From a virus, in the IMG/VR virus record IMGVR_UViG_3300035034_002799, positions 1 to 64,000 of that record: a stretch of DNA of 64,000 nt; one strand, written 5' to 3'. Numbering within the stretch: position 1 is the first letter of the stretch; every line of letters starts with the position of its first letter. Below the pieces are notes generated by a model. That model searched no databases, was not told where the DNA came from, and saw only the letters and a program-made list of their open reading frames with translations. Position numbers and translations under genes: made by a program. This document shows positions 1-64,000 of the stretch, piece by piece.

Positions 1-19
1 AAGGTTCTCTGTTTGACAC

Positions 20-170
20 CTTTAGTCGGCTCTCAAGGGTAACTGCGAGGGAAGAGGCAAAACAGTGCGGATATATTAAGACAGCCATGCCGTAAGTTGG
101 TGTCTGCGCAGAATGGTCACATAGAGTCATTGTTTCCTGCTCTCATCAAAGTGCAGTGAGGACGACTATG
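20..170 (+). ncRNA. possible structured RNA, class unknown
   Basis: No ORF is visible, and the stretch is visibly richer in G and C than its surroundings. Bases 22-27 (tagtcg) pair perfectly with 163-168 (cgacta), enclosing the segment, and ctca/tgag can stack just inside. An inner hairpin pairs agaca with tgtct and cca with tgg around a short loop near 92-117. A conserved RNA would show this pattern, but no tRNA, tmRNA, RNase P or group I intron signature was recognised. The strand is a guess based on the downstream gene. Confidence 0.3.
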
Positions 171-223
171 CGATTATAATAAAATAGCCACAGAATAAGA
201 GGCTACAAAGCTCTCGATTCTAT

Positions 224-251
224 ACTTAATAAAAATAACTTAATAAAAATA
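224..251. repeat. 14-bp exact tandem duplication
   Basis: The unit acttaataaaaata occurs twice with no mismatch, in the AT-rich part of the 337-base region without a protein gene. A tagcc/ggcta hairpin lies just upstream (about 186-206). Nothing else was recognised here. Confidence 0.8.
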
Positions 252-307
252 GATTTAAAAGTAACTGAGTAACTTAAAGTTATTCTGAGCCTAGAAGTAT
301 GTCTTCA

Positions 308-315
308 TATAAATA
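308..315 (+). promoter_or_regulatory. T4-type late promoter TATAAATA
   Basis: An exact match to the T4 late promoter octamer, 22 bases upstream of the ATG at 338, with an SD (atggag) between them. Late promoters of this kind are read by RNA polymerase carrying gp55, and a gp55 homologue is encoded nearby at 4334-4798. Confidence 0.75.
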
Positions 316-337
316 ATGAAGAATATGGAGTAATATT

Positions 338-1348
338 ATGCCTAGTATGAATTATTATAACGATCTTAAAAATAATCTAGAATCTGCTATAAAGCTTAGA
401 GGTTTTTCTGGTAATGAAAAAACAGACATCGCTGATGCTCTAGATTTAGTTAGTTACGTTATTGATTCTGGTGATACTACTCTTCTTGATGATCAAGATA
501 AAAGAGTTATTAGTTCAGCAAAAAAAGCAATTGATCGTAGAAATAAAGAAGCAGGTCCTAAATCCAAAAGAGTAGACGTACCAAGCTCTGCTACAGGTCC
601 TAATATTGAGAATATTTTAAACACGTATAGTATTGTTGGTCTTAGTCAAGCTCTAATGGTATCTGCTGAAAGAATGAGTTTAAATAATGTACATTCACAA
701 TCTAGAGCTAGAGTAGAAGAAATTCTTAATAATTATGATGAAAACACAATTGGTGAAGCTCTTAGTAAAAAATATAATCAAGTTACAAAAGCTCGTAATG
801 ATATTCTTAATAAAGTTAAAAATCACGGTTCTCTTGCTATGATTAAACAACAAATGCCAAAGTTAGATTCACTTGATCAAAATGTCAAAAAACTTTTAGT
901 GACATTATTCAAAGCTGCTGAAAGTAGAAAAAAAGAAATCGAAATGAAATTTTTGACTACACCATTTAGATTTTTTGATCCTACATATAAAAAGAGAATC
1001 TACAGCATTTATAAAGGTTACTCTGATTTAGTTCGTGAAAAATTATTTGATTTAGTAAGTATTGTTATTAATCAAAAAGGACAAAACCTTCAAAATTATA
1101 GAGTTAAAGCTGAAGATTTCATGACTTCTCTTAATGAATTTATTACTAAAGCTTCTGATGACCTAGATAAAATGGCTAGTTCAAATCATCCTGTTACCGA
1201 TGACTTCATTAATTCTGCTTATGAATTCGTAGTAAAAGGCAAAAGAGATGAAGAAGAACCAATTGAAGAAGAAGATGAGCCTCTTTCAGTAGACTCTTTT
1301 AGAGAAAAAATTCAATCTACTCTTCGTGGTGCTTTTAGAAGTCGATAA
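338..1348 (+). CDS. hypothetical, presumed virion-associated protein
   Basis: A 336-aa protein with no recognised domain. It looks mostly helical and charged, with an acidic stretch (about residues 303-318) just before a short basic C-terminus ending FRSR. There is no signal peptide or membrane segment. A late promoter octamer and an SD precede the ATG, so expression is probably late and the product may be structural. That is inferred from the promoter only. Its 3' end overlaps the convergent gene 46 by 14 bases. Confidence 0.7.
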   Translation: MPSMNYYNDLKNNLESAIKLRGFSGNEKTDIADALDLVSYVIDSGDTTLLDDQDKRVISSAKKAIDRRNKEAGPKSKRVDVPSSATGPNIENILNTYSIVGLSQALMVSAERMSLNNVHSQSRARVEEILNNYDENTIGEALSKKYNQVTKARNDILNKVKNHGSLAMIKQQMPKLDSLDQNVKKLLVTLFKAAESRKKEIEMKFLTTPFRFFDPTYKKRIYSIYKGYSDLVREKLFDLVSIVINQKGQNLQNYRVKAEDFMTSLNEFITKASDDLDKMASSNHPVTDDFINSAYEFVVKGKRDEEEPIEEEDEPLSVDSFREKIQSTLRGAFRSR

Positions 1349-3137
1349 TAGAATCAATGTAAGTAAACCCATTTTTATTAACAAGATTTACTAAACGATC
1401 AAAATTATCATCAGCAATTTCTTTACGGTGTGTAATGATATAAATGCATTTCTCAGGATACTTAATTTTAAACTGATTTTTCAAATAATCTAAGAATGAT
1501 TCTACACCTTCATTATCCATAGAAGTATCAAGAACTTCATCAAGTACTAAAATATTTGTATCTACTGAGTTTTGCATTTTAGATACAGCCATTAGAGCAA
1601 GTAAAACAGCTACATCAACTCTCTTACGTTCACCAGCAGAGAGACTAGGATAACTTCTATTATCTCTAGTTTTCGTATTAATCGAAGCTTCAAGGTTAGC
1701 ATCAAACACAAGAGTATAATCAGAACCCATTACTTTTAAGTATTCATTTACTTTTGTATTAAGATACGGTAGAATTTTCGATACTACAAATTTTCTCATA
1801 CCTTCTTCACCGAGTAACTTACGAATTACTTTGAAGTAGTTGAATTCCTTTTCGGCTTTTTCGTATTCTTTCTCAGTTTTCTTTACTTCTGATTCAAGGT
1901 CCTTAAGTCGATCATCAGATATAATCCCATCAGCATCGAATTTCCTATTCTCTGCTTCTTCAAGCTGCGAAGTACGACTTTCAATAAGGGACGCGATTAC
2001 ATCTAAGCGACGATTAGCTTGTTCTTGAGAAGCCATAATCTTTTTTGCTTTTGATTCATTACGTTCATTTTTATCTTTTAATTCAAATTGTTCTTTATGT
2101 TCTTTTTGTTTTTGTTTTAAAAGATTATTATTGTCTTCTACTTTCTTTCGGCATTCCGTAATATAATTGAGAGCTATTTCGTTTTTCTCATCAATTTTTG
2201 ATTTGCATAGAGGGCAATGTGGTTTACTATCGAGTCTTTCTAGAACATCGTTTGTATCTCTGATTTGTTTTTTATGATCAGAAATTTCAGAATTGAGTTC
2301 AGCTAAACGTTTAATACAATCCATTACGTTTTTATGAAAGTCATCAACCTTCTTTGTATAATCACCCCAGCGGGTATTTTTTCTAATATTTTCATCTTCA
2401 GTACGAAGTTGATTAATTTCTTCGTTAAGTTCATTGATATGATTCTTTTTCTCTTCTTTAAAATGTTTAAGTTTTTCATCAATACTTTCACGGCTTTCTT
2501 TTGCAAGATTAAAAGCACTAACAGCCGACCTGAAATCACCTTCAAAGTCCTTCATGTTATCCTTAGCGTTTAGATGGCGTGTCTTTGCCTTCTCAGCCAT
2601 CTTTCCATATACGCCTAGTGTAAGTATGTCTTCCATTACTTCGCGCTTCCTAGCCTTATCCATGTCGAGGAAAGGGGTACTCGAATTAATGTTTAAAACT
2701 AGAATATTAGAAAAGCAAGTATGACTAATACCTATTTTATCTTCTAGCCATTCTTGGGTATGAGCTTTGGAGTCAAACTGTTTTGGTGAATCGCTATCAT
2801 TAACAAATACCTCAAGCGACCCTGGTTTCATTTTACGAACTATTTTAAGAACATCAGAATCAACCTCAAGACGTAAAGTAACTTCACATCCTTTTTTATT
2901 TACATTATTAACTAATTCATCTAGTTTTACTTTTCCACCACGGAGAGGTTTACCGTATATAGCAAAAGATGCCGAATCAACTAAAAGAGTTGATTTACCA
3001 ATACCGTTTCTACGTGTACTATTGGCTATATGACCAGTTACTGCATTAATTCCAGTCTGGTATTTAAAGGTCGTCTCGTTATTTCCAAAAGAACAGAAAT
3101 TCTTTAATGTTACATCTAAAAGATTTATCTTAGGCAT
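1335..3137 (-). CDS. 46: gp46-like recombination nuclease subunit (Rad50/SbcC family)
   Basis: ABC-type ATPase that partners gp47 in processing DNA ends for recombination-dependent replication. The 600 aa show a Walker A (G35 to GKST, residues 47-50), a long coiled coil of about 180-460 split by a zinc hook CPLC (308-311), the ABC signature LSAGERKR and a Walker B ILVLDEV near residue 530. Length is close to T4 gp46 (560 aa). The start is set by SD AAGGGGG four bases upstream of the ATG. Gene 47 lies just upstream on the same strand, 69 bases away; the gap holds an inverted repeat that can hide this SD (3139-3183). Confidence 0.95.
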   Translation of the reverse strand: MPKINLLDVTLKNFCSFGNNETTFKYQTGINAVTGHIANSTRRNGIGKSTLLVDSASFAIYGKPLRGGKVKLDELVNNVNKKGCEVTLRLEVDSDVLKIVRKMKPGSLEVFVNDSDSPKQFDSKAHTQEWLEDKIGISHTCFSNILVLNINSSTPFLDMDKARKREVMEDILTLGVYGKMAEKAKTRHLNAKDNMKDFEGDFRSAVSAFNLAKESRESIDEKLKHFKEEKKNHINELNEEINQLRTEDENIRKNTRWGDYTKKVDDFHKNVMDCIKRLAELNSEISDHKKQIRDTNDVLERLDSKPHCPLCKSKIDEKNEIALNYITECRKKVEDNNNLLKQKQKEHKEQFELKDKNERNESKAKKIMASQEQANRRLDVIASLIESRTSQLEEAENRKFDADGIISDDRLKDLESEVKKTEKEYEKAEKEFNYFKVIRKLLGEEGMRKFVVSKILPYLNTKVNEYLKVMGSDYTLVFDANLEASINTKTRDNRSYPSLSAGERKRVDVAVLLALMAVSKMQNSVDTNILVLDEVLDTSMDNEGVESFLDYLKNQFKIKYPEKCIYIITHRKEIADDNFDRLVNLVNKNGFTYIDSIIDF

Positions 3138-3138
3138 A

Positions 3139-3183
3139 AAACCCCCTTATCATGATACATATTATATCACGTTAAGGGGGTTT
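3139..3183 (-). promoter_or_regulatory. promoter inside an SD-sequestering inverted repeat (gene 46)
   Basis: Eleven-base perfect arms (3139-3149 and 3173-3183) enclose a 23-base loop. Read on the minus strand, the loop contains TATAAT (3166 to 3161) and the downstream arm contains the gene 46 SD. RNA reading through from gene 47 would fold and mask the SD. RNA begun at the internal -10 (start near 3154) lacks the upstream arm. A short T run after the arm also allows weak terminator function. No good -35 was seen. Confidence 0.55.
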
Positions 3184-3206
3184 AGCTAATCCAAATTTAT
3201 AATAAG

Positions 3207-4298
3207 TTAGTCTTTTATTGCGGCAGCATAAAGTTCCTTCATTAACTTATTAATTTCATTCTTTTCTATTTTTTCTTCTTCTTCAAATTCAAAAGCTTCA
3301 ACATATTCACTCATGAAGGATATCGGATCATTAATGTTTTCAAGTTCAACATCATCTACTATTCCTTCAAAATCCTCAATGTATTGATTATCAACATCAA
3401 ACTTAATAGGACCCATTGCTTCAAGTTTAGCTTGGACTTTTATAAGTGCTGATTCGTTTACTTTCTTTTCAATTACTAATCTAGCAAAGTTACCACGAAT
3501 TTGTTGAAATTTAGCTTTGCGCTTTTTCTGGATATCATCAATAGTTATTTTGACAAACTTAGGAGAATCCTCGTTCATTACTAGCGTGGTTTCTCCAGTG
3601 TCTACATCAAATATATGAATTCCCTTTTCATTTCCATAATCACCCCAATCCATTTGATAAGGACAACCTAAATAAGTTATCTTACCGTCTTTAGAGGTAT
3701 TGCGAATATGAAAATGTCCAGTAAACACCCTCTTGTAGTTTTTAAAAGCACCACTCTCAACACCATCTTCACAAGAAATACCACGTTGCATTTCAAAACC
3801 ATTAATTTCAAAATGACCTAAACATAAATCATATTTTTCTTTTGAATCTTGAACAGACTTAAATTTGATATCAGCTTCGCTTCCATCTATAAGCCAAGGA
3901 TAAGTTATTATCTTTTTGCCGTTTATATTCTCTTCAGTAACTTTATCAATTATTTCAATATTGTTTAAGTCACGAAGTGCTTCTAACATGTTGATATCAA
4001 GTCGATTATGATAATAGATATCATGATTACCAGCAAGAATCTTAATAGACACTTGAGGCATTTCAGTTGCGTACCATCTAAAAATCTTTAGAACATAATT
4101 TAAAGTTCTAATATTAATAGTATTACGATACTCTACAAGATCACCCAAAATTCTTAAATCACGTATGTTATGATCATTAAGAACCTTAGGTAATGTTTTT
4201 AGAAAAAAATCTTCCATTATTCCAAGATAAATTTCGCTATTATTGCGAACACCGAAATGGATATCACTAATAAAAGCCATTTTAGAGTTGTTACTCAT
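3207..4298 (-). CDS. 47: gp47-like recombination nuclease subunit (Mre11/SbcD family)
   Basis: Metallophosphoesterase nuclease that forms the recombination complex with gp46. The 363 aa carry the phosphoesterase motifs in order: ISDIHFG (about 10-16), LGDLVEYR, the AGNHD signature (about residue 97), GHFEIN and GHFHIR. T4 gp47 is 339 aa. The SD aaaggag precedes the ATG. It lies between gene 55 and gene 46 on the same strand, the T4 order. The C-terminal third is charged and presumably binds the coiled coil of gp46; this is inferred. Confidence 0.95.
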   Translation of the reverse strand: MSNNSKMAFISDIHFGVRNNSEIYLGIMEDFFLKTLPKVLNDHNIRDLRILGDLVEYRNTINIRTLNYVLKIFRWYATEMPQVSIKILAGNHDIYYHNRLDINMLEALRDLNNIEIIDKVTEENINGKKIITYPWLIDGSEADIKFKSVQDSKEKYDLCLGHFEINGFEMQRGISCEDGVESGAFKNYKRVFTGHFHIRNTSKDGKITYLGCPYQMDWGDYGNEKGIHIFDVDTGETTLVMNEDSPKFVKITIDDIQKKRKAKFQQIRGNFARLVIEKKVNESALIKVQAKLEAMGPIKFDVDNQYIEDFEGIVDDVELENINDPISFMSEYVEAFEFEEEEKIEKNEINKLMKELYAAAIKD

Positions 4299-4333
4299 TT
4301 AATAGACTCCTTTAAGATAATGATAAATCCAAA

Positions 4334-4798
4334 TTATTCTTCATCAAGGATAATTTTATCTAGCACTGAGAAACGACTTCTCTCTGGATCAATACGATCC
4401 TGTGCTTTAATAAGTCTATCCTTTAATTCTGAATGTTTCTTTTCTTTTGCGATAACCTGAAGAAATGCGTTGTGAATAATAGTAGTACAATACGAGAATG
4501 CGTTGTTACCATTAAAATTATTATGCGAATATTTCATCAAGAACAATAAAGCTTGTCCTTTCATTTCATCAAGAAAAGTATAACCTTTAAAGTTTGCAGC
4601 AGAAGCATATCGGTCTACATGAGTTTTATAAAGCTCACCTAAACGTTCAGTACATTTACCAGTTTCACGGTATGAGCTTAATTCTTTTGAGTATTCATCT
4701 TTATCAATGTAATAACGTGATTCATCTGAAATCAATCGACGTTTTGCTCTTTTCTTTTTTGGCTTTATCTTGGAATTATCCTGTGTAGAATCATCCAT
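4334..4798 (-). CDS. 55: gp55-like late-transcription sigma factor
   Basis: Small divergent sigma factor that directs host RNA polymerase to late promoters. The 154 aa have a basic N-terminus (KKKRAKRR) and a core resembling T4 gp55: FKGYT near residue 73, then an aromatic helix and a segment ending HNAFLQVIAKEKK, matching the gp55 pattern ending FNAFVQRIKKERK. T4 gp55 is 185 aa. The SD aaggag fits the ATG. Gene 47 follows closely. Its presence agrees with the TATAAATA octamers found at 308, 11653, 30211, 41665, 42408 and 56392. Confidence 0.85.
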   Translation of the reverse strand: MDDSTQDNSKIKPKKKRAKRRLISDESRYYIDKDEYSKELSSYRETGKCTERLGELYKTHVDRYASAANFKGYTFLDEMKGQALLFLMKYSHNNFNGNNAFSYCTTIIHNAFLQVIAKEKKHSELKDRLIKAQDRIDPERSRFSVLDKIILDEE

Positions 4799-4851
4799 AA
4801 GAATCTCCTTTTAATTTGTTATAATACAGTATACTACAGAAAGAATAAAAA

Positions 4852-5946
4852 ATGTCACAAACAAACGTAAATAAAAATATCCCTAAAATGTTTAGAGGTA
4901 GACAAAAAGAACCATCACGTACAATCATCAGTTTTCCTTCCGACCGCGCAGGGTGCGGTTTTTATAGAACTATTATACCTTTTAATTACCTAGTTTCTGA
5001 AAAAGAATATGATTGTCCTTTTCTATATAATTTTAACTTTGATATGAACTTTTTAGCCAGAGCAGATTGGTTGAGATTTCAGAGAAACTCAACTGCTTCT
5101 CATAAAGCTATTATTGCTGAATATCGCAGGATGTTAGCAAAAACTACATCTAAGTGTAAAATATCATATGAGTTAGATGATTTACTTCATGAAGTAGAAC
5201 CACATAATATTCTTGCTTATCAGTATTACACCCAATCACGAAAAGACACAACCATAGAAATAATGAAGATGTCAGACATGGTAACGTTCAGTACTCAATT
5301 TCTACAGGACTACTATGAAGATAGATTTAACATAACAAACTCAACGGTTATTCCTAACTTTTTACCTCGTTACTTATGGGGTCACTGCGGAAAAAGAGAC
5401 AAATATCGTAAGTCTAAGGATGGAAAACTTCGAATTCTTTGGTCAGGATCAGCAAGTCATATAGCCAAAGGTGGCGATTTTGATTTCTTACTTCCTCTTA
5501 TTGATAAAACTATTGACGAGTTTGAATGGGTTTTCTTGGGTGTATGTCCACCTTCATTATTAGGTAAGGTTGAGTTTTATGATTGGAGTGATTTCTATGC
5601 ATTCCCAAATGCTTTGGATGCAATAGACGCTGATGTTTTTATAGCGCCAATTAAAGATAGTATTTTTAATTATGGCAAGTCTGATCTTAAGTTGCTTGAA
5701 GCTTCTGCTATTGGGTTACCATGTATATGTTCTGCAACTAAAGACGGAATTGGTCCATATGATTTAGTACCTAATGCATTAACCGTAGAAAATAAAGTTG
5801 GTTCATGGTATGACGTTTTAAAACAACTTGAGAAAGACGAGACAATGTGGCAGGCTGCTCTTGATGCTGGTCGTGCCGAACTTGCAAATCGTTGGCTTGA
5901 GGACAATACCCAATTTTATACAGAATCATACACAAGGAACGCTTAA
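4852..5946 (+). CDS. GT-B glycosyltransferase (GT4-like)
   Basis: A 364-aa soluble protein of two Rossmann-like halves. The C-terminal half has LRILWSGSASH (about 195-205) and a nucleotide-sugar site region with SDLKLLEASAIGLP, the E-x7-E-like motif of GT4 enzymes. Donor and acceptor are unknown. The promoter is probably TATAAT at 4820-4825, divergent from gene 55; the SD is weak. It overlaps the downstream dehydrogenase by one base, suggesting one transcript and a shared role in surface-glycan or DNA/virion modification. Confidence 0.75.
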   Translation: MSQTNVNKNIPKMFRGRQKEPSRTIISFPSDRAGCGFYRTIIPFNYLVSEKEYDCPFLYNFNFDMNFLARADWLRFQRNSTASHKAIIAEYRRMLAKTTSKCKISYELDDLLHEVEPHNILAYQYYTQSRKDTTIEIMKMSDMVTFSTQFLQDYYEDRFNITNSTVIPNFLPRYLWGHCGKRDKYRKSKDGKLRILWSGSASHIAKGGDFDFLLPLIDKTIDEFEWVFLGVCPPSLLGKVEFYDWSDFYAFPNALDAIDADVFIAPIKDSIFNYGKSDLKLLEASAIGLPCICSATKDGIGPYDLVPNALTVENKVGSWYDVLKQLEKDETMWQAALDAGRAELANRWLEDNTQFYTESYTRNA

Positions 5947-6812
5947 TGAAAATTGGAATAATTGGAAATGGTTTCGTTGGTCGTGCTCATGCAGCAGCTT
6001 TCTGTGATAAATGTGAAATACTTATTAACGATCCGCAATATGAACACACAGTAAGTATTGATGATATGGCTGAACAGTGCGAACTTATATTTGTATGTGT
6101 ACCGACACCTATGAATGAAGATTTATCTTTTGATTCTTCTATATGTGATTTTGTTTTTGTTTCTCTTAAAAAAAGAACCAAATCTAAAATTACAAAACCT
6201 ATAGTCATTCTGAAAAGTACGTGTATTCCTCAAAAAGTAGATGAATATTCACGAATTTCAAACATAGATTTTGCTTTTTCACCAGAGTTTTTAACTCAGA
6301 GAAACGCAGACTCTGATTTTGTTAACCAAGATTATATGATAGTTGGTACTAATAAATTATATATTAAAAAAGAAATAGAAGATATCTTTAAAAGAAAAAG
6401 TAAATGTAAGATTACAAAATTTCATAAAATGTCTCCTGTCTCCGCTGCTCTTTTAAAATATACACGAAATTCATTTTTAGCTCTCAAAGTAAGTTTTATG
6501 AATGAAATGTACGATTTATATACATCATTAGAACAGGATGATTGGCAAAACTTTATTAATGTGTTTCATGAAGACTCTCGTTGTGGTAATAGTCATGCTG
6601 ATGTACCAGGATTTGATGGGTTTAAGGGCTGGGGTGGAAAATGTTTTCCTAAAGATATCAACGCATTGATAAATTTGGCTGATGACATGGGAGTATCTAT
6701 GGATATAATGAAGACTGCTTGGGAAGTAAACCTAAGAATTAGAGAAAACAAGGATTGGTTAGATATTCCTTGGGCTGTTACTAAAGGAGAAAACAATGCC
6801 AAAAAAAGCTAA
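5946..6812 (+). CDS. short UDP-glucose/GDP-mannose dehydrogenase-family protein
   Basis: NAD-dependent nucleotide-sugar dehydrogenase family. The 288 aa start with a Rossmann motif GIIGNGFVG, then CVPTPM, LKSTC, FSPEFLTQ and the catalytic cysteine loop GGKCFPKD near residue 238. Usual members are about 400-450 aa and end in a separate UDP-binding domain; that domain is missing, so substrate and oligomer state may differ. SD aagga precedes the ATG. The gene overlaps the next ORF by 17 bases. The key Cys is kept, so activity is plausible but the product is unknown. Confidence 0.8.
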   Translation: MKIGIIGNGFVGRAHAAAFCDKCEILINDPQYEHTVSIDDMAEQCELIFVCVPTPMNEDLSFDSSICDFVFVSLKKRTKSKITKPIVILKSTCIPQKVDEYSRISNIDFAFSPEFLTQRNADSDFVNQDYMIVGTNKLYIKKEIEDIFKRKSKCKITKFHKMSPVSAALLKYTRNSFLALKVSFMNEMYDLYTSLEQDDWQNFINVFHEDSRCGNSHADVPGFDGFKGWGGKCFPKDINALINLADDMGVSMDIMKTAWEVNLRIRENKDWLDIPWAVTKGENNAKKS

Positions 6813-7176
6813 AGATGAAGCAGATGAAAAAATGCCAAAACCAAAGGTACTTTTTAAAATGAACTTCCAAATTTTTGATAATGGAGTTATTGACAGTACG
6901 CTTTTTGAGCGTTTTGAGAACGATGAAACAGGTCGTTGGAAACAACAGACATGTAACACACCTCTTGATTTTAAAGAGGCTGTTGAACGCGAAATTTGCG
7001 AGAAACCAGAATTTGTTGGTTGTATAGTTTTAAAGCAAATGGGAATTGATCCACAAAAATTTGCTCGATCCGTTCTTAACGTTCAACCTCCTTCTATTGA
7101 AGAACCACCTAAACAAGAGGTAGTTGATTTAGAAGAAGTTATTGATGAGGCTGAGACTGAAGTACTTTTTGAATAA
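6796..7176 (+). CDS. hypothetical protein
   Basis: A 126-aa protein with a lysine-rich N-terminus, a short folded middle and an acidic tail rich in E, D and P. No family was recognised. A good SD (aaaggag) lies inside the end of the preceding gene, so translation is probably coupled. It sits directly before the DNA polymerase promoter. Confidence 0.7.
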   Translation: MPKKAKDEADEKMPKPKVLFKMNFQIFDNGVIDSTLFERFENDETGRWKQQTCNTPLDFKEAVEREICEKPEFVGCIVLKQMGIDPQKFARSVLNVQPPSIEEPPKQEVVDLEEVIDEAETEVLFE

Positions 7177-7204
7177 AAGTGTGTTTTAGTTGGAGTGAAT
7201 TGAA

Positions 7205-7220
7205 TGGTATAATTATACCA
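7205..7220 (+). promoter_or_regulatory. palindromic promoter of gene 43
   Basis: A perfect 16-base palindrome TGGTATAATTATACCA embeds a -10 (TATAAT, 7208-7213) and abuts the SD aagggg of the polymerase gene. Related ATACCAAGGGG/TTGGTATAAT pieces recur between the divergent genes near 11661-11686. It may be an operator or simply a strong -10. TTAGTT sits 16 bases upstream as a poor -35. Confidence 0.45.
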
Positions 7221-7230
7221 AGGGGATTTA

Positions 7231-9858
7231 ATGTATAGTAACGTTTACTTTGATCATCGCAGGAGCGAAATACATTACTGGGAATATAATAACGGGGTCA
7301 AGGAGCACAAAACAGCACCTGCCCCGTTGTTTTTCTATGTTGCACAACCCGACTCAAATGAGAGTACAGGTTATAGAACAATTTACGGTGAACCAGCTAA
7401 GCGTATTCAATGTGAAAAGTGGCGAGAATTCAAAGACACGTCAGCACGTTATAAGGATATGGGAAGAGACCTTTATGAGTCTGATGTTCCTATTGAGACT
7501 AAGTTTATAATTGAAAATTATATGAATTCAAATCTCACCCCTCCTAAATTTGATATTCACTATCTTGATATTGAGGTTCATTCAGAAGAAGGGTTTCCGA
7601 AACCAGAACATGCTGATTTTCCAATCACTATTATTACGGTTTGGTCTACTAAAGATGAAAAATTCTACGTGTTTGCCGAAAAGAACTTCAATGTTGATTT
7701 TATTACACAGAAAGGTGAAGAAGTTCAAAAGTATATTTTCGATAGTGAAGAAAAGCTTTTGAGTAATTATCTTCAGTGGACTCGTCGTAAGCACCCTGAT
7801 TTCTTATCTGGTTGGAATTCTAACGGTTATGACATACCGTATATCCTAAATAGAGCCGAGAAAATTTTAGGAAAAGATGAATCCAAAAAGATTAGCCCTA
7901 TTGGTGTTGTTCGTGAAAGAGAGATTACTCTTAAGAGTGGTAGGACACAACAACGTTTTATGATTGGTGGTATTTCAACAATTGATATGCTTGAAGTTTT
8001 TCAGAATTACACATTTTCTCAACGCTCAAGTTGGAAGCTTGATTCTGTTGCTGAAGATGAGTTAGGCGAAAAGAAAATAGAATATGATGGTACTCTTGCT
8101 GATCTTTATAACAATGATTGGCAAAAATATTGTGAATATAACGTGCAGGACGTTAGGCTTTTAAGAAAACTAGAAGATAAAAAAGGATTTCTTAATATTC
8201 TTACAGCTTTCTGTTATGGCTGTCATGTCCCATTTGACTTTTATCAAAAGACTGTTAGAGTACTTGATGGTGCATTCCTTTCCGAACTCGCTAAGGAATG
8301 TATTGTATTGCCTGATGTCAACCGAGCCGATGAGGGTAGTAAATTCCCAGGTGGTTTTGTTAAAGACCCAATTCAAGGTCTTCATGAATGGACCGTTAGT
8401 TTTGATGCTACTTCTCTTTATCCTTCAATTATGATGGGATGGAATATTTCACCTGAAACTAAAATAGGAAAACTTAAGGAAGAATCAGTATCTAAAATTA
8501 GAGAAGCTTTGGGTTCTGGTATCATACCTAATGGTGTGGTATATACTGAAGAAGATGAAGAAATGGAACTTCAAGAAGTAGTTGAGCTTATTAAAGATGG
8601 TAATTATTGTATGGCGGGTAATGGTGCTCTTTATTTACAGGATAAAGTTGGGGTTGTTCCTAGATTTGTAAAAGAGTGGTTTAATAAACGTAAAATTTAT
8701 AAAAATCAAATGCTCGCAGCTAAATCTTCAGGTGATAAAGAAGCTGAACAAACATACGACAACCTTCAGTTGAACTATAAAATCCTAATTAACTCTGTTT
8801 ATGGATATCTTTCAACTAAATATTCTCGTTTTTATGACCTTGATAACGCAATGGCAGTTACTCTTACTGGGCAGTCAATTACTAAGAGAGTATCGGAAGT
8901 TGTTGATGAATATTTCTCAACTAAATGGGATTCACATCCGTTAGCCGTTAAACGCGAAGCTAAGAATTTTGAGGGTGCTTCTATTTATTGCGACACTGAC
9001 TCAATTTATGTTGATGTTGGTCAAATTCTAGATACTTTGCGTGTTAAATATCGTAATTCTATAGATGATAATGAAATGGATAAAGTTATCGGTTTTATTA
9101 ATAACACTTTAGCACCTTTCATTTCTGATTATATTCAAGATTCAATGAATCACCTTTCTATAAAATCGTATAACTGTAATGAGAATATGATTTTCTTTAA
9201 GCGTGAATCTATTGCAAGGCGCTCCTTCTTTATCGAAAAGAAAAAATATGTAATGTGGGAAGTCAACGGTGAAGGTGATGTTAAGGTAGACAAACTAAAA
9301 GCAACTGGAGTTGATCTAGTTCGTAGCTCAACCCCTCCATTGGCTAAAAAATATATGAAGCAGTATGTGTTTGAGTTGCTTAAAAATGTTGACCGTGAAT
9401 TATTTGTATCGCGTATTAGAGAGGTAAGGAATGAATTTTTAACTGCTAGTGTTGCTGATATTGCCTTTCCATCGACTGCTAACAACATTAAAGATTGGTT
9501 AGAACGCCGAGAACTAGAAGGTAGGTTTAAATCTACACCGCAGCACATTAAAGGAAGTATTCTTTATAACCAAGCTATTAGGGACCGACCTGAGCTGGCT
9601 ACAAAATATGACTTGATTTATGAAGGAGATAAGATAAAACTTGTGTTAATGAAACCAGGACGACTTTGGAGATATGATATTTTATCTTATAAAGACCAAT
9701 GGGTAGATGAATTAAAAATTGACAATTATATTGACCGCGAAAGACAGTATGAAAGAGCTTTTTTTAACCCACTTAAGAAATTCTTTCAACTTATGAATTG
9801 GGATGTTCCTAGTTTAACCACTAACGATCTTTCACAATTATTTAGTTTTGGAGACTAA
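7231..9858 (+). CDS. 43: family B DNA polymerase, gp43-like
   Basis: Replicative polymerase with 3'-5' proofreading. The 875 aa (T4 gp43 is 898) show exonuclease motif I LDIEVH near residue 112, palm motif A DATSLYPSI (D near 392), motif B NYKILINSVYG and motif C YCDTDS (D near 588 and 590). All catalytic aspartates are present, and no intron or intein interrupts the gene. Expected to work with the clamp (19286), the clamp loader (20088, 22035) and gp32 (14669). Confidence 0.97.
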   Translation: MYSNVYFDHRRSEIHYWEYNNGVKEHKTAPAPLFFYVAQPDSNESTGYRTIYGEPAKRIQCEKWREFKDTSARYKDMGRDLYESDVPIETKFIIENYMNSNLTPPKFDIHYLDIEVHSEEGFPKPEHADFPITIITVWSTKDEKFYVFAEKNFNVDFITQKGEEVQKYIFDSEEKLLSNYLQWTRRKHPDFLSGWNSNGYDIPYILNRAEKILGKDESKKISPIGVVREREITLKSGRTQQRFMIGGISTIDMLEVFQNYTFSQRSSWKLDSVAEDELGEKKIEYDGTLADLYNNDWQKYCEYNVQDVRLLRKLEDKKGFLNILTAFCYGCHVPFDFYQKTVRVLDGAFLSELAKECIVLPDVNRADEGSKFPGGFVKDPIQGLHEWTVSFDATSLYPSIMMGWNISPETKIGKLKEESVSKIREALGSGIIPNGVVYTEEDEEMELQEVVELIKDGNYCMAGNGALYLQDKVGVVPRFVKEWFNKRKIYKNQMLAAKSSGDKEAEQTYDNLQLNYKILINSVYGYLSTKYSRFYDLDNAMAVTLTGQSITKRVSEVVDEYFSTKWDSHPLAVKREAKNFEGASIYCDTDSIYVDVGQILDTLRVKYRNSIDDNEMDKVIGFINNTLAPFISDYIQDSMNHLSIKSYNCNENMIFFKRESIARRSFFIEKKKYVMWEVNGEGDVKVDKLKATGVDLVRSSTPPLAKKYMKQYVFELLKNVDRELFVSRIREVRNEFLTASVADIAFPSTANNIKDWLERRELEGRFKSTPQHIKGSILYNQAIRDRPELATKYDLIYEGDKIKLVLMKPGRLWRYDILSYKDQWVDELKIDNYIDRERQYERAFFNPLKKFFQLMNWDVPSLTTNDLSQLFSFGD

Positions 9859-9859
9859 A

Positions 9860-10201
9860 ATGAAACACAATCCGCCAGAAGTTAAATCTATTAATGAGGA
9901 TATATCAGTTTATTTTTATACTGAAAAAGAAAAAGGATATCATTATTTTATTTTAACTTTAGATAACGCTGTAGCTTTTTTTCGACAAATTAAAAAGGCT
10001 AGTGAAACTAATCATAAGATTATAAATGTTCCTATTTTTAATAAGATGATGGATAAAAAAGGAACTATGAAATTTCATAAGGAAGACTTAGAAAAGATTA
10101 GACCCTTACTTGCCGATGAATTAAATTATAGAACAGGTAAAAAAGAAAGACCACCTAACCTCGATACCCCAGACTGGAGAAAAGTTCTAGGCGAGAAATA
10201 A
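9860..10201 (+). CDS. hypothetical protein
   Basis: A 113-aa basic protein with no recognised domain. The ATG at 9860 is chosen over an upstream in-frame TTG because ggag (9850-9853) sits six bases before it. The SD lies within the last codons of gene 43, so the two are probably translated from one message. A shared terminator follows at 10203. Confidence 0.7.
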   Translation: MKHNPPEVKSINEDISVYFYTEKEKGYHYFILTLDNAVAFFRQIKKASETNHKIINVPIFNKMMDKKGTMKFHKEDLEKIRPLLADELNYRTGKKERPPNLDTPDWRKVLGEK

Positions 10202-10202
10202 A

Positions 10203-10236
10203 AAAGAAAAGGCTCACTTAGAGCCTTTTTTCTTTT
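10203..10236. terminator. bidirectional intrinsic terminator
   Basis: Stem ggctc/gagcc (10211-10225) with A-rich flank on the left and ttttttctttt on the right, between two convergent genes. Either strand gives a stem plus U run. Confidence 0.8.
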
Positions 10237-11626
10237 ATATATTTTTACGTAATCTTCGTCTAATCTCTTCAACTATGGGTCTTTCTACTGATTCTTTATT
10301 TAAATCAACAAAACCATCAATAGCTTGAATAGCTAATTGTTTAGCATCATTACCAAACTTAGCACCATATTCAGAAGTCGCAAAGTTGTTAATTGCTTGA
10401 GTTGCACTTCCTGTTTCATTGTAATCGTTTACCACTAATCTAATAATTTTATTAGCTGTTGCTCCATTCGCCCCAGGGTTATTTTTTCCAGTAACCTTTG
10501 CTATAATACTAGCAACTCCTTCGAGGTTTCTCTTACTTACTTCTTGAGCATCAATACTATTATTGGTTTCTTCTTCGCCCCCTTCATCAGGAGTATTAAG
10601 CTGATCTCCAGTTCCTGATCCAACATTATCGTTTGGTGTGGTTGTATTAGATAAACTCTGTCCTACTTCAGTATTTACAAAATCTCTCATAACTGATTTC
10701 TCAAGTTGATGAGCTATTTGATTTTGTTTACCTCTGCTTAGTTTATTAAATGCTTTAAGAAGAGATTTATCTGAAGCGTTTGATGAAAGAAGTTGAGCTA
10801 TTGATTTAGGGTTTATGATACCTCTAGCAGTTCTTTCTTGAATCTCAACAGCTTCGCCTAATACTCCCTTGTTTTCACCAATTCCAGCCTTTTTAAGAAT
10901 GTTAACAAGATATTCTCTTCCTTTAGTTCTAAGGATGTTTTGAATTTCTTTATTAGCCTGCGATTTAATATTACCATCAGCATTTTTAATTTGGTCAACT
11001 ATCGGGTCGGTATTCTCAGCTTCAGGTGCCACGCTATCCCCAGTAGTAGTAGAAGATGCCTGCTGTTCTGCTGCATCTGCTTTTTGAGATTGAAATTCTG
11101 CTTTTTGTTCTGCTTTCTCAGCCTGTTTTATAAACTCATCAGCTTTTTTAGGATCAGTAGTAGCATCAGCGAGTAAGTTATTTTTAGCTGCCATTACACG
11201 AGAAAGAAACTCTTGGGTATCTTTAATACGAGAATCTACCGCTGATTGAATTTTATTAGCAGTAACTTCATCAGCGTTTTTGGTTTTAACTATAAGTTGT
11301 TTACCTAATTCACCCAGTCTGTTAATACGACGAGCAAGAGCCGAAGCCATAACACCCATTGCGGCATTTAATTTACCTTGATCCTTTGCAACTGCTTTTG
11401 CAAGTTGGTTATCAGCACTCTTAACGAGTCTATTATTTTTGAAATTTTCAATCTTTCCGAAGAATTTAGAAAGTGGTCCCTCCATAACAATTTTAGTACT
11501 TTCACATAAAGAATCGAATTCTTCTGCTAATTTTTTAAAGTCATTATTATCGAATGAAAAATTTTCTAAAAGTGAAGTACTGTTCCCATATAAATTATAA
11601 TTAATGAGGGACTTGATTTTATCCAT
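10235..11626 (-). CDS. hypothetical late (virion) protein with coiled-coil centre
   Basis: A 463-aa protein of unrecognised family. The middle (about 150-190) is a K/E/A/Q-rich coiled coil; the region 200-350 contains polar Asn/Thr/Gly linkers. No signal or membrane segment was seen. SD aggag precedes the ATG, and an exact T4 late octamer lies upstream on the same strand (11660 to 11653). Late expression and a head or tail location are inferred from that promoter. It points against the neighbouring replication genes. Confidence 0.7.
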   Translation of the reverse strand: MDKIKSLINYNLYGNSTSLLENFSFDNNDFKKLAEEFDSLCESTKIVMEGPLSKFFGKIENFKNNRLVKSADNQLAKAVAKDQGKLNAAMGVMASALARRINRLGELGKQLIVKTKNADEVTANKIQSAVDSRIKDTQEFLSRVMAAKNNLLADATTDPKKADEFIKQAEKAEQKAEFQSQKADAAEQQASSTTTGDSVAPEAENTDPIVDQIKNADGNIKSQANKEIQNILRTKGREYLVNILKKAGIGENKGVLGEAVEIQERTARGIINPKSIAQLLSSNASDKSLLKAFNKLSRGKQNQIAHQLEKSVMRDFVNTEVGQSLSNTTTPNDNVGSGTGDQLNTPDEGGEEETNNSIDAQEVSKRNLEGVASIIAKVTGKNNPGANGATANKIIRLVVNDYNETGSATQAINNFATSEYGAKFGNDAKQLAIQAIDGFVDLNKESVERPIVEEIRRRLRKNI

Positions 11627-11652
11627 AATCTTGCTCCTAGAGTTCTAAAAGG

Positions 11653-11660
11653 TATTTATA
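11653..11660 (-). promoter_or_regulatory. T4-type late promoter on the minus strand
   Basis: TATTTATA on the plus strand, i.e. TATAAATA reading toward the gene that starts at 11626. It overlaps an inverted repeat ataccaa/ttggtat (11661-11683) shared with the divergent uvsX promoter (-10 TATAAT at 11681-11686). Confidence 0.7.
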
Positions 11661-11763
11661 ATACCAAGGGGGTTTTTTGGTATAATAAGTTAATCGTAAA
11701 AGCGATAGAAACCAAAAGTAGCCTAGAGGGCGAAATGGTATGTTTGCTAAAAAGGAGATTAAA

Positions 11764-12873
11764 ATGGCAGATTTAAAAAGTAGACTTAGAGATTTTGCTA
11801 AGTCACATAAAGACATGGGGTTAGCACCAGCAAGTGATTCAGTTGGTGTAGAAGAAGAGGGAGATTCTCGCGTTTGGATTTCAACAGGCTCATATGCTAT
11901 GAATAAGCTAGTGAGTGGAGACCCTCGTCGTGGTTGGTTATCTAAAAAGATTCACGGTCTTGCTGGTGAGCCTGGGGTAGGTAAATCTTACTTAGCTTTA
12001 AGTACAGCAAGAGAAGCAATTAAAGAAGGACATGTTGTTGTCATCTATGACACAGAAGGTAATATCACTGAGGAAAATTTAGAAAATATGGGTATTAACT
12101 CAGATGAAATTCTTTATAAGCAGATTCATACTATTGAAGAGTTTAAAACCAATATGGTTAACGATGTAGAAACACTTAGAAAAGACTTTCCAGATGAAGA
12201 GATTTTAGTAATCACTGACTCTATTGGTATGTTGTCCTCTGATAAAGAGTACGATGATGCTAAAAGCGGTAAGAATGCCGCTGATATGGGCTTGAAGGCT
12301 AGAATGCTTAAGTCTGCTTCTCGTATCGCTCAGACGCTTTGTGTTAAGCAAGGAATGACAATGATTGTTGTCAACCATACATACACAAACCCAAGCTCAT
12401 ACGTACCTGAGCAAGTATTTTCTGGTGGTTCTGGTTTTATCTATGCATGTACTTCTATTGTCTTCCTTCGCAAGTCTGCTGAAAAGGAGAACGTTAAAAA
12501 GACTGATGATGGTAAAACATATAAAGTCCATACAGGTAACTTTATAACTGCACATACTGCGAAGAACCGTGTAGTACCTGAAGGTCAAAGTGAAAAGATT
12601 TATCTATCTATGAAAACGGGTTTAAATAAATGGTTTGGTTTATTAGAAGATGCAATTGATCTTGGTTTCTTTACACAAAAAGGAGCTAGAGTTGTGATCC
12701 ATCACCTTGATGAAAAAAGTGTATTCAAAAAGCAAATATATAAAGATGAATATTGGAATCCTATTCTTGATGACCTTTCTGAAAAACTTACGGAAAAATA
12801 CAAGTATCATAAAAATTCTGATATTGAAGAAGAAGAATTAACCGAAGATACCGAAGAAGATATAGGAGTATAA
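11764..12873 (+). CDS. uvsX: UvsX, RecA-like recombinase
   Basis: Strand-exchange ATPase for recombination-dependent replication and repair. The 369 aa carry Walker A GEPGVGKS (68-75), a Walker B LVITDS region, VVNHTY as RecA-type loop, and GGSGF before the C-terminal part. The tail is acidic, as in RecA and T4 UvsX. The ATG at 11764 is preferred because aaggag lies seven bases upstream; an in-frame ATG at 11740 lacks an SD. Followed by gene 41 from its own promoter. Confidence 0.95.
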   Translation: MADLKSRLRDFAKSHKDMGLAPASDSVGVEEEGDSRVWISTGSYAMNKLVSGDPRRGWLSKKIHGLAGEPGVGKSYLALSTAREAIKEGHVVVIYDTEGNITEENLENMGINSDEILYKQIHTIEEFKTNMVNDVETLRKDFPDEEILVITDSIGMLSSDKEYDDAKSGKNAADMGLKARMLKSASRIAQTLCVKQGMTMIVVNHTYTNPSSYVPEQVFSGGSGFIYACTSIVFLRKSAEKENVKKTDDGKTYKVHTGNFITAHTAKNRVVPEGQSEKIYLSMKTGLNKWFGLLEDAIDLGFFTQKGARVVIHHLDEKSVFKKQIYKDEYWNPILDDLSEKLTEKYKYHKNSDIEEEELTEDTEEDIGV

Positions 12874-12885
12874 CGAATACATATA

Positions 12886-12913
12886 TTGATTCATATTTCC
12901 TTGTACGTATAAT
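12886..12913 (+). promoter_or_regulatory. sigma70-like promoter of gene 41
   Basis: TTGATT (12886-12891), 16-base spacer, TATAAT (12908-12913). The predicted RNA begins about 17 bases before the ATG and includes the SD. Confidence 0.65.
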
Positions 12914-12936
12914 TAAAATTGTTAGGAGATATATTA

Positions 12937-14310
12937 ATGTCATCAGGTGATAAAACAGAAGCATATATAATCAAGGGACTATTGTCTTTTCCTGATTACG
13001 CCGCGAAATTTTTAGATAAACTTGACCGAGAATATTTTAGTAGTGAGGGTGGAGCTATTTTGCGCACCCTCCAAGTTTTTCATAATAAATATTCAAAGTT
13101 ACCTTCTTTAGGTATTCTTTGTGATAAAGAGTTACCTAAATACAAACCGTGTGCGAAAAATCCAGAGTTCCTTTCGGATTGCGAGGATTATGTACATTCC
13201 GCAATTTCTTTAAGAGTAGAAAAAGATAAGTTTTACGAATATCTTTGTGACGAAACAAAAGACTTTATAAAAAGGAAAAGAATTGAAAACGCATTAGTTG
13301 AATTAGTTGAATTAATGGACCAAGGCAAATCAGACGAAGCAGTTAAAGCAGTTTTAGATGCTGCTAATGTTCATTTTGATGAAAGCCTTGGTCTTGATTA
13401 TTTTGATGACTTAGCTAGTCGTATTGAAAAGATGAAATCTCCAGAGTCTGTGATACCATCAGGGATTGATGCTCTAGATGAGAAAATTGGAGGAGGTTGG
13501 CACCGTAAGGGGCTGATTGTATTCGGTGCTGCTACTAATGTTGGTAAGACTCTTGTTTTGGGAGATATCGCATGTAAATTAGTAAATCAAGGTTTGCATG
13601 GTCTTTACGTTTCCCTTGAAATTAATGAGAATATTTTAGCAAACCGTATTGACGCTAACCTTACTGATATATCAATGAGTGATTTATATGATGACCCAGA
13701 TCGTCTTATGAGTGAAATTATGAATCGTAAGAAATTAGCAGAAGACTCAGGGGATGATTTTGGTCGATTTATTATTAAAGAATATCCACCAGCTACCATG
13801 AATGCGAATCAACTTTTATCTCTTGTTAGAGAACTAGAATTAAAAAGAAATGGATTTAAACCTGATTTTATATGTGTTGACTATTTGGGTCTTATGATAC
13901 CAAATGGTAAAGGGTTTTCGGATAATACATATGGTAAGCTCAAAACCGCAGCGGAAGAACTTCGTGCAGTTGGTTGTATGCTTGATGTTCCAATCTTCTC
14001 AGCAGTACAGGTTAACCGCGAGGGATTTGACGATAGTCACATTGGATTAAACAAAACAGCAGACTCAATTGGTATTCCAATGACCGCTGATCTTATGTTT
14101 ATGATTTCACGTACAGAAGATATGGCAGCCCAAAATCAAATTTATTTTCATATTGCAAAATCGCGTTATAGTAAAAATGGAGATGGGCTTTATCTCAAGG
14201 TTGACTATGATCATATGAGAATATACGATGAGAACCAAGAAACTGATATAAAGAAAAAAGTTTCATTAGGAAAAAAATTGAGACAATTAAGAAGTGGGAG
14301 TAGTAAATAA
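12937..14310 (+). CDS. 41: gp41-like replicative DNA helicase (DnaB family)
   Basis: Hexameric 5'-3' helicase that moves on the lagging strand and works with primase gp61 (22945). The 457 aa have a DnaB-type N-terminal helical domain and a RecA-like C-terminal domain with Walker A GAATNVGKT (197-205) and Walker B CVDYLGLM. T4 gp41 is 475 aa. The ATG at 12937 has aggag eight bases before it; a longer TTG start at 12919 lies on the SD itself and is rejected. The last base overlaps the next ATG. Confidence 0.95.
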   Translation: MSSGDKTEAYIIKGLLSFPDYAAKFLDKLDREYFSSEGGAILRTLQVFHNKYSKLPSLGILCDKELPKYKPCAKNPEFLSDCEDYVHSAISLRVEKDKFYEYLCDETKDFIKRKRIENALVELVELMDQGKSDEAVKAVLDAANVHFDESLGLDYFDDLASRIEKMKSPESVIPSGIDALDEKIGGGWHRKGLIVFGAATNVGKTLVLGDIACKLVNQGLHGLYVSLEINENILANRIDANLTDISMSDLYDDPDRLMSEIMNRKKLAEDSGDDFGRFIIKEYPPATMNANQLLSLVRELELKRNGFKPDFICVDYLGLMIPNGKGFSDNTYGKLKTAAEELRAVGCMLDVPIFSAVQVNREGFDDSHIGLNKTADSIGIPMTADLMFMISRTEDMAAQNQIYFHIAKSRYSKNGDGLYLKVDYDHMRIYDENQETDIKKKVSLGKKLRQLRSGSSK

Positions 14311-14606
14311 TGTCACGATCACCAAAAGTAAAACAAATGACTTATGAGGAATTATCTGAAGAATTTGATATCACACCTAATAAGGCACATATTGAAGTTA
14401 AGAGAGTATATAATAAAATAATAAATAGTCTCGTAACAGATGGAGTTCCTATGTGGGACGCTGTTATGGGGGTTAGAGATTTCTTCGGGATGTCAGAAAA
14501 GGAAGCAGTTGATAAACTCAACAAAGATTTCCAAGAAAGACTCAAAAAAGAAGCTCTACAAAAATATCATGTAACTGGTTTCAGTAGACATGAAGAAAGC
14601 GAATAA
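14310..14606 (+). CDS. small protein with sigma region 4-like helix-turn-helix
   Basis: A 98-aa protein. Residues about 9-40 (MTYEELSEEFDITPNKAHIE and the following VKRVYNKI) follow the spacing of sigma70 region 4, as in T-x-E-E-[IL]-x-x-x-[FL]-x-[IV]-[ST] then I-x-x-x-[AV]. This would bind DNA or the RNA polymerase flap. SD gggag lies in the end of gene 41, with a one-base overlap. The role could be a transcription co-factor; this is a motif reading only and the family is not certain. Confidence 0.6.
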   Translation: MSRSPKVKQMTYEELSEEFDITPNKAHIEVKRVYNKIINSLVTDGVPMWDAVMGVRDFFGMSEKEAVDKLNKDFQERLKKEALQKYHVTGFSRHEESE

Positions 14607-14614
14607 ACTTGGCA

Positions 14615-14642
14615 TTGTGCTAGTTTATAGAAAGCGTATAAT
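14615..14642 (+). promoter_or_regulatory. sigma70-like promoter of gene 32
   Basis: TTGTGC (14615-14620), 16-base spacer, TATAAT (14637-14642), followed by SD gaggag before the ATG at 14669. Confidence 0.55.
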
Positions 14643-14668
14643 AGCGAAACAAACGAGGAGAAAACGTT

Positions 14669-15664
14669 ATGACAAATTTAAGTAAATTCAAAAATCAAAA
14701 GAAGAAGTTCGATGCTCTGAGAGATAGACTCAAACAGCAGCAGAACGATGAAGGTGGTAGTAACAGTTATGATGATAGCTGGAAATTCCGCCCAAAAATG
14801 AATCCAGGAAGCACCAAGGATAACTTCGTTATTCGTTTCCTTCCACACATGGCTGTAGAAGACGGTGAGGGTGAATTCTGGGCAGAAGGTTTTGTACATA
14901 TCTTCCAGCGTAATGATGGTAAAAAGGTATATACTCTTTGCCCTAAGCGTTCAAAGAAGGACAAGACACCTTGCCCAATTTGTGAGAAATCAGTAGGTCT
15001 TTATGATCTCGTAAATTCGGGAGCTGCATCGAAAGCTGATGAAGATTTAGCTCGTATGTACTATAAGAAGCAACGTTACTTTGCTAATGTGTTGGTTGTA
15101 AGTGACCCCCGCACTGGCGATGATAACCAAGAAGGTCAAGTACTTGTTTTCGAGTATGGACCGCAGATTCAAGAAAAGGTAACAGACGCGATTCTTGATC
15201 AAGACATCCAACCGCATAATCCATTCACTGGACATAACTTCAATCTTGTTATTAAGAAGAAGGGCGAATTCGTAACATACGAAAGTAGTCACTTTTCCAT
15301 GAAGAGTGAAGAAGTAGCTGACTCAGATGAAAAGATTGAATCAGTTTTAGATAAAGCCTATAATCTTAAAGAAAAGGTATTTGGTGATACCCGTGAGTAT
15401 GAGCAACTTAAGGCTCTATTGACTGGTAAAAAATCCGATGACGATGATGATGATGATGACGAACCATCAAAGAAGAAAGAATCAACACCTTCACGTACTC
15501 GTGACTCTGAAAACGAAGGAAAAGCAGAAAATGATGGTGATGATGATAACTTTGATGATGTTTCTGGTGAAGAAGAAGATGACAGTAAAAAGTCAACTGA
15601 CGATGATACCGATACCGATTCTGATGATGATTTAGATATTGATGACGATGAGTTGTTTGAATAA
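14669..15664 (+). CDS. 32: gp32-like single-stranded DNA-binding protein
   Basis: Coats single-stranded DNA at the fork and during recombination. The 331 aa have a basic N-terminal cooperativity segment, an OB-type core with the gp32 zinc site (H77, C91, C102, C105, matching the His-Cys3 spacing of T4 gp32), and a long acidic tail from about residue 255 dominated by D and E, which recruits other replication proteins in T4. T4 gp32 is 301 aa. It has its own promoter and a strong terminator, fitting high expression. Confidence 0.95.
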   Translation: MTNLSKFKNQKKKFDALRDRLKQQQNDEGGSNSYDDSWKFRPKMNPGSTKDNFVIRFLPHMAVEDGEGEFWAEGFVHIFQRNDGKKVYTLCPKRSKKDKTPCPICEKSVGLYDLVNSGAASKADEDLARMYYKKQRYFANVLVVSDPRTGDDNQEGQVLVFEYGPQIQEKVTDAILDQDIQPHNPFTGHNFNLVIKKKGEFVTYESSHFSMKSEEVADSDEKIESVLDKAYNLKEKVFGDTREYEQLKALLTGKKSDDDDDDDDEPSKKKESTPSRTRDSENEGKAENDGDDDNFDDVSGEEEDDSKKSTDDDTDTDSDDDLDIDDDELFE

Positions 15665-15687
15665 AAATCATTGATATATGATAGAAT

Positions 15688-15723
15688 ATACCCACGGTAA
15701 TTAACGCCTTGGGTATTTTTTTT
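15688..15723 (+). terminator. intrinsic terminator after gene 32
   Basis: ATACCC (15688-15693) pairs with GGGTAT (15711-15716), extended by A-T and GG/CC across a mismatch, followed by a run of nine T. The next gene's SD (ggag) starts directly after the T run. Confidence 0.75.
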
Positions 15724-15734
15724 GGAGTGAATAT

Positions 15735-16727
15735 ATGAATTTATTATTAACTGGTTGTGCTGGGTTTATTGGGTTTAATTTTCTAAAAGTGTTTGCTGAA
15801 TATCGACATCTTTTTGAAAGAGTTATATCAATCGACAAGGAAGGTTATGCTAGTTACCATTTAATAAAAGAATATACAAAAATATGTAATGATATAGATA
15901 TTGAAATTGTATGTACAAATATTAAAAACATAAATTATACTTTAAAAGGTGATTGGATAGTTCTTAATTTTGCAAGCGAATCACATGTTGATAATAGTAT
16001 TTCTAATCCTTTCGAGTTTTATTTAGAAAATGTTAATATCGTTCCTTGTATAATTCAGATGATAGGAATGAATAACATTAAAAAGTTTATTCAGATTAGT
16101 ACAGATGAAGTTTATGGAGATATCCCACAAGACACCCCAAGTGTTTTATGGTTTGATTATGATCGCCCCAGCCCGTATCTACCAAATAACCCATATAGTG
16201 CATCAAAAGCATCACAAGATTTATTACTGAGAAGTTTAGCTCATACTTTTGATTTTCCAGTACAAACTATACGCCTTGCTAATCAATTTGGACCTTGGCA
16301 ACATCATGAAAAGATGATTGCTAAGAGTATACTTCATGTAATAAACAATGAACCTATTGAGTTACACGGAGATGGTACTAATATCAGACAATGGACTCCA
16401 GTAGTTGACAGTGTAAAAGTTATTCGAGATGTTTTGCTTGGTAAAATTAACACACCAGTTGTTCATATTGCCCATCAACATAAACTCTATAATAATAACC
16501 AAGTGGTTTCAATTTGGTCTGATATAATTAAAAGAAAATATGATATAGAGGTAAAAACCAAATTCATTAACAACCGTAGGGGTAATGATTTAATGTATGC
16601 GTTAAAGACAGAAAAAGCAGTTGATAGTTATTTTCAAACAAGTCTTATGCAAAGATTTGAAGAAACTATTGATTGGTATTTTGAAAACCAAAACAAATTT
16701 AATAGGGATAACACATATGACAGTTAG
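15735..16727 (+). CDS. RmlB-like dTDP-glucose 4,6-dehydratase family SDR
   Basis: Extended short-chain dehydrogenase that would convert an NDP-glucose to the 4-keto-6-deoxy sugar. The 330 aa show the NAD motif GCAGFIGFNF (7-16), the RmlB signature STDEVYGD near residue 123 with catalytic Asp-Glu, and YSASKAS (YxxxK). Length fits RmlB (about 350). SD ggag precedes the ATG. The next gene is an RmlC-RmlD fusion, supporting a dTDP-rhamnose-like product. No RmlA is present in the window, so dTDP-glucose must come from the host or from elsewhere in the genome. Confidence 0.85.
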   Translation: MNLLLTGCAGFIGFNFLKVFAEYRHLFERVISIDKEGYASYHLIKEYTKICNDIDIEIVCTNIKNINYTLKGDWIVLNFASESHVDNSISNPFEFYLENVNIVPCIIQMIGMNNIKKFIQISTDEVYGDIPQDTPSVLWFDYDRPSPYLPNNPYSASKASQDLLLRSLAHTFDFPVQTIRLANQFGPWQHHEKMIAKSILHVINNEPIELHGDGTNIRQWTPVVDSVKVIRDVLLGKINTPVVHIAHQHKLYNNNQVVSIWSDIIKRKYDIEVKTKFINNRRGNDLMYALKTEKAVDSYFQTSLMQRFEETIDWYFENQNKFNRDNTYDS

Positions 16728-16889
16728 ACGAATTAATACTATTTGAAACTAAATGTATTCGAATTTCCACCCCTTATAGTGGTTTCTTTCTCCTGTTATA
16801 ACTCTTCTGACAAGTTTATTGTTTTTAATTCCCATTTGCCGACAAAGTTCTGATATAATCATATAACTATTTATAAATGAAAGGTCCAC

Positions 16890-18224
16890 ATGAACAAAAA
16901 CACATTATCTAAAGAACTAATAGTGGAAAAATGGGAAGGTAAGGTAAAAATTTATGATTTAACTCAATTCGTAGATAACAGAGGGATGGTCACCGAGGTA
17001 TTTAGAAAAGATGACGAAGTGACCGAAAGAGTACAACAGTGTTATATTAGCGAAACAAAACCTTTTGTTCTTAGAGGACCACACCAACACCCTGGTGTTG
17101 AATGGATTGATGATGGTGTTGGGCAGTGTGATAATTTCATTACTTGGAAATCTAAAGTTTGTTATGAATTGTTTAATTTTGAAACCAACGAGTTTTTTAA
17201 TTTCACAACGAACTCTGATAAGATAACTCTAGTTCAAGTTGATACACCAATTGTTCATGGGTATAGGAATTTAGAAGAAAAAACTATACAGACAATGAAT
17301 TTTCCTACTCAATTGTTTAAAGGACAATGTAAAAACAAAGAACCTGACGAGGTTCGATATGAGGAGTCGTGTCACGAAAAGAAAAAAGTTATTGTGATAT
17401 TTGGAGCAACTGGTCGCCTTGGTTCTGCTCTAGTTGACGCAGCATATAATCATATTGGTTTTTATGATTATGAAGTAATTCCAATCTACTGTAAAATTGA
17501 AACTGAGAAGGAGGTTAATCCTCTTCTTACGAAAGTATTAGATGTCACAGAAGGTAAGGAAGTGTTTTTTATAAATGCTTCTGGTTATACTAATACAGCA
17601 TCTAAGTCAAATGAAAACATGATGTGGGTTAATTCTGATTTACCTGTTAAATTCGCTGAATTTGCAAAAAATAACAATTGGAATTTTATTCAATTTTCTA
17701 GTGACTACGTATTCCAAAGTTCATCAAAATATAATGTAAAACTTAATGCATACACTATAAGCAAACAACTTATGGAAACTAACATAAAAAACAGTGAATA
17801 CCCAGCAGTATTAGTTAGAGTCGCTAACTTGTTTTCTGACAAAGAAAATGATCTTCGCAATATGATTCAAAAATTTCAGACTAAAGTTAGGTTAAAGGAA
17901 AAGTTTGTGATCGACCCTCGTATTGTAGTTTCTCCTACTGATGTTAGTATTCTTGCCAACTTTATAGTAGACTCGATAGTAAATGAAACATTAAATACTG
18001 ATAGGTTTCGATCTAATATACTTAAAGCTATTAATGTTCTTCCAGAGAACACATACTCTTTACGAGAGTTTATAACAAAGTATTATGATGGTTATGATAA
18101 TATAGAAGAAAAAGAGGGACTTTTAGACCCATGGTTTGAAAAATTTAATTCTGCTGAGGCTATTAGAATTCCAAGCAGTGAACAAACCATTATAAATACT
18201 CTAAAACGGACTCAGGTCCTATAA
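16890..18224 (+). CDS. RmlC-RmlD fusion: sugar 3,5-epimerase plus 4-reductase
   Basis: One 444-aa chain covering the last two steps to an NDP-6-deoxy-L-sugar. Residues about 15-145 form an RmlC-like cupin (DNRGMVTEVFR, GPHQHPG, VDTPIVHGYRN). Residues about 165-440 form an RmlD-like SDR with GATGRLGSAL, the SSDYVF motif and Y-x-x-S-K in AYTISKQ. The two activities are normally separate genes. The 162-base gap before it holds a possible late-like TATAAAT at 16871-16877 and SD gaaagg. No SD suggests an internal start for the reductase half. Confidence 0.85.
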   Translation: MNKNTLSKELIVEKWEGKVKIYDLTQFVDNRGMVTEVFRKDDEVTERVQQCYISETKPFVLRGPHQHPGVEWIDDGVGQCDNFITWKSKVCYELFNFETNEFFNFTTNSDKITLVQVDTPIVHGYRNLEEKTIQTMNFPTQLFKGQCKNKEPDEVRYEESCHEKKKVIVIFGATGRLGSALVDAAYNHIGFYDYEVIPIYCKIETEKEVNPLLTKVLDVTEGKEVFFINASGYTNTASKSNENMMWVNSDLPVKFAEFAKNNNWNFIQFSSDYVFQSSSKYNVKLNAYTISKQLMETNIKNSEYPAVLVRVANLFSDKENDLRNMIQKFQTKVRLKEKFVIDPRIVVSPTDVSILANFIVDSIVNETLNTDRFRSNILKAINVLPENTYSLREFITKYYDGYDNIEEKEGLLDPWFEKFNSAEAIRIPSSEQTIINTLKRTQVL

Positions 18225-18236
18225 AGGAGAAACGAA

Positions 18237-18605
18237 ATGGAAAATATAATCGAAATATTAATTCCGCTTATTCCAGGTGCTGTTATTGCACTTGTTGCAC
18301 TTGGTCTTGGGTGGATCAAAGGTAAAGGATGGATTAAAGAAGGATTTATTAATGAAATTGAAACAGATGTAAGTGCTGTTGTTAACGAAGTATATCAAGA
18401 ATATGTTAAGGAAAAGAAAACCGCAGCAGCAGACGGTAAACTTACCGAAGAAGAGAAGAAGCACGCTCGTCAGCTTGCTCTTGGAAAACTCAAGACTCTT
18501 GGTACTCAAAAAGGTAAGAACTATGCTAAAGAATGGCTTGTTCCTGTTATCCTTGATCTTATTGAGAAATTTGTATCTAACAAGAAAACTGGTACTAATA
18601 AATGA
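18237..18605 (+). CDS. small membrane protein, possible LLH-type holin
   Basis: A 122-aa protein with one N-terminal membrane segment (about residues 4-25, rich in I, L, V, A, G), then a long charged helix with LTEEEKKHARQLALGKL and an amphipathic C-terminal helix. This layout resembles LLH-family holins. The SD aaaggag fits. It overlaps the following lipoprotein gene by ATGA, and a third ORF overlaps that one, as lysis genes often do. Function is inferred from layout; another membrane role is possible. Confidence 0.45.
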   Translation: MENIIEILIPLIPGAVIALVALGLGWIKGKGWIKEGFINEIETDVSAVVNEVYQEYVKEKKTAAADGKLTEEEKKHARQLALGKLKTLGTQKGKNYAKEWLVPVILDLIEKFVSNKKTGTNK

Positions 18606-18871
18606 AGAATTTAATGAAAATCACGGCAGGTATTTTATTTGTCGTGGTTCTTTCAAGTTGTACAATAATTACTCGTGGTCAAGTAGAACTCTTACGAGAC
18701 CATGCAGCACAATCAGAATTAAGGGCAAAAAATAATGAGCGACAAATCCAGCTTTTGGAAGAAACTTTGGACAGTAATAGTCCAGTTATTCAAATCATTG
18801 GGTCAGAATCAATCTGGCACAAACATACCGCCGAACTCCTCTACGGGACAGTCGGTAGACCAACCGAGTGA
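18602..18871 (+). CDS. small lipoprotein, possible outer-membrane spanin
   Basis: An 89-aa protein with a lipoprotein signal: basic start, hydrophobic core and lipobox LSSC with the modified Cys at residue 20. The mature part is polar and helical. The start overlaps the previous stop as ATGA, so translation is coupled. Its last 137 bases overlap the next ORF in another frame. Overlapping small lipoprotein genes next to a holin are typical of spanins. Here the lipoprotein starts first, unlike the Rz/Rz1 order, so the assignment is tentative. Confidence 0.45.
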   Translation: MKNLMKITAGILFVVVLSSCTIITRGQVELLRDHAAQSELRAKNNERQIQLLEETLDSNSPVIQIIGSESIWHKHTAELLYGTVGRPTE

Positions 18872-19217
18872 CATATTAAAAGAAACTGCCAAAGACGTAG
18901 CTGCTGAATTTTTAGCAAGTAAAGCCGCTGGGCTTGTTTCAAAATATGGTAGCATGCTTGACTCTCTTGACCCGAAACAAAAAGAATATGCATTACGTAT
19001 GGCAGAACTTAAATCAGTTAATCCTAGCCAGTTAAATTTAGAAGAGACTATTGAACTCGGTGAAGCTATTAATGAAGCTGCTAAACTTAGAGTTGAAATA
19101 AATCATGAACTTAATAGTTTTTGGTCTGAGGTTTTTGATGTTGTAGGCGAAGCTGCTGAAAAATTCGCTAATGTGGGTATACGAATACTATCTCGCACCC
19201 TCATTGGTTTTATATAA
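18735..19217 (+). CDS. hypothetical protein overlapping the lipoprotein gene
   Basis: A 160-aa protein. A short hydrophobic N-terminus (about 8-22) and polar linker precede an Ala/Leu/Glu-rich helical body and a hydrophobic C-terminal end (about 145-160). Family not recognised. SD-like aaggg lies about ten bases upstream. The 137-base overlap with the lipoprotein ORF in another frame makes one of the two uncertain, though codon patterns look coding beyond the overlap. It could be an inner-membrane lysis partner. Confidence 0.5.
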   Translation: MSDKSSFWKKLWTVIVQLFKSLGQNQSGTNIPPNSSTGQSVDQPSDILKETAKDVAAEFLASKAAGLVSKYGSMLDSLDPKQKEYALRMAELKSVNPSQLNLEETIELGEAINEAAKLRVEINHELNSFWSEVFDVVGEAAEKFANVGIRILSRTLIGFI

Positions 19218-19226
19218 TCTTGGTTG

Positions 19227-19278
19227 TTGTGTTATCCCTCCAATCTGGTACAATATAGTTCAAGTACCATTTGGAGGG
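19227..19278 (+). promoter_or_regulatory. promoter inside an SD-sequestering inverted repeat (gene 45)
   Basis: TTGTGT (19227-19232), 16 bases, TACAAT (19249-19254). Arms CCCTCCAA (19236-19243) and TTGGAGGG (19271-19278) pair perfectly; inside them TGGTAC pairs with GTACCA. The right arm is the SD of gene 45. Read-through RNA can form the 14-bp hairpin, whereas RNA begun near 19260 lacks the left arm. Confidence 0.6.
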
Positions 19279-19285
19279 GGTTTAT

Positions 19286-20026
19286 ATGTCTGATTATCCT
19301 TTAAGGGTTGCTTTTGATGAAGATAAGGCGAGAGCTTTTATGGCTCTTCTCCGAGATATCCAAAGAATTGGTATCAGCGGCATCTCATTCGAGGTAAGCA
19401 CCGATAAGAAAATTAATATAAAATGTCAAAACGAATCGAGGGATGTTTTGAATTTTGTCCTAATTAAAGAAAAGTTATTAGAAAAATCTCAAATCACAGA
19501 AGACTTTATGTTCTCTCTTTTTGATATTAATGAGTTTGTTTCTCTTATTAGCGTCTTTAGTGACGGTTTTGGTTTGAGTGTATGTCCTGAACATGCATTA
19601 ATCAAAAAGGCTCCAAATACCTTACGTTATTACGGATGTAACTCGTATTTGATCAAAAAACCAGATATTGAAAGGGAATTTGAGTGGATAACTCAATTCA
19701 ATTTTAATTGTGCTGAAATGAAATCTTTTATAAAAGCATTACCTATAACGTCACAGAAGTATGTAATCATAACTGGTGAAGTCGGAAGTACTGAACTTAA
19801 ACTTTCTATTACTGATAAAGATATTAAAGAAACAGCATTTGATACAACAATTGCTGTGGACACATTAGATAAAAAGGTTAGATTAGTATTTAATAAAGAC
19901 TTATTAATCCCTGTACTTAAAAGTCATTTTGAAGAATTTGAAATTAGAATACATAAAATGATGATGAGGTTGGCTGGAAGTAATGATTATTTTGATCAGA
20001 CTTTCTACGTATCTTCACTTGCATAA
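19286..20026 (+). CDS. 45: gp45-like sliding clamp
   Basis: Ring-shaped processivity factor for gp43 and, in T4, a mobile activator of late transcription with gp55. The 246 aa fit T4 gp45 (228 aa). Recognition rests on the operon order 45-44-x-62-regA and on weak overall similarity; sliding clamps have few fixed motifs. The ATG at 19286 follows ggaggggg; a TTG at 19271 lies within that SD and is rejected. The upstream hairpin probably controls translation. Confidence 0.85.
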   Translation: MSDYPLRVAFDEDKARAFMALLRDIQRIGISGISFEVSTDKKINIKCQNESRDVLNFVLIKEKLLEKSQITEDFMFSLFDINEFVSLISVFSDGFGLSVCPEHALIKKAPNTLRYYGCNSYLIKKPDIEREFEWITQFNFNCAEMKSFIKALPITSQKYVIITGEVGSTELKLSITDKDIKETAFDTTIAVDTLDKKVRLVFNKDLLIPVLKSHFEEFEIRIHKMMMRLAGSNDYFDQTFYVSSLA

Positions 20027-20071
20027 TGGAAGATAAAGAGTATAATAATACACACCTTATATTGAATAAGG
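20019..20071 (+). promoter_or_regulatory. promoter and 5' hairpin of gene 44
   Basis: TTGCAT (20019-20024), 16 bases, TATAAT (20041-20046). A six-base hairpin ccttat/ataagg (20055-20071) lies at the predicted 5' end of the RNA, upstream of SD ggaggag. Confidence 0.55.
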
Positions 20072-20087
20072 GATTTTTGGAGGAGTG

Positions 20088-20987
20088 ATGGATTTACCGT
20101 GGGTTGAAAAATATAGACCAAGGTCGCTTGATGAATTAATTTGTGATGAAGATACTCTCGCAAAGTTTAAAGACTATGTTGATAATAAACATATTGAGCA
20201 GCATTTAATTTTAACAGGAAGTGCTGGCTTAGGAAAAACTACAACTGCTAAGATTTTAGCAAAAGAAGTTTCACCAGAAGAAACACTTTATATATGCGCC
20301 TCTGGTAAGGGTATAGACGAGATTAGAAATAACGTAACTAGATTCTGTAGTAGCTTTTCTTTCGGAGGGTTAAAAACAGTAATTCTAGATGAATTCGACG
20401 GGTTATCTAGTCCTTCAATGATGATGCTAAGAAACGTACTTGAAGATTTTGTAGAGACTACTCGTTTTATTCTAACCTGTAATTATATATCGAAAATACT
20501 TGATCCAATTCTTTCTCGTTGTATGATATTTGAATATAAAGGTTCGAGTGAAAAAGATATTGCAGTTCGATGTTTAGAAATTTTACAAAAAGAAAAAGTA
20601 GAAACAAGAAACAAAAAACATATCGGAAAGCTAGTTAGAAAGTTTTACCCTGATATAAGAGCAACTATTAATAACTTAGAGAAATTCACTCATGGTGGTA
20701 TCTTTGAATTAGATGATATTACATCTGGTAATGACTTAGTAAAAGATTTAATAGATACCATTAAAGAAAATGACTGGTTAGGTGTTAGACAAAATATAGT
20801 AGGCAAAGCAGATTTCCCAGAACTTTTTAAAATAATTTTCGACAATGCTGATATAATATCAGCAGAAAAAGCGGCATTTATCAGAATGCATGTTTTAGAA
20901 GGTATCAGATATCACTCTCTTGTAGTTGACCAAGAGATTAATTTCATGGGTACCGTAGATTGCATAATGCAAGAAATAGAGGAATGA
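20088..20987 (+). CDS. 44: gp44-like clamp-loader ATPase subunit
   Basis: AAA+ ATPase that, as a gp44-gp62 complex, opens the gp45 ring and loads it at primer ends. The 299 aa show WVEKYRPRSLDELI (5-18), Walker A GSAGLGKT (44-51), Walker B VILDEFDG and sensor/arginine-finger ILSRC. T4 gp44 is 319 aa. GTG at 20085 overlaps the SD, so ATG 20088 is preferred. The stop overlaps the next ATG. Confidence 0.95.
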   Translation: MDLPWVEKYRPRSLDELICDEDTLAKFKDYVDNKHIEQHLILTGSAGLGKTTTAKILAKEVSPEETLYICASGKGIDEIRNNVTRFCSSFSFGGLKTVILDEFDGLSSPSMMMLRNVLEDFVETTRFILTCNYISKILDPILSRCMIFEYKGSSEKDIAVRCLEILQKEKVETRNKKHIGKLVRKFYPDIRATINNLEKFTHGGIFELDDITSGNDLVKDLIDTIKENDWLGVRQNIVGKADFPELFKIIFDNADIISAEKAAFIRMHVLEGIRYHSLVVDQEINFMGTVDCIMQEIEE

Positions 20988-22042
20988 GTATTTGGTCATG
21001 GGTAAAAAACTTATTTGTAACATCGGCAGCACCTTTGGGGAAAATTCCAAAGGAGATAAAATTGTCGATGTCATCAACTACCCCCACCCCCGAACCACTC
21101 AAACCTCCGTTAAAAGAAAAAACAAAAAAGGATTACGAAATGGCTGAATCAAAAATATGGTTGGTTGTTATAGACAACTCAGACGTACCAGAAGCAAACG
21201 CATTAAGACCACCAGGGCTACATAATTTTTATATTGTTAATGCTCCTGATGAAATCTCAGCTAAGGGGTTTGTGTGGAGAAGTTTTGGCAACAACAGAGC
21301 ATTGATGGGTCAAATATCGGCATGTACTTTTGCGACTCAATTACCTTTAATAATAAGTACTGTTAATGATCAACCAGGGAAATTTTGGTCTTATGTTCCA
21401 ATCGGTGGTCGTAGATCACATGGACAGCGCAGGATCACTCCTAAGAGAGAAGATGTATTAGCTAAAAACGAATATGGTGAAATGTCAGCACAGGCATATC
21501 AGCATATACCACCAGATGTACCACCAGATACTACATCTCTTACAGAAGATGATATTAGAAGAGCAAGGGCAGAAACTGGCGCGGCTCGTTCTCCTCAACA
21601 AGCTCCTCAACAAGCTCCTCAACAAGCTCCTCAAGTACCAAACTTTAATGGTATGGACCCACAGCAGATGATGGCAGCAATGACTGCTATGATGGCAGCA
21701 TTTACACAGGGACAACAACCACAGGAACAACAACCACAAGCTTTTTCAGAAGCAGAACTTGAACGCCAAGCTGAACAAATGGAAGGAAGTAAACCTATTT
21801 CGGAATTACCTCCAGAAATTAACGCTGCCACGAGACTAGCCTCAGCTAGTCCTAGTGAACCTCAAAAAGTTTCAGAACAAGAAGATGCTGATCTTCAAGC
21901 AGCGATTAAAACTCAACGAGAAGCGGGTAAAATTCCTAAAGCAGGTACTCTCCCTGACGAGTTTAAAATCGACGATAACGTTGAAGATATGGAAGCAATG
22001 AGTCGTAAACTTAAGAGTGAATTGGATGATATGAATGGTTAA
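20984..22042 (+). CDS. Pro/Gln-rich protein inserted between genes 44 and 62
   Basis: A 352-aa protein of unknown family. After a short N-terminal part comes a compact domain (about 50-170) with WLVVIDNS and FWSYVPIGGRRSHGQ, then a disordered P/Q/A/M-rich half with QQAP repeats and acidic KSELDDMNG end. The ATG at 20984 (ATGA overlap with gene 44, SD gagg) is chosen over an upstream TTG. T4 has nothing here. Its place inside the clamp-loader operon suggests a replication-linked role, but that is only context. Confidence 0.65.
   Translation: MSIWSWVKNLFVTSAAPLGKIPKEIKLSMSSTTPTPEPLKPPLKEKTKKDYEMAESKIWLVVIDNSDVPEANALRPPGLHNFYIVNAPDEISAKGFVWRSFGNNRALMGQISACTFATQLPLIISTVNDQPGKFWSYVPIGGRRSHGQRRITPKREDVLAKNEYGEMSAQAYQHIPPDVPPDTTSLTEDDIRRARAETGAARSPQQAPQQAPQQAPQVPNFNGMDPQQMMAAMTAMMAAFTQGQQPQEQQPQAFSEAELERQAEQMEGSKPISELPPEINAATRLASASPSEPQKVSEQEDADLQAAIKTQREAGKIPKAGTLPDEFKIDDNVEDMEAMSRKLKSELDDMNG
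21591..21626. repeat. 12-bp tandem repeat encoding QQAP
   Basis: Three exact copies of ctcctcaacaag and a partial fourth, in frame within the Pro/Gln-rich ORF. They change length in four-residue steps, so a repeat-length polymorphism would keep the frame. Confidence 0.85.
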
Positions 22043-22466
22043 GCGTAAAAGTCTTAACAAGCAAAAGAAAAAGAATGATCATCTATGGGAAATATTAGAT
22101 GATATTAAATGGCATAAAACAGGGAAGCTTCTTGATAATGAAGAATTTTTCAAGAAGTTTTCTCCTTATTTAGTGTTGCGTATTCTTTCAATGGACAGAG
22201 CTAATCTTGAGGTTGTTAATCTAATTAATCAATATCAAAACGACTCCCATATTGACAATAAAATGATATATACTATTCTTGTTGATCTAATTCCTAAAAA
22301 CAAAGGTTTCACCAAATACATAAAACAAGAGAAAGTTAAGAATGAATATGTCAACATTATTATGGGATATTTTGAATGTTCTCGTAAGGACGCTGAAATT
22401 TATTTAGATATGCAGGGTGAAAATTGGGTTAAGGAAATAATGAACGAATATGGTGGAAAAAGATAA
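22035..22466 (+). CDS. 62: gp62-like clamp-loader small subunit
   Basis: Non-ATPase subunit that joins gp44 to load the clamp. The 143 aa resemble the shorter gp62 proteins of marine T4-like phages: an N-terminal WEILDDIKWHKTG, then PYLVLRILSMD, a central NKGFTKYIK and a C-terminal helix with the GYFECSRKDAEIYL pattern. Overlaps the preceding ORF by eight bases. Its position between 44 and regA matches T4. T4 gp62 is 187 aa and more diverged. Confidence 0.8.
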   Translation: MVKRKSLNKQKKKNDHLWEILDDIKWHKTGKLLDNEEFFKKFSPYLVLRILSMDRANLEVVNLINQYQNDSHIDNKMIYTILVDLIPKNKGFTKYIKQEKVKNEYVNIIMGYFECSRKDAEIYLDMQGENWVKEIMNEYGGKR

Positions 22467-22474
22467 TTATTTTG

Positions 22475-22502
22475 ATCATGATATAATACTTTTGTTCGTG
22501 AT
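22475..22502 (+). promoter_or_regulatory. promoter within an inverted repeat (regA)
   Basis: ATCATGA (22475-22481) and TCGTGAT (22496-22502) pair over seven bases, one a wobble, and flank TATAAT (22482-22487). Here the SD (22511-22516) lies just outside the right arm, so an operator or RNA role is less clear than at genes 45 and 46. Confidence 0.4.
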
Positions 22503-22523
22503 GTTATGACAAGGAGATATATG

Positions 22524-22904
22524 ATGTCAGATATTGAATTGGGTATTAAAGTGGAGTTAAAAGCCGAAGAAGCTGTTATACATGAAACCCTTGAGAGAAT
22601 TGGTGTAGTTGATGATAGAAATAAAGTTATTTACCCTTCGTGTTATTTGAGAAAATTGGAAAATGATGAATATGCTATAGTTCATTTTAAAGAATTATTC
22701 GTTTTGCAAAATAAACCTAGTACCTTTAATAAACTTGATGATCTTAGACGCTCAACCATTGCGTTCTTTCTACAGAAATGGGGTCTAATCTCCGTTTATC
22801 ATCCCGAAGACATCCAACGAATTTTAACCAAGAAAATAGACGTAGTTTCTCATAAAGATAAGAGAGAATACAAGGTCGTTCATAAATTCAAGCATAATCG
22901 TTAG
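22524..22904 (+). CDS. regA: RegA translational repressor
   Basis: RNA-binding protein that in T4 blocks translation of its own and other early messages, including 44 and 45, by binding near the start codon. The 126 aa align by eye with T4 RegA (122 aa): KVIYPSC then YAIVHFKELF against KVLYQSC and YYIVHFKEML, and WGLI in the second half. aaggag (22511-22516) fits ATG 22524 best; ATG 22521 is also possible. Order 45-44-62-regA is as in T4. Confidence 0.9.
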   Translation: MSDIELGIKVELKAEEAVIHETLERIGVVDDRNKVIYPSCYLRKLENDEYAIVHFKELFVLQNKPSTFNKLDDLRRSTIAFFLQKWGLISVYHPEDIQRILTKKIDVVSHKDKREYKVVHKFKHNR

Positions 22905-22944
22905 AATTTGTTTTTGTTGGATATAATTAGTGTATAATTAGCTA

Positions 22945-23997
22945 ATGAAGTTACCGCAGTATATAGTTCATAATATTTGGTATCGAATAGATGTTAGTGC
23001 TAAGCCTATTAGAACTTCTAATGTTTTTGTTCATTCTGGAAAATGTCCATTGTGCGAAGATCACAAACACCGCATGTATATTAGGGAATACCCAGACTTT
23101 TATAATGTTAAATGTCATAACTGTGGGTACAATAGTAATATTGAAAGTTTTTTAAAAGACGAATACCCCGCTGAATATGATTCGCTTAAAGAGTATTTCA
23201 TTGAGTCTATTAGAACTAGAGAGCTTTTCAAAAAACCTGTTCATATCCCAAAAGAAGAAAAATCTAAAAGCGAATTCGAGATGACCGATATGCGTTTGAG
23301 GTTATACCTCAAGGAAAACGGTTTCCGCATTGTTCGTCCACAGAAGGACCGTAAATTAGAGATTTTACGCCAGAGAGTCTTGCGGTACCTAGAAGGAAGA
23401 AAGCTTCCTAAAACCGTATACAGTGACTTCTGGGTGATGACAGATGGTTTCCTTAGAGGTTACATTGCTATCCCATTTTACGATGAAAACAAGAGTCACA
23501 TAATTCACGTTCAAGGTCGTTTGTTTGCCGAACTAGGTAGATCAGACCCACAGAAATATTTGTTTTTAAAAGACCTTGATAGTCATGTTGTTATTGAATT
23601 ACCAGGCAAAGAAATTTGGGGTCAGTGGAGAGTTACTAATAAAGATACTGTAATTATATGTGAAGGTACTCTTGATGCTGCTGCGTTCGAAAAAGGAGTA
23701 GCTACTTGTGGTGCGACAATAGGTGATGGCTTTATTAGAGATATAAAAAGAAAATACCCAAATAGAATATGGTCTGTTGATAACTTTTGGAACGATAAAG
23801 AAGGAAAGAAACTTACTGAGAAACTTCTTCTTATGGGAGAGACTTGTTTTATATTACCTAATGATCCAAATATAAAAGATTCTAATGATTTGATTAAAAC
23901 TATAGATGGTGAATATATAACCTCTGAAATGTTAGATAAGTGTTCATATACTGGAAAACTCGGTTTAGCTAAATTACGTCTTCAAAATATGATATAA
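22945..23997 (+). CDS. 61: gp61-like DNA primase
   Basis: Makes RNA primers with helicase gp41. The 350 aa begin with a zinc ribbon (CPLC near 34-37 and CHNC near 57-60) followed by a Toprim domain with VIICEGTLDAAAF near residue 240 and a later acidic motif. T4 gp61 is 342 aa. No SD precedes the ATG. Two -10-like elements lie directly upstream; the nearer (22933-22938) would start RNA at or near the ATG, so a leaderless message is possible. Confidence 0.9.
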   Translation: MKLPQYIVHNIWYRIDVSAKPIRTSNVFVHSGKCPLCEDHKHRMYIREYPDFYNVKCHNCGYNSNIESFLKDEYPAEYDSLKEYFIESIRTRELFKKPVHIPKEEKSKSEFEMTDMRLRLYLKENGFRIVRPQKDRKLEILRQRVLRYLEGRKLPKTVYSDFWVMTDGFLRGYIAIPFYDENKSHIIHVQGRLFAELGRSDPQKYLFLKDLDSHVVIELPGKEIWGQWRVTNKDTVIICEGTLDAAAFEKGVATCGATIGDGFIRDIKRKYPNRIWSVDNFWNDKEGKKLTEKLLLMGETCFILPNDPNIKDSNDLIKTIDGEYITSEMLDKCSYTGKLGLAKLRLQNMI

Positions 23998-24023
23998 TAA
24001 AACTGGATTTTCGCGGAGGTAAT

Positions 24024-25154
24024 ATGAAAACAGCAATAATGATACCAGCTCGCTCAGGGAGTAAAAGAGTTCCGAATAAAAATTTAAGACTATTAAGTGG
24101 GAAACCACTAATTACTTACGTTATTGAAACTTGTCTTAAAACGGATTTAGACGTTTGGGTGAATACAGACGATTTAAAGATTATTAATATGTGCCAAGAT
24201 TTATTCCCAGAAGTAAATATCTTTAAAAGAAAACCTGAACTTTGTTCAGATACTGCTACTAATGATGATTTTATGTTGGATTTTATGAACAAAGAATTAC
24301 GTTACAGTCATTTTCTTCAAGTCCTACCAACTTCTCCATTTGTAACTTTAGATGAAATTAATAATTTTGTATTGGCTATGAAAAGTCACGATACCGTTGT
24401 TTCAGTAAAAAATGCTCAAATTGGATGTGTATATGGTGACAGACCAATTAACTTCTCCAAAGATAAAAAGAACCCACCCTCACAGGAAATGACTCCTATC
24501 GGAATTTATGCCACTTCTTTAATGGGTTGGGAACGAACCACTTTTATTGATAATATGAATGAACTAGGCTGTGCGTATCATGGTGGTTTAGGATCAATAA
24601 AGTATTTTGAGCTTAGTGGGTTCTCTACTATTGATATTGACAACGAATCAGATTTTTTACTAGCAGAAGCGGTTGCTCAATTTATCCCTTTTCAAAGTCT
24701 CTATAAAAAGTTCTACTATGAAGATGGACAGTATATCGACTATTTTGTACCCAGAGTACTGAAAGATGATGGTATTGAAAAAACCACAGAAGTTAAACCA
24801 AACCAGAGAGTGGTTAGTGTTACTAATTTAATGCAAGAAATGACAGACCAAGAAGCTTGGTATAAGACAATTGTAGACTCCGATAGTAATTCGTGTACAG
24901 TGGTTAATCAAATGCCAGGAGAAGGTAACCGCCGCCATTATCACGCTAAGTGGAATGAGTGGTGGTATATTATTAGAGGTCAATGGAGATTCGATATTGA
25001 AGATGAGTCATATGTCGTAAAAGCTGGTGACTTAGTGTTTATTGAAAAGGGGAATAAACATCAGATAACGGCAATTGGTAATACCATTGCTTCTAGGTTA
25101 GCAGTGTCAAGATATGACGTTGAACATATTTATGCGGAGAAGCCAATTAGATGA
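24024..25154 (+). CDS. NeuA-like cytidylyltransferase fused to a cupin
   Basis: The N-terminal part (1-230) matches CMP-sialic acid/KDO synthetases: IPARSGSKRVPNKN (7-20), VLPTSPF and a late Asp-rich DIDNESDF metal site. These enzymes activate a sugar acid with CTP. Residues about 265-376 form a small cupin with HYHAKWNEWWYIIRG and GDLVFIEKGNKH. The fusion suggests a two-step enzyme or a sugar-binding regulator. SD gcggagg fits. It opens a tightly packed operon of at least seven genes through 30169. The sugar substrate is unknown. Confidence 0.8.
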   Translation: MKTAIMIPARSGSKRVPNKNLRLLSGKPLITYVIETCLKTDLDVWVNTDDLKIINMCQDLFPEVNIFKRKPELCSDTATNDDFMLDFMNKELRYSHFLQVLPTSPFVTLDEINNFVLAMKSHDTVVSVKNAQIGCVYGDRPINFSKDKKNPPSQEMTPIGIYATSLMGWERTTFIDNMNELGCAYHGGLGSIKYFELSGFSTIDIDNESDFLLAEAVAQFIPFQSLYKKFYYEDGQYIDYFVPRVLKDDGIEKTTEVKPNQRVVSVTNLMQEMTDQEAWYKTIVDSDSNSCTVVNQMPGEGNRRHYHAKWNEWWYIIRGQWRFDIEDESYVVKAGDLVFIEKGNKHQITAIGNTIASRLAVSRYDVEHIYAEKPIR

Positions 25155-25471
25155 GCTTTGTACATCACAAAACTAATGGTAAAAAACTAGGAGCGAAACT
25201 TCTCTTTGAGGGAGAAGACTATTCGGTCTATGTTATCAATGAAAAAGAAGGGAAAGTAATACCCAATCATATGCATAGTCATTGGGATGAATCATGGTAT
25301 ATTATTAATGGATTATATAGCATTACAATTGAAGGTAAGAATGTTTTTGCTTACCCAGGTGATTTTATTACAGTAGAGAGAAATACTCGACATTCTATTA
25401 GATGTGCATCAGATAATGCCACTCGTCTTGCTATTTTCAAAAAAGATGTGGGGATTGAGTATGAAGATTGA
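25151..25471 (+). CDS. small cupin-fold protein
   Basis: A 106-aa single cupin: PNHMHSHWDESWYIINGLY (about 36-54) and GDFITVERNTRHSI supply the usual His/Glu metal ligands. It resembles the C-terminal cupin of the preceding protein (both have HxHxxW-x4-WYII), so one probably arose by duplication. It may be a sugar epimerase/isomerase in the same pathway. It overlaps the previous gene by four bases and the next by eleven. Confidence 0.75.
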   Translation: MSFVHHKTNGKKLGAKLLFEGEDYSVYVINEKEGKVIPNHMHSHWDESWYIINGLYSITIEGKNVFAYPGDFITVERNTRHSIRCASDNATRLAIFKKDVGIEYED

Positions 25472-26168
25472 TTTTACGGGAAAGAGGGTTTTAGTTACTG
25501 GAGGAAGTAAGGGTATTGGTAAGAAACTCGTTGAAGATTTTAATAGTTTGGGTGCTGATGTGTATTGGACGAGTACTAAAAAAGTTTGCAACCTAAAGCA
25601 TTGGCAAGTTGATCTTACAAATTATAATGAAACTATAGAATTTATAAAATGGATTAAGACTATGGAATTTGATATTCTCATTAATAATGCAGGTACTAAT
25701 AAGATTGGACCTATTGAAGAATATGATATAAGGGACTATGAACAAATAATCAACCTAAACCTAACATCGTGTTTCAAAACAACACAAGCGGTTATTCCTC
25801 ACATGAAAGAAACTAGTTGGGGGCGAATTGTGAACATTACTTCAATTTCAAGTGAGATTAGTATGCCTCTTCGTTCTGCTTATTGTTCGAGTAAATTTGG
25901 CTTACTTGGTTTAACAAAAGCTTCTGCTGTCGAATTGGCTAAATATGGTATTTTAGTAAATTCAGTTGGACCAGGGGTTACTGAAACAGAATTAACAGTT
26001 GATGTACTTGGCAGAGAAAAGATGAACGAAATAGCATCTAATGTACCTATAGGTCGTTTAGCTACTGTTGATGATATTTCAAAAACAGTCATGTTTATGT
26101 CAAGTGATTTAAATACTTATATGGTAGGTCAAAACGTTATTGTTGATGGGGGGTATACTTGTGTTTAA
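25461..26168 (+). CDS. classical SDR oxidoreductase
   Basis: A 235-aa FabG-like NAD(P)-dependent dehydrogenase with TGGSKGIG (about 13-20), NNAG, the catalytic Ser in NITSIS and Y-x-x-x-K in YCSSKFG, plus the C-terminal VDGG. ATG 25461 starts a normal SDR N-terminus; an upstream TTG extension inside the cupin gene is not credible. It probably oxidises or reduces a sugar or cyclitol hydroxyl in this operon. Confidence 0.85.
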   Translation: MKIDFTGKRVLVTGGSKGIGKKLVEDFNSLGADVYWTSTKKVCNLKHWQVDLTNYNETIEFIKWIKTMEFDILINNAGTNKIGPIEEYDIRDYEQIINLNLTSCFKTTQAVIPHMKETSWGRIVNITSISSEISMPLRSAYCSSKFGLLGLTKASAVELAKYGILVNSVGPGVTETELTVDVLGREKMNEIASNVPIGRLATVDDISKTVMFMSSDLNTYMVGQNVIVDGGYTCV

Positions 26169-27210
26169 AGTTAAATCATATAAAGGGATATATAAGGTAG
26201 AAACTATTGATCATTTAACTTTCGATGATAATAAAGGTGATATTATAGTAGTTGATTCTTTTATTTGGGATCAATATATCTCAGTACTAAACCACATGGA
26301 TATATTTGATGCTTCTGTATATGTATTAGAAACAACCGAAGAAACTAAAACGTTAGAAGAATCACAAAAGTTAATAGATAAGATGATTCAGATTGGCTTT
26401 AATAAGAGTAATAAACTTATTGCTGTTGGTGGCGGTGTTATTCAAGACCTTGTATCGTTTACAGCCTCTATATATTCAAGAGGTGTTGATTGGGTGTTTT
26501 ATCCTACCACTCTTCTCGCTCAATGTGATAGTTGCATAGGAAGTAAGACTTCCATAAACTACAAAGGCAGTAAAAATAAGTTGGGAGGGTTTCATCCACC
26601 TAAAGAGATTTATATTTACCGAAAGTTTCTTGAAACACTTCCAGAGTCAGAGATAAAATCAGGCATTGGGGAAATGCTACATTATTTTTTATTGGACCAT
26701 AATTTTGACATATCAGAAAAGATGGTCAATGATGAAAATGTTTTAGAAAATATAGAAGAGTATGTAAAAGAAAGTCTCTCAATAAAAAAAGAAATGATTG
26801 AAAAAGACGAGTTTGATAAAGGAGAACGTAACTTATTTAATTACGGTCATACTTTTGGACACGCTATCGAATCAATCAGTAACTATGAAGTCAATCATGG
26901 ACAAGCAGTTACATTGGGAATGGAAATAGCTAATAGAATTTCATTAAAAAAAGAGTTAATCTCAAAAGATGTTTATAAAAGACTTAATAATATACTTATA
27001 AAAAATATACCTAACTATGGAATCAATAATAACGATAAATACGTACAAGCTCTTAATAACGATAAGAAAAACATTAGTAATAACTTAACATGTATATTAC
27101 TCACAAGTGAATATGCTATAAAAACAGAAATTGCCTACGAAGATGTAGTGGAGGTGATTAATGAGTTATTTGGGGATAATTTAAATTATCCCATAGATTT
27201 TATGATTTGA
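26161..27210 (+). CDS. dehydroquinate-synthase-family sugar phosphate cyclase
   Basis: A 349-aa member of the family that cyclises sugar phosphates (dehydroquinate, 2-deoxy-scyllo-inosose and valiolone synthases). Visible: GGGVIQDL, PTTLLAQCDSCIGSKTSIN, KNKLGGFHPP, NYGHTFGHAIE with metal His, NHGQAV and NNDKKN. Where dehydroquinate synthase has E-x-x-K, this has GEMLHY, so the Lys is His and the substrate may not be the shikimate precursor. GTG 26161 is favoured (G-rich SD, overlap with the previous stop); ATG 26146 is possible. No other shikimate genes are near. Confidence 0.8.
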   Translation: MFKVKSYKGIYKVETIDHLTFDDNKGDIIVVDSFIWDQYISVLNHMDIFDASVYVLETTEETKTLEESQKLIDKMIQIGFNKSNKLIAVGGGVIQDLVSFTASIYSRGVDWVFYPTTLLAQCDSCIGSKTSINYKGSKNKLGGFHPPKEIYIYRKFLETLPESEIKSGIGEMLHYFLLDHNFDISEKMVNDENVLENIEEYVKESLSIKKEMIEKDEFDKGERNLFNYGHTFGHAIESISNYEVNHGQAVTLGMEIANRISLKKELISKDVYKRLNNILIKNIPNYGINNNDKYVQALNNDKKNISNNLTCILLTSEYAIKTEIAYEDVVEVINELFGDNLNYPIDFMI

Positions 27211-27217
27211 GGTTTAT

Positions 27218-27997
27218 ATGAAAGTTTATAGTTTAACAAAGACACTAGATGATTACGTTGATTTTTATATTAACGACCCTTCCGAAGCGGAAGTTATTGT
27301 TGTTGGTGGGTCAAGTATTGATCTCGAAAAATTTCCTAAACTCAAATACATATTTAAGTGTGGAGTTGGGGTAGATAATATACCAGACCTTAAAGACACT
27401 GGTGTTAAATTGATTATGCCTTCCGAATTGACAAAAATCAAAATTTACGATGAGGTTTCTTCATTTGCTGTATTTTTAATTTTACAATCTCATTATAGAA
27501 AATTAGGTAATGTTTCTAAATGGGAAAAAGAAGAAAGAAAAACACTTTCTGATAAATCATGTCTAACAGTAGGGAGCATGGGTAATATTGGTAGATTTGT
27601 TTTTGACAAATTAGAAGATTTGTTTAAAGATAATGTTGGATTTGATGTGAATTCTTTTTTCCATACTACATTAGAAAAGGAAATGAAGTCGGCAGATATT
27701 GTAACCCTTCATTGTCCTCTTACTGATGGTAATAGAGGAATGATAAAAACAGAATGGCTTAAAGATGATGTGATATTGGTTAATACCGCAAGAGCAGAAT
27801 TAGTAGATGAAAATGAATTATATGAATTCCTAAAAAGTAACCCAAAGGCAACTGCCGCATTTGACGTATTTTGGGAAGAACCATATAAAGGTAAACTACT
27901 AGAACTTGATAACTTCATTGCCACACCACACGTTGCAAGTATGGGTGATGGTTTTCGTAAAGGTCTGTATAGAGACTTGATGGAGTTATTAAAATGA
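27218..27997 (+). CDS. D-2-hydroxyacid dehydrogenase family protein
   Basis: A 259-aa protein of the phosphoglycerate dehydrogenase type: CGVGVDNI, nucleotide-binding GSMGNIGR (about 117-124), HCPLT, VNTARAELVDE with catalytic Arg, and TPHVAS with the catalytic His. It is shorter than usual members (300-330 aa), mainly in the substrate domain. Would interconvert a hydroxy and keto acid or sugar using NAD(H). SD gagg; overlaps the next gene by four bases. Confidence 0.8.
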   Translation: MKVYSLTKTLDDYVDFYINDPSEAEVIVVGGSSIDLEKFPKLKYIFKCGVGVDNIPDLKDTGVKLIMPSELTKIKIYDEVSSFAVFLILQSHYRKLGNVSKWEKEERKTLSDKSCLTVGSMGNIGRFVFDKLEDLFKDNVGFDVNSFFHTTLEKEMKSADIVTLHCPLTDGNRGMIKTEWLKDDVILVNTARAELVDENELYEFLKSNPKATAAFDVFWEEPYKGKLLELDNFIATPHVASMGDGFRKGLYRDLMELLK

Positions 27998-28962
27998 AAA
28001 TTGGGATAATTGGATATGGTAAAATAGGAAAGATTAGACATGAGGTTTGTAAACAACTAATACCTAATGCTGAATATATGATTTATGATCCAAACGAAGA
28101 AACCAATTGTAAGAGTAGTCAAGAAGTAATAGATAAGACAGACCACGTATTTATTTGCACGCCAAATTTTTTAACCTCTGATTTAACTATAAAATGTTTA
28201 ATGGCTGGTAAGAATATTTTTTGTGAAAAACCACCAGCATTAAATTATGATGAGTTGCTTGAAGTTAATTATGCATACAGTAAAAACCGTAATTTGACTT
28301 TATTGTATGGATTTAATCATCGCCAATACGACAGTATTCAAAAGATGAAAGAGTTTATTGACAGTCAAGAAACTGGAAAAATTTTATGGATGAGAGGAAG
28401 GTACGGAAAGGCAATGGGTGATCCTAATACTACAGGATGGAGAGCAGACCCTAAAAAATGTGGAGGTGGTATTCTTTTAGACCAAGGTATTCATATGTTA
28501 GATTTAATGAATTGGTTTGGTGGGGATTTTGATACAGTTCAATCCGTCATAACAAATAATCTTTGGGGTATTGAAGGAATAGAAGATAATGCATTTTTAA
28601 ATCTTTATAATAGCTCGGATAACATTTCAGCATCGCTCCATTCGACGATGATAGAATGGAGACATATATTTTCATTAGAAATTGTTTTAGAACGAGGATA
28701 TGTTGCTCTCAATGGTTTAAAGACTCCATCTGGGTCTTATGGTAAAGAAGAGTTAACCATATGTAAAGACAAACATTTTGATTCCGATACGTCCACTAAA
28801 GAAACTATAGAGTTTAAGAACAATGATACTTGGTACAAGGAAGTACAATTATTTTTTGATAGTATTTTATCTGGAAAAAATAAAACTAATATAGAAGACG
28901 CGCTTGAAGTAATGAGGTTGATTAAGGAGGCTTATAATGGTATTAATGAAAAGACTCCCTGA
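27994..28962 (+). CDS. Gfo/Idh/MocA family sugar dehydrogenase
   Basis: A 322-aa NAD(P)-dependent oxidoreductase for sugars or inositols. It has a Rossmann start GIIGYGKIGK, the family signature CEKPPA near residue 84 with the key Lys, and a C-terminal domain with GGGILLDQGIHMLDL where the His is catalytic. The family often acts on cyclitols and on NDP-sugars, so it fits either reading of the pathway. SD ggag in the preceding gene. Confidence 0.85.
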   Translation: MKIGIIGYGKIGKIRHEVCKQLIPNAEYMIYDPNEETNCKSSQEVIDKTDHVFICTPNFLTSDLTIKCLMAGKNIFCEKPPALNYDELLEVNYAYSKNRNLTLLYGFNHRQYDSIQKMKEFIDSQETGKILWMRGRYGKAMGDPNTTGWRADPKKCGGGILLDQGIHMLDLMNWFGGDFDTVQSVITNNLWGIEGIEDNAFLNLYNSSDNISASLHSTMIEWRHIFSLEIVLERGYVALNGLKTPSGSYGKEELTICKDKHFDSDTSTKETIEFKNNDTWYKEVQLFFDSILSGKNKTNIEDALEVMRLIKEAYNGINEKTP

Positions 28963-30169
28963 AGATTTTTATAAAGATAAAAAAGTAATTGTTATTGGAC
29001 CGTCAGAAGGTGCTCCTAAAGAAGTTGAACAAGTTAACCTAGATGATTATGATTATGTTATAAGACTAAACGATCATTTTTACGACTCTGATAAACATGG
29101 TCTAGGTAAAAGAACTGATATAATTTATCATTCTCTTCTTAGTGGTCAATATAATAAAGACCATCTAACTTATTTAATAAAACACAATATTAAACTTATT
29201 GCTAGATACTGTAGTCCTAATAAAAAAATTGATGGTTATTTAAGAATGTGTGGAGACGAAACCCCAGATTGGTATCTTTTTAATGAAGGAAGAGCCAAAC
29301 GCTGTCCTATTGTATTAAAGTGTTGTCCAAGTACTGGAATTCTTGCAATATATGACGCATTAACGGATGGCGCTAAAGAAGTAGCTGCTTTAGGTTTCGA
29401 TTTTTATGAAACATTTTACACTGAGCGTCCTATAGAAACTATGAAACCAAAATCAATAAGCCGTATTATAAATGGTAACCATCGCCCAGCGACCCAACTT
29501 AGAAATTTTACTAAATGGGCTATGTGTAATAGAAGATTCAATCCAATTGGTAGATTTAAAGAACTTTTTGAAAGGGAGAAAATGATCATGAGTGAAGAAA
29601 AATTATTTCTTAAAAATAGAGTACAGGATGCCGCTAGAGCATCGCTTAATTTAGAATTGACGAGCGCATATGAATTCGCAGAAAAGATTTTTGAATTGAG
29701 GAAATCAGGTAAGAAAGCTATTTTCATGGGTAATGGTGCTTCGTATACTATCGCAAACCACGCTGCTCTTGATTATATGAGCCAACTGGGTATTCAGACG
29801 TTATGCGCAGCAGACCAAGCAGTTCTTACTGCGTTTGCTAATGATTTTGGGTATGACCACGCCTTAGAAAGATACTGTAAGATTAACTATAAAAAAGGTG
29901 ATATTTTAGTTTGTGTTAGTTCAAGTGGTAACTCACCAAATGTAGTTAACGCTGCTAAATGGGTCAAAGCTCAAGGAGGAACTGTTGTTACGTTTACTGG
30001 ATTTGAGCAAGATAATAAATTATCTGAGATAGCAAGCAGTAACTTTTGGGTAAACAGTAAAGTATATAACATAGTTGAATCTGTTCATAATCTTTGGCTA
30101 GCTATGATTTGTGATCTTATGATTGAATGGATGGGTGATGGTGTAGGTACTCACGGTATTAATATATGA
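28937..30169 (+). CDS. GT29 sialyltransferase-like domain fused to GmhA-like SIS isomerase
   Basis: A 410-aa two-part protein. Residues about 10-200 resemble GT29: VIVIGPSEGAPKE and YDYVIRLNDHF (sialyl motif L-like), then CPSTGILAIYDAL and EVAALGFDFYE (motif S-like). GT29 enzymes use CMP-sialic acid. Residues about 220-400 are a SIS domain like GmhA (MGNGASYTIANHAALD, CVSSSGNSPN, HNLWLAMICDLMIE); GmhA isomerises sedoheptulose 7-phosphate. In-frame ATG 29588 has its own SD gggag nine bases before it, so the isomerase may also be made alone. SD aaggagg fits ATG 28937. Confidence 0.8.
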   Translation: MVLMKRLPEDFYKDKKVIVIGPSEGAPKEVEQVNLDDYDYVIRLNDHFYDSDKHGLGKRTDIIYHSLLSGQYNKDHLTYLIKHNIKLIARYCSPNKKIDGYLRMCGDETPDWYLFNEGRAKRCPIVLKCCPSTGILAIYDALTDGAKEVAALGFDFYETFYTERPIETMKPKSISRIINGNHRPATQLRNFTKWAMCNRRFNPIGRFKELFEREKMIMSEEKLFLKNRVQDAARASLNLELTSAYEFAEKIFELRKSGKKAIFMGNGASYTIANHAALDYMSQLGIQTLCAADQAVLTAFANDFGYDHALERYCKINYKKGDILVCVSSSGNSPNVVNAAKWVKAQGGTVVTFTGFEQDNKLSEIASSNFWVNSKVYNIVESVHNLWLAMICDLMIEWMGDGVGTHGINI

Positions 30170-30210
30170 TAGACACGAACACATAAGATAAATTTTATAT
30201 CATCTAGATG

Positions 30211-30218
30211 TATAAATA
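30211..30218 (+). promoter_or_regulatory. T4-type late promoter
   Basis: Exact TATAAATA 22 bases before the ATG at 30241, the same spacing as at 308. It would drive late expression of the GT29 fragment and the DUF115 gene with the G run. Confidence 0.65.
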
Positions 30219-30240
30219 AAAGTTAATAGGTAGGTTAATT

Positions 30241-30444
30241 ATGAGTGACACATTAGAAACATTGGCAGAATACTCCAAAAACAAAAATGGTTTGATAATA
30301 GGACCATCTTCAAATGTTTTACAAGACGTTCGAGGAATTGATGTTGATGGATATGACGTAATTGTTAGATTGGACGGTCATTATAATAGGAAAGATAAAA
30401 GGCTTGTACCACTAGGTATATTTAGGAATTTATTAAATGACTAA
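30241..30444 (+). pseudogene. truncated GT29-like N-terminal fragment
   Basis: A 67-aa ORF whose residues 15-47 (GLIIGPSSN, GIDVDGYDVIVRLDGHY) match the start of the GT29 domain in the gene just upstream (IVIGPSEGA, YDYVIRLNDHF). The rest of the domain is absent. It has a late promoter and the following gene overlaps it by eight bases. Most likely the remnant of a tandem paralogue cut short by replacement with the DUF115 gene; a functional short protein cannot be excluded. Confidence 0.6.
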
Positions 30445-31188
30445 AAAATGTATTATAATGGGAAATGGTCCATCGCTTAATAATGTAAATATAGATGATT
30501 TACGTGGTGTTGATACATTCTCTTTTAATAGAGCTTATATAGCATATAAAGAATGGGATTTTTATCCTACATATTTTGCATGTATTGATTGTAGAACTTT
30601 TAGAACTATATATGACGACTTGAAAAATCTTATTGATTCTGATAACCCCATTAAGAAATATTTTACGGCTCCGTGGGGTAATATGATTAATGGGATCGAA
30701 CAAAAAAATAAAATCGTTCAGACTGATTATACAAATGTCAATGCGATAGAAGACTCATCTTTATGTTTTGGTCAGTACAGTGACTTGAGTTTTCCTAATT
30801 TATTCAAAGGTACATGTCCGTTAGATAATGTTAGTATATGGGCGGTTCAGTTTGCCTACTTAATGGGTTACACTCATGTTGGTATGGTTGGGGTTGATTG
30901 TCGTTATGTTCCTAGATCAGATGTTAGGCAAATTGAAGGGGGGGGGATTGTGAATTTACTTCTGATGAAGACCCAAATCATTTTAGATCAGATTATTTTG
31001 GTAAAGGGTCGATAACAACTCACCATCATTTGAATAATGGTGTGGCTGGTAATAATTTAGGTGTGTGGGAAAAGTTGAAAGCTAGTTATGTTAAACAAAA
31101 TGAATTTAAACTATATTCTTGCACTGAAGGCTCCAGAGTAAATAGGATTTTTAATTATCTACCACTTAAAAAATTATTGGAGTTATAA
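30437..31188 (+). pseudogene. DUF115-type glycan gene frameshifted at a G9 tract
   Basis: The frame opens with CIIMGNGPSLNNV (5-17), the DUF115 nucleotide-sugar motif, and runs to nine consecutive G (30938-30946). It then drifts into IVNLLL and stops at 31015 (192 aa). One more G, or two fewer, restores 80 further codons to 31188, containing DPNHFRSDYFGKG, the DUF115 C-terminal hallmark, and YSCTEGSRV. Full length would be about 249 aa. DUF115 proteins act in flagellin or surface glycosylation. This is either a slippage switch in the off state, a fixed lesion or a sequencing error. Confidence 0.75.
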
Positions 31189-31847
31189 ATAATTAACTTC
31201 AATATATTTAGTTAGGGCTTTTATGCATTCATCAGTAGGGTGCCATGCCAAATCTTTAAACATTTTTCCATTATATGACTTAGCAAAATCTTCTAAGTCA
31301 ACTGAATTATGAAAAATACTATGAAGCTCTGGGTAGCTTATGTGATTTCCGTAAATATTCTTAGTTGGTTCTTTATCACCTTCTCCTCCCCACCAAGCTC
31401 CAAAATGACACAAAATATGAATTTCACTTGGGGGAATCTTTGATAATATCTTAACCATTTTACGAAGAACCTATTCTGAATATCGGTAACTATTTCATTT
31501 TTCAACAACTTATTGTCTATATACCATTTATCTGGGTTATTTAAAGATTTTAAATATAAAGAATGATTCATTTTTTTAGAGTAAAAATCATTATCTTCAA
31601 GCTTAAGATTGTCTTCCATCCAGTGGTTTATAGTATTAAAGGCTAATGATCTAAAAGGTAAAACAAAAACATGATCGCATTTTTTGCTTGCGTTTATTGT
31701 AGCATCTATCATTTTTTCGTGAAATATAGGCATTGATGTTGCCCCAAAAAAAGAGTTATAATTCCATCCAGTGGGTGAGAATAATGATTTTGGTAATTTT
31801 TGCATCCATGCAACATGCGAGCAACCGACGAATGATTTTACTGACAT
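31183..31847 (-). pseudogene. SGNH hydrolase-like gene with a frameshift
   Basis: Two overlapping minus-strand frames (31847-31338 and 31458-31183) make one protein of about 221 aa if a base is inserted near 31455-31460, where an A4 run lies (gtaaaatgg). The start has VGCSHVAWMQ (GDS-like block with Ser), the middle ILCHFGAWWGG, and the end DLAWHPTDE with the D-x-x-H pair of SGNH esterases. Such enzymes often remove acetyl groups from glycans. SD aaggat precedes ATG 31847. Convergent overlap with the DUF115 gene is six bases. Confidence 0.6.
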
Positions 31848-31893
31848 ACAAACGATCCTTATGTTATAATTATATCAGAAAGAGTGTTAAAAT

Positions 31894-33957
31894 ATGAAAA
31901 AAGCATTAATCACGGGGATCACAGGACAAGACGGTAGTTACTTAACGGAACTGTTACTGGATAAAGGATATGAAGTACATGGAATAGTCCGTAGGTCTTC
32001 GTCTTTCAATACAGGTAGGATTGATCATTTAGTATCTGATCCTAAATTGTTTAATAAAACGTTACATCTTCATTTTGGTGACCTAACAGACTCAACTAAT
32101 ATTGACGAATTAATACGAACTATAAAGCCAGATGAAATTTATAATTTGGGCGCTCAATCTCATGTCAAAGTATCCTTCGAAGTTCCAGAATATACGGCAG
32201 ATGCTAATGCTATGGGACCACTAAGAATTTTAGAAGCTATGAAGAAGCATTGCCCTAATTCTAAGTATTACCAAGCTTCAACCAGTGAGATGTACGGTGG
32301 CGTAACAGAAGAGATGCCTGAAAAGGGATATAATGAAAACTCTCCCTTCCATCCCAGATCACCATATGGTGTAGCAAAGCTCTATGGACATTGGATTGCT
32401 CGTAATTACCGAGAGTCTTATAATATGTTTATAGTTTCGTCTTGCCTGTTTAATCATGAATGTTTCGATTCCAATACCCCGATAACTATAAAGAACGGCG
32501 AAACAATAGATGTCGTTTATATGAGAGACTTCTTACCAGAAAGAAAAGATATATCTAAAGATAATAATATTCTAATCGGAGATTTTTCTAATGAAAATAT
32601 AGAAGTATGGAATGGTAGCGGATATACTAAATTAAAAACTATAACTAGGCGCAAAATAAAAACCTTAGATACTGAAAATAGAAACAAAGTGGTCTCTAAT
32701 ACTAGAAATGGCTCAGTAGTTACTACACCCCATCACAATTTTCTAATAGGTCAGAAAAAAATACCACAGAGACAACTCAACTTACATGATGAATTAGATC
32801 ATGGGGGGTTACCGAAACTAGGTAATCATATTAAAATCACTGAGGCGGAAGCTAAATTTTTAGGAATGTTAGTAGGAGACGGTCATATATGTTCATCTGG
32901 TCATGTTCGTTTGGCGAACCTAGATCACGGTGAAACCTTTAAAGATTTATGCCGATTTCTATTTCCAGTCTTCAATATCAGAGAAGCTAACTACGCATCT
33001 GGGTATGGTGACAATACTAGACATCATAACGTGTCAGGTATTAGCAGTCATTTAGGTAAATTTTATAGGTCAGAAATATACGACGAACGCACAAAACATA
33101 AAAAAGTACCAAAGCGTATATTAAATTCTTCTTTGGAAGTAAAAACAAAATTCTTGGAGGGATATTATCTTTGTGATGGGTTAAAAAAAGACAAATGTAC
33201 ATATAAATTTAAGTCTTTTAAATCCAACTCACCACTATTATGTCAGGGTCTTATTTTACTTATGAATGAGGTAGTTGAAGGTTTCAAATTTAATATTAAT
33301 ACTTTTGAACAAAACAGTAGATTGTATAATCAAGTAAACATACATAGTGATAAAAAAGGAGATAAAGGACTACATTTGATAAAAAATAATAAAGAACTTA
33401 AAAAAGAGATCATATTAGATGAGTCTAATTGTTTTGTATATGACATAGAAACTGAATGTGGTTACTTACAAGCTGGGGTAGGTTCTATGGTGTTGGCTAA
33501 CTCACCACGTAGAGGTGATACATTCGTAACCAAAAAGATTACAAACTGGTGTAAAAAATGGAAAATGAACCCCAATGAAACTGAGCCGCTTGAATTGGGT
33601 AATTTATACGCTTATCGTGATTGGGGTCACGCTAAGGACTTTATGAATTGTGTGTATTTAATGATGCAACAAGAAACTCCAGAAGACTTCGTAATAGCTA
33701 CTGGTGAAACATACACCGTTAAGGATTTCGTTGAAGAGTGCTTTAATCAATTGGGAGAATCAATAACTTGGAAAGGTGAAGGTATTAATGAAGTAGGACT
33801 GGTAAATAATAAAACAGTAGTAAAAATCAATCCTAAATACTTCCGTCCTGCTGAGGTGGATATTTTGTTGGGTGATTCATCAAAGGCTCGTAAGAAGCTT
33901 GGATGGACCCCTGAGTATAATTTTAAAACGCTTGTTAAAGATATGTTGGATAACTAA
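31894..33957 (+). CDS. gmd: GDP-mannose 4,6-dehydratase interrupted by an intein
   Basis: Makes GDP-4-keto-6-deoxy-mannose, the branch point to GDP-fucose, colitose, perosamine and rhamnose. The 687-aa precursor starts with [10 protein letters not shown] (8-17), has the TSEMYGG motif with catalytic Thr/Glu, YGVAK and, after the intein, [10 protein letters not shown]. Removing intein residues 190-536 leaves a 340-aa enzyme, close to normal length, with exteins joining as FNHE-SPRRG. The promoter is probably TATAAT at 31865-31870, divergent from the SGNH gene. Followed by FkbM, SDR, GT, ColD-like and GT10 genes. Confidence 0.93.
32461..33501 (+). mobile_element. LAGLIDADG intein in Gmd (347 aa)
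   Basis: Starts with Cys (residue 190), has a block B TTPHHNFL, two LAGLIDADG helices ([10 protein letters not shown] and LEGYYLCDG, both with the catalytic Asp) and ends SMVLAN before Ser 537. The usual penultimate His is Ala. Splicing would join GDP-mannose-binding sequence at a highly conserved site, as is typical of inteins. Both Asp are kept, so the homing endonuclease may be active. Confidence 0.93.
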
Positions 33958-34535
33958 TGACTGAACACGAAAGATGGCTTAAAGATAACGGTGAAGAAAA
34001 GCGTTTAACATACCCATTAAACACCAAAAGTCTTTACGTGGATTTTGGTGCTTATGACGGTAAATTCGCTAGAAAGATTTATGATAAATTCAAATGTCAG
34101 ATAATTGCTTATGAGCCTATTCCTAAATTTTTGGATTTATGTGAGAAAAACTTAGAAGGTACAGATGCTACTGTTTTGCCTTATGGTGTTGGTAAAGAAA
34201 ATATCCAATTATATGTAGAAGATACTAATGATGCCACCCATCTTTTTTCTAAAGGTAATATTAAAATTGAAGTTAGAGATGTTTATAATCTTATAGGTAA
34301 AGATGATATAGACCTTCTAAAAATTAATATCGAAGGTGCTGAATATGATGTCTTAGAGAGAATGATCGAAACTGATTTATTAAAAAACGTTCGTTATCTT
34401 CAAGTTCAGTTTCATAAATTTCCTCATGTTGAACGACCAGTGGAAAGAAGACAAAAGATTTGGGAAGAACTTCAAAAAACTCATAAATGTCAATGGTCTT
34501 ATGATTTTGTTTGGGAGAGTTGGGAGAGAAAATGA
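33957..34535 (+). CDS. FkbM-family methyltransferase
   Basis: A 192-aa SAM-dependent methyltransferase. Motif I is YVDFGAYDGKFA (about 27-38); IAYEPIP follows; DLLKINIEGAEYDVLERM (near 118-135) is the FkbM signature. FkbM enzymes O-methylate sugars and other hydroxyls. It overlaps the gmd stop by one base and the next gene by four, so it belongs to the GDP-sugar operon. Confidence 0.85.
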   Translation: MTEHERWLKDNGEEKRLTYPLNTKSLYVDFGAYDGKFARKIYDKFKCQIIAYEPIPKFLDLCEKNLEGTDATVLPYGVGKENIQLYVEDTNDATHLFSKGNIKIEVRDVYNLIGKDDIDLLKINIEGAEYDVLERMIETDLLKNVRYLQVQFHKFPHVERPVERRQKIWEELQKTHKCQWSYDFVWESWERK

Positions 34536-35458
34536 ATAAAGGCGATGTTATTTATGTAACTGGTTCTACTGGTCTGGTAGGTAGTGCTATTATGAGAAAA
34601 CTAAAAGAAGAAGGATTTACTCAAGTTTATGGAGCTTCAAGAGCTAATGGTTGTGATTTGGGAGATGTTAACTATGTAAAAGACATTCTATGGCATGTAC
34701 GTCCAAAATACATATTCCATTGTGCGTCTATGGTTGGTGGAATTGGTAAAAACATTAAATACCCCGCCGACTTTGGTTTAACTAATTCCCGAATAAACAA
34801 TAATGTTATTGAATGGGCTAGGGTTGTTAATGCTAAACTGTTATTTCTAGGTTCTTCTTGTATCTACCCCAGAGAATGCCCACAACCAATGAAAGAAGAA
34901 TATCTTATGACTGGTCCATGTGAACCAACCAATGAGATGTATGCTCTATCTAAGATTTATGGCATTAAAATGTGTCAGGCGTATCGTAAACAATACGGTA
35001 ATAATTTTATTACTTGTCAGCCTGCTAATATATATGGGGTAGGGGATCACTTCGATCCTGAAAACGCTCATGTTGTGGGTTCTCTTATTAGTAAATTTCA
35101 CAAAGCAAAGATCGAGAAGACACCTGTTGAACTTTGGGGTGATGGTTCAGCAATGAGAGAATTATTATATGTTGATGATGTTGCTGATGCTTGTTTGTTT
35201 CTTATGAACAATTATGACGGGGAAGAATTAATCAATGTTGGAACTGGTATTGATATTACTATAAAAGAATTAGCAAATATGATCAAGAAGGTTGTCGGGT
35301 ATGATGGGCACATTCAATGGGATGTTCTAAAGCCTAATGGAATGCCCCGCAAAGTTCTAGATGTAGCAAAAATTCATTCAATGGGATGGGAACATAAATT
35401 TGACCTTGACAAAGGAATAGAAAAGACTTATAATTGGTATTTGGGGAATATAATATGA
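34532..35458 (+). CDS. GDP-fucose synthase/GDP-colitose synthase-like SDR
   Basis: A 308-aa epimerase-reductase acting on GDP-4-keto sugars. Residues: TGSTGLVGSAI (about 11-21), MVGGIG, GSSCIYPRECPQP with catalytic Ser/Cys, and Y-A-L-S-K (YxxxK). The family comprises Fcl/WcaG and ColC, which cannot be separated by motif. The presence of a ColD-like dehydratase two genes on favours ColC, the last step to GDP-L-colitose. SD gggagag; ATGA overlap at 34532; an upstream in-frame start at 34511 is rejected. Confidence 0.85.
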   Translation: MNKGDVIYVTGSTGLVGSAIMRKLKEEGFTQVYGASRANGCDLGDVNYVKDILWHVRPKYIFHCASMVGGIGKNIKYPADFGLTNSRINNNVIEWARVVNAKLLFLGSSCIYPRECPQPMKEEYLMTGPCEPTNEMYALSKIYGIKMCQAYRKQYGNNFITCQPANIYGVGDHFDPENAHVVGSLISKFHKAKIEKTPVELWGDGSAMRELLYVDDVADACLFLMNNYDGEELINVGTGIDITIKELANMIKKVVGYDGHIQWDVLKPNGMPRKVLDVAKIHSMGWEHKFDLDKGIEKTYNWYLGNII

Positions 35459-36288
35459 TTAACGTTATTATGTATAGTTTTGACCGAGCTTGTCAGTTAG
35501 ATTTAGCGTTAAGGTCAATAAAAGATCACTTTGCGGAATGGCAAAGTTGTACATGGACTATTATTGTAAAGTGTAGTAACGATGAATATTCAAAAGGATA
35601 TTCAAGAGTTAGACAACTTCATCCTGAAAGGCAATTTGAATTTGTTCATGAGATTAATTTTAGAGATGATACCCGCCGAGCTTTTAATAAACCGAATAAA
35701 CCCTATACTACATGGATGATGGACGATGATGCGTTTATTAGACCGTTCTCATTACAGGATCAACAATTTAAGGATTTCGCAAATAATCAAGAGATCACTA
35801 CTTTAAGTTGTAGACTAGCACCATATATGAACGAATGTTACACACAATCAAGAAAAGCATTAGTTCCTGATCTTACCGAAAATTTAACATGGAACTGGCG
35901 TAATTCATCCAAATTAGATTTGTTTCATGGATACCCTACTGATTGGGGGTATCCTATGTCAATTGCTAGTTTCCATATTTTTAGAACATATCAAATAGCA
36001 AGTACTGTTAATAAAGTAATATTTAAAGCACCTAATTCTCTTGAAGGTCAGTTAGCTCTTAATCCTCCTGCTGGTGACTATATGATGTGTTACCCAAGAG
36101 CTTTAAATATCAACATTCCTATTAATAAAGCCCAAACTGAAAATGGTAATCGTTTTGGTAATAAATCTCATCTTCAACAAGATGTCCTCAACCGAGAATT
36201 TATAGTAGGAAAAAGATTATCTACTGATAAAGTATATGGAGCAGTCACACCTAGCCCTCATTATGAATTAGATTTGGAGTTTGAATGA
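35455..36288 (+). CDS. glycosyltransferase-like protein (GT-A type)
   Basis: A 277-aa protein beginning INVIMYSFDRACQLDLALRS, the nucleotide-binding start typical of GT2-like enzymes, with a metal-binding WMMDDDAFI near residue 90. Acceptor unknown. It lies between the SDR and the ColD-like gene with four-base overlaps on both sides, so it probably transfers a sugar made by this operon. Other GT-A subfamilies are possible. Confidence 0.65.
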   Translation: MINVIMYSFDRACQLDLALRSIKDHFAEWQSCTWTIIVKCSNDEYSKGYSRVRQLHPERQFEFVHEINFRDDTRRAFNKPNKPYTTWMMDDDAFIRPFSLQDQQFKDFANNQEITTLSCRLAPYMNECYTQSRKALVPDLTENLTWNWRNSSKLDLFHGYPTDWGYPMSIASFHIFRTYQIASTVNKVIFKAPNSLEGQLALNPPAGDYMMCYPRALNINIPINKAQTENGNRFGNKSHLQQDVLNREFIVGKRLSTDKVYGAVTPSPHYELDLEFE

Positions 36289-37448
36289 AATACCCACTTG
36301 CAACTGAAACATGGACAGACATCGAAAAAAAGGTAGCTAAAGATGTCATTGATAGTGGCATGTGTACTATGGGTAATATAACAAAAGAATTTGAGGCTAA
36401 ATTTGCTGAATTTTTCGGAAGCAAATATGCAGTATTTAGTAACTCTGGTTCTTCAGCTAACCTATTGGCAGTAGCTGCATTAGTTCATAAATATAATTTA
36501 CAACGAGGAGATGAAGTCATTGTCCCTGCGGTATCTTGGAGTACTACATATTATCCATTACAACAGTATGGTTTGAAATTAGTTTTTGTAGACGTAAACG
36601 AAAACGATTTTAATATTGACATTGACGAAGTAACAAAAGCATTAACACACAAAACGAGATTAATTGTTGCAGTTAATCTTCTTGGTATGTCATGTAATTT
36701 TGGTGCGCTTGAGCATATTTGTAAATCTAAAAACATTATCCTTATGGAAGATAATTGTGAGTCAATGGGTGCTACATATGAAGATAAGTATTGTGGTGCG
36801 ATTGGTGAAATAGGAACTTTTAGTACTTTTTTCTCACATCATATATGTACTGTCGAAGGTGGTGTTACAGTAACTAATGATGAGGAACTTTATCATTTAA
36901 TGCTTTCAATTCGTTCTCATGGATGGACTCGACATCTACCAGACAATAATCATATTGAAAATAAAACGGGTGATTCTTTTTATGATTCTTACCGTTTTGT
37001 GTTGCCTGGGTATAATCTTAGAAATAATGACATTTTTGCTGCTATAGGTTTAGAACAACTTAAGAAATTACCTGAATTAGTTTCTAAAAGAATAGAAAAT
37101 TGGGATTATATGGTTTGTTCACTACAATATATCAACGTTAGTAATTTAAAACTTCAATGGACCAATGACGACCGCAGTAGTTCGTCTTGGTTTGGTTTCG
37201 GTTTCATTTATGATGGGGATAGAGACTCTTTAGTTAAAACCCTCACTGAAGAAGGTATTGATACCCGTCCTATCGTAGCTGGTAACTTTTGCAAAAACCC
37301 TGTGATTCAATATATGAATCACAGGATTGTAGGTGACTTACCTATTGCTAATTTAATTGATAAACAAGGTTTCTTTGTTGGTAATAACGGAAGTTCCTTG
37401 AGTTCTCAAATTGATCATTTTATTAATATTATTTCGAAAAATGCTTGA
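36285..37448 (+). CDS. ColD-like GDP-4-keto-6-deoxymannose 3-dehydratase
   Basis: A 387-aa PLP enzyme of the DegT/DnrJ family with FSNSGSSANLLA, EDNCESMGA and GEIGTFSTFFSHHICTVEGG. In aminotransferases the residue six before the E of EGG is the Lys that binds PLP; here it is His (about residue 186). This replacement is the known hallmark of ColD and the E1/RfbH dehydratases, which remove the C3 hydroxyl instead of aminating. With Gmd and the SDR at 34532 it completes GDP-colitose. SD ggag; four-base overlap upstream. Confidence 0.85.
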   Translation: MKYPLATETWTDIEKKVAKDVIDSGMCTMGNITKEFEAKFAEFFGSKYAVFSNSGSSANLLAVAALVHKYNLQRGDEVIVPAVSWSTTYYPLQQYGLKLVFVDVNENDFNIDIDEVTKALTHKTRLIVAVNLLGMSCNFGALEHICKSKNIILMEDNCESMGATYEDKYCGAIGEIGTFSTFFSHHICTVEGGVTVTNDEELYHLMLSIRSHGWTRHLPDNNHIENKTGDSFYDSYRFVLPGYNLRNNDIFAAIGLEQLKKLPELVSKRIENWDYMVCSLQYINVSNLKLQWTNDDRSSSSWFGFGFIYDGDRDSLVKTLTEEGIDTRPIVAGNFCKNPVIQYMNHRIVGDLPIANLIDKQGFFVGNNGSSLSSQIDHFINIISKNA

Positions 37449-38307
37449 TTATAAACTCAGCAAAGTTAGCTTCGCCAAGTAACTTATCTTGTGCTACTTT
37501 TGTAGACTTGTTATTTACGAACTGGTCGGTATTATAGTAAGCATTTTTTATTGTATTAAATATATCATTTACGTCATCACTAAGCTTATAGTGAGTCTCT
37601 TCTCCAAAAACATGATGACAGTGGTTAGCTCCCCAATATAAAGGAACACAATCACATATGATAGGATCAACAAATTTCTCAGTTATCCAATAAGGCATTC
37701 TTTTATTTTCAATAGCGATATTCATTTTATAATCTCTAAAGGCTAAAGTCTTATCTGCTATTTCTCCTTTAACTCTTCCGTCTAGTGGATAAAGTTCACG
37801 ACTACCTCTCCCATAAACATGAATATCCATATCGCTTGCTAAAATCTTTTTGATCAAACCATGGCGAAGATTGTGACCAGGTAAGAATTTCTTATTAGAT
37901 GCAATAATACTCATTTTCTGCGGTTTTTCTGGATTAGTATATCCAGAAAAATCTTTTACTAAAGGGATGTTTGGTAAGAATGTATACCATTCTTTTATAT
38001 TAGGACCGTTCATATAACGAAGATCGTAAACAAAATAGGTTCCTACATGTTTATCAACCCACTCTCTATATTTGTTCATATCAATAAGTTCATATACTTC
38101 TTGATGAAAACCCACCACGTTTTCTTTAGGTACTTTAAGTTGTGGGAGTTTACCATGATTGAAAATACACGCATGGGTATAGCTTTCATCATCAACAACC
38201 GTAATATTTTTGTAAGTAGTATTACCTAATCCCCAAGATTTAAATGCACCTTTAGCTACAGTAGGAGTGGTATAATCTGAAAATATTTTAAGCCTTATTT
38301 CTTGCAT
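37429..38307 (-). CDS. GT10 (fucosyltransferase-fold) glycosyltransferase
   Basis: A 292-aa transferase whose C-terminal half carries the GT10 core: YKMNIAIENKRMPYWITEKF then CDCVPLYWGA (about residues 193-227), which binds GDP-fucose in known members. Since the window supplies Gmd and a fucose/colitose synthase, it probably adds L-fucose or L-colitose. It is last in a minus-strand run of four glycosyltransferases and overlaps the ColD-like gene tail-to-tail by 20 bases. Confidence 0.82.
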   Translation of the reverse strand: MQEIRLKIFSDYTTPTVAKGAFKSWGLGNTTYKNITVVDDESYTHACIFNHGKLPQLKVPKENVVGFHQEVYELIDMNKYREWVDKHVGTYFVYDLRYMNGPNIKEWYTFLPNIPLVKDFSGYTNPEKPQKMSIIASNKKFLPGHNLRHGLIKKILASDMDIHVYGRGSRELYPLDGRVKGEIADKTLAFRDYKMNIAIENKRMPYWITEKFVDPIICDCVPLYWGANHCHHVFGEETHYKLSDDVNDIFNTIKNAYYNTDQFVNNKSTKVAQDKLLGEANFAEFIIKHFSK

Positions 38308-39439
38308 TGGTATGTTCCCATGTTTTAATGTATTCTTTTAGTTCGGTAATTGTCATTTTTAAAACTTTTTCATGTTCTCTTATATTATTCCTATAAAGAG
38401 GATTTGAATATGTACTATTTTGAGTTATCATATGATCTACATGATAAAGATAACCTTCTAATGAATCAACTTTATAACCTAGTTTTTTAACTCTATGTAA
38501 TCTTTCCTGGTCTTCTGGACCCCATGAAATCATGTTTTCATTTTCCATCCCAGCTTCAATAAATTTTTCTCTATTCATAAAGAAACATCCACCAGGAGGA
38601 ATTCCTTGGTGAATAATCCCAGTTAACGAATCTACAATATCAAGATTGAGAGTTTCTCTTATTATTCTAAAGTCTTTCTTAAATATGTGTTTGAGAGGTT
38701 TATTAAAAGGATAACAAAAATCAAGTTTACCTGAACGAATAGCTTCAGCCGCCGCGACATATTTATCTGGTTGCATAAGAACGTCAGAATCGTAACTAAC
38801 AATAATAGGAGTAGTTACTAATTCAGCCATCTTATTAAGTATTCTTGTTTTATAAAAGTAGTCGGTTTTGTTTTCAATGAAAAGACAGCGAACATAAGAG
38901 TTCCATTCTGGTTTCCAAAAATCCTTAATGTTTATTTTCTTACCGCTTTCACATATAATAATATTAGTATTAAAATATTTACCTAAGTAGTCAATAATTA
39001 AAGTTAGATTGTTTTTTCTGTCTTGTGATTCTATACCAACAGGTATAGTAAAAGTTACGTCAGATAGATCAATTTTCCCACTATTTTCCATTTTTTTATT
39101 TCCTTTTAATACTTTATATTCTATAGTATTTGTTTCAGCTTTTTCTTTTTCTATTACTTGTTTTTCAGTTTCGACGTCTTCTACATATACTTCTATGGGC
39201 GTTTCGTCTTTTATTATGACATCTTCAATATTCACTTCTGTAGGTAGAGATAATTTTCTTAAACTATTACGAACTTCTATATTAGGTACCGTTGTATCTT
39301 CATCTGATAATTTTAGTAAACCCTTATAACTAGAAAAGAATTCAGGACCATTAATAGTTTGCTGGGGAGCGACTACTATTCTTCGACCGTGATGTAATAT
39401 TCTAATTTTACGGCGTGATGTGTTTTTAAATTCTGCCAT
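38288..39439 (-). CDS. galactosyltransferase-type GT with N-terminal extension
   Basis: A 383-aa protein. Residues about 120-380 match a GT7-like fold: DVTFTIPVGIESQDR, the metal site SYDSDV and GGCFFMNREKF with WGPEDQERLHRVKKLG. It is paralogous to the next upstream gene (DVTFTIPV, NYDTDV, WGFEDTERDYRA). Residues 1-116 are an extra charged module with no relative there. An in-frame ATG at 39091, after aaaaggaaat, may allow a short form. SD cggag fits ATG 39439. Confidence 0.75.
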   Translation of the reverse strand: MAEFKNTSRRKIRILHHGRRIVVAPQQTINGPEFFSSYKGLLKLSDEDTTVPNIEVRNSLRKLSLPTEVNIEDVIIKDETPIEVYVEDVETEKQVIEKEKAETNTIEYKVLKGNKKMENSGKIDLSDVTFTIPVGIESQDRKNNLTLIIDYLGKYFNTNIIICESGKKINIKDFWKPEWNSYVRCLFIENKTDYFYKTRILNKMAELVTTPIIVSYDSDVLMQPDKYVAAAEAIRSGKLDFCYPFNKPLKHIFKKDFRIIRETLNLDIVDSLTGIIHQGIPPGGCFFMNREKFIEAGMENENMISWGPEDQERLHRVKKLGYKVDSLEGYLYHVDHMITQNSTYSNPLYRNNIREHEKVLKMTITELKEYIKTWEHTNARNKA

Positions 39440-39451
39440 TATTACTCCGTT

Positions 39452-40228
39452 TTAGTCCTTGAGCCACTTCCAAGATTTAATGTATTCATTTAGTAAATTC
39501 TTGTTCATTTGACTAACCTTAACCCATTCCTTTTCGTTCTTTTTATAAAAAGGATGTGAATTAGTAGCACTGTTAGGACTTGATCCGTGACTCATATGAA
39601 AAAGTGGACCTTTAAGTCGATTAACATTCAGCCCCATAGTTCTTGCTCTATAGTCTCTTTCAGTATCTTCAAACCCCCAAGATACAAAGTTTTCATTTTC
39701 CATACCAACACTAATGAATTTTTCTTTTGACCAGAAAATAGCACCACCAACCGAATCTGCTTTAGGTCGAAGGTTTCTACATACAGTTTCTGGAACATCT
39801 AGAGTTAAACTATTTCCTAATTTATGAACATGTGTTGCTGGTACATCCAGAAAGTTACCATTATATGGAAAAATTAAATCACTAAAACCGTTGCGAATCA
39901 TTGTAGCTGCTTCGACATATTGTTCAGGTTGTAAAAGCACATCAGTATCATAGTTTACAATAATTGGCGTGGTTGCTAATTTTGCCATATAATTAAGCAT
40001 CATAGTACGATGAAACCATTGGCTTTGGGTTTTCATAAAAATATACTTATAATCTATACCTTCATCAATATGTTGTTTAGCTTTTGATTCGGTGTCCATT
40101 TCGCATATCATAATATTTGTTTTAAGATGTTTTTTCAAATAACGGGTCATAATATTTAGATTACGACCACGGTCTGGTTGGTCTATTTTTACTGGAATTG
40201 TAAAGGTAACGTCACTTAGGTCTAACAT
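39452..40228 (-). CDS. galactosyltransferase-type GT
   Basis: A 258-aa GT-A enzyme: DVTFTIPVKIDQPDRGRNL at the start, NYDTDV metal site (about 95), GGAIFWSKEKF and WGFEDTERDYRARTMG. The ATG at 40228 is chosen because cggag lies upstream and the paralogue starts its domain at the same point; a longer frame from 40354 runs inside the neighbouring gene. Sugar specificity unknown. Confidence 0.78.
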   Translation of the reverse strand: MLDLSDVTFTIPVKIDQPDRGRNLNIMTRYLKKHLKTNIMICEMDTESKAKQHIDEGIDYKYIFMKTQSQWFHRTMMLNYMAKLATTPIIVNYDTDVLLQPEQYVEAATMIRNGFSDLIFPYNGNFLDVPATHVHKLGNSLTLDVPETVCRNLRPKADSVGGAIFWSKEKFISVGMENENFVSWGFEDTERDYRARTMGLNVNRLKGPLFHMSHGSSPNSATNSHPFYKKNEKEWVKVSQMNKNLLNEYIKSWKWLKD

Positions 40229-40946
40229 GTGTATACTCCGCACTAATAGGTATATGAATTTTAGGGACTGCTCCGTGATAAATTCTTGCATTATGTTGTA
40301 TGTATTTCTTTTTGTCCGATTCGTCAATAACAGAAGGGGTATGAATCCAATCAATATAAGGAGTAGATTCCATTACATGGAAATGCTCTTTAGGATGATA
40401 CATTCCAGCCATTCTACATCTGCGTGTATAATCGGCATGTTCATATCCATATCTATTATAACGCTCATCGAAGGCACCCACTTGGTTTAAACATTCTTTT
40501 GTCATTACCATTAGGACTCCGTTTACATAAGCACCGCATAGACCCAAATGAATTGATTCATACTTAAGAGCCTTCTTTATCATTTTTCTGTAGTCAGAAA
40601 CAATATAATTCATATGCTGAAACCCAGATTGTTCGATTGCTCTAAGATACACATCAATCCACCCTGATTTTTTAAAGCAGATATCATCCTCACTTATGAA
40701 TACAACATCATTATCTTTTAAAAAATGGAGAAGTCTATTCTTATTAACAGGGATACCACTGTTAGGTCCATGAATAAGACCAAAATTTTCGGCAATCCAT
40801 TCATAGCCTGTGGTATCATGGTCATCTACTGAACAAATAGTCTGTATCTCGTGTTTATTCTTATCTGTGGTCTTAAGAATATCTTCACATACTTTAGTTG
40901 CCAAGTCTGGTCTTTTATATGAACAAACCCCAATTCCGATCTTCAT
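40212..40946 (-). CDS. GT2-like glycosyltransferase
   Basis: A 244-aa GT-A protein: IGVCSYKRPDLA at the N-terminus, VFISEDDICF as metal site (about 80-89), and GAFDERYNRYGYEHADYTRR as acceptor/base region. SD aagggg precedes the ATG. It is first in the minus-strand transferase run and overlaps the next gene by 17 bases. The intergenic region toward 41020 serves both directions. Confidence 0.8.
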   Translation of the reverse strand: MKIGIGVCSYKRPDLATKVCEDILKTTDKNKHEIQTICSVDDHDTTGYEWIAENFGLIHGPNSGIPVNKNRLLHFLKDNDVVFISEDDICFKKSGWIDVYLRAIEQSGFQHMNYIVSDYRKMIKKALKYESIHLGLCGAYVNGVLMVMTKECLNQVGAFDERYNRYGYEHADYTRRCRMAGMYHPKEHFHVMESTPYIDWIHTPSVIDESDKKKYIQHNARIYHGAVPKIHIPISAEYTHVRPK

Positions 40947-40955
40947 TTTTTCCCC

Positions 40956-40983
40956 TTGACATTTTTAAAAGATCAAATATAAT
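40956..40983 (+). promoter_or_regulatory. consensus sigma70 promoter
   Basis: TTGACA (40956-40961), 16-base spacer, TATAAT (40978-40983): a perfect match in both hexamers, upstream of the 3D-domain gene at 41020. Confidence 0.85.
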
Positions 40984-41019
40984 CTCTTCTGATATTTTAA
41001 CACAAAAGGAGTTAGTTTT

Positions 41020-41637
41020 ATGCAAAATTTTAAAGATATAACTTTACACATTTTTATTATATGTTCTCTTGGTTTTTCACTATTGTTCACCGCTTTTTTA
41101 ATTATAGATGCGGAACCACATACAGAAGAAAAACAGGGTGCGGTTATGTATCGTCACGAACTTTACGAAAATGATAATTATAATCAACCTTCTGCTGTAC
41201 CTTCTGTTAATGCTCCAGAGAATGAAGATAAAAACATTGAACCAGAAATCCATGAAGGTTATTGGTTATGGGCGCAGGTTACTGCTTATTGTCCTTGTAA
41301 GATTTGTTGTGGAAAAACACCAGACGATCCTGCTTATGGTATAACTAGCAGACAAGTGAATGTACTTTCAGGTGATCCTAACGATGCTTACGGTATTGCC
41401 GCTGATCCTAGAGCAATACCATATGGGACTTTTGTTTATATTCCAGGTTATTGGGAGAGTATTCAGAACAATAAGACATTTGTACCTACTCAATTGCCAT
41501 ATGTTGATGATACTGGTGGTGCGATGCGTCAAAGTTGGGAACAACGTGGTGTAATCCATTTAGATGTTCGTTATCGTACACACAAGGCAGCCCGTACTTG
41601 GGGCGTTAGGATGATGCAAGTTTTCGTATATGAATAA
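41020..41637 (+). CDS. membrane-anchored 3D-domain peptidoglycan enzyme, candidate endolysin
   Basis: A 205-aa protein with one N-terminal membrane or signal-anchor segment (about 6-28) and a C-terminal 3D domain (about 85-204), the MltA-like fold of lytic transglycosylases. It shows TAYCPCKICCGK, AADPRAIPYGTFVYI, DDTGGAM and HLDVRY with the three Asp. The anchor would export it, as in signal-arrest-release endolysins. No other lysozyme was found and the gp5 homologue lacks one. SD aaggag and a consensus promoter precede it. Cell-wall activity is known for the family; lysis is inferred. Confidence 0.7.
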   Translation: MQNFKDITLHIFIICSLGFSLLFTAFLIIDAEPHTEEKQGAVMYRHELYENDNYNQPSAVPSVNAPENEDKNIEPEIHEGYWLWAQVTAYCPCKICCGKTPDDPAYGITSRQVNVLSGDPNDAYGIAADPRAIPYGTFVYIPGYWESIQNNKTFVPTQLPYVDDTGGAMRQSWEQRGVIHLDVRYRTHKAARTWGVRMMQVFVYE

Positions 41638-41664
41638 AAATATAGTCCCTTGAGTGTTATACTG

Positions 41665-41672
41665 TATAAATA
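41665..41672 (+). promoter_or_regulatory. T4-type late promoter
   Basis: Exact TATAAATA 31 bases before the ATG at 41704. Confidence 0.7.
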
Positions 41673-41703
41673 AAAACAGATAATGTTATCAAAGGAGATT
41701 AAT

Positions 41704-42339
41704 ATGAGCGGTATGTCAATTAACGACGACGAAAAACTTCGCAGCCTCAAAGAGTCTTGGACATCAATGGAAAGCCAAATGGCTGGTACTGAAGACAAAG
41801 ACGGGCATGTCACTGACCAAGGAAACGATGTAACCAAAACTGGTGATGAACAAAACACTGAAGCTAACTCAAGTGGTGATCAGCATGTTCAGTATAGCAA
41901 ATCTGTCCGTAACGGTCCATCTTTTGATGTAAAAGAAGGCATGGGCGGCATGATGACTGCTGATGACATGGAAGATGATCCTGTTGACGATGATCTTAAT
42001 GTAGATACTGATGTTGGTGGTGAAATGGGTGGTGAAATCGGCGATGATCTTGGTGATGATCTTGGTGATGATCTTGGTGATGAAATGGGCGATGCGTCTC
42101 CTTGGGATACTATTGCTCGTGCTTTTGGTGACCTCCAAGCGGCTTTTGATCAACTTAAGGGTGATCAGGGTGACCTCGGTGGTGATGACCTCGGTGGTGA
42201 TGACCTCGGTGATGACCTCGGTGGTGAAGATGACCTTGATGAAGTTATCAACCGTTATGACGTAACAGAGAGCAAGCAGAGAAACGCTAATGCTCGTATG
42301 GCAAGAATCCGCGAAGCTCGCGCTCGTCGTCGTTCCTAA
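41704..42339 (+). CDS. acidic repeat protein, presumed virion or assembly
   Basis: A 211-aa very acidic protein. The centre has Met/Gly/Asp stretches and two DLGD-type repeat arrays (DNA 42043-42078 and about 42169-42226). The last 20 residues turn basic (ARMARIREARARRRS). A Met/Asp-rich acidic body with a basic tip is seen in scaffold or decoration proteins, but no family was recognised. The late promoter and SD aaaggag give ATG 41704. A strong terminator follows. Confidence 0.7.
   Translation: MSGMSINDDEKLRSLKESWTSMESQMAGTEDKDGHVTDQGNDVTKTGDEQNTEANSSGDQHVQYSKSVRNGPSFDVKEGMGGMMTADDMEDDPVDDDLNVDTDVGGEMGGEIGDDLGDDLGDDLGDEMGDASPWDTIARAFGDLQAAFDQLKGDQGDLGGDDLGGDDLGDDLGGEDDLDEVINRYDVTESKQRNANARMARIREARARRRS
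42043..42078. repeat. 12-bp tandem repeat encoding DDLG
   Basis: Three exact copies of gatgatcttggt. A second, imperfect array built from gatgacctcggtggt follows at about 42169-42226. The two arrays use different codons for the same residues, so they expanded separately. Confidence 0.85.
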
Positions 42340-42360
42340 TAATTATATTCTCCAATAAAC

Positions 42361-42392
42361 AAAAAAAGGGTGGACAAGTTCCACCCTTTTTT
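42361..42392 (+). terminator. intrinsic terminator
   Basis: gggtgga (42368-42374) pairs with tccaccc (42380-42386), with A run before and T6 after, so it may work on both strands. Confidence 0.85.
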
Positions 42393-42407
42393 ATTGGGTT
42401 CCTTAAA

Positions 42408-42415
42408 TATAAATA
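42408..42415 (+). promoter_or_regulatory. T4-type late promoter
   Basis: Exact TATAAATA 21 bases before the ATG at 42436, directly after the terminator. Confidence 0.7.
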
Positions 42416-42435
42416 AGGATATACGTGGAGTTAAT

Positions 42436-43884
42436 ATGAAAAAGAAATATCTTCCTCTTGTAAATGAATTAGATAACACTAAATTGTTTAGAAAATTAAA
42501 AGAAATTAATAAAAACCTAAAAGAGGGTGTGTTCAATCCGCTCGAATCTGAAGGTATTACTATATCTGAAAAAGCAGATTCTGTGTCGTGTCGTTTCGGT
42601 ATTAACGAAAAGGATGAATTGTTTTTCGAATCTGAAAGATGTGACGAAGAAGAGAAAGAACAAGCAGTTTCTTTTATTAGGAATAATAAACTATTGGAAG
42701 TTGTATTAAAAAACATGAAAAAAGACCACGGTCCTGTTCAATTTGAAGCAGAATTCTTTCCAACTTATAACCATGAATTTAATGAAGAAAACCGTACTGT
42801 TTTTAACGCTGTTCCATATCATAAAGACCGTCTCGGTGAAGCTGGTGCTTTTGTTGTATATGACGCAAAGGTTTACGATGATGAACTAGGCAGATGGAAC
42901 GAAATGCCAGATAATGTTCGATTTGGTAAAAAACACTTTGCAGAAATTAAAGATGCAGATTGTAAACATTGTCGTGTTTACACAAGTGAAGATTTGAAGG
43001 TTGATCAACCTATTGGTCTTTCAGTTAATCTCGAATCTCTCAGAGAGTATTTTGAAGATGATGAAATGTTTGAAAGAGGAATAAAGATTTTAAATAGTGG
43101 TTGGAAAACTCCTGAATTCTTAAGATTAAAAAATGAGTTAAATCAAATCAAAGAACAATTAAACAACGATTTTACAAATTTTGCAGAATCCTCTTCTTCT
43201 TACTTTGGAAGTGAATTCCCTGAAGGATATGTTATTAATGTTGGTAATGGTCCTGAAAGATTCTCTTCTAAAATAAACACTTCTCGTTTTAATGAAGCAA
43301 AAGATTTTAACTGGTCTGTAAGAACTTCAACTAGTAAGATTGTTAAGGAATGCTATAAGAAACTAAAAAGAGAAGTTCTCCAACTTGGATTTAGAAACAG
43401 TTCAACTATTAATGAAATAATTAAAAAGAAAATGGGTAAAATTGAAGAAACTAACAACGACGAAACTTATATTGAAGCTATAGGTAATATTTTAGAATCT
43501 GTTGTTTCTCCAGATGCGACTTTTGATGGTATCAAAGAGAACGCTCAACGTATTATATACGAAGCTGAAAACTCTCTCGCTCAATTGGAAGCTCAGTTAG
43601 ATGAATATGATTATAGTTCTGATGTTCGTCGTAAGACTGTTAGACGAATGGGAAAAGCAAAAGAAGTTATAAGTAAATTAAAAAATTCGTTTGTTAACAA
43701 TCAACTAGAAGGATATGAATATCTTGTTAGTGGTTTTATGGAAGTATTTAATAATCAATTAAATATCCCAGAGAGACCAGTTAAAGAAAAAGCACCAGTG
43801 ATAAATATAGTAAAAGAAAGTTATAAAGAAAATTGTCCTAAGATTTATAAAAGAATTTCCAATGCAATTTGGAGCAAGGAGTAA
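42436..43884 (+). CDS. ligase-like nucleotidyltransferase domain protein, late
   Basis: A 482-aa protein. Its N-terminal 300 residues show the motif order of ATP-dependent ligases: SEKADSVS (K46, motif I with Ser for the usual Gly), FFESER (Ia-like), FEAEFFP (103-109, III-like), EGYVINV (263-269, IV) and FSSKI with K279 (V). The remainder is helical. It could be an RNA or DNA ligase-like enzyme, or a structural descendant. A late promoter and SD ggag argue for late expression. Motifs were read by eye; no close relative is claimed. Confidence 0.5.
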   Translation: MKKKYLPLVNELDNTKLFRKLKEINKNLKEGVFNPLESEGITISEKADSVSCRFGINEKDELFFESERCDEEEKEQAVSFIRNNKLLEVVLKNMKKDHGPVQFEAEFFPTYNHEFNEENRTVFNAVPYHKDRLGEAGAFVVYDAKVYDDELGRWNEMPDNVRFGKKHFAEIKDADCKHCRVYTSEDLKVDQPIGLSVNLESLREYFEDDEMFERGIKILNSGWKTPEFLRLKNELNQIKEQLNNDFTNFAESSSSYFGSEFPEGYVINVGNGPERFSSKINTSRFNEAKDFNWSVRTSTSKIVKECYKKLKREVLQLGFRNSSTINEIIKKKMGKIEETNNDETYIEAIGNILESVVSPDATFDGIKENAQRIIYEAENSLAQLEAQLDEYDYSSDVRRKTVRRMGKAKEVISKLKNSFVNNQLEGYEYLVSGFMEVFNNQLNIPERPVKEKAPVINIVKESYKENCPKIYKRISNAIWSKE

Positions 43885-43885
43885 C

Positions 43886-44020
43886 ATGATAATTAAAAGA
43901 TTTCTTAACGGAAGAGCCGTAAACAAACAGCGGGTTCATCGTCAACTCAATAAAGAACAGATTGACGAGAGACTTGATCAAAGAAAGAAAAAAGGCTGCG
44001 GGTGTGGTAGGAAAAAATAA
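43886..44020 (+). CDS. 44-aa basic protein ending in a CGCG motif
   Basis: A small ORF with strong SD (aaggag, six bases spacing) directly after the ligase-like gene. It begins MIIKRFLNGRAV and ends KKKGCGCGRKK, so two Cys lie in a Lys-rich tail. Could bind metal or nucleic acid. It lies upstream of the ribonucleotide reductase gene. Family unknown. Confidence 0.6.
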   Translation: MIIKRFLNGRAVNKQRVHRQLNKEQIDERLDQRKKKGCGCGRKK

Positions 44021-44218
44021 TAAATAAAATTGGCAATGAACCTCAAATAGTTCATGATATAATAGGAACTCGTCATTACAATAAGTGGTGGCGAGTTGCT
44101 TATTTATATACCACATATAGTGTGATTTTACTTTTTATAGGAAAGAAAAAAGTATAATGAAATGTCACATGGCGGTAATAAATATCATGCACGAACCAAT
44201 ATTAGGAGGTATCAGAGA

Positions 44219-47200
44219 ATGTCAATAAAGGCACTAGCAGACTACACGCAATACAGTAAATACGCGAGATTTCAAAAAGAAAAAAAGAGAAGAGAAACGT
44301 GGAACGAACAAGTTGAGCGAGTGTTCAATATGCATGAAAAGAAGTTTGGTAGCAAGCTTGATGATATTAGAGAAGAATTTGAATGGGCAAAAGAACAAGT
44401 TAAAAAGAAAAGAATTTTAGGCTCACAGAGAGCACTTCAATTTGGTGGCGATCCTATTCTATCTAAGCCAGCCAAGATGTATAACTGTTTTAGAAAAAAT
44501 ACCACATTCATTACAAGTGATGGTGTAAAGTCATTTGAAGATTATGAAAATGGAGATTCTGTTAACGTTTTGACTCATACAGGAAGTTGGAAACCTGCAA
44601 TAGTTAAGAGTTATGGGGAACAGGTAGTATACCCAATTAGTTTCAATAAAGGAAAAAGTAAAGATTTTACTGTATGGGCTACTGGTGATCATACTTGGAT
44701 TCTAAAGGACGGATCAAAAACTACTGATCTTACCGAAGGTAATCAACTTATTAGCCAGCCAAATATTTTCAATGACTGGTCCTACGAAGAAGCAACTCCA
44801 GAGGAGAGACTTTATTGGGCTTATGGTTTAGTATATGGTGATGGTACTTGTATCCAAGATAAAAATGGAATTAATAAATATTCTATGATTAGACTTTGCG
44901 GGTCTGATAAAAAATACGCACCCCGTTTTGAGGAATTAGGATTTAAGACATCAACAAACCATTCTCTAAATGGTGATTTTTATGCTTATACAGGGTCATA
45001 CCTTAAACAATTACCTAACCCAGAAATAGATTCTATTGAGTTGATTAGAGCATTTGTTCGTGGGTTTTTAGACGCTGATGGTGAGAAAAATAGTAGTTTC
45101 AATGGAACAGGTAGTATGTTTGTTTCAATTCAGCAATCTAAAAAGGAAGCTCAAGAGTTTATCAGAAATGTTTTCCCTATAGTTGGTGCATATGTGTTGT
45201 CTGAAACAGAAATTAACAGAGAAACTAATTTAGGAAAACACGATGCGGTATTATTTAGAATATCAACCTCTTGTGAGGGATCATCGCCAATCTGGAAGGT
45301 AAATAATATTGATAAATCTTGGAATAAAAAAGAGATTGTTTGGTGTCTTGAAGTTGAAGATGATCATAGTTTTGTAATGCCTAATGGAGTGGTTACTGGT
45401 AACTGTACCGTCTCGTATGTTGACCGCCCAAGGTTTTTTCAAGAATGTATGTACTTATTACTTTGTGGATGTGGTACTGGATTCTCTGTCCAAAAACACC
45501 ATATCGCAAAATTACCAAAAGTAGGTCCACGTAATAAAGGAACCAAAACTTTTATTATACCTGACACAATTGAAGGATGGGCAGACGCTATTGGTGTACT
45601 TATGAGTTCTTATTTTATTAATGATGATGATAAAGGTTATTTTGCATATGATTATGGAACTGAGCTTGATAATTTTTCTGGTTACGAAGTAGAGTTTGAT
45701 TTTTCACAAATCCGCACGCGAGGAGCTTCTATTAGTTGGGGAGGTAAAGCACCAGGACCTGATGGGCTTAAAACCTCTATCAATAAAATTTCAACACTTC
45801 TTGATTTAGCAGTTCATGAAGGTAAAAAATCCCTTCGTCCTATCGAAGCATATGATATTATCATGCATTCATCAGATGCTGTTCTTTCTGGTGGTATTCG
45901 CCGCTCCGCTACCATTTGTTTGTTCTCGCCAGATGACGAAGAAATGATTGACGCGAAAACAGGTGACTGGTTTATTAAGAACCCACAAAGAGGACGTTCA
46001 AACAATTCAGTACTTCTTATCCGTAATGAAACCACTGCTGCACAATTTTCTAATCTTATGAAAAGTGTTAAAGAGTTCGGCGAACCAGGTTTTGTTTGGT
46101 CTGATGATACAGAACTTTTAGTAAATCCTTGCGTCGAAATAGGCATGAGAGCATACACAGAGGATGGTGAAAGTGGTTGGCAATTTTGCAATTTATGTGA
46201 AATTAACGGAAAGAAATCATCTGATGAAACCGCATTCCTTGATCAGTGCCGCGCTGCTGCTATTTTAGGAACCCTACAAGCTGCTTATGACGAGTTTGGT
46301 TACCTCACAGATGCAACTAGTAAGATCGTCAAGAAAGAGGCTTTATTGGGTGTTTCTATGACTGGTATGATGGATAACCCACATATTACTTTTGATCCAG
46401 AAATTCAAAAGAAGGGTGCAAAAATTATTCTAGATATTAATGAAAGAATTGCTGCTAAAATAGGAATAAACAAATGCGCTCGTGCCACATGCGTTAAACC
46501 CGCTGGTACAACTTCATGTATTTTAGGGTCTGCTTCGGGTGTACACCCACATCATGCCAAAAGATACCTGCGTAGAGTCCAAGCAAACAAACTTGAGTTT
46601 CCCGCTCAGCATTTTGAAAAAATAAACCCGCATGCCGTAGAGGAATCAGTATGGAGCAATAACGGCACTGATGTTGTTATTACTTTCTTGTGTGAAGTAC
46701 CTGATGGTGCGAAAACTAAAAATCAAGTAAATGCTATTAGTCTTCTTGAACATGTCAAATCAACTCAGCAAAATTGGGTTGAAGCTGGTACTCGTTATGA
46801 CTCATGTGTAGCTCCTTGGTTACGTCATAACGTAAGTAACACTATTAATGTTAAACCAGATGAATGGAAGGATGTTGAAAACTTTATTTACAAAAACCGT
46901 AAATGGTTTGCTGGTATTTCCCTCCTCTCCCATTCTGGAGATAAAGATTATCCACAGGCACCGTTTACTACTGTTTACACTCCCCAAGAAATGGTTAAGG
47001 AATATGGAGACGGCGCAATGATGGCATCAGGTCTTATTGTTGATGGCTTACATGCTTTTGATAACAATCTTTGGAAAGCATGTGATTGTGTTCTAGGAGT
47101 TGGTGAGAAAATTAAACTATTAGAAGCCCCAGAAGAACCAGTGTTACCTGCTAAAAATGGTTATACCATTAAAGAATGGAAAGAAAAACTTACTAAATAC

Positions 47201-47524
47201 GGCGAAGAAATGGAAAGCTATCATTTTAATCTTGTCTCATGGATGAAGAGCCTTGATAAAGTCGAATGGGTTCGCCGTGTTAAGCAGTTTGCTGATCGTT
47301 ACGTAGATCATGACGTGCGCCGTTGTACTTATTTATTGAAAGACGTTCACAACTGGAAACTTTGGTGTGATCTAAAACGTGAGTATAGTGATATTGATTG
47401 GGTAGATGTTGTAGAAGAAAGTTATGAACTTGATGTTTCTACTATCTCAGGAGAAGCTTGTGCAGGCGGCAAGTGTGATATAGGTGACTTGGGTAAAGCA
47501 ATCGAACAGGCTAATAAAAAATAG
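44219..47524 (+). CDS. nrdJ: class II (adenosylcobalamin) ribonucleotide reductase with intein
   Basis: Single-chain, B12-dependent reductase making deoxynucleotides. Without intein 44486-45403 it is 795 aa, near the monomeric RTPR (about 740). Visible: GSQRALQFGG, CTVSYVDRP after splicing, GGIRRSATI, NPCVEIGM with the radical Cys, QFCNLCEING, CVKPAGT and a C-terminal CAGGKC redox pair. No NrdB is present. ATG 44219 follows aggagg; the longer ATG at 44162 has no SD and lies only three bases after a TATAAT (44153-44158). Small Cys-rich ORFs flank it on both sides. Confidence 0.92.
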   Translation: MSIKALADYTQYSKYARFQKEKKRRETWNEQVERVFNMHEKKFGSKLDDIREEFEWAKEQVKKKRILGSQRALQFGGDPILSKPAKMYNCFRKNTTFITSDGVKSFEDYENGDSVNVLTHTGSWKPAIVKSYGEQVVYPISFNKGKSKDFTVWATGDHTWILKDGSKTTDLTEGNQLISQPNIFNDWSYEEATPEERLYWAYGLVYGDGTCIQDKNGINKYSMIRLCGSDKKYAPRFEELGFKTSTNHSLNGDFYAYTGSYLKQLPNPEIDSIELIRAFVRGFLDADGEKNSSFNGTGSMFVSIQQSKKEAQEFIRNVFPIVGAYVLSETEINRETNLGKHDAVLFRISTSCEGSSPIWKVNNIDKSWNKKEIVWCLEVEDDHSFVMPNGVVTGNCTVSYVDRPRFFQECMYLLLCGCGTGFSVQKHHIAKLPKVGPRNKGTKTFIIPDTIEGWADAIGVLMSSYFINDDDKGYFAYDYGTELDNFSGYEVEFDFSQIRTRGASISWGGKAPGPDGLKTSINKISTLLDLAVHEGKKSLRPIEAYDIIMHSSDAVLSGGIRRSATICLFSPDDEEMIDAKTGDWFIKNPQRGRSNNSVLLIRNETTAAQFSNLMKSVKEFGEPGFVWSDDTELLVNPCVEIGMRAYTEDGESGWQFCNLCEINGKKSSDETAFLDQCRAAAILGTLQAAYDEFGYLTDATSKIVKKEALLGVSMTGMMDNPHITFDPEIQKKGAKIILDINERIAAKIGINKCARATCVKPAGTTSCILGSASGVHPHHAKRYLRRVQANKLEFPAQHFEKINPHAVEESVWSNNGTDVVITFLCEVPDGAKTKNQVNAISLLEHVKSTQQNWVEAGTRYDSCVAPWLRHNVSNTINVKPDEWKDVENFIYKNRKWFAGISLLSHSGDKDYPQAPFTTVYTPQEMVKEYGDGAMMASGLIVDGLHAFDNNLWKACDCVLGVGEKIKLLEAPEEPVLPAKNGYTIKEWKEKLTKYGEEMESYHFNLVSWMKSLDKVEWVRRVKQFADRYVDHDVRRCTYLLKDVHNWKLWCDLKREYSDIDWVDVVEESYELDVSTISGEACAGGKCDIGDLGKAIEQANKK
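44486..45403 (+). mobile_element. LAGLIDADG intein in NrdJ (306 aa)
   Basis: Begins with Cys after the extein Asn of MYN, has block B ATGDHTWIL, LAGLIDADG helices AYGLVYGDG and VRGFLDADGE with both Asp, and ends NGVVTGN before Cys of CTVSY. The penultimate His is Gly. Insertion is right before a conserved RNR Cys, a common RIR1 intein position. Confidence 0.93.
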
Positions 47525-47692
47525 ATGAATAATATTAATAAAGCAGCAGAACCTCTCTCAAGAGAAACTCTTCTTAAGAGAGGTTCGTGTTGTAACTTGG
47601 GTTGTGTAAATTGTCCATGGGGGTTTAAAAAGGAAAATAAAGAAACAATTCGTTTTCCTCAATTTAGCGACAACGAATGTAGGACGAAATAA
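47525..47692 (+). CDS. 55-aa Cys-rich protein, DUF5522-like
   Basis: Starts at the base after the nrdJ stop. The 55 aa contain LLKRGSCCNLGCVNCPWGF, matching the RG-x-CC-x-x-x-C-x-x-CP pattern of DUF5522 proteins, which probably bind a metal. A nested inverted repeat (aacctctc...gagaggtt with aagag/ctctt inside, 47550-47585) lies in the coding DNA. No classical SD; coupled translation with nrdJ is likely. A link to RNR is suggested only by position. Confidence 0.7.
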   Translation: MNNINKAAEPLSRETLLKRGSCCNLGCVNCPWGFKKENKETIRFPQFSDNECRTK

Positions 47693-47759
47693 GGTGATGG
47701 TTAGTCAAAATAAGATAAATTTGACGAGAAGTATGTTATAATCTTTAAAGGAGTATGTT

Positions 47760-48005
47760 ATGAAAATTAGTGATGTCCAGAATCTTATTGCTTTATCCCG
47801 TCAGGGTGTTAAGGTTCTTGCCGAAAATGTAGACGCTCAACAGGGAGCACAAGCTTTTGCCTCAATTGCTGCGGTTGAACAGTGGGTAAATACCATGATT
47901 GAACAACATCAACAGAACCAGACAGCTAATGCTGATGAAAACGGTCAAGGAGTTGAAGTGGTTGAAGTTAAAGACGAAGAAGTATTTAATAAGTCTGAAA
48001 GTTAA
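47760..48005 (+). CDS. hypothetical protein
   Basis: An 81-aa protein with a helical N-terminal two thirds (KISDVQNLIALSRQG and a Gln/His-rich turn) and an acidic tail. SD aaaggag and a TATAAT at 47737-47742 precede it. A direct repeat agtatgttat flanks the -10/SD region (47732 and 47752). Family unknown. Confidence 0.65.
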   Translation: MKISDVQNLIALSRQGVKVLAENVDAQQGAQAFASIAAVEQWVNTMIEQHQQNQTANADENGQGVEVVEVKDEEVFNKSES

Positions 48006-48018
48006 TCGACCGAATGGT

Positions 48019-48771
48019 ATGAGAAAACTAGCTTATCTTGTAACTTTTGGTAAAACTTTCTTTTATCAGCTTGCTGAATTGTCAATAGAGAGTCTGTTAA
48101 AGACTGGTTTTGATGGTGATATAGTTGTTTTGTCTCAGCACCCTTATAAATTTAAGGGCGCAGAGACAATTCTATTAGATAGAGATTTTAAACACAAATA
48201 CGAACCTCATATGTGTCGCGCACGGCTTCATGAGTATATTGACATGTCCAAATATGATGTTGTTCTTTATATTGATACTGATGTCATTGCTATTAGAGAC
48301 ACAACACCTATACTCGAAGATACTATGAATAATAATTGTTTTTCTGTATTTACAGCACCAACTAGACTTCATAAACTTTGGCATTATGCAACCATGGATA
48401 AACCTCAACGAGATAAATTTATCAATAGTGAGACTCCATCAATTTGTAGTGGGGTTTATGCTCTTCCAGCTAATCAAGTAGAGGAAACTTTTAAACTTTG
48501 GCTAGATATTTTTGAAAATAGAATATCCAACCCCGATTTGTTTGTATGTGATCAGAACGTATTATGCGAGGCAATATACACAGAACAATTGAAATCTAAT
48601 CTTCTTCCCAACAAATGGTTATTTTATCCTAAGTATCATAAAGAAGAAAAGGGCACTGAGTTATTAATCCATCACTGTGCCCAAAGTCGATATGTTTTAA
48701 AATATAAATATCTTGAGGAACGTTTGGGAAAGGTAACAGATGATTATCAAAAAACCAGGACACAAAAATAA
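48019..48771 (+). CDS. GT8-like glycosyltransferase
   Basis: A 250-aa GT-A enzyme with LAYLVTFG at the start and YIDTDVIAI (about 81-89), the D-x-D metal site of glycogenin-type GT8. CSGVYALPA and LIHHCAQ (a late His) fit the family. ATG 48019 is chosen; the longer frame from 47899 runs inside the previous gene. SD is weak. It overlaps the next transferase by 32 bases. Confidence 0.75.
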   Translation: MRKLAYLVTFGKTFFYQLAELSIESLLKTGFDGDIVVLSQHPYKFKGAETILLDRDFKHKYEPHMCRARLHEYIDMSKYDVVLYIDTDVIAIRDTTPILEDTMNNNCFSVFTAPTRLHKLWHYATMDKPQRDKFINSETPSICSGVYALPANQVEETFKLWLDIFENRISNPDLFVCDQNVLCEAIYTEQLKSNLLPNKWLFYPKYHKEEKGTELLIHHCAQSRYVLKYKYLEERLGKVTDDYQKTRTQK

Positions 48772-49609
48772 ATTAGAAACAGTTGTTCCAGTTAATCCTA
48801 AAAAATCAACTGGAAAAGAGAAACCAATTCAGAAGTTTCCTTCTGTCGAGATTGGATGCTTTGCTTTCCGTTATCCTCGTCGTACATGGTGGCAGCTATC
48901 AAGTATTGCTGGTCAAGTTGCGTCTAAGGGTATCCAAGTACCTGATATAAAATTTACTTTGAACCTACACGAATCTGACCCTGGTCGTGATATGTGGGAA
49001 CTCCTTATTGATACCTTTTCTCCATTAATTGATTTGAATGTGCGTTGGTGGGACACTGAGGATTTTTTCAGAAGAGCCACTACTAGAACAAGAGATATCA
49101 AAGAGGCAACTGGAGATTTTCTTTTATTTGTTGATTCGGACCAAGTTTGGCACCCAGAATTTTTCTCGACGCTTGCTCCTTTCATGAAGCAATATGATGA
49201 AGAAAACGAAGGTCGTTGTATCGCTCACTGGCGATATACAATGTCAATCGAAGATGGGAATAACATTGTAGATACTGAGGAATATATTGATTCTCCAGTT
49301 AAAAACTGGTTTGGTAAATTAAAGTCAGTACCCCATAAAGTCATTTCTGGTGCTAGGGGAGCGGGAGGTTTTCAATTAGTGAACACTCGATTACTTAGAG
49401 AAAGAGGAATAGACACATACGGTAACCCAAATAAAGACCGCCCAGCAAATGCTAAAGTACATTACAAAACCAAAACCGAAATGCATTTTAGAGCAAGAAT
49501 TGGAGGGATTTATAGAAAACATTGTAATCTTTTCAAACCCTTCTATCATATCAACCACTTCCGAGCAGATGACCGCCTAGTGAAGATGGACGAAAATTAC
49601 TTATTTTAG
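48740..49609 (+). CDS. glycosyltransferase-like protein (GT-A type)
   Basis: A 289-aa protein with a basic N-terminal tail (1-30), then a GT-A core with LLFVDSDQVW (about 132-141) as D-x-D site and SGARGAGGFQLVNT as a possible acceptor loop. SD gggaaagg. No signal or membrane segment was seen. Acceptor unknown; could act with the GT8-like neighbour on the same glycan. Confidence 0.65.
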   Translation: MIIKKPGHKNKLETVVPVNPKKSTGKEKPIQKFPSVEIGCFAFRYPRRTWWQLSSIAGQVASKGIQVPDIKFTLNLHESDPGRDMWELLIDTFSPLIDLNVRWWDTEDFFRRATTRTRDIKEATGDFLLFVDSDQVWHPEFFSTLAPFMKQYDEENEGRCIAHWRYTMSIEDGNNIVDTEEYIDSPVKNWFGKLKSVPHKVISGARGAGGFQLVNTRLLRERGIDTYGNPNKDRPANAKVHYKTKTEMHFRARIGGIYRKHCNLFKPFYHINHFRADDRLVKMDENYLF

Positions 49610-49612
49610 AAC

Positions 49613-49640
49613 TTGACTGTTAAATAAATTAGTGTATAAT
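49613..49640 (+). promoter_or_regulatory. sigma70-like promoter of the HNH operon
   Basis: TTGACT (49613-49618), 16-base spacer, TATAAT (49635-49640), directly after the glycosyltransferase stop. Confidence 0.8.
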
Positions 49641-49641
49641 A

Positions 49642-49672
49642 CTAAAACAGAATGGCACCCATCCTGTTTTAG
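49642..49672 (+). promoter_or_regulatory. long 5' hairpin or operator before the HNH gene
   Basis: ctaaaacag pairs with ctgttttag (nine bases) and atgg with ccat inside, closed by a three-base loop. It begins one base after the -10, so it covers the RNA start. An alternative hairpin catcct/aggatg overlaps its right arm. No T run follows. Confidence 0.6.
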
Positions 49673-49695
49673 GATGATATTACAAAGGAGAACCC

Positions 49696-50271
49696 ATGCG
49701 TTGTATGGTACTAAATCAAGATTATCAGCTTCTTGACATCGCCAATTGGACGGACGCGATCCATCTTGTTCTAGATGATAAAGCTACTGCAATTGCTCAT
49801 TATGATGAAGTAATCCATTCTGCGTATAATGAATATCAGCTACCTGCGGTTATGGTTATGAATTACTATATTCGCAGCAAAAAGAAAAATAAAATGTTCT
49901 CAGCAGCAACGAAACGAAACGTGTTCGTGCGTGACAATTTTATTTGTATGTATTGTGGTATTCCAGTTACTTTGAACTCTGGTACGCTTGATCATGTTAT
50001 TCCAACTTGTAGAGGTGGTCCAAATGTAATTACTAATGTTATATGTTCGTGTAAGACGTGTAACAACCGTAAAGATGATAAAACTGCTGAGGAATACTAC
50101 TCATGGGCTAAGAAGACAAAGGCTATGGACCCAGAAAACTGTAAGCTTTCATCCCCTCCTCGTTCTTTGACCGAAGAGGAAAAGATACGTGTATTGCTTA
50201 AAAAGTTTAAGAGTAAAGAACGTAAGGTTTGGTTAAAGTGTTTGAAAGATAAGGGTATTTCTTTATGGTAA
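49696..50271 (+). CDS. HNH endonuclease
   Basis: A 191-aa protein. The HNH site spans about 77-140: NVFVRDNFICMYCG (zinc Cys pair), TLDHVIPTCRGG with catalytic D-H, and CSCKTCNNRKDDKT with the second Cys pair and Asn. An N-terminal 70-residue domain (CMVLNQDYQ, WTDAIHLVL) is typical of phage and bacterial free-standing HNH proteins. SD aaaggag. It may be a homing enzyme or a repair nuclease; no intron is next to it. Confidence 0.85.
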   Translation: MRCMVLNQDYQLLDIANWTDAIHLVLDDKATAIAHYDEVIHSAYNEYQLPAVMVMNYYIRSKKKNKMFSAATKRNVFVRDNFICMYCGIPVTLNSGTLDHVIPTCRGGPNVITNVICSCKTCNNRKDDKTAEEYYSWAKKTKAMDPENCKLSSPPRSLTEEEKIRVLLKKFKSKERKVWLKCLKDKGISLW

Positions 50272-50546
50272 GAGGGAAAGATTTCCACCTAGCTAGATTA
50301 GTCGGTTTAAATCCTAGAGCACAAAACATACTAGACCACTTCAACAACGGTCTACTCATCCGTGAATATGACGAGATGGGTAGACCGTTGTGTCATGCTC
50401 CTAATGGAAAACAAGCTATATTTTGTGTTGCTCCAGATTTTTCTTGGCAAGGTTGGATGGTTTTAGATGATGATGTTAGGTTCGAAGAAGAAGAAAAAAG
50501 AATCCATGATATAATGAAATCTGTACAGGAGAATCCTGATGGCTAA
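50265..50546 (+). CDS. hypothetical small protein
   Basis: A 93-aa protein, overlapping the HNH stop by seven bases. SWQGWMVLDDD near residues 59-69 resembles PFQGWFDLDKK in the next gene, so both may share a small beta fold. Acidic helical C-terminus. Family unknown. Confidence 0.65.
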   Translation: MVRGKDFHLARLVGLNPRAQNILDHFNNGLLIREYDEMGRPLCHAPNGKQAIFCVAPDFSWQGWMVLDDDVRFEEEEKRIHDIMKSVQENPDG

Positions 50547-50787
50547 AAATCAAGATCGTGGAATGATCAAGTTAAGAAAAGGAATAATAGGAAATTTACA
50601 TCCTACCTTAACATTTTTAGATAAGGATGATATTCCTTTTCAAGGATGGTTCGACCTTGATAAGAAGTTCTTTTATATTGAATATGGAACTATAAATAGT
50701 GGACAATATGAACGTGGCGTAATTACAACTGATGTCGATAGCGTTGTTCATGATATAAAAGAATGGCAAAGGGAGCAAGCTAAATGA
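50539..50787 (+). CDS. hypothetical small protein
   Basis: An 82-aa protein with SD caggag inside the previous gene and an eight-base overlap. PFQGWFDLDKKFFYIEYG (33-50) is the shared motif with its neighbour. A helical end VVHDIKEWQREQAK follows. Family unknown. Confidence 0.65.
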   Translation: MAKNQDRGMIKLRKGIIGNLHPTLTFLDKDDIPFQGWFDLDKKFFYIEYGTINSGQYERGVITTDVDSVVHDIKEWQREQAK

Positions 50788-51041
50788 TAAAATATTTTTT
50801 TGAGCCAGATGAAAAAATCGAAATTGGCGTTTATAGTGATGATAGAAATCACTCTGATATTATTAACAAAGTCAGTGATATTTTAGGTTATTCTTTTGAA
50901 CCAGGACATGATGTTGATATTACTTTAGATGTAGACGATATTAGTCTAGATAGAGATGTTGTAATCTTCTACCGTCATATATTTACAGAAGAATTACTTG
51001 ATCTAACATCTGATGGGATTGGTGTGTATATTGTTAAATGA
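50784..51041 (+). CDS. hypothetical small acidic protein
   Basis: An 85-aa protein, Asp-rich with alternating hydrophobic strands (VDITLDVDDISLDRDVVIFY). SD gggag; four-base overlaps at both ends show it is in one operon with the nuclease gene that follows. Family unknown. Confidence 0.65.
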   Translation: MIKYFFEPDEKIEIGVYSDDRNHSDIINKVSDILGYSFEPGHDVDITLDVDDISLDRDVVIFYRHIFTEELLDLTSDGIGVYIVK

Positions 51042-51808
51042 GTACTGAAGAAAAACCATTAAACGTGATGATTAGCCATAGCTCAATGGAAGCTATGGAA
51101 CAATGCCTATTAAAATGGTATTACAAATATATTGAAAAACTTAAAGTTGATATTCCTAGAAACATGGAAGCTAACTTTGGTTCTTATATTCATGATGTAG
51201 CTGAAAACTTTGAAGGTGGGTCTCAAAAAGATTTTAAAAACCTTGCCAAAACTATACTAAAAAAATATGACATTGACCCTTCTATACGATATAAGGTTCC
51301 TTTAGCTCTTAAGAATCTTTGGAAATATTGGAATAAGGTGATTAAACCACTTAATCTAACCAAAGATAATAAAGAAAGAAAAGTATTTGCAAATACCCAC
51401 GAAGATAATTTTCGTATGATGGCGATTTTTGATGTCATGTATAAAAATGAGGACGGTACTCTTACTGTTCTTGATTGGAAAACTAATAAAAAACCACGAG
51501 ACGCTTCTAAACAGCTTGCTTTTTATTTTTATATTTTAAAAATGGTTGGAGAAATACCAGAGCACGTAGACACTTGTAAGTTTAAAATTGTTTATTTGTG
51601 CCTTGAGGCGAAAGACTACGAACCCGTTGAGATAGAATATGTATTAGACGATCTTGACCTTGAGACTGCATCTAGTCGTATTGACGCTTTTATTAGAAGA
51701 GTAAAGAACAAGGGTAGAAATAAAGAAAAATATAGAAAAAAGACTGGTCCTTTATGTCCTTGGTGTGACTACTATCAGGCTGGAGTCTGTAAAGGTAAAG
51801 ACGAATAA
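51038..51808 (+). CDS. PD-(D/E)XK nuclease with likely Fe-S site (RecB/Cas4-like)
   Basis: A 256-aa single-domain nuclease. SHSSMEAMEQCLLKWYYKY (13-31) is the typical start, FGSYIHDVAE gives the His, AIFDVMY and VLDWKTNKK supply Asp and the D-x-K core, and the C-terminal CPWCDYYQAGVC with the early Cys makes a four-Cys 4Fe-4S layout as in AddB and Cas4. It could process DNA ends for recombination. No CRISPR array is present, so a Cas role is not implied. Confidence 0.8.
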   Translation: MSTEEKPLNVMISHSSMEAMEQCLLKWYYKYIEKLKVDIPRNMEANFGSYIHDVAENFEGGSQKDFKNLAKTILKKYDIDPSIRYKVPLALKNLWKYWNKVIKPLNLTKDNKERKVFANTHEDNFRMMAIFDVMYKNEDGTLTVLDWKTNKKPRDASKQLAFYFYILKMVGEIPEHVDTCKFKIVYLCLEAKDYEPVEIEYVLDDLDLETASSRIDAFIRRVKNKGRNKEKYRKKTGPLCPWCDYYQAGVCKGKDE

Positions 51809-51813
51809 TAAGA

Positions 51814-51856
51814 TTGACAGTCCTCTATAACATGCTATAATATAGACATGGAGGAC
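51814..51856 (+). promoter_or_regulatory. consensus promoter with SD-sequestering inverted repeat (ligA)
   Basis: TTGACA (51814-51819), 16 bases, TATAAT (51836-51841). GTCCTCTAT (51820-51828) can pair with ATGGAGGAC (51848-51856), nine pairs with one wobble; the right arm holds the SD GGAGG. RNA begun at this promoter (near 51848) lacks the left arm. Confidence 0.6.
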
Positions 51857-51859
51857 AAT

Positions 51860-53830
51860 ATGAATTACAACAGAGAAGACCTCATCACTGATCTTCGAGC
51901 AGCAGATGCTGCTTATTATGGCGATGGTACTTCCCCATTAACCGACAAAGAGTATGACGAGAAAAAGGCTTGGCTCAAGTCTAACTTTCCTGAAGAAACT
52001 TACTTAGATGAAGTAGGGGCTGAACCAATTGAAAATACTCATTGGGAGAAACACAAACATGAGTATCCACTTGGGTCTCTTGACAAAGTAAACAGTTATA
52101 GTGAACTTATTGGTTGGAAACCTCAGTTTCCTGTTGTAGTACAACAGAAACTTGATGGTATCTCAATTTGTCTTACTTATGAAGATGGTAAACTTACTCG
52201 TGCAGTTACTCGCGGTAAAAATGGTGTTGGTGATAATATTACTCGTAATGTGATTAAGATGAAAGGTATTGTAACTGAACTACCTGCTGGTTTTGAAGAT
52301 ACGAAGGCAGTAGTGAGGGGTGAGATCGTCCTTAAACATTCTGATTTTGAAAAGCTTCCTATTGAGAAACGAGGTAAGAACCCCCGAAATACAGCGGCTG
52401 GTGCTGCGAAGAAACTTTCGGGTGACTTGTGTTCACACCTTACTATCATTGTATATGATTTAATGAACGCCGCCGACCTTGGAGTTATCACTGAGACTAT
52501 CAGTAACACTTATCTCAAAAGCCTTGGTTTTCCTTTTATAGTTGATACAAATCGTTGCAATAACGAGGACGAACTTGATGAGTGTATTGGTGTAATGGAA
52601 GGCAACCGAGACGTATATGATTATGACATTGATGGTCTTGTTATTAAGAACAATCAGATAGACTCTAAAGACAATTGGGAACATCCAAAAAATAAAATCG
52701 CATATAAATTTAGTCATCAACTAGCTATGACAACCATTAAAGAAATAGTTTGGTCAACAAGCGGTGAACGAGTTAACCCTGTAGCAATTCTTGAACCTGT
52801 TGATATAGCTGGAGTTACTGTAAGTAAAGCGTCTTTGCATAATAAGGCGTATATTGAACAGCTTGCTAACGGTAATCCAATTCGCAGGGGTGATTGGGTT
52901 GAAGTTACTCGTCGTAATGACGTAATTCCTCAAGTCGAAAGAATAACAGAAAGAAGTCAAGGGTTAGTTCTTAAAATGATACCAAGCTCCTGTCCTACCT
53001 GTGATGGTGACATTGAACGCCCTTTTAACTCTGAAGGCAAAGAAATGGCTTGGTACATTTGCACAAACCCTGCTTGTTCAGCTAAAGCAATTAAAAATGT
53101 ATTAAAGTGGTTTGAAGTTCATGATTGTAAGGGGGTCGCAGAAAAGACCGTGGAGCTAATTCATAATGAAATCGGCTTTGATAATCTTGCTGAATTTATT
53201 GACATTATTAATAATAAAGAAGAAGATTTATTGAAACTTTCAGGTATGGGTAAGTCTAAACTTAAAACAATTCGTGATCAGCTCAAATCTACTAAAGACA
53301 CTTCTATTAGCAAGTTTATCGGTGGGTTAAATTTTCGAGGTTTCGGTCCTAAAAGCATTCAAAAAATTGTTAGTCATGTGACTAACAATTCCGACACTTC
53401 CATTAGTGAAGTCTTAAATATTAATTTCGAAGAACTAGTTAAGGTTGAGGGGTTTAGTGATAGTTCTGCTAGCTCTTATTTGAGCCAAGTTGATAATAGT
53501 AGAGTACTGATGGCTGAAATAGAAAAGAGAGGCGTCCGTCCTTCTATTGCTAGAAGGACTACAGCTACCTCCGCTCCTCTTACAGGCACTTCGTTCTGTT
53601 TCACAGGTGCTATGAACACTATGAACCGTAAAGAGGCTCAAGAGCTTGTAGAGAGCCTTGGTGGCGAATTCAGAGGTAGTGTCAGCAAGGGTCTGTCATA
53701 TTTAGTCACCAATACACCAGACAACGGCTCATCTAAAAATAAGAAGGCAACTCAGCTTGAAGTCAAAATCATAACTGAAGAAGAATTCAAATCACTTTTG
53801 GCTCCTATCGCGCTGTTAAAATCCCTCTAG
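51860..53830 (+). CDS. ligA: NAD+-dependent DNA ligase
   Basis: Seals nicks using NAD+, as bacterial LigA does; T4 uses an ATP ligase instead. About 656 aa, full LigA length. N-terminal Ia region with YYGDGTSPLTDKEYD, adenylation motif QKLDGIS, VRGEIVL, DGLVIK, OB domain with VTRRNDVIPQ, a Cys4 zinc finger (CPTC and CTNPAC), helix-hairpin-helix repeats and a C-terminal BRCT (GTSFCFTGAM). ATG 51860 sits five bases after GGAGG; ATG 51848 would be leaderless and is the alternative. Confidence 0.95.
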   Translation: MNYNREDLITDLRAADAAYYGDGTSPLTDKEYDEKKAWLKSNFPEETYLDEVGAEPIENTHWEKHKHEYPLGSLDKVNSYSELIGWKPQFPVVVQQKLDGISICLTYEDGKLTRAVTRGKNGVGDNITRNVIKMKGIVTELPAGFEDTKAVVRGEIVLKHSDFEKLPIEKRGKNPRNTAAGAAKKLSGDLCSHLTIIVYDLMNAADLGVITETISNTYLKSLGFPFIVDTNRCNNEDELDECIGVMEGNRDVYDYDIDGLVIKNNQIDSKDNWEHPKNKIAYKFSHQLAMTTIKEIVWSTSGERVNPVAILEPVDIAGVTVSKASLHNKAYIEQLANGNPIRRGDWVEVTRRNDVIPQVERITERSQGLVLKMIPSSCPTCDGDIERPFNSEGKEMAWYICTNPACSAKAIKNVLKWFEVHDCKGVAEKTVELIHNEIGFDNLAEFIDIINNKEEDLLKLSGMGKSKLKTIRDQLKSTKDTSISKFIGGLNFRGFGPKSIQKIVSHVTNNSDTSISEVLNINFEELVKVEGFSDSSASSYLSQVDNSRVLMAEIEKRGVRPSIARRTTATSAPLTGTSFCFTGAMNTMNRKEAQELVESLGGEFRGSVSKGLSYLVTNTPDNGSSKNKKATQLEVKIITEEEFKSLLAPIALLKSL

Positions 53831-53883
53831 ACAATCATTATCTTGGACATATAATAATAAAAGTTAACTAAAGGAGAACTACT

Positions 53884-54084
53884 ATGACTAATGTAAAAGA
53901 ATCAAACTGTTTCTATGTTTATGCTCGTGATACTGGTGGATGTTACATCACTGAACGAGCAAGCCGCGCATCTACTGGCGAGAAGTATTTTTGGGTGAAG
54001 AGTAAGGGTGAAGCCGCTCCTCTCACTCGTAATGTGGCTCGTAAGGTAGCTCAGCGTTATGGTGGAGTTGTTCGTCAGTTCTGA
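53884..54084 (+). CDS. hypothetical small protein
   Basis: A 66-aa basic protein with SD aaaggag. GEKYFWVKSKGEAAPLTRN suggests a small beta fold; family unknown. Three tandem heptamers of the aataaac type follow its stop, then a strong terminator. Confidence 0.65.
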   Translation: MTNVKESNCFYVYARDTGGCYITERASRASTGEKYFWVKSKGEAAPLTRNVARKVAQRYGGVVRQF

Positions 54085-54106
54085 TAAACAATAAACAATA
54101 AACAAT

Positions 54107-54140
54107 AAAAACCTCAGAGTTGATGCTCTGAGGTTTTTTT
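54107..54140 (+). terminator. intrinsic terminator
   Basis: cctcagag (54112-54119) pairs perfectly with ctctgagg (54126-54133), A run before and T7 after; probably works in both directions. Confidence 0.9.
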
Positions 54141-54193
54141 GTTTTTATATGTTATAATGGTCTCAAAATGATAAATAAGAAAAGGAGATCATT

Positions 54194-54610
54194 ATGGATG
54201 GTTTAAAATGGAGATTAACTGAATTTCTTGATAAAATAAAATCTGATAGAGATTTTAGAAAAATCCTATTGGATAACGCTGAGTCTATTATTGAGGATGT
54301 TTATACTTTTGGTGAAAGTGGCTGTGGTAAATGTAAAAAACATATTTTAAGATACGCCGACGAGAATGTAGACATTATAAATAAAGTTATTGATGAATAT
54401 TCTAAATTAAATATATCAAAAGAAGAAACTACTGTTGTACAACCACAACAACCACATAGACCAACCAGAGTCATAGGTGATATATTTGAGATAGACGCTA
54501 ATCCTGAGGCATATAAACAGTTTATCACTGAAGCACAACAAAAAAGATGGATGCATCGCGGTTTGACTGTTGTACCCAAAGATAACAAATGGATTATCTT
54601 TTTTTATTGA
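54194..54610 (+). CDS. hypothetical protein, baseplate operon
   Basis: A 138-aa protein. Helical N-terminus with GCGKCKKH near residue 43, a Pro/Gln-rich linker (PQQPHRPTR) and a small C-terminal region ending NKWIIFFY. It is the first gene before gp5 and uses SD aaaggag. ggtctc can pair with gagatc over the SD (54159-54191), possibly controlling translation. A TATAAT (54153-54158) and GATAAATA resembling a late octamer lie upstream. Role presumed structural. Confidence 0.65.
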   Translation: MDGLKWRLTEFLDKIKSDRDFRKILLDNAESIIEDVYTFGESGCGKCKKHILRYADENVDIINKVIDEYSKLNISKEETTVVQPQQPHRPTRVIGDIFEIDANPEAYKQFITEAQQKRWMHRGLTVVPKDNKWIIFFY

Positions 54611-54622
54611 GAGGTTTTATAA

Positions 54623-56389
54623 ATGGATATTGATTTTTCTCAATTTTCGAGAGAAGATTTTAAAATAAGTGGTTTTCGTAGAGCTATTGTTGAAGATAAT
54701 GATGACCCAACTGGTTCTGGTAGAGTCAGAGTTAGAATAATAGGCATACATAGTCTTGATGGTACAGAAACACCAGTTAGTCATTTACCATGGGCAGAAC
54801 CTTGTTTAAGTCTCTATACAAGCGGTGGTTTTAATCTTAAAAACAAAAATACTGAAAGTCCAGTATCTAGATATGAATCTGGTGGTGATGGGGGAACTGT
54901 TTTACAAGACCGCCCTTCAAAAAGAGAAACTGAAATAAAACTTATATCCGAATGGCAAGACCAAACTACGCAAAATAACGGAACAGGTGCTCATTACGTA
55001 GTACCATCTAAAGGTACTATGGTTTGGATTTTCTTTGATGATGGTAACCATCTCCGTCCTCAATATTTTGGTGCAGCTCCACGTAAACTTGATTGGGATA
55101 CTCAGTTTGATAAGTTAGCTGCTGATCTTAAAGATAAAGAACAAACATTAACTGACGTTATAGATGAAATGGAAGCTCTTAATTCACCAAATCAAAATTT
55201 TACTGGTAAAAGAAAAATAACGCAGAATATCCAAATTAAAACTCCCATTATACGACCAGAGTACACTTTTGAAGCAGATGATTTTAACTCTAATACAAAA
55301 AACAAAGATTTATCAAGCTGGACTTCACCAGGTGGTGTTACTTTTTTGGCAGTTAATGATAACAATGAAGGCTCTAATGAAAAAGTTTTTATTATGCATA
55401 AAGGTTATGTAGAACATGTTGATCAACGAGGGCAAAGAACTATACTAGTAGGCAAAACGAATGAGAATTCAACTGATCCTCTAAGTCCTCAACATGCTGA
55501 AGGTCAAGGAAACGATTTAAGAAACATCGTTGCTAATAATAGTGAATTATATGTATTAGGTGACTATAAGGTGTTTGTAAAAGGTAATTGTTTCATTCAA
55601 TGTGAAAAATCAGTAGAAATTAATGCTAAAGAAGAAGTCGGTATCTTTTCTAGAGAAGGGAATATTAATATATTAACAGAAGCCGCTGATATTAATATAG
55701 AGTCTAAAACTGCTAATTTTAACGTTAGTTCAACTAATACTCAATTTCAAGTAGATGCTGGATTCTTTGTAAAAGCTGAAGGTCCTATTAAGTTTGAGTC
55801 ATCCGAGTCGATTGATTTTGTTGCGCCAACTGTTCAAATTGGTGCTGAAACGCAATTTTCTGTTAATACTGGGGATATGAGAATATTAGTGGGTGATCAG
55901 TCTAAATTCGAAATAACATCTGATGGGTTTCTTGTTGAAGTAACTGGAGAAATAGCATGTAAGTCATCTGATCATATTATTGAATCTAAAAATACAATAC
56001 AGCACAAGACAGCCACTTATAATATATCAGTAGATGATGCTTATAACTTAGATGTGTTCAATAAAACAAGTATAATAAGTAATCAGATAGCATTTGATAC
56101 TGCAATATTCTCAGCTAATGCAACGGCTGAGGTTAAAATGAAAGGCGCTACGGCTAGTTATGCTGGAGAGGGTCCATGTTTTGTAGGTGGTTCAACTACT
56201 CAAGTTGGTGGTGTTGTGTCACTGGGACAAGGACAAGCTGCTCAACCAGATTCAGCCAACCAAGCGACAGTCAATACCCCAAGCTCTCCTGAACAACCAG
56301 AGGATATTGAGCCTATTGAGTTCCAAGATGGCTCTGTTGCAAAAGATATAGTAATTACCGAGACAAACTTCCCTAATGAAGAAGCTTAA
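54623..56389 (+). CDS. 5: gp5-like baseplate hub/spike protein without lysozyme
   Basis: A 588-aa central spike component. The N-terminal OB domain has GRVRVRIIGIHS and a PWAEP loop; the segment near 125-150 (VPSKGTMVWIFFDDG) resembles VgrG/gp5. From about residue 320 the chain becomes an N, S, T and E-rich repeat, typical of the gp5 beta-helix needle. T4 gp5 carries a lysozyme domain between these parts; no E-x8-D-x5-T site was found. Pro/Gln-rich tail at the C-terminus. SD gagg. Confidence 0.85.
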   Translation: MDIDFSQFSREDFKISGFRRAIVEDNDDPTGSGRVRVRIIGIHSLDGTETPVSHLPWAEPCLSLYTSGGFNLKNKNTESPVSRYESGGDGGTVLQDRPSKRETEIKLISEWQDQTTQNNGTGAHYVVPSKGTMVWIFFDDGNHLRPQYFGAAPRKLDWDTQFDKLAADLKDKEQTLTDVIDEMEALNSPNQNFTGKRKITQNIQIKTPIIRPEYTFEADDFNSNTKNKDLSSWTSPGGVTFLAVNDNNEGSNEKVFIMHKGYVEHVDQRGQRTILVGKTNENSTDPLSPQHAEGQGNDLRNIVANNSELYVLGDYKVFVKGNCFIQCEKSVEINAKEEVGIFSREGNINILTEAADINIESKTANFNVSSTNTQFQVDAGFFVKAEGPIKFESSESIDFVAPTVQIGAETQFSVNTGDMRILVGDQSKFEITSDGFLVEVTGEIACKSSDHIIESKNTIQHKTATYNISVDDAYNLDVFNKTSIISNQIAFDTAIFSANATAEVKMKGATASYAGEGPCFVGGSTTQVGGVVSLGQGQAAQPDSANQATVNTPSSPEQPEDIEPIEFQDGSVAKDIVITETNFPNEEA

Positions 56390-56391
56390 AA

Positions 56392-56399
56392 TATAAATA
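56392..56399 (+). promoter_or_regulatory. T4-type late promoter
   Basis: Exact TATAAATA, with the octamer starting three bases after the gp5 stop and SD agagg before the gp25 ATG at 56418. Confidence 0.75.
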
Positions 56400-56417
56400 G
56401 TTAAGAGGTTCATAAAA

Positions 56418-56810
56418 ATGAAGCGTGAGAGAAAACCAGAAAACTACTCTGATTTAGCATTTAATCCTGCTTTGGATCAAAATGGTGACTTTTCAGTAGT
56501 AAAAGATAATGATTCAATCAGTCAAGCTCTTTTTACACTATTTCATACTATTCCAGGTTCTAGAGTAATGGCTCCAGGGTACGGAGCAAGTTTAATTCCT
56601 TTTTTGTTTGAACCGTTTGATGAAAATACTGCCAGTAAATTAGGCACTTTTATTAAATCAACGGTTGATCGTTACGAACCGAGAATTATTTTAGATAAAG
56701 TAAGTATAGATATAAACGAATCCGAAAATAGGTATGATGTTGATTTATTTTATAAAATAGTTAATACAGAAATAGTACAGTCTATTACTTTTAATTTAGA
56801 AAGATTGTGA
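56418..56810 (+). CDS. 25: gp25-like baseplate wedge protein
   Basis: A 130-aa protein of the gp25/GPW family, which links wedge to hub and nucleates the sheath. Recognised by length, LFTLFHTIPGSRVMAPGYG (about 40-58), the conserved RYEPRI (about 96-101) and a C-terminal strand VQSITFNLERL. T4 gp25 is 132 aa. Two genes further sits gp7-like, and gp6 follows directly. Confidence 0.9.
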   Translation: MKRERKPENYSDLAFNPALDQNGDFSVVKDNDSISQALFTLFHTIPGSRVMAPGYGASLIPFLFEPFDENTASKLGTFIKSTVDRYEPRIILDKVSIDINESENRYDVDLFYKIVNTEIVQSITFNLERL

Positions 56811-56821
56811 GGAATTAAAAA

Positions 56822-59800
56822 ATGGCGAACGACCAGAATAACATGAAAAGAACTATTGACTATACATCTTATGATTTTGAAGCATTAAGAGATGAATTAA
56901 TTACCTATTTACAAGAAACTGGTTCTTTCAAGGATGTTCAATTTATTTCTTCAAATATCAGAACTTTAGTTGATCTATTCTCTTACATAGGTTCACTATT
57001 TGGTTATTATATTAACTCCGCAGCTAACGAAGTTTTTCTTCCTACTGCTAAGAGATATAAAAACTTAAATAAGATAGCTCAGCTTCTCCGATATGAACCA
57101 AGAGGAGTTACTTCTTCAAGAGTAAATGTAGTTGCTCAACTTTCTCCAGAATATGTTTTTAGTAAAGAATCTGTTGGTTTGGAGATTCCCGCCTATTCCA
57201 TATTTCCATCATCTAAACCTACTAATGATACTAATGAAAATTTTCAGTTTACTAATGATAAACCAGTTAACTATATCATCAAGGGTGTTGGTACCCGCCC
57301 AGTTCAAGCTAGTGATATTGAATATAAAGGGTATTCATTACCATACACTGCTCCTTTATCTTTCTGGAATAATAACTCAGGAGTTTATTTCCAGTCGAAT
57401 GGGATTGATATTCCTCTTTCTATGCAAAAGCAACTTAGAGTTATCGAAAACAACGATATTACTAATTATCGTGGATTTGATACCACTAATTACCCTCTAA
57501 TTAACCCATCAAGTAACCAAAGTGTTGGACAACCTTTCCAGAAAACTATTAAAACAAATGATTTTGGTTCTTTGTTAGTTCCTAACACTAGATATTTCTT
57601 AGTCATGAATTTTGATGACGCATCAAGTGACTCATACATGACAATCATCCAAAATGAATCTACTTTAGGTGATAAAATAGATGATGTTGTTGCAGTGTTA
57701 ATACTCGAAGCGACTGATAAAACAGGCGAGTTTTATACTCTTAAAGTAGATGAGATTAGAACTTTTCATAGATTCTACGTAGGTACTTTAGGGTTAACTA
57801 ATCTTGAATCCGTTTTTCTTGAATATGATCGTTTACCAAATAGAACAGACGGACTTGAAAAAATAAAAATGGTTATTAATAAAGATGGAAACTCTCCAGA
57901 CTTCGCTGTACTTGTAGATGGGGTTACATATGCGTTTAATAGTGGTACTATAGAAACACCAAAATATAAAGAGGATAATTGGGATAGAGATAGAGTAGAA
58001 TATAATCTTAATTTAGTAATTTCAAACCCAGACAGTCCAGAAACTAATTATGACGCAAAACTTGAAATTACATCAAATGAGCCATTATCTAATCAGGTAA
58101 CAATTGCTAAAATTTATACTAACTTCGTAGACCCAGATACTGGGACCCCAACTATTAAAACCCAAAGAGGTCGTAAATTTGGAGATTTTCAGATTGTAGA
58201 TAAAATTGAAACCAAGGGGGATATTCAAAAAGCTGGTACGGTTGATTTTAATTCAGGGGAAAATTTCTCCGCTGTTATTTTTAGTACTCCTTTTGAAAAT
58301 GATAACTATCAAGTTTCTTTGAGTTCACAGGAACCAATTAGGTCTTGGGTTGCTAACAAAAATGTTGAGGGGTTTACTATTTATGTGGAGCCAGGAAATA
58401 ACTTTGAGGGTAAAATAAGTTGGATAGCTACAAGTGTAATTGAGGAAAACATCAACGAAGTCAATGTTACTTTCTCAACTCCTATGTCTCTTTCAGTAAG
58501 CCCAGACGGTAATATTTCAAATTATATGGTACAACTAACTGCTAATGATAATGTTAATATGTGGTACGATAATCTTAATGAAAATGGGTTTACTATTAAG
58601 ACTGAAAAGAATTTTAGAGGTCATGTATCATGGTCAGCTTTTAATTTCTTTGCTGATGGTACAGTTCCTCAAGAAAACGTAAATTCTTTAAGACAAAGAG
58701 GTAATATTGTTTTCAGAAGCGATGACTTAATAAATGGAATAGATATTGAGTTTGAAGTTCCTATAAATGATGAAAATTACGCAATTCAACTAACTCCTGA
58801 TAAAGATGTTAATGTTTGGTATACGAAAAAATCATCAAATGGATTTACTATTAACATAGAACCAAGTTCAGAGGAACCCGTTAGAGAAGTTGTTATTGAA
58901 TGGATTGTTGATATTACTTCCGAATATACTTTCCAAAAACACGGAGAGATTAAATTCCGTGGGCAGGATACTTTAAATAGTCAAATTCCTGGCTTACAAT
59001 TTGTAAACATTTCTGAATCTTTTCAAATCCCTGATCTAATTGAAGGTCAGCCATCTATATCGTTTATTAGCTCCAACGCTGTTGTTGATTCAGATAAGAA
59101 CGGACTACAACTTTCACTTGATCCTGTTAGATTTTACGAAACGGATATTCGTTTCGTTGTTAATAATAAAAATATTTCAACAAACGGTATTAGAGTTTTT
59201 GTTAAAAACGAAGAGGGTAAATGGGACGAGTGGGACCGAGCTAGTTTAGTTACGAATAAAAATACCGCCGCAGGAGAAAAGATTTACATAATAAGAGTCA
59301 ACCCTGAAGAAAAAGTTCTTATTGAATTTGGAGACGGTGATAATTGGGGAACTAGTGTCCTTGATAAAGAGGTTCTTATTTTAGGATTAATATCTGTTGG
59401 TGAAAGTGGAAATATTAATAGAAGAACCTTAGATAAAAGAGTCATTCTCTCCCAGTACATTTTAGGTAATGATATTACTAATATTGATTTTGAGCAAAAC
59501 TTTATTAATCTAATTGGTCTTAAAAATGAATTATACTTCGAAGGTAGAGTTCCAGAGACTTCTATTTTAGACAGTGAACGAACACTTATTCCTCAAAATA
59601 AATTATTAATTGTTCAAAACCAAAACGCATTTGGTGGTAATGATATTGAAACAGCTAATGAGCTTAGAAAAAACGCAAACAACTTTTTCGTCTCTCAGAA
59701 TCGTTTGGTGTCTCTAGATGATTACGAGCGATTTTCTCGTCAGGCGTTTTCTGATTACTTAATTAAAACAAAAGTATTATCATATACAGAAGTCAAACAA

Positions 59801-60433
59801 CAGAATCTTTTAAGTGACGAAGAATTAGAACAATATTGGTTTAATCATGTGTTTCTAGTTGGTTTAAATGCTGATGGTTCAAATATTATTCCGAAGAACT
59901 TACGCGAATTTATTTCAGGGCAGCTTGATGATAATAAATTTAGGTTAATTGGTGCTGATCATGAAGTCATATCTGCTACTTGGGTTCCTATTGATGTAGC
60001 CATTAAATATAAGAAAACTGATTTCGGCAGTGCTCAGGCTATTGAAAATCAATTAAGAAATATTTTAATTGATTTCTTTAAATCGGATAACCACGAACTA
60101 GGTGCTAAAATTTATCATTCTAAGTTAATTAATCTTCTTTCTGTCGATAATGTTGAGTCTATAGAAGTATTTTTAAATAGAGATGAAAATAATACTTTAA
60201 AAGCAAGCGACTATGATGTTGATTTTAGAACTGATGAACCAGATCAAAATGTAGCAATAAGAAACCGCCTGATGGAACTTATGGCTAAAGATAAATCTCT
60301 TGCTAAGATATATCAGCCACTTTTTGATACACTTAAATCTGACGGGACAAGAGAATGGAATTTTAGCTTGGATATACAATTATCTGATTTTGAGTTTCCA
60401 CAACTTGGTGATGTTACGATTGAAAGAGAATAA
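56822..60433 (+). CDS. 6: gp6-like baseplate wedge protein with repeat insertion
   Basis: The wedge protein that forms the baseplate iris; T4 gp6 is 660 aa, this is 1203. The N-terminal part (YTSYDFEALRDELITYL and LFGYYINSAANEVFLPTA) and the C-terminal part from about 880 match gp6/gpJ. Residues about 471-698 hold three tandem repeats of about 75 aa, each ending with GFTI-x-E or GFTIYVE and W-x-A or EWI, resembling H-type lectin or beta-sandwich units. The repeats may be surface-exposed. SD gagg. Confidence 0.88.
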   Translation: MANDQNNMKRTIDYTSYDFEALRDELITYLQETGSFKDVQFISSNIRTLVDLFSYIGSLFGYYINSAANEVFLPTAKRYKNLNKIAQLLRYEPRGVTSSRVNVVAQLSPEYVFSKESVGLEIPAYSIFPSSKPTNDTNENFQFTNDKPVNYIIKGVGTRPVQASDIEYKGYSLPYTAPLSFWNNNSGVYFQSNGIDIPLSMQKQLRVIENNDITNYRGFDTTNYPLINPSSNQSVGQPFQKTIKTNDFGSLLVPNTRYFLVMNFDDASSDSYMTIIQNESTLGDKIDDVVAVLILEATDKTGEFYTLKVDEIRTFHRFYVGTLGLTNLESVFLEYDRLPNRTDGLEKIKMVINKDGNSPDFAVLVDGVTYAFNSGTIETPKYKEDNWDRDRVEYNLNLVISNPDSPETNYDAKLEITSNEPLSNQVTIAKIYTNFVDPDTGTPTIKTQRGRKFGDFQIVDKIETKGDIQKAGTVDFNSGENFSAVIFSTPFENDNYQVSLSSQEPIRSWVANKNVEGFTIYVEPGNNFEGKISWIATSVIEENINEVNVTFSTPMSLSVSPDGNISNYMVQLTANDNVNMWYDNLNENGFTIKTEKNFRGHVSWSAFNFFADGTVPQENVNSLRQRGNIVFRSDDLINGIDIEFEVPINDENYAIQLTPDKDVNVWYTKKSSNGFTINIEPSSEEPVREVVIEWIVDITSEYTFQKHGEIKFRGQDTLNSQIPGLQFVNISESFQIPDLIEGQPSISFISSNAVVDSDKNGLQLSLDPVRFYETDIRFVVNNKNISTNGIRVFVKNEEGKWDEWDRASLVTNKNTAAGEKIYIIRVNPEEKVLIEFGDGDNWGTSVLDKEVLILGLISVGESGNINRRTLDKRVILSQYILGNDITNIDFEQNFINLIGLKNELYFEGRVPETSILDSERTLIPQNKLLIVQNQNAFGGNDIETANELRKNANNFFVSQNRLVSLDDYERFSRQAFSDYLIKTKVLSYTEVKQQNLLSDEELEQYWFNHVFLVGLNADGSNIIPKNLREFISGQLDDNKFRLIGADHEVISATWVPIDVAIKYKKTDFGSAQAIENQLRNILIDFFKSDNHELGAKIYHSKLINLLSVDNVESIEVFLNRDENNTLKASDYDVDFRTDEPDQNVAIRNRLMELMAKDKSLAKIYQPLFDTLKSDGTREWNFSLDIQLSDFEFPQLGDVTIERE

Positions 60434-60445
60434 TAGGAGCTTTAG

Positions 60446-63400
60446 ATGGCTTTCAGCGCAAACTACGATGTTCTTGATGAAGGACCATATGCTAATCAAA
60501 AAACACAGTTCAAAGCTAGTTCTAGCATAGGATTTGTTGTTGATGATGGTAATGTCACCCTTGATGGTAATGTCACCCTTGATGAACTTACTTTGTCTAA
60601 CTATACAGTAACCCAAATAACTAAATACCAATGGGACTTCTCAGATGGTCACTTTTATAATAGTGAAAATGTAATACATAAATTTTTAACATCTAAAAGA
60701 GAAACAGTAGTTCTAAAAATTTGGTCTGAAGTGTTCCAATATAATGGTATTAATTTTCAATTTACATACACCATCACTAAATATATTGATGTTCAATCAA
60801 GATTTTATAAGTTTTTAATTGATAGATTGCCTCTTTGGGAATTTATTAAAAGTGATGAGATGGACGACTTGATTAAATCTGCTGGCAAGTTTTTTGACAG
60901 GATGCACTCCGATACTTCTGAATTGTTTAATTTAATTGACATTGATCGTATGAACCCCTCATTCTTCGAGTATATTTCCCAAACATTAGGACATGATTCT
61001 CTATACGCAAGTAAAGTTGGTTATGATCTAACTAGTAATGATATTGAAGATTATGATATCTTTGATAGGATCGCTCAAAATAAAGCATCAAGTGTAGAAA
61101 TAGACGCATTCCGCCAATTCTTACATCTTTCTGCTGAGTTTTTTCGTAATAAAGGCGCTCCTAATAACGTAAGTAATCTACTTAGTTTTATGGGTATAAA
61201 CGCAACCACAAAGGACTTGTGGACCAAAAATTGGGGAGTAACTATCAAAGGAACAACCTCAGAAAACTTCTTGAAACTTACTGACTTTGAAGATAACCGT
61301 CTTGGTCTTAAGTGGGAAGAAGTTAGGGCTGTAAGTATTAACAATGAAGATGGTCATTTCACATTACTTGATAATTCAATTATATTAGATACTTATAATG
61401 AAACTCAAAAAATTGAATATGATGCTGATGTTGTTAATGAAAATAGTGATGGTTGGGTGGAGTTTGAGCTTAATTATGAAACATCTAAAATCAAAGATAT
61501 TCTTAACCATAATGGTAAAGTAATAACTGGTTTTGCTAGTGATAGTACTACTGTTCCTAATGATCCCGTTCGTTACGATACATCTAAACCAGAAATCCTT
61601 CAAGTTAATCCAGCTATTCTTGAACAGGGTGACAGGATTTCTGTAAGATATGAGGTACCAAGAGACGATGAGTTAGATTCTTTTGTTGCTGTTACTGATA
61701 ATAAAGTTCAAAACTTTGACATAAACTTTAAGGTTAGTATTATTCCCGAAAATACAAGAACCAACCTTTATAGAAGTCCATCTAATGAAATATTTTTTGT
61801 TTTTCGTGGTATTGAAAATCTTGAATCTGATCCATATGCTCACTTCCAAGACTTTTATCGTTTTAATGTAAATACTGAAAAAAGTACATTTTCGGTATCT
61901 AAAATGGTTTATAATGAACAATTAGATGATTACCTTACTCAAAACATTAGTCTTGATTATGATAAAGATGATGTGTTTGAAGCTCTTATTTTATACCCTG
62001 ATGATCATATGAATGCAGGCGAAACTTTTTGTTTTAAGAAAGATACTATTTACGAATTCGTTGTTATGGTTAACGGAACTATGATTACTGCTGCCGTTCG
62101 AGAAAACGTAAAAGAAACCGCAATTCAAAAAGCCATAGATTCTAATCTTGGAACTAACGAATTCTTTGACGAAGAACCAGAACAGTTCATCTCTCTTTTA
62201 ACGGCTTTTAATTTTGATGTATCAGTAAAGAAAACTAAATCTGTTGACCGTATGGGTAATGAGATTTATTCGCAAGGGTATAATGTTATTAAAAAAGCAG
62301 GTAATTGGGGTATTGGTGTTAGAAATGGCATCATAAAAATCAAAGAAATAACTATTGATAACTTTGATCTTGATGAAACATTACTTAATAACACTGAAAA
62401 AGAATTACAGTGTAAGCCAGAATATCTTGAATTTGTTAAGAGACAACAATTACGCCTTGATAACTTTAAAAATACCAAGAGAGATTTTACTAAAGTAATT
62501 GATAATGACTATAACACATCAACTTCGAAATACACGTTATCTGATGAGGAGGCTAATTCTATTGAACTTCTTTATCTAGAAGAAGCAAATATACTTGAAG
62601 AATTAGGAACTCGCTATAACATCGAATTTGATGAAACTTGGGTATCCAATAACTTTGAAAATGATGATGAGTTAATTAGTAAAATTATAATCCCTATAGG
62701 TAGCCAATATAGTTCAGTGATTAACGAAAGTCGTTTATATGATTCAAGTACATACCGTGATTTTTATGGTAATCAAGAAGCACTATCTGGTGCCCCAGGT
62801 TTATTCGCTGCTAACTTAAGCACAGTCCTTGATAATTATCCTACAGTACCTTTTGATCAATTCTCTACACTTATTAGACAAGAAGAATATTCCACAACAT
62901 TTACAATTAATAAAAAACTCGATCAATTTAAAAACTTAAGCGGTCAAACATTTACGTATGGTGGAGTTTGGGAAGAAGTTACGCCTCTATCTAATGTATT
63001 CGAATCTATTAATCCAGATATTACTCTTGATGATACAAGTATTTTCTTTAATAAACTATTCTTACCTATTATTGTTGATAATAATGATGGAGATAAAATA
63101 ATAGGCGTTAGGTTTAAAACGTGCGATCATATTACTTCTTTAATCAATCGTTATGGTACTGAAATTAACTCTGAGGTTATGCTTTGGGGTAGCTTTAAAT
63201 TCCATTTACCTTGTTATAGTGTACAGCATCGCCCAAATATAAACCACGAACTAAAAACCTCTTCCAAATTTAAAGGTCATTTTGAAATTGATATATTTGT
63301 TCCTCTTGGTGTTTTAAATACTGACATTCAGGATTATAAACTTGGATTAGAATTTATTAAAATCACCAATGCGTCTCCTTCGTTAATCGAATTAAATGGT

Positions 63401-64000
63401 GTGTTCTGTAAGCTTAATACAACCAAAGCGACTTTTAGTGGTAACATAGTTACCCTAAAATCGGCTAATCAATTTGAGAGTGTAGAAAAGGGAACAGTAT
63501 GTCGTTACTTTATGTCTTCTAATTTAAATGTAGTAACTAGTTTAGAAAAACCTGTTTCTAATGATCCAACTAAGCAACATAATATATTCCCACTTTCTCT
63601 TAACACTAGAAAATTCTTACATACTCTTGAGGATACTAACACATATAGTTACGAAAATGATTATGATTGGTGGGTACCTAAAGAAGTTTGGAGAATAAGA
63701 GAATATGAAGTTCTTGAAGTTAATGAAGATGTTGATATTCTTACGGGATTGAATCATTCTCAAAATAATACTTACAGTAAACTCTGGTTTGGTAGAGAAG
63801 TGGCTCCTAGTTCAGAAAATGTTAAGAGTTTACGAATTCGTTTACTTGATGGGAACATTACACCAGGGGTTAGTTATTATGCTAAAGTAAAAGTTTATAT
63901 TCAGTATAGTGGCTTTAATACAGCCCAGATTGATAATTTAACAGAACATGGTCGTCAGTCTCTTAGCGTCTCTGGGGGAGACTCTACAATTTATGAATAT
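60446..64000 (+). CDS. 7: gp7-like baseplate wedge protein (3' end outside window)
   Basis: Open from ATG 60446 (SD aggag) to the window end, at least 1185 residues. Near residue 40 GNVTLDGNVTLD reflects an 18-base tandem duplication. The region around 205-245 (QFLHLSAEFFRNKGAPNNVS) resembles the P2 gpI/tail-I type segment. The order 25-6-7 matches T4, whose gp7 is 1032 aa. No lectin or enzyme motif was seen. The call rests mainly on gene order and size. Confidence 0.6.
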   Translation, partial: MAFSANYDVLDEGPYANQKTQFKASSSIGFVVDDGNVTLDGNVTLDELTLSNYTVTQITKYQWDFSDGHFYNSENVIHKFLTSKRETVVLKIWSEVFQYNGINFQFTYTITKYIDVQSRFYKFLIDRLPLWEFIKSDEMDDLIKSAGKFFDRMHSDTSELFNLIDIDRMNPSFFEYISQTLGHDSLYASKVGYDLTSNDIEDYDIFDRIAQNKASSVEIDAFRQFLHLSAEFFRNKGAPNNVSNLLSFMGINATTKDLWTKNWGVTIKGTTSENFLKLTDFEDNRLGLKWEEVRAVSINNEDGHFTLLDNSIILDTYNETQKIEYDADVVNENSDGWVEFELNYETSKIKDILNHNGKVITGFASDSTTVPNDPVRYDTSKPEILQVNPAILEQGDRISVRYEVPRDDELDSFVAVTDNKVQNFDINFKVSIIPENTRTNLYRSPSNEIFFVFRGIENLESDPYAHFQDFYRFNVNTEKSTFSVSKMVYNEQLDDYLTQNISLDYDKDDVFEALILYPDDHMNAGETFCFKKDTIYEFVVMVNGTMITAAVRENVKETAIQKAIDSNLGTNEFFDEEPEQFISLLTAFNFDVSVKKTKSVDRMGNEIYSQGYNVIKKAGNWGIGVRNGIIKIKEITIDNFDLDETLLNNTEKELQCKPEYLEFVKRQQLRLDNFKNTKRDFTKVIDNDYNTSTSKYTLSDEEANSIELLYLEEANILEELGTRYNIEFDETWVSNNFENDDELISKIIIPIGSQYSSVINESRLYDSSTYRDFYGNQEALSGAPGLFAANLSTVLDNYPTVPFDQFSTLIRQEEYSTTFTINKKLDQFKNLSGQTFTYGGVWEEVTPLSNVFESINPDITLDDTSIFFNKLFLPIIVDNNDGDKIIGVRFKTCDHITSLINRYGTEINSEVMLWGSFKFHLPCYSVQHRPNINHELKTSSKFKGHFEIDIFVPLGVLNTDIQDYKLGLEFIKITNASPSLIELNGVFCKLNTTKATFSGNIVTLKSANQFESVEKGTVCRYFMSSNLNVVTSLEKPVSNDPTKQHNIFPLSLNTRKFLHTLEDTNTYSYENDYDWWVPKEVWRIREYEVLEVNEDVDILTGLNHSQNNTYSKLWFGREVAPSSENVKSLRIRLLDGNITPGVSYYAKVKVYIQYSGFNTAQIDNLTEHGRQSLSVSGGDSTIYEY
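60545..60580. repeat. 18-bp exact tandem duplication
   Basis: gatggtaatgtcaccctt occurs twice without mismatch, encoding DGNVTL twice in frame. It looks recent because no third-position change has accumulated. Confidence 0.9.

What the first reader, a model, noticed from the sequence alone, without database searches (positions are those of the whole stretch)
24024..30169. CMP-sugar-like operon built around a sugar phosphate cyclase, with a GT29 transferase
Seven tightly overlapping genes: CTP transferase-cupin, cupin, SDR, dehydroquinate-synthase-family cyclase, hydroxyacid dehydrogenase, Gfo/Idh/MocA dehydrogenase, and GT29-SIS. There is no NeuB, so the CMP donor is probably not made by the usual sialic route. 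The cyclase lacks the E-x-x-K Lys of dehydroquinate synthase, and the GmhA-like domain belongs to a family that uses sedoheptulose 7-phosphate, also the substrate of valiolone-type cyclases. A CMP-activated carbasugar or cyclitol transferred by a sialyltransferase-fold enzyme is a possible, apparently undescribed phage system.
Basis: inference. Interest (0 to 1): 0.8.

Follow-up and report, generated by a model that had tools for sequence, protein, structure and literature searches.

The report
Phage copy of unknown CMP-sugar operon
An uncultured T4-like phage carries a complete copy of a sugar-making gene set that recurs in about twenty bacterial phyla, uses a ring-forming enzyme where the usual sialic-acid synthase would be, and has no published product that could be found here, so it may lead to an undescribed charged surface sugar.

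Summary
The seven genes are real and sit where stated. They are not phage-specific. The cyclase belongs to a clade (NCBIfam TIGR04425, "AroB-related putative sugar phosphate phospholyase", function unknown) that is separate from AroB, EEVS, DOIS and DDGS. In bacteria its gene almost always sits in the same module: of 44 well-flanked loci, 43 have the SDR, 41 the Gfo/Idh enzyme, 37 the hydroxyacid dehydrogenase, 32 the SIS isomerase and 42 a CMP-transferase (NeuA- or KdsB-type). Only 4 have NeuB; 26 have a pyruvate (HpcH) aldolase. AroB paralogues in the same genomes lack these neighbours. A SAR86 locus has the window's set, including the transferase-cupin fusion. So "CMP donor without NeuB" holds up. 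The valiolone reading does not: all 12 other DHQS catalytic residues are kept and the EEVS/DOIS signatures are absent. Lys-to-His at the E-x-x-K Lys arose once, in the subclade that includes the phages. Best reading: a phage-borne copy of an uncharacterised, widespread operon for a CMP-activated acidic, probably ulosonic-type sugar with a cyclase-made carbocyclic part, used by a distant GT29-like transferase. The product is inferred, not shown.

The parts
24024..25154 (+). CMP-sugar synthetase (NeuA-like, about residues 1-225) fused to a cupin (about residues 263-376)
   Evidence: Pfam CTP_transf_3 71 bits, Cupin_2 50 bits; nearest solved structures are NeuA/CMAS; the same fusion in SAR86 L061 and viral L003, L008
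25151..25471 (+). stand-alone cupin, function unknown
   Evidence: Cupin_2 41 bits
25461..26168 (+). SDR oxidoreductase, next to the cyclase in nearly every relative
   Evidence: adh_short_C2 158 bits; SDR in 43 of 44 bacterial loci
26146..27210 (+). sugar phosphate cyclase of the TIGR04425 clade (Zn/NAD DHQS fold), K197 replaced by His
   Evidence: TIGR04425 376.6 bits against aroB 268.2; own clade SH-aLRT 100; residues; model pLDDT 90.9, best PDB match DHQS
27218..27997 (+). short D-2-hydroxyacid dehydrogenase, catalytic Arg/Glu/His motifs present by eye
   Evidence: 2-Hacid_dh_C 99.7 bits; nearest PDB phosphoglycerate dehydrogenase/glyoxylate reductase
27994..28962 (+). Gfo/Idh/MocA dehydrogenase, EKP motif present by eye
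   Evidence: GFO_IDH_MocA_C3 76 bits; nearest PDB myo-inositol 2-dehydrogenase
28937..30169 (+). GT29-like domain (about 28937-29581) fused to a GmhA-like SIS domain (about 29573-30166)
   Evidence: SIS_2 45 bits; GT29-like by homologues; GmhA structures match the SIS half
30220..30436 (+). truncated second copy of a GT29-like N-terminus, probably a remnant
   Evidence: phmmer 26.5 bits to the window GT29 domain; profile 1.1e-5

Best explanation
A phage-borne copy of a widespread but uncharacterised bacterial operon that makes a CMP-activated acidic sugar, with a GT29-like transferase to use it. Proposed route: the SIS domain sets the right sugar phosphate isomer. The cyclase, by dehydroquinate-synthase chemistry (transient oxidation, loss of phosphate, ring closure), makes a carbocyclic keto compound, so no separate phosphatase is needed. 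The SDR reduces the ring ketone. The Gfo/Idh and 2-hydroxyacid dehydrogenases adjust oxidation state; the latter belongs to a family that includes 2-ketoaldonate reductases, so it could create or use the 2-keto acid function that CMP-transferases need. In many bacteria an HpcH aldolase adds pyruvate instead of NeuB. A cupin (a YhcH/NanQ-like protein in other loci) may open or flip the anomer. The NeuA-like domain makes the CMP donor and the GT29-like domain transfers it, perhaps onto a glycan built by the phage's adjacent GDP-sugar cluster. Shown: gene set, linkage, clade, pocket residues, NeuA/KdsB and GT29 relationships. Inferred: substrates, order, carbocycle, CMP donor identity, acceptor, benefit to the phage.
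For: Same module around the cyclase in 44 well-flanked bacterial loci: SDR 43, CMP-transferase 42, Gfo 41, HADH 37, SIS 32, HpcH 26, NeuB 4. AroB paralogues in 8 of those genomes have no such neighbours. SAR86 L061 carries SIS, SDR, cyclase, HADH, Gfo and the NTase-cupin fusion. The GT29-like gene lies directly upstream of the NTase in most viral relatives. Window NTase matches NeuA/CMAS in the PDB. YhcH-type N-acetylneuraminate-anomerase relatives occur in 10 of the 48 well-flanked loci. Every DHQS active-site residue but one is kept and the fold is confirmed.
Against: No enzyme of the clade has a known substrate, so the carbocycle and its place in the CMP sugar are inferences. The window lacks HpcH and the class-III aminotransferase that most viral relatives have, so it may need host enzymes or make something else. 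The GT29 domain is weak on its own and its model is poor (pLDDT 62). CMP transfer of a purely carbocyclic tertiary alcohol would be chemically odd.
Confidence: 0.58

Rival explanations
1. One reading: the cyclase is a valiolone-type (EEVS-like) enzyme acting on sedoheptulose 7-phosphate, and the carbasugar itself is activated as a CMP donor.
For: GmhA-like SIS domain; a CMP-transferase in the same operon; the AU test does not reject joining the clade with EEVS/DDGS (p 0.248).
Against: EEVS residues Met250, Asp268, Pro275 and lack of K356 are all absent; DHQS residues kept in all 91 members (89 of 91 at N268). AroB structures rank above DOIS in the fold search and EEVS is not among the best 50.
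Confidence: 0.13
2. Oxidative heptulosonate route: SIS, Gfo/Idh and HADH turn a heptose 7-phosphate into a hept-2-ulosonic acid 7-phosphate, which the cyclase closes to a quinate-like hydroxy acid.
For: K250, R264 and N268 are kept as in DHQS, whose substrate is such an acid (roles from own knowledge). HADH and Gfo family roles. Explains loci without HpcH.
Against: The product would have no anomeric centre for normal CMP activation; HADH is absent from some loci.
Confidence: 0.15
3. The cyclase is simply a second dehydroquinate synthase and the transferase uses ordinary host CMP-sialic acid or CMP-Kdo.
For: Near-complete DHQS active site and DHQS fold.
Against: Separate clade from AroB; an AroB-like gene is also present in 8 of 8 genomes; constant partners absent from aroB loci; K197 changed in the phage subclade.
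Confidence: 0.07
4. The module is cargo in decay or without function in this phage.
For: A broken GT29-like fragment lies just downstream (30220-30436); HpcH and AT3 are missing.
Against: All seven frames are intact and mostly overlapping with catalytic motifs kept; the viral cyclases form a supported clade (98).
Confidence: 0.07

Closest known systems
NCBIfam TIGR04425 (AroB-related putative sugar phosphate phospholyase, cyclizing)
   Same: Same clade; 8 bacterial relatives tested score above its cut-off and all 42 aligned members match it
   Different: Window protein is 23 bits under the curated cut-off; the family has no known function
3-dehydroquinate synthase (AroB)
   Same: Fold and 12 of 13 listed active-site residues
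   Different: K197 to His; separate clade; coexists with an AroB in bacterial genomes; constant sugar-operon partners
Sialic acid/Kdo CMP-sugar pathways (NeuA, NeuB, KdsB, KdsA)
   Same: NeuA- or KdsB-type CMP-transferase, YhcH-type anomerase relatives, GT29-like transferase
   Different: No NeuB in the phage record and NeuB in only 4 of 44 bacterial loci; a cyclase/SDR pair and often an HpcH aldolase instead
EEVS/valiolone (acarbose, validamycin) pathways
   Same: A sugar phosphate cyclase followed by dehydrogenases and nucleotidyl activation
   Different: Different cyclase clade and pocket; CMP- rather than NDP-type activation
GT29 sialyltransferases
   Same: L-, S- and VS-like motifs visible in the alignment
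   Different: Very divergent, fused to a SIS domain, window copy below the Pfam cut-off

Membership tests
TIGR04425 cyclase | Score above curated cut-off (400 bits) | tested here: not met
   376.6 bits
TIGR04425 cyclase | Groups in one clade with members above the cut-off | tested here: met
   SH-aLRT 100, 64 rows; relatives above cut-off
3-dehydroquinate synthase (AroB) | Groups with AroB and passes TIGR01357 cut-off (305 bits) | tested here: not met
   268.2 bits; outside the AroB rows
3-dehydroquinate synthase (AroB) | Complete DHQS active-site set | tested here: not met
   12 of 13 listed residues kept, K197 is His
EEVS / S7P cyclase | Met at K250, Asp at N268, Pro at H275, no K356 | tested here: not met
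   K, N, H, K instead
DOIS | Glu at N268, Asn at K356, no R264 | tested here: not met
   N, K, R instead
CMP-sugar synthetase (NeuA/KdsB superfamily) | CTP_transf_3 domain above cut-off | tested here: met
   71.1 bits against 22.6
CMP-sugar synthetase (NeuA/KdsB superfamily) | Uses CTP and a 2-ulosonic acid | not testable with these tools
   needs an assay
GT29 sialyltransferase | PF00777 above cut-off | tested here: not met
   window 14.1 against 23 bits; homologues 25.5-41.7
GT29 sialyltransferase | Sialyltransferase fold | tested here: inconclusive
   model pLDDT 62, GT half mostly below 60
GmhA phosphoheptose isomerase | Above NCBIfam gmhA cut-off | tested here: not met
   67.1 against 209.45 bits
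Classical sialic-acid pathway | NeuB synthase | tested here: not met
   no PF03102 match in the 85-kb record

The most novel reading that the evidence does not exclude
The operon makes a CMP-activated sugar acid containing a cyclase-built carbocycle (for example a C7 cyclitol aldehyde extended by pyruvate to a bicyclic C10 ulosonic acid), a class of nucleotide sugar not described in anything found here, widespread in bacterial surface polysaccharides and borrowed by T4-like phages.
Probability: 0.33. Interest if true: 0.85.

Novelty: new variant of a known kind. Interest (0 to 1): 0.62.

Why it matters
If right, a nucleotide-sugar pathway present in about twenty bacterial phyla, including SAR86, Prochlorococcus and Pelagibacteraceae single cells, has gone without a known product. 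The compact phage operon and its SAR86 counterpart give a small gene set that can be expressed and tested directly. It would also assign a function to a family that NCBI lists only as hypothetical, and show phages carrying it next to a transferase of the sialyltransferase type.

Tried and rejected
Valiolone-type cyclase: rejected on pocket residues. AroB duplicate: disfavoured by tree, coexistence and context. Phage-specific system: rejected by bacterial loci. Isolate phages with the module: none found (one search found only weak SIS-domain matches). First viral scan with the GT29-SIS protein found no relative. Structure of GT29-SIS: model too poor to search. Deep placement of the clade relative to EEVS/DDGS: unresolved (AU p 0.248; two further tests did not finish). 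Link to bradyrhizose: an idea only; the paper on its cluster says the synthesis genes are unknown, implicates an 11-gene cluster with a dTDP-glucose dehydratase, and a search of its text finds no dehydroquinate synthase or aldolase (PMC4743980). Paper searches found no description of this pathway, but subscription journals are mostly missing from that library.

Full report
Observation. The seven ORFs lie at 24024-30169 on the + strand, mostly overlapping by a few bases. The window is bases 1-64000 of an 85,206-base IMG/VR virus record. Its DNA polymerase is closest, at about 32% identity, to cyanomyoviruses, so it is a distant, uncultured T4-like phage. No NeuB and no HpcH aldolase are found in the whole record.

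GT29 claim. The N-terminal domain of 28937-30169 scores 14.1 bits to PF00777 (cut-off 23), while its viral and bacterial homologues score 25.5-41.7. A profile of ten homologues finds the window domain at 5e-12, and the alignment shows L-, S- and VS-like motifs. It is therefore a divergent GT29-like domain by homology. The fold could not be tested because the model was poor (pLDDT 62). A fragment of a second such domain lies at 30220-30436.

Relatives. One viral relative (L002) has GT29-like, SIS, NTase, cupin, SDR and cyclase genes in a row, followed by a class-III aminotransferase. Scans with a two-sequence alignment gave ten viral and eighty genome loci. In bacteria the cyclase is surrounded by the same partners. 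Among 44 loci with more than 5 kb on both sides, leaving out a subgroup with a thiamine-diphosphate enzyme, SDR is present in 43, a CMP-transferase in 42 (KdsB-type 25, NeuA-type 18), Gfo in 41, HADH in 37, SIS in 32, HpcH aldolase in 26 and NeuB in 4. Other recurring neighbours are a YhcH/N-acetylneuraminate-anomerase relative and a PF04199 'cyclase'. A SAR86 single cell (L061) has SIS, SDR, cyclase, HADH, Gfo, the NTase-cupin fusion and an aminotransferase. Most genomes are MAGs, so single taxonomic labels may be wrong; L013, titled Thaumarchaeota, looks like viral DNA.

Control. Eight genomes carrying the cyclase above the TIGR04425 cut-off also have a lower-scoring AroB-like gene elsewhere. 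The neighbourhoods of those eight AroB genes contain no HADH, Gfo, SIS, NTase, KdsB, HpcH or YhcH hit, and one distant SDR.

Which cyclase. In a tree with AroB, DOIS, EEVS/S7P cyclases and DDGS, the 64 TIGR04425-type rows form one clade (SH-aLRT 100). The window row lies with nine viral-type rows (98), nested among bacterial ones. How this clade attaches to the others is not resolved. The window protein is below the TIGR04425 cut-off (376.6 against 400 bits), so it is placed by the tree, not by the curated score. Reference rows for EEVS, DDGS and DOIS came from PDB alignments and annotated plasmid genes.

Active site. Using A. nidulans DHQS numbering (residue roles from own knowledge), all 91 members keep D146, K152, K161, N162, E194, K250, R264, H271, H275, H287 and K356, and 89 keep N268. 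K197 is His in 39 members, including the window, and Lys in 52; on the tree this needs one change. EEVS has Met250, Asp268, Pro275 and no K356; DOIS has Glu268 and Asn356; both keep K197. So the lost lysine is real but does not point to EEVS or DOIS. The pocket is closest to DHQS, which suggests, without proving, an acidic ketose-phosphate-like substrate. The AlphaFold model is confident (pLDDT 90.9) and matches DHQS structures first.

Other enzymes. The NTase is nearest to NeuA and CMAS among solved structures. The Gfo protein is nearest to myo-inositol 2-dehydrogenase, the HADH to phosphoglycerate dehydrogenase and glyoxylate reductase, the SIS domain to GmhA, with Asp aligned to the GmhA Glu.

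Mechanism. Linkage to NeuA- or KdsB-type transferases, to anomerase-like proteins and to a GT29-like gene overlapping or abutting the NTase gene in most viral relatives makes a CMP-activated acidic sugar the best reading. The cyclase removes phosphate while closing a ring, so it could deliver an unphosphorylated product to later steps. HpcH in many bacteria offers a pyruvate-adding step in place of NeuB; where it is absent, as in the phage, the HADH/Gfo pair could supply the keto-acid function, or host enzymes could help. Substrate, order and product are inferences.

Novelty. No isolate phage carries the module and no paper found here describes it. The cyclase family is named by NCBI but hypothetical. 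I rate it a new variant of a known kind, CMP-sugar operons.

Noticed in passing
window 31894-33957: GDP-mannose 4,6-dehydratase gene appears split by an in-frame intein with LAGLIDADG-like motifs (about residues 190-540), starting Cys and ending Asn before Ser.
   Followed up: partly
window 33957-40946: A second sugar cluster next door: FkbM methyltransferase, GDP-fucose synthase-like SDR, DegT aminotransferase, GT10 fucosyltransferase-like and two GT7-like proteins on the opposite strand; possible acceptor glycan.
   Followed up: partly
window 30220-30436: Truncated GT29-like fragment between the operon and the MptE-like gene at 30437.
   Followed up: yes
L002 10817-11347: A short HpcH/HpaI-like aldolase domain (24.2 bits, just under cut-off) in a viral relative, just after a sulfotransferase-like gene.
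   Followed up: partly
L058, L060, L068, L071, L075, L081, L082, L087, L088, L089: A subgroup of the cyclase clade pairs with a thiamine-diphosphate enzyme and, in most, a different HpcH-like protein, without Gfo, HADH or NTase; Microcystis, Geobacter and Nitrospira among them.
   Followed up: no
L002-L009: Most viral relatives have a class-III aminotransferase in place of HADH and Gfo, suggesting an amino version of the sugar.
   Followed up: no
L092 1710-4109: Extremely serine-rich 800-residue frame in the tail-gene region of the virus record.
   Followed up: no
L018 14160-15281: Tandem SIS-SIS fusion in the Desulfuromonadales version of the module.
   Followed up: no
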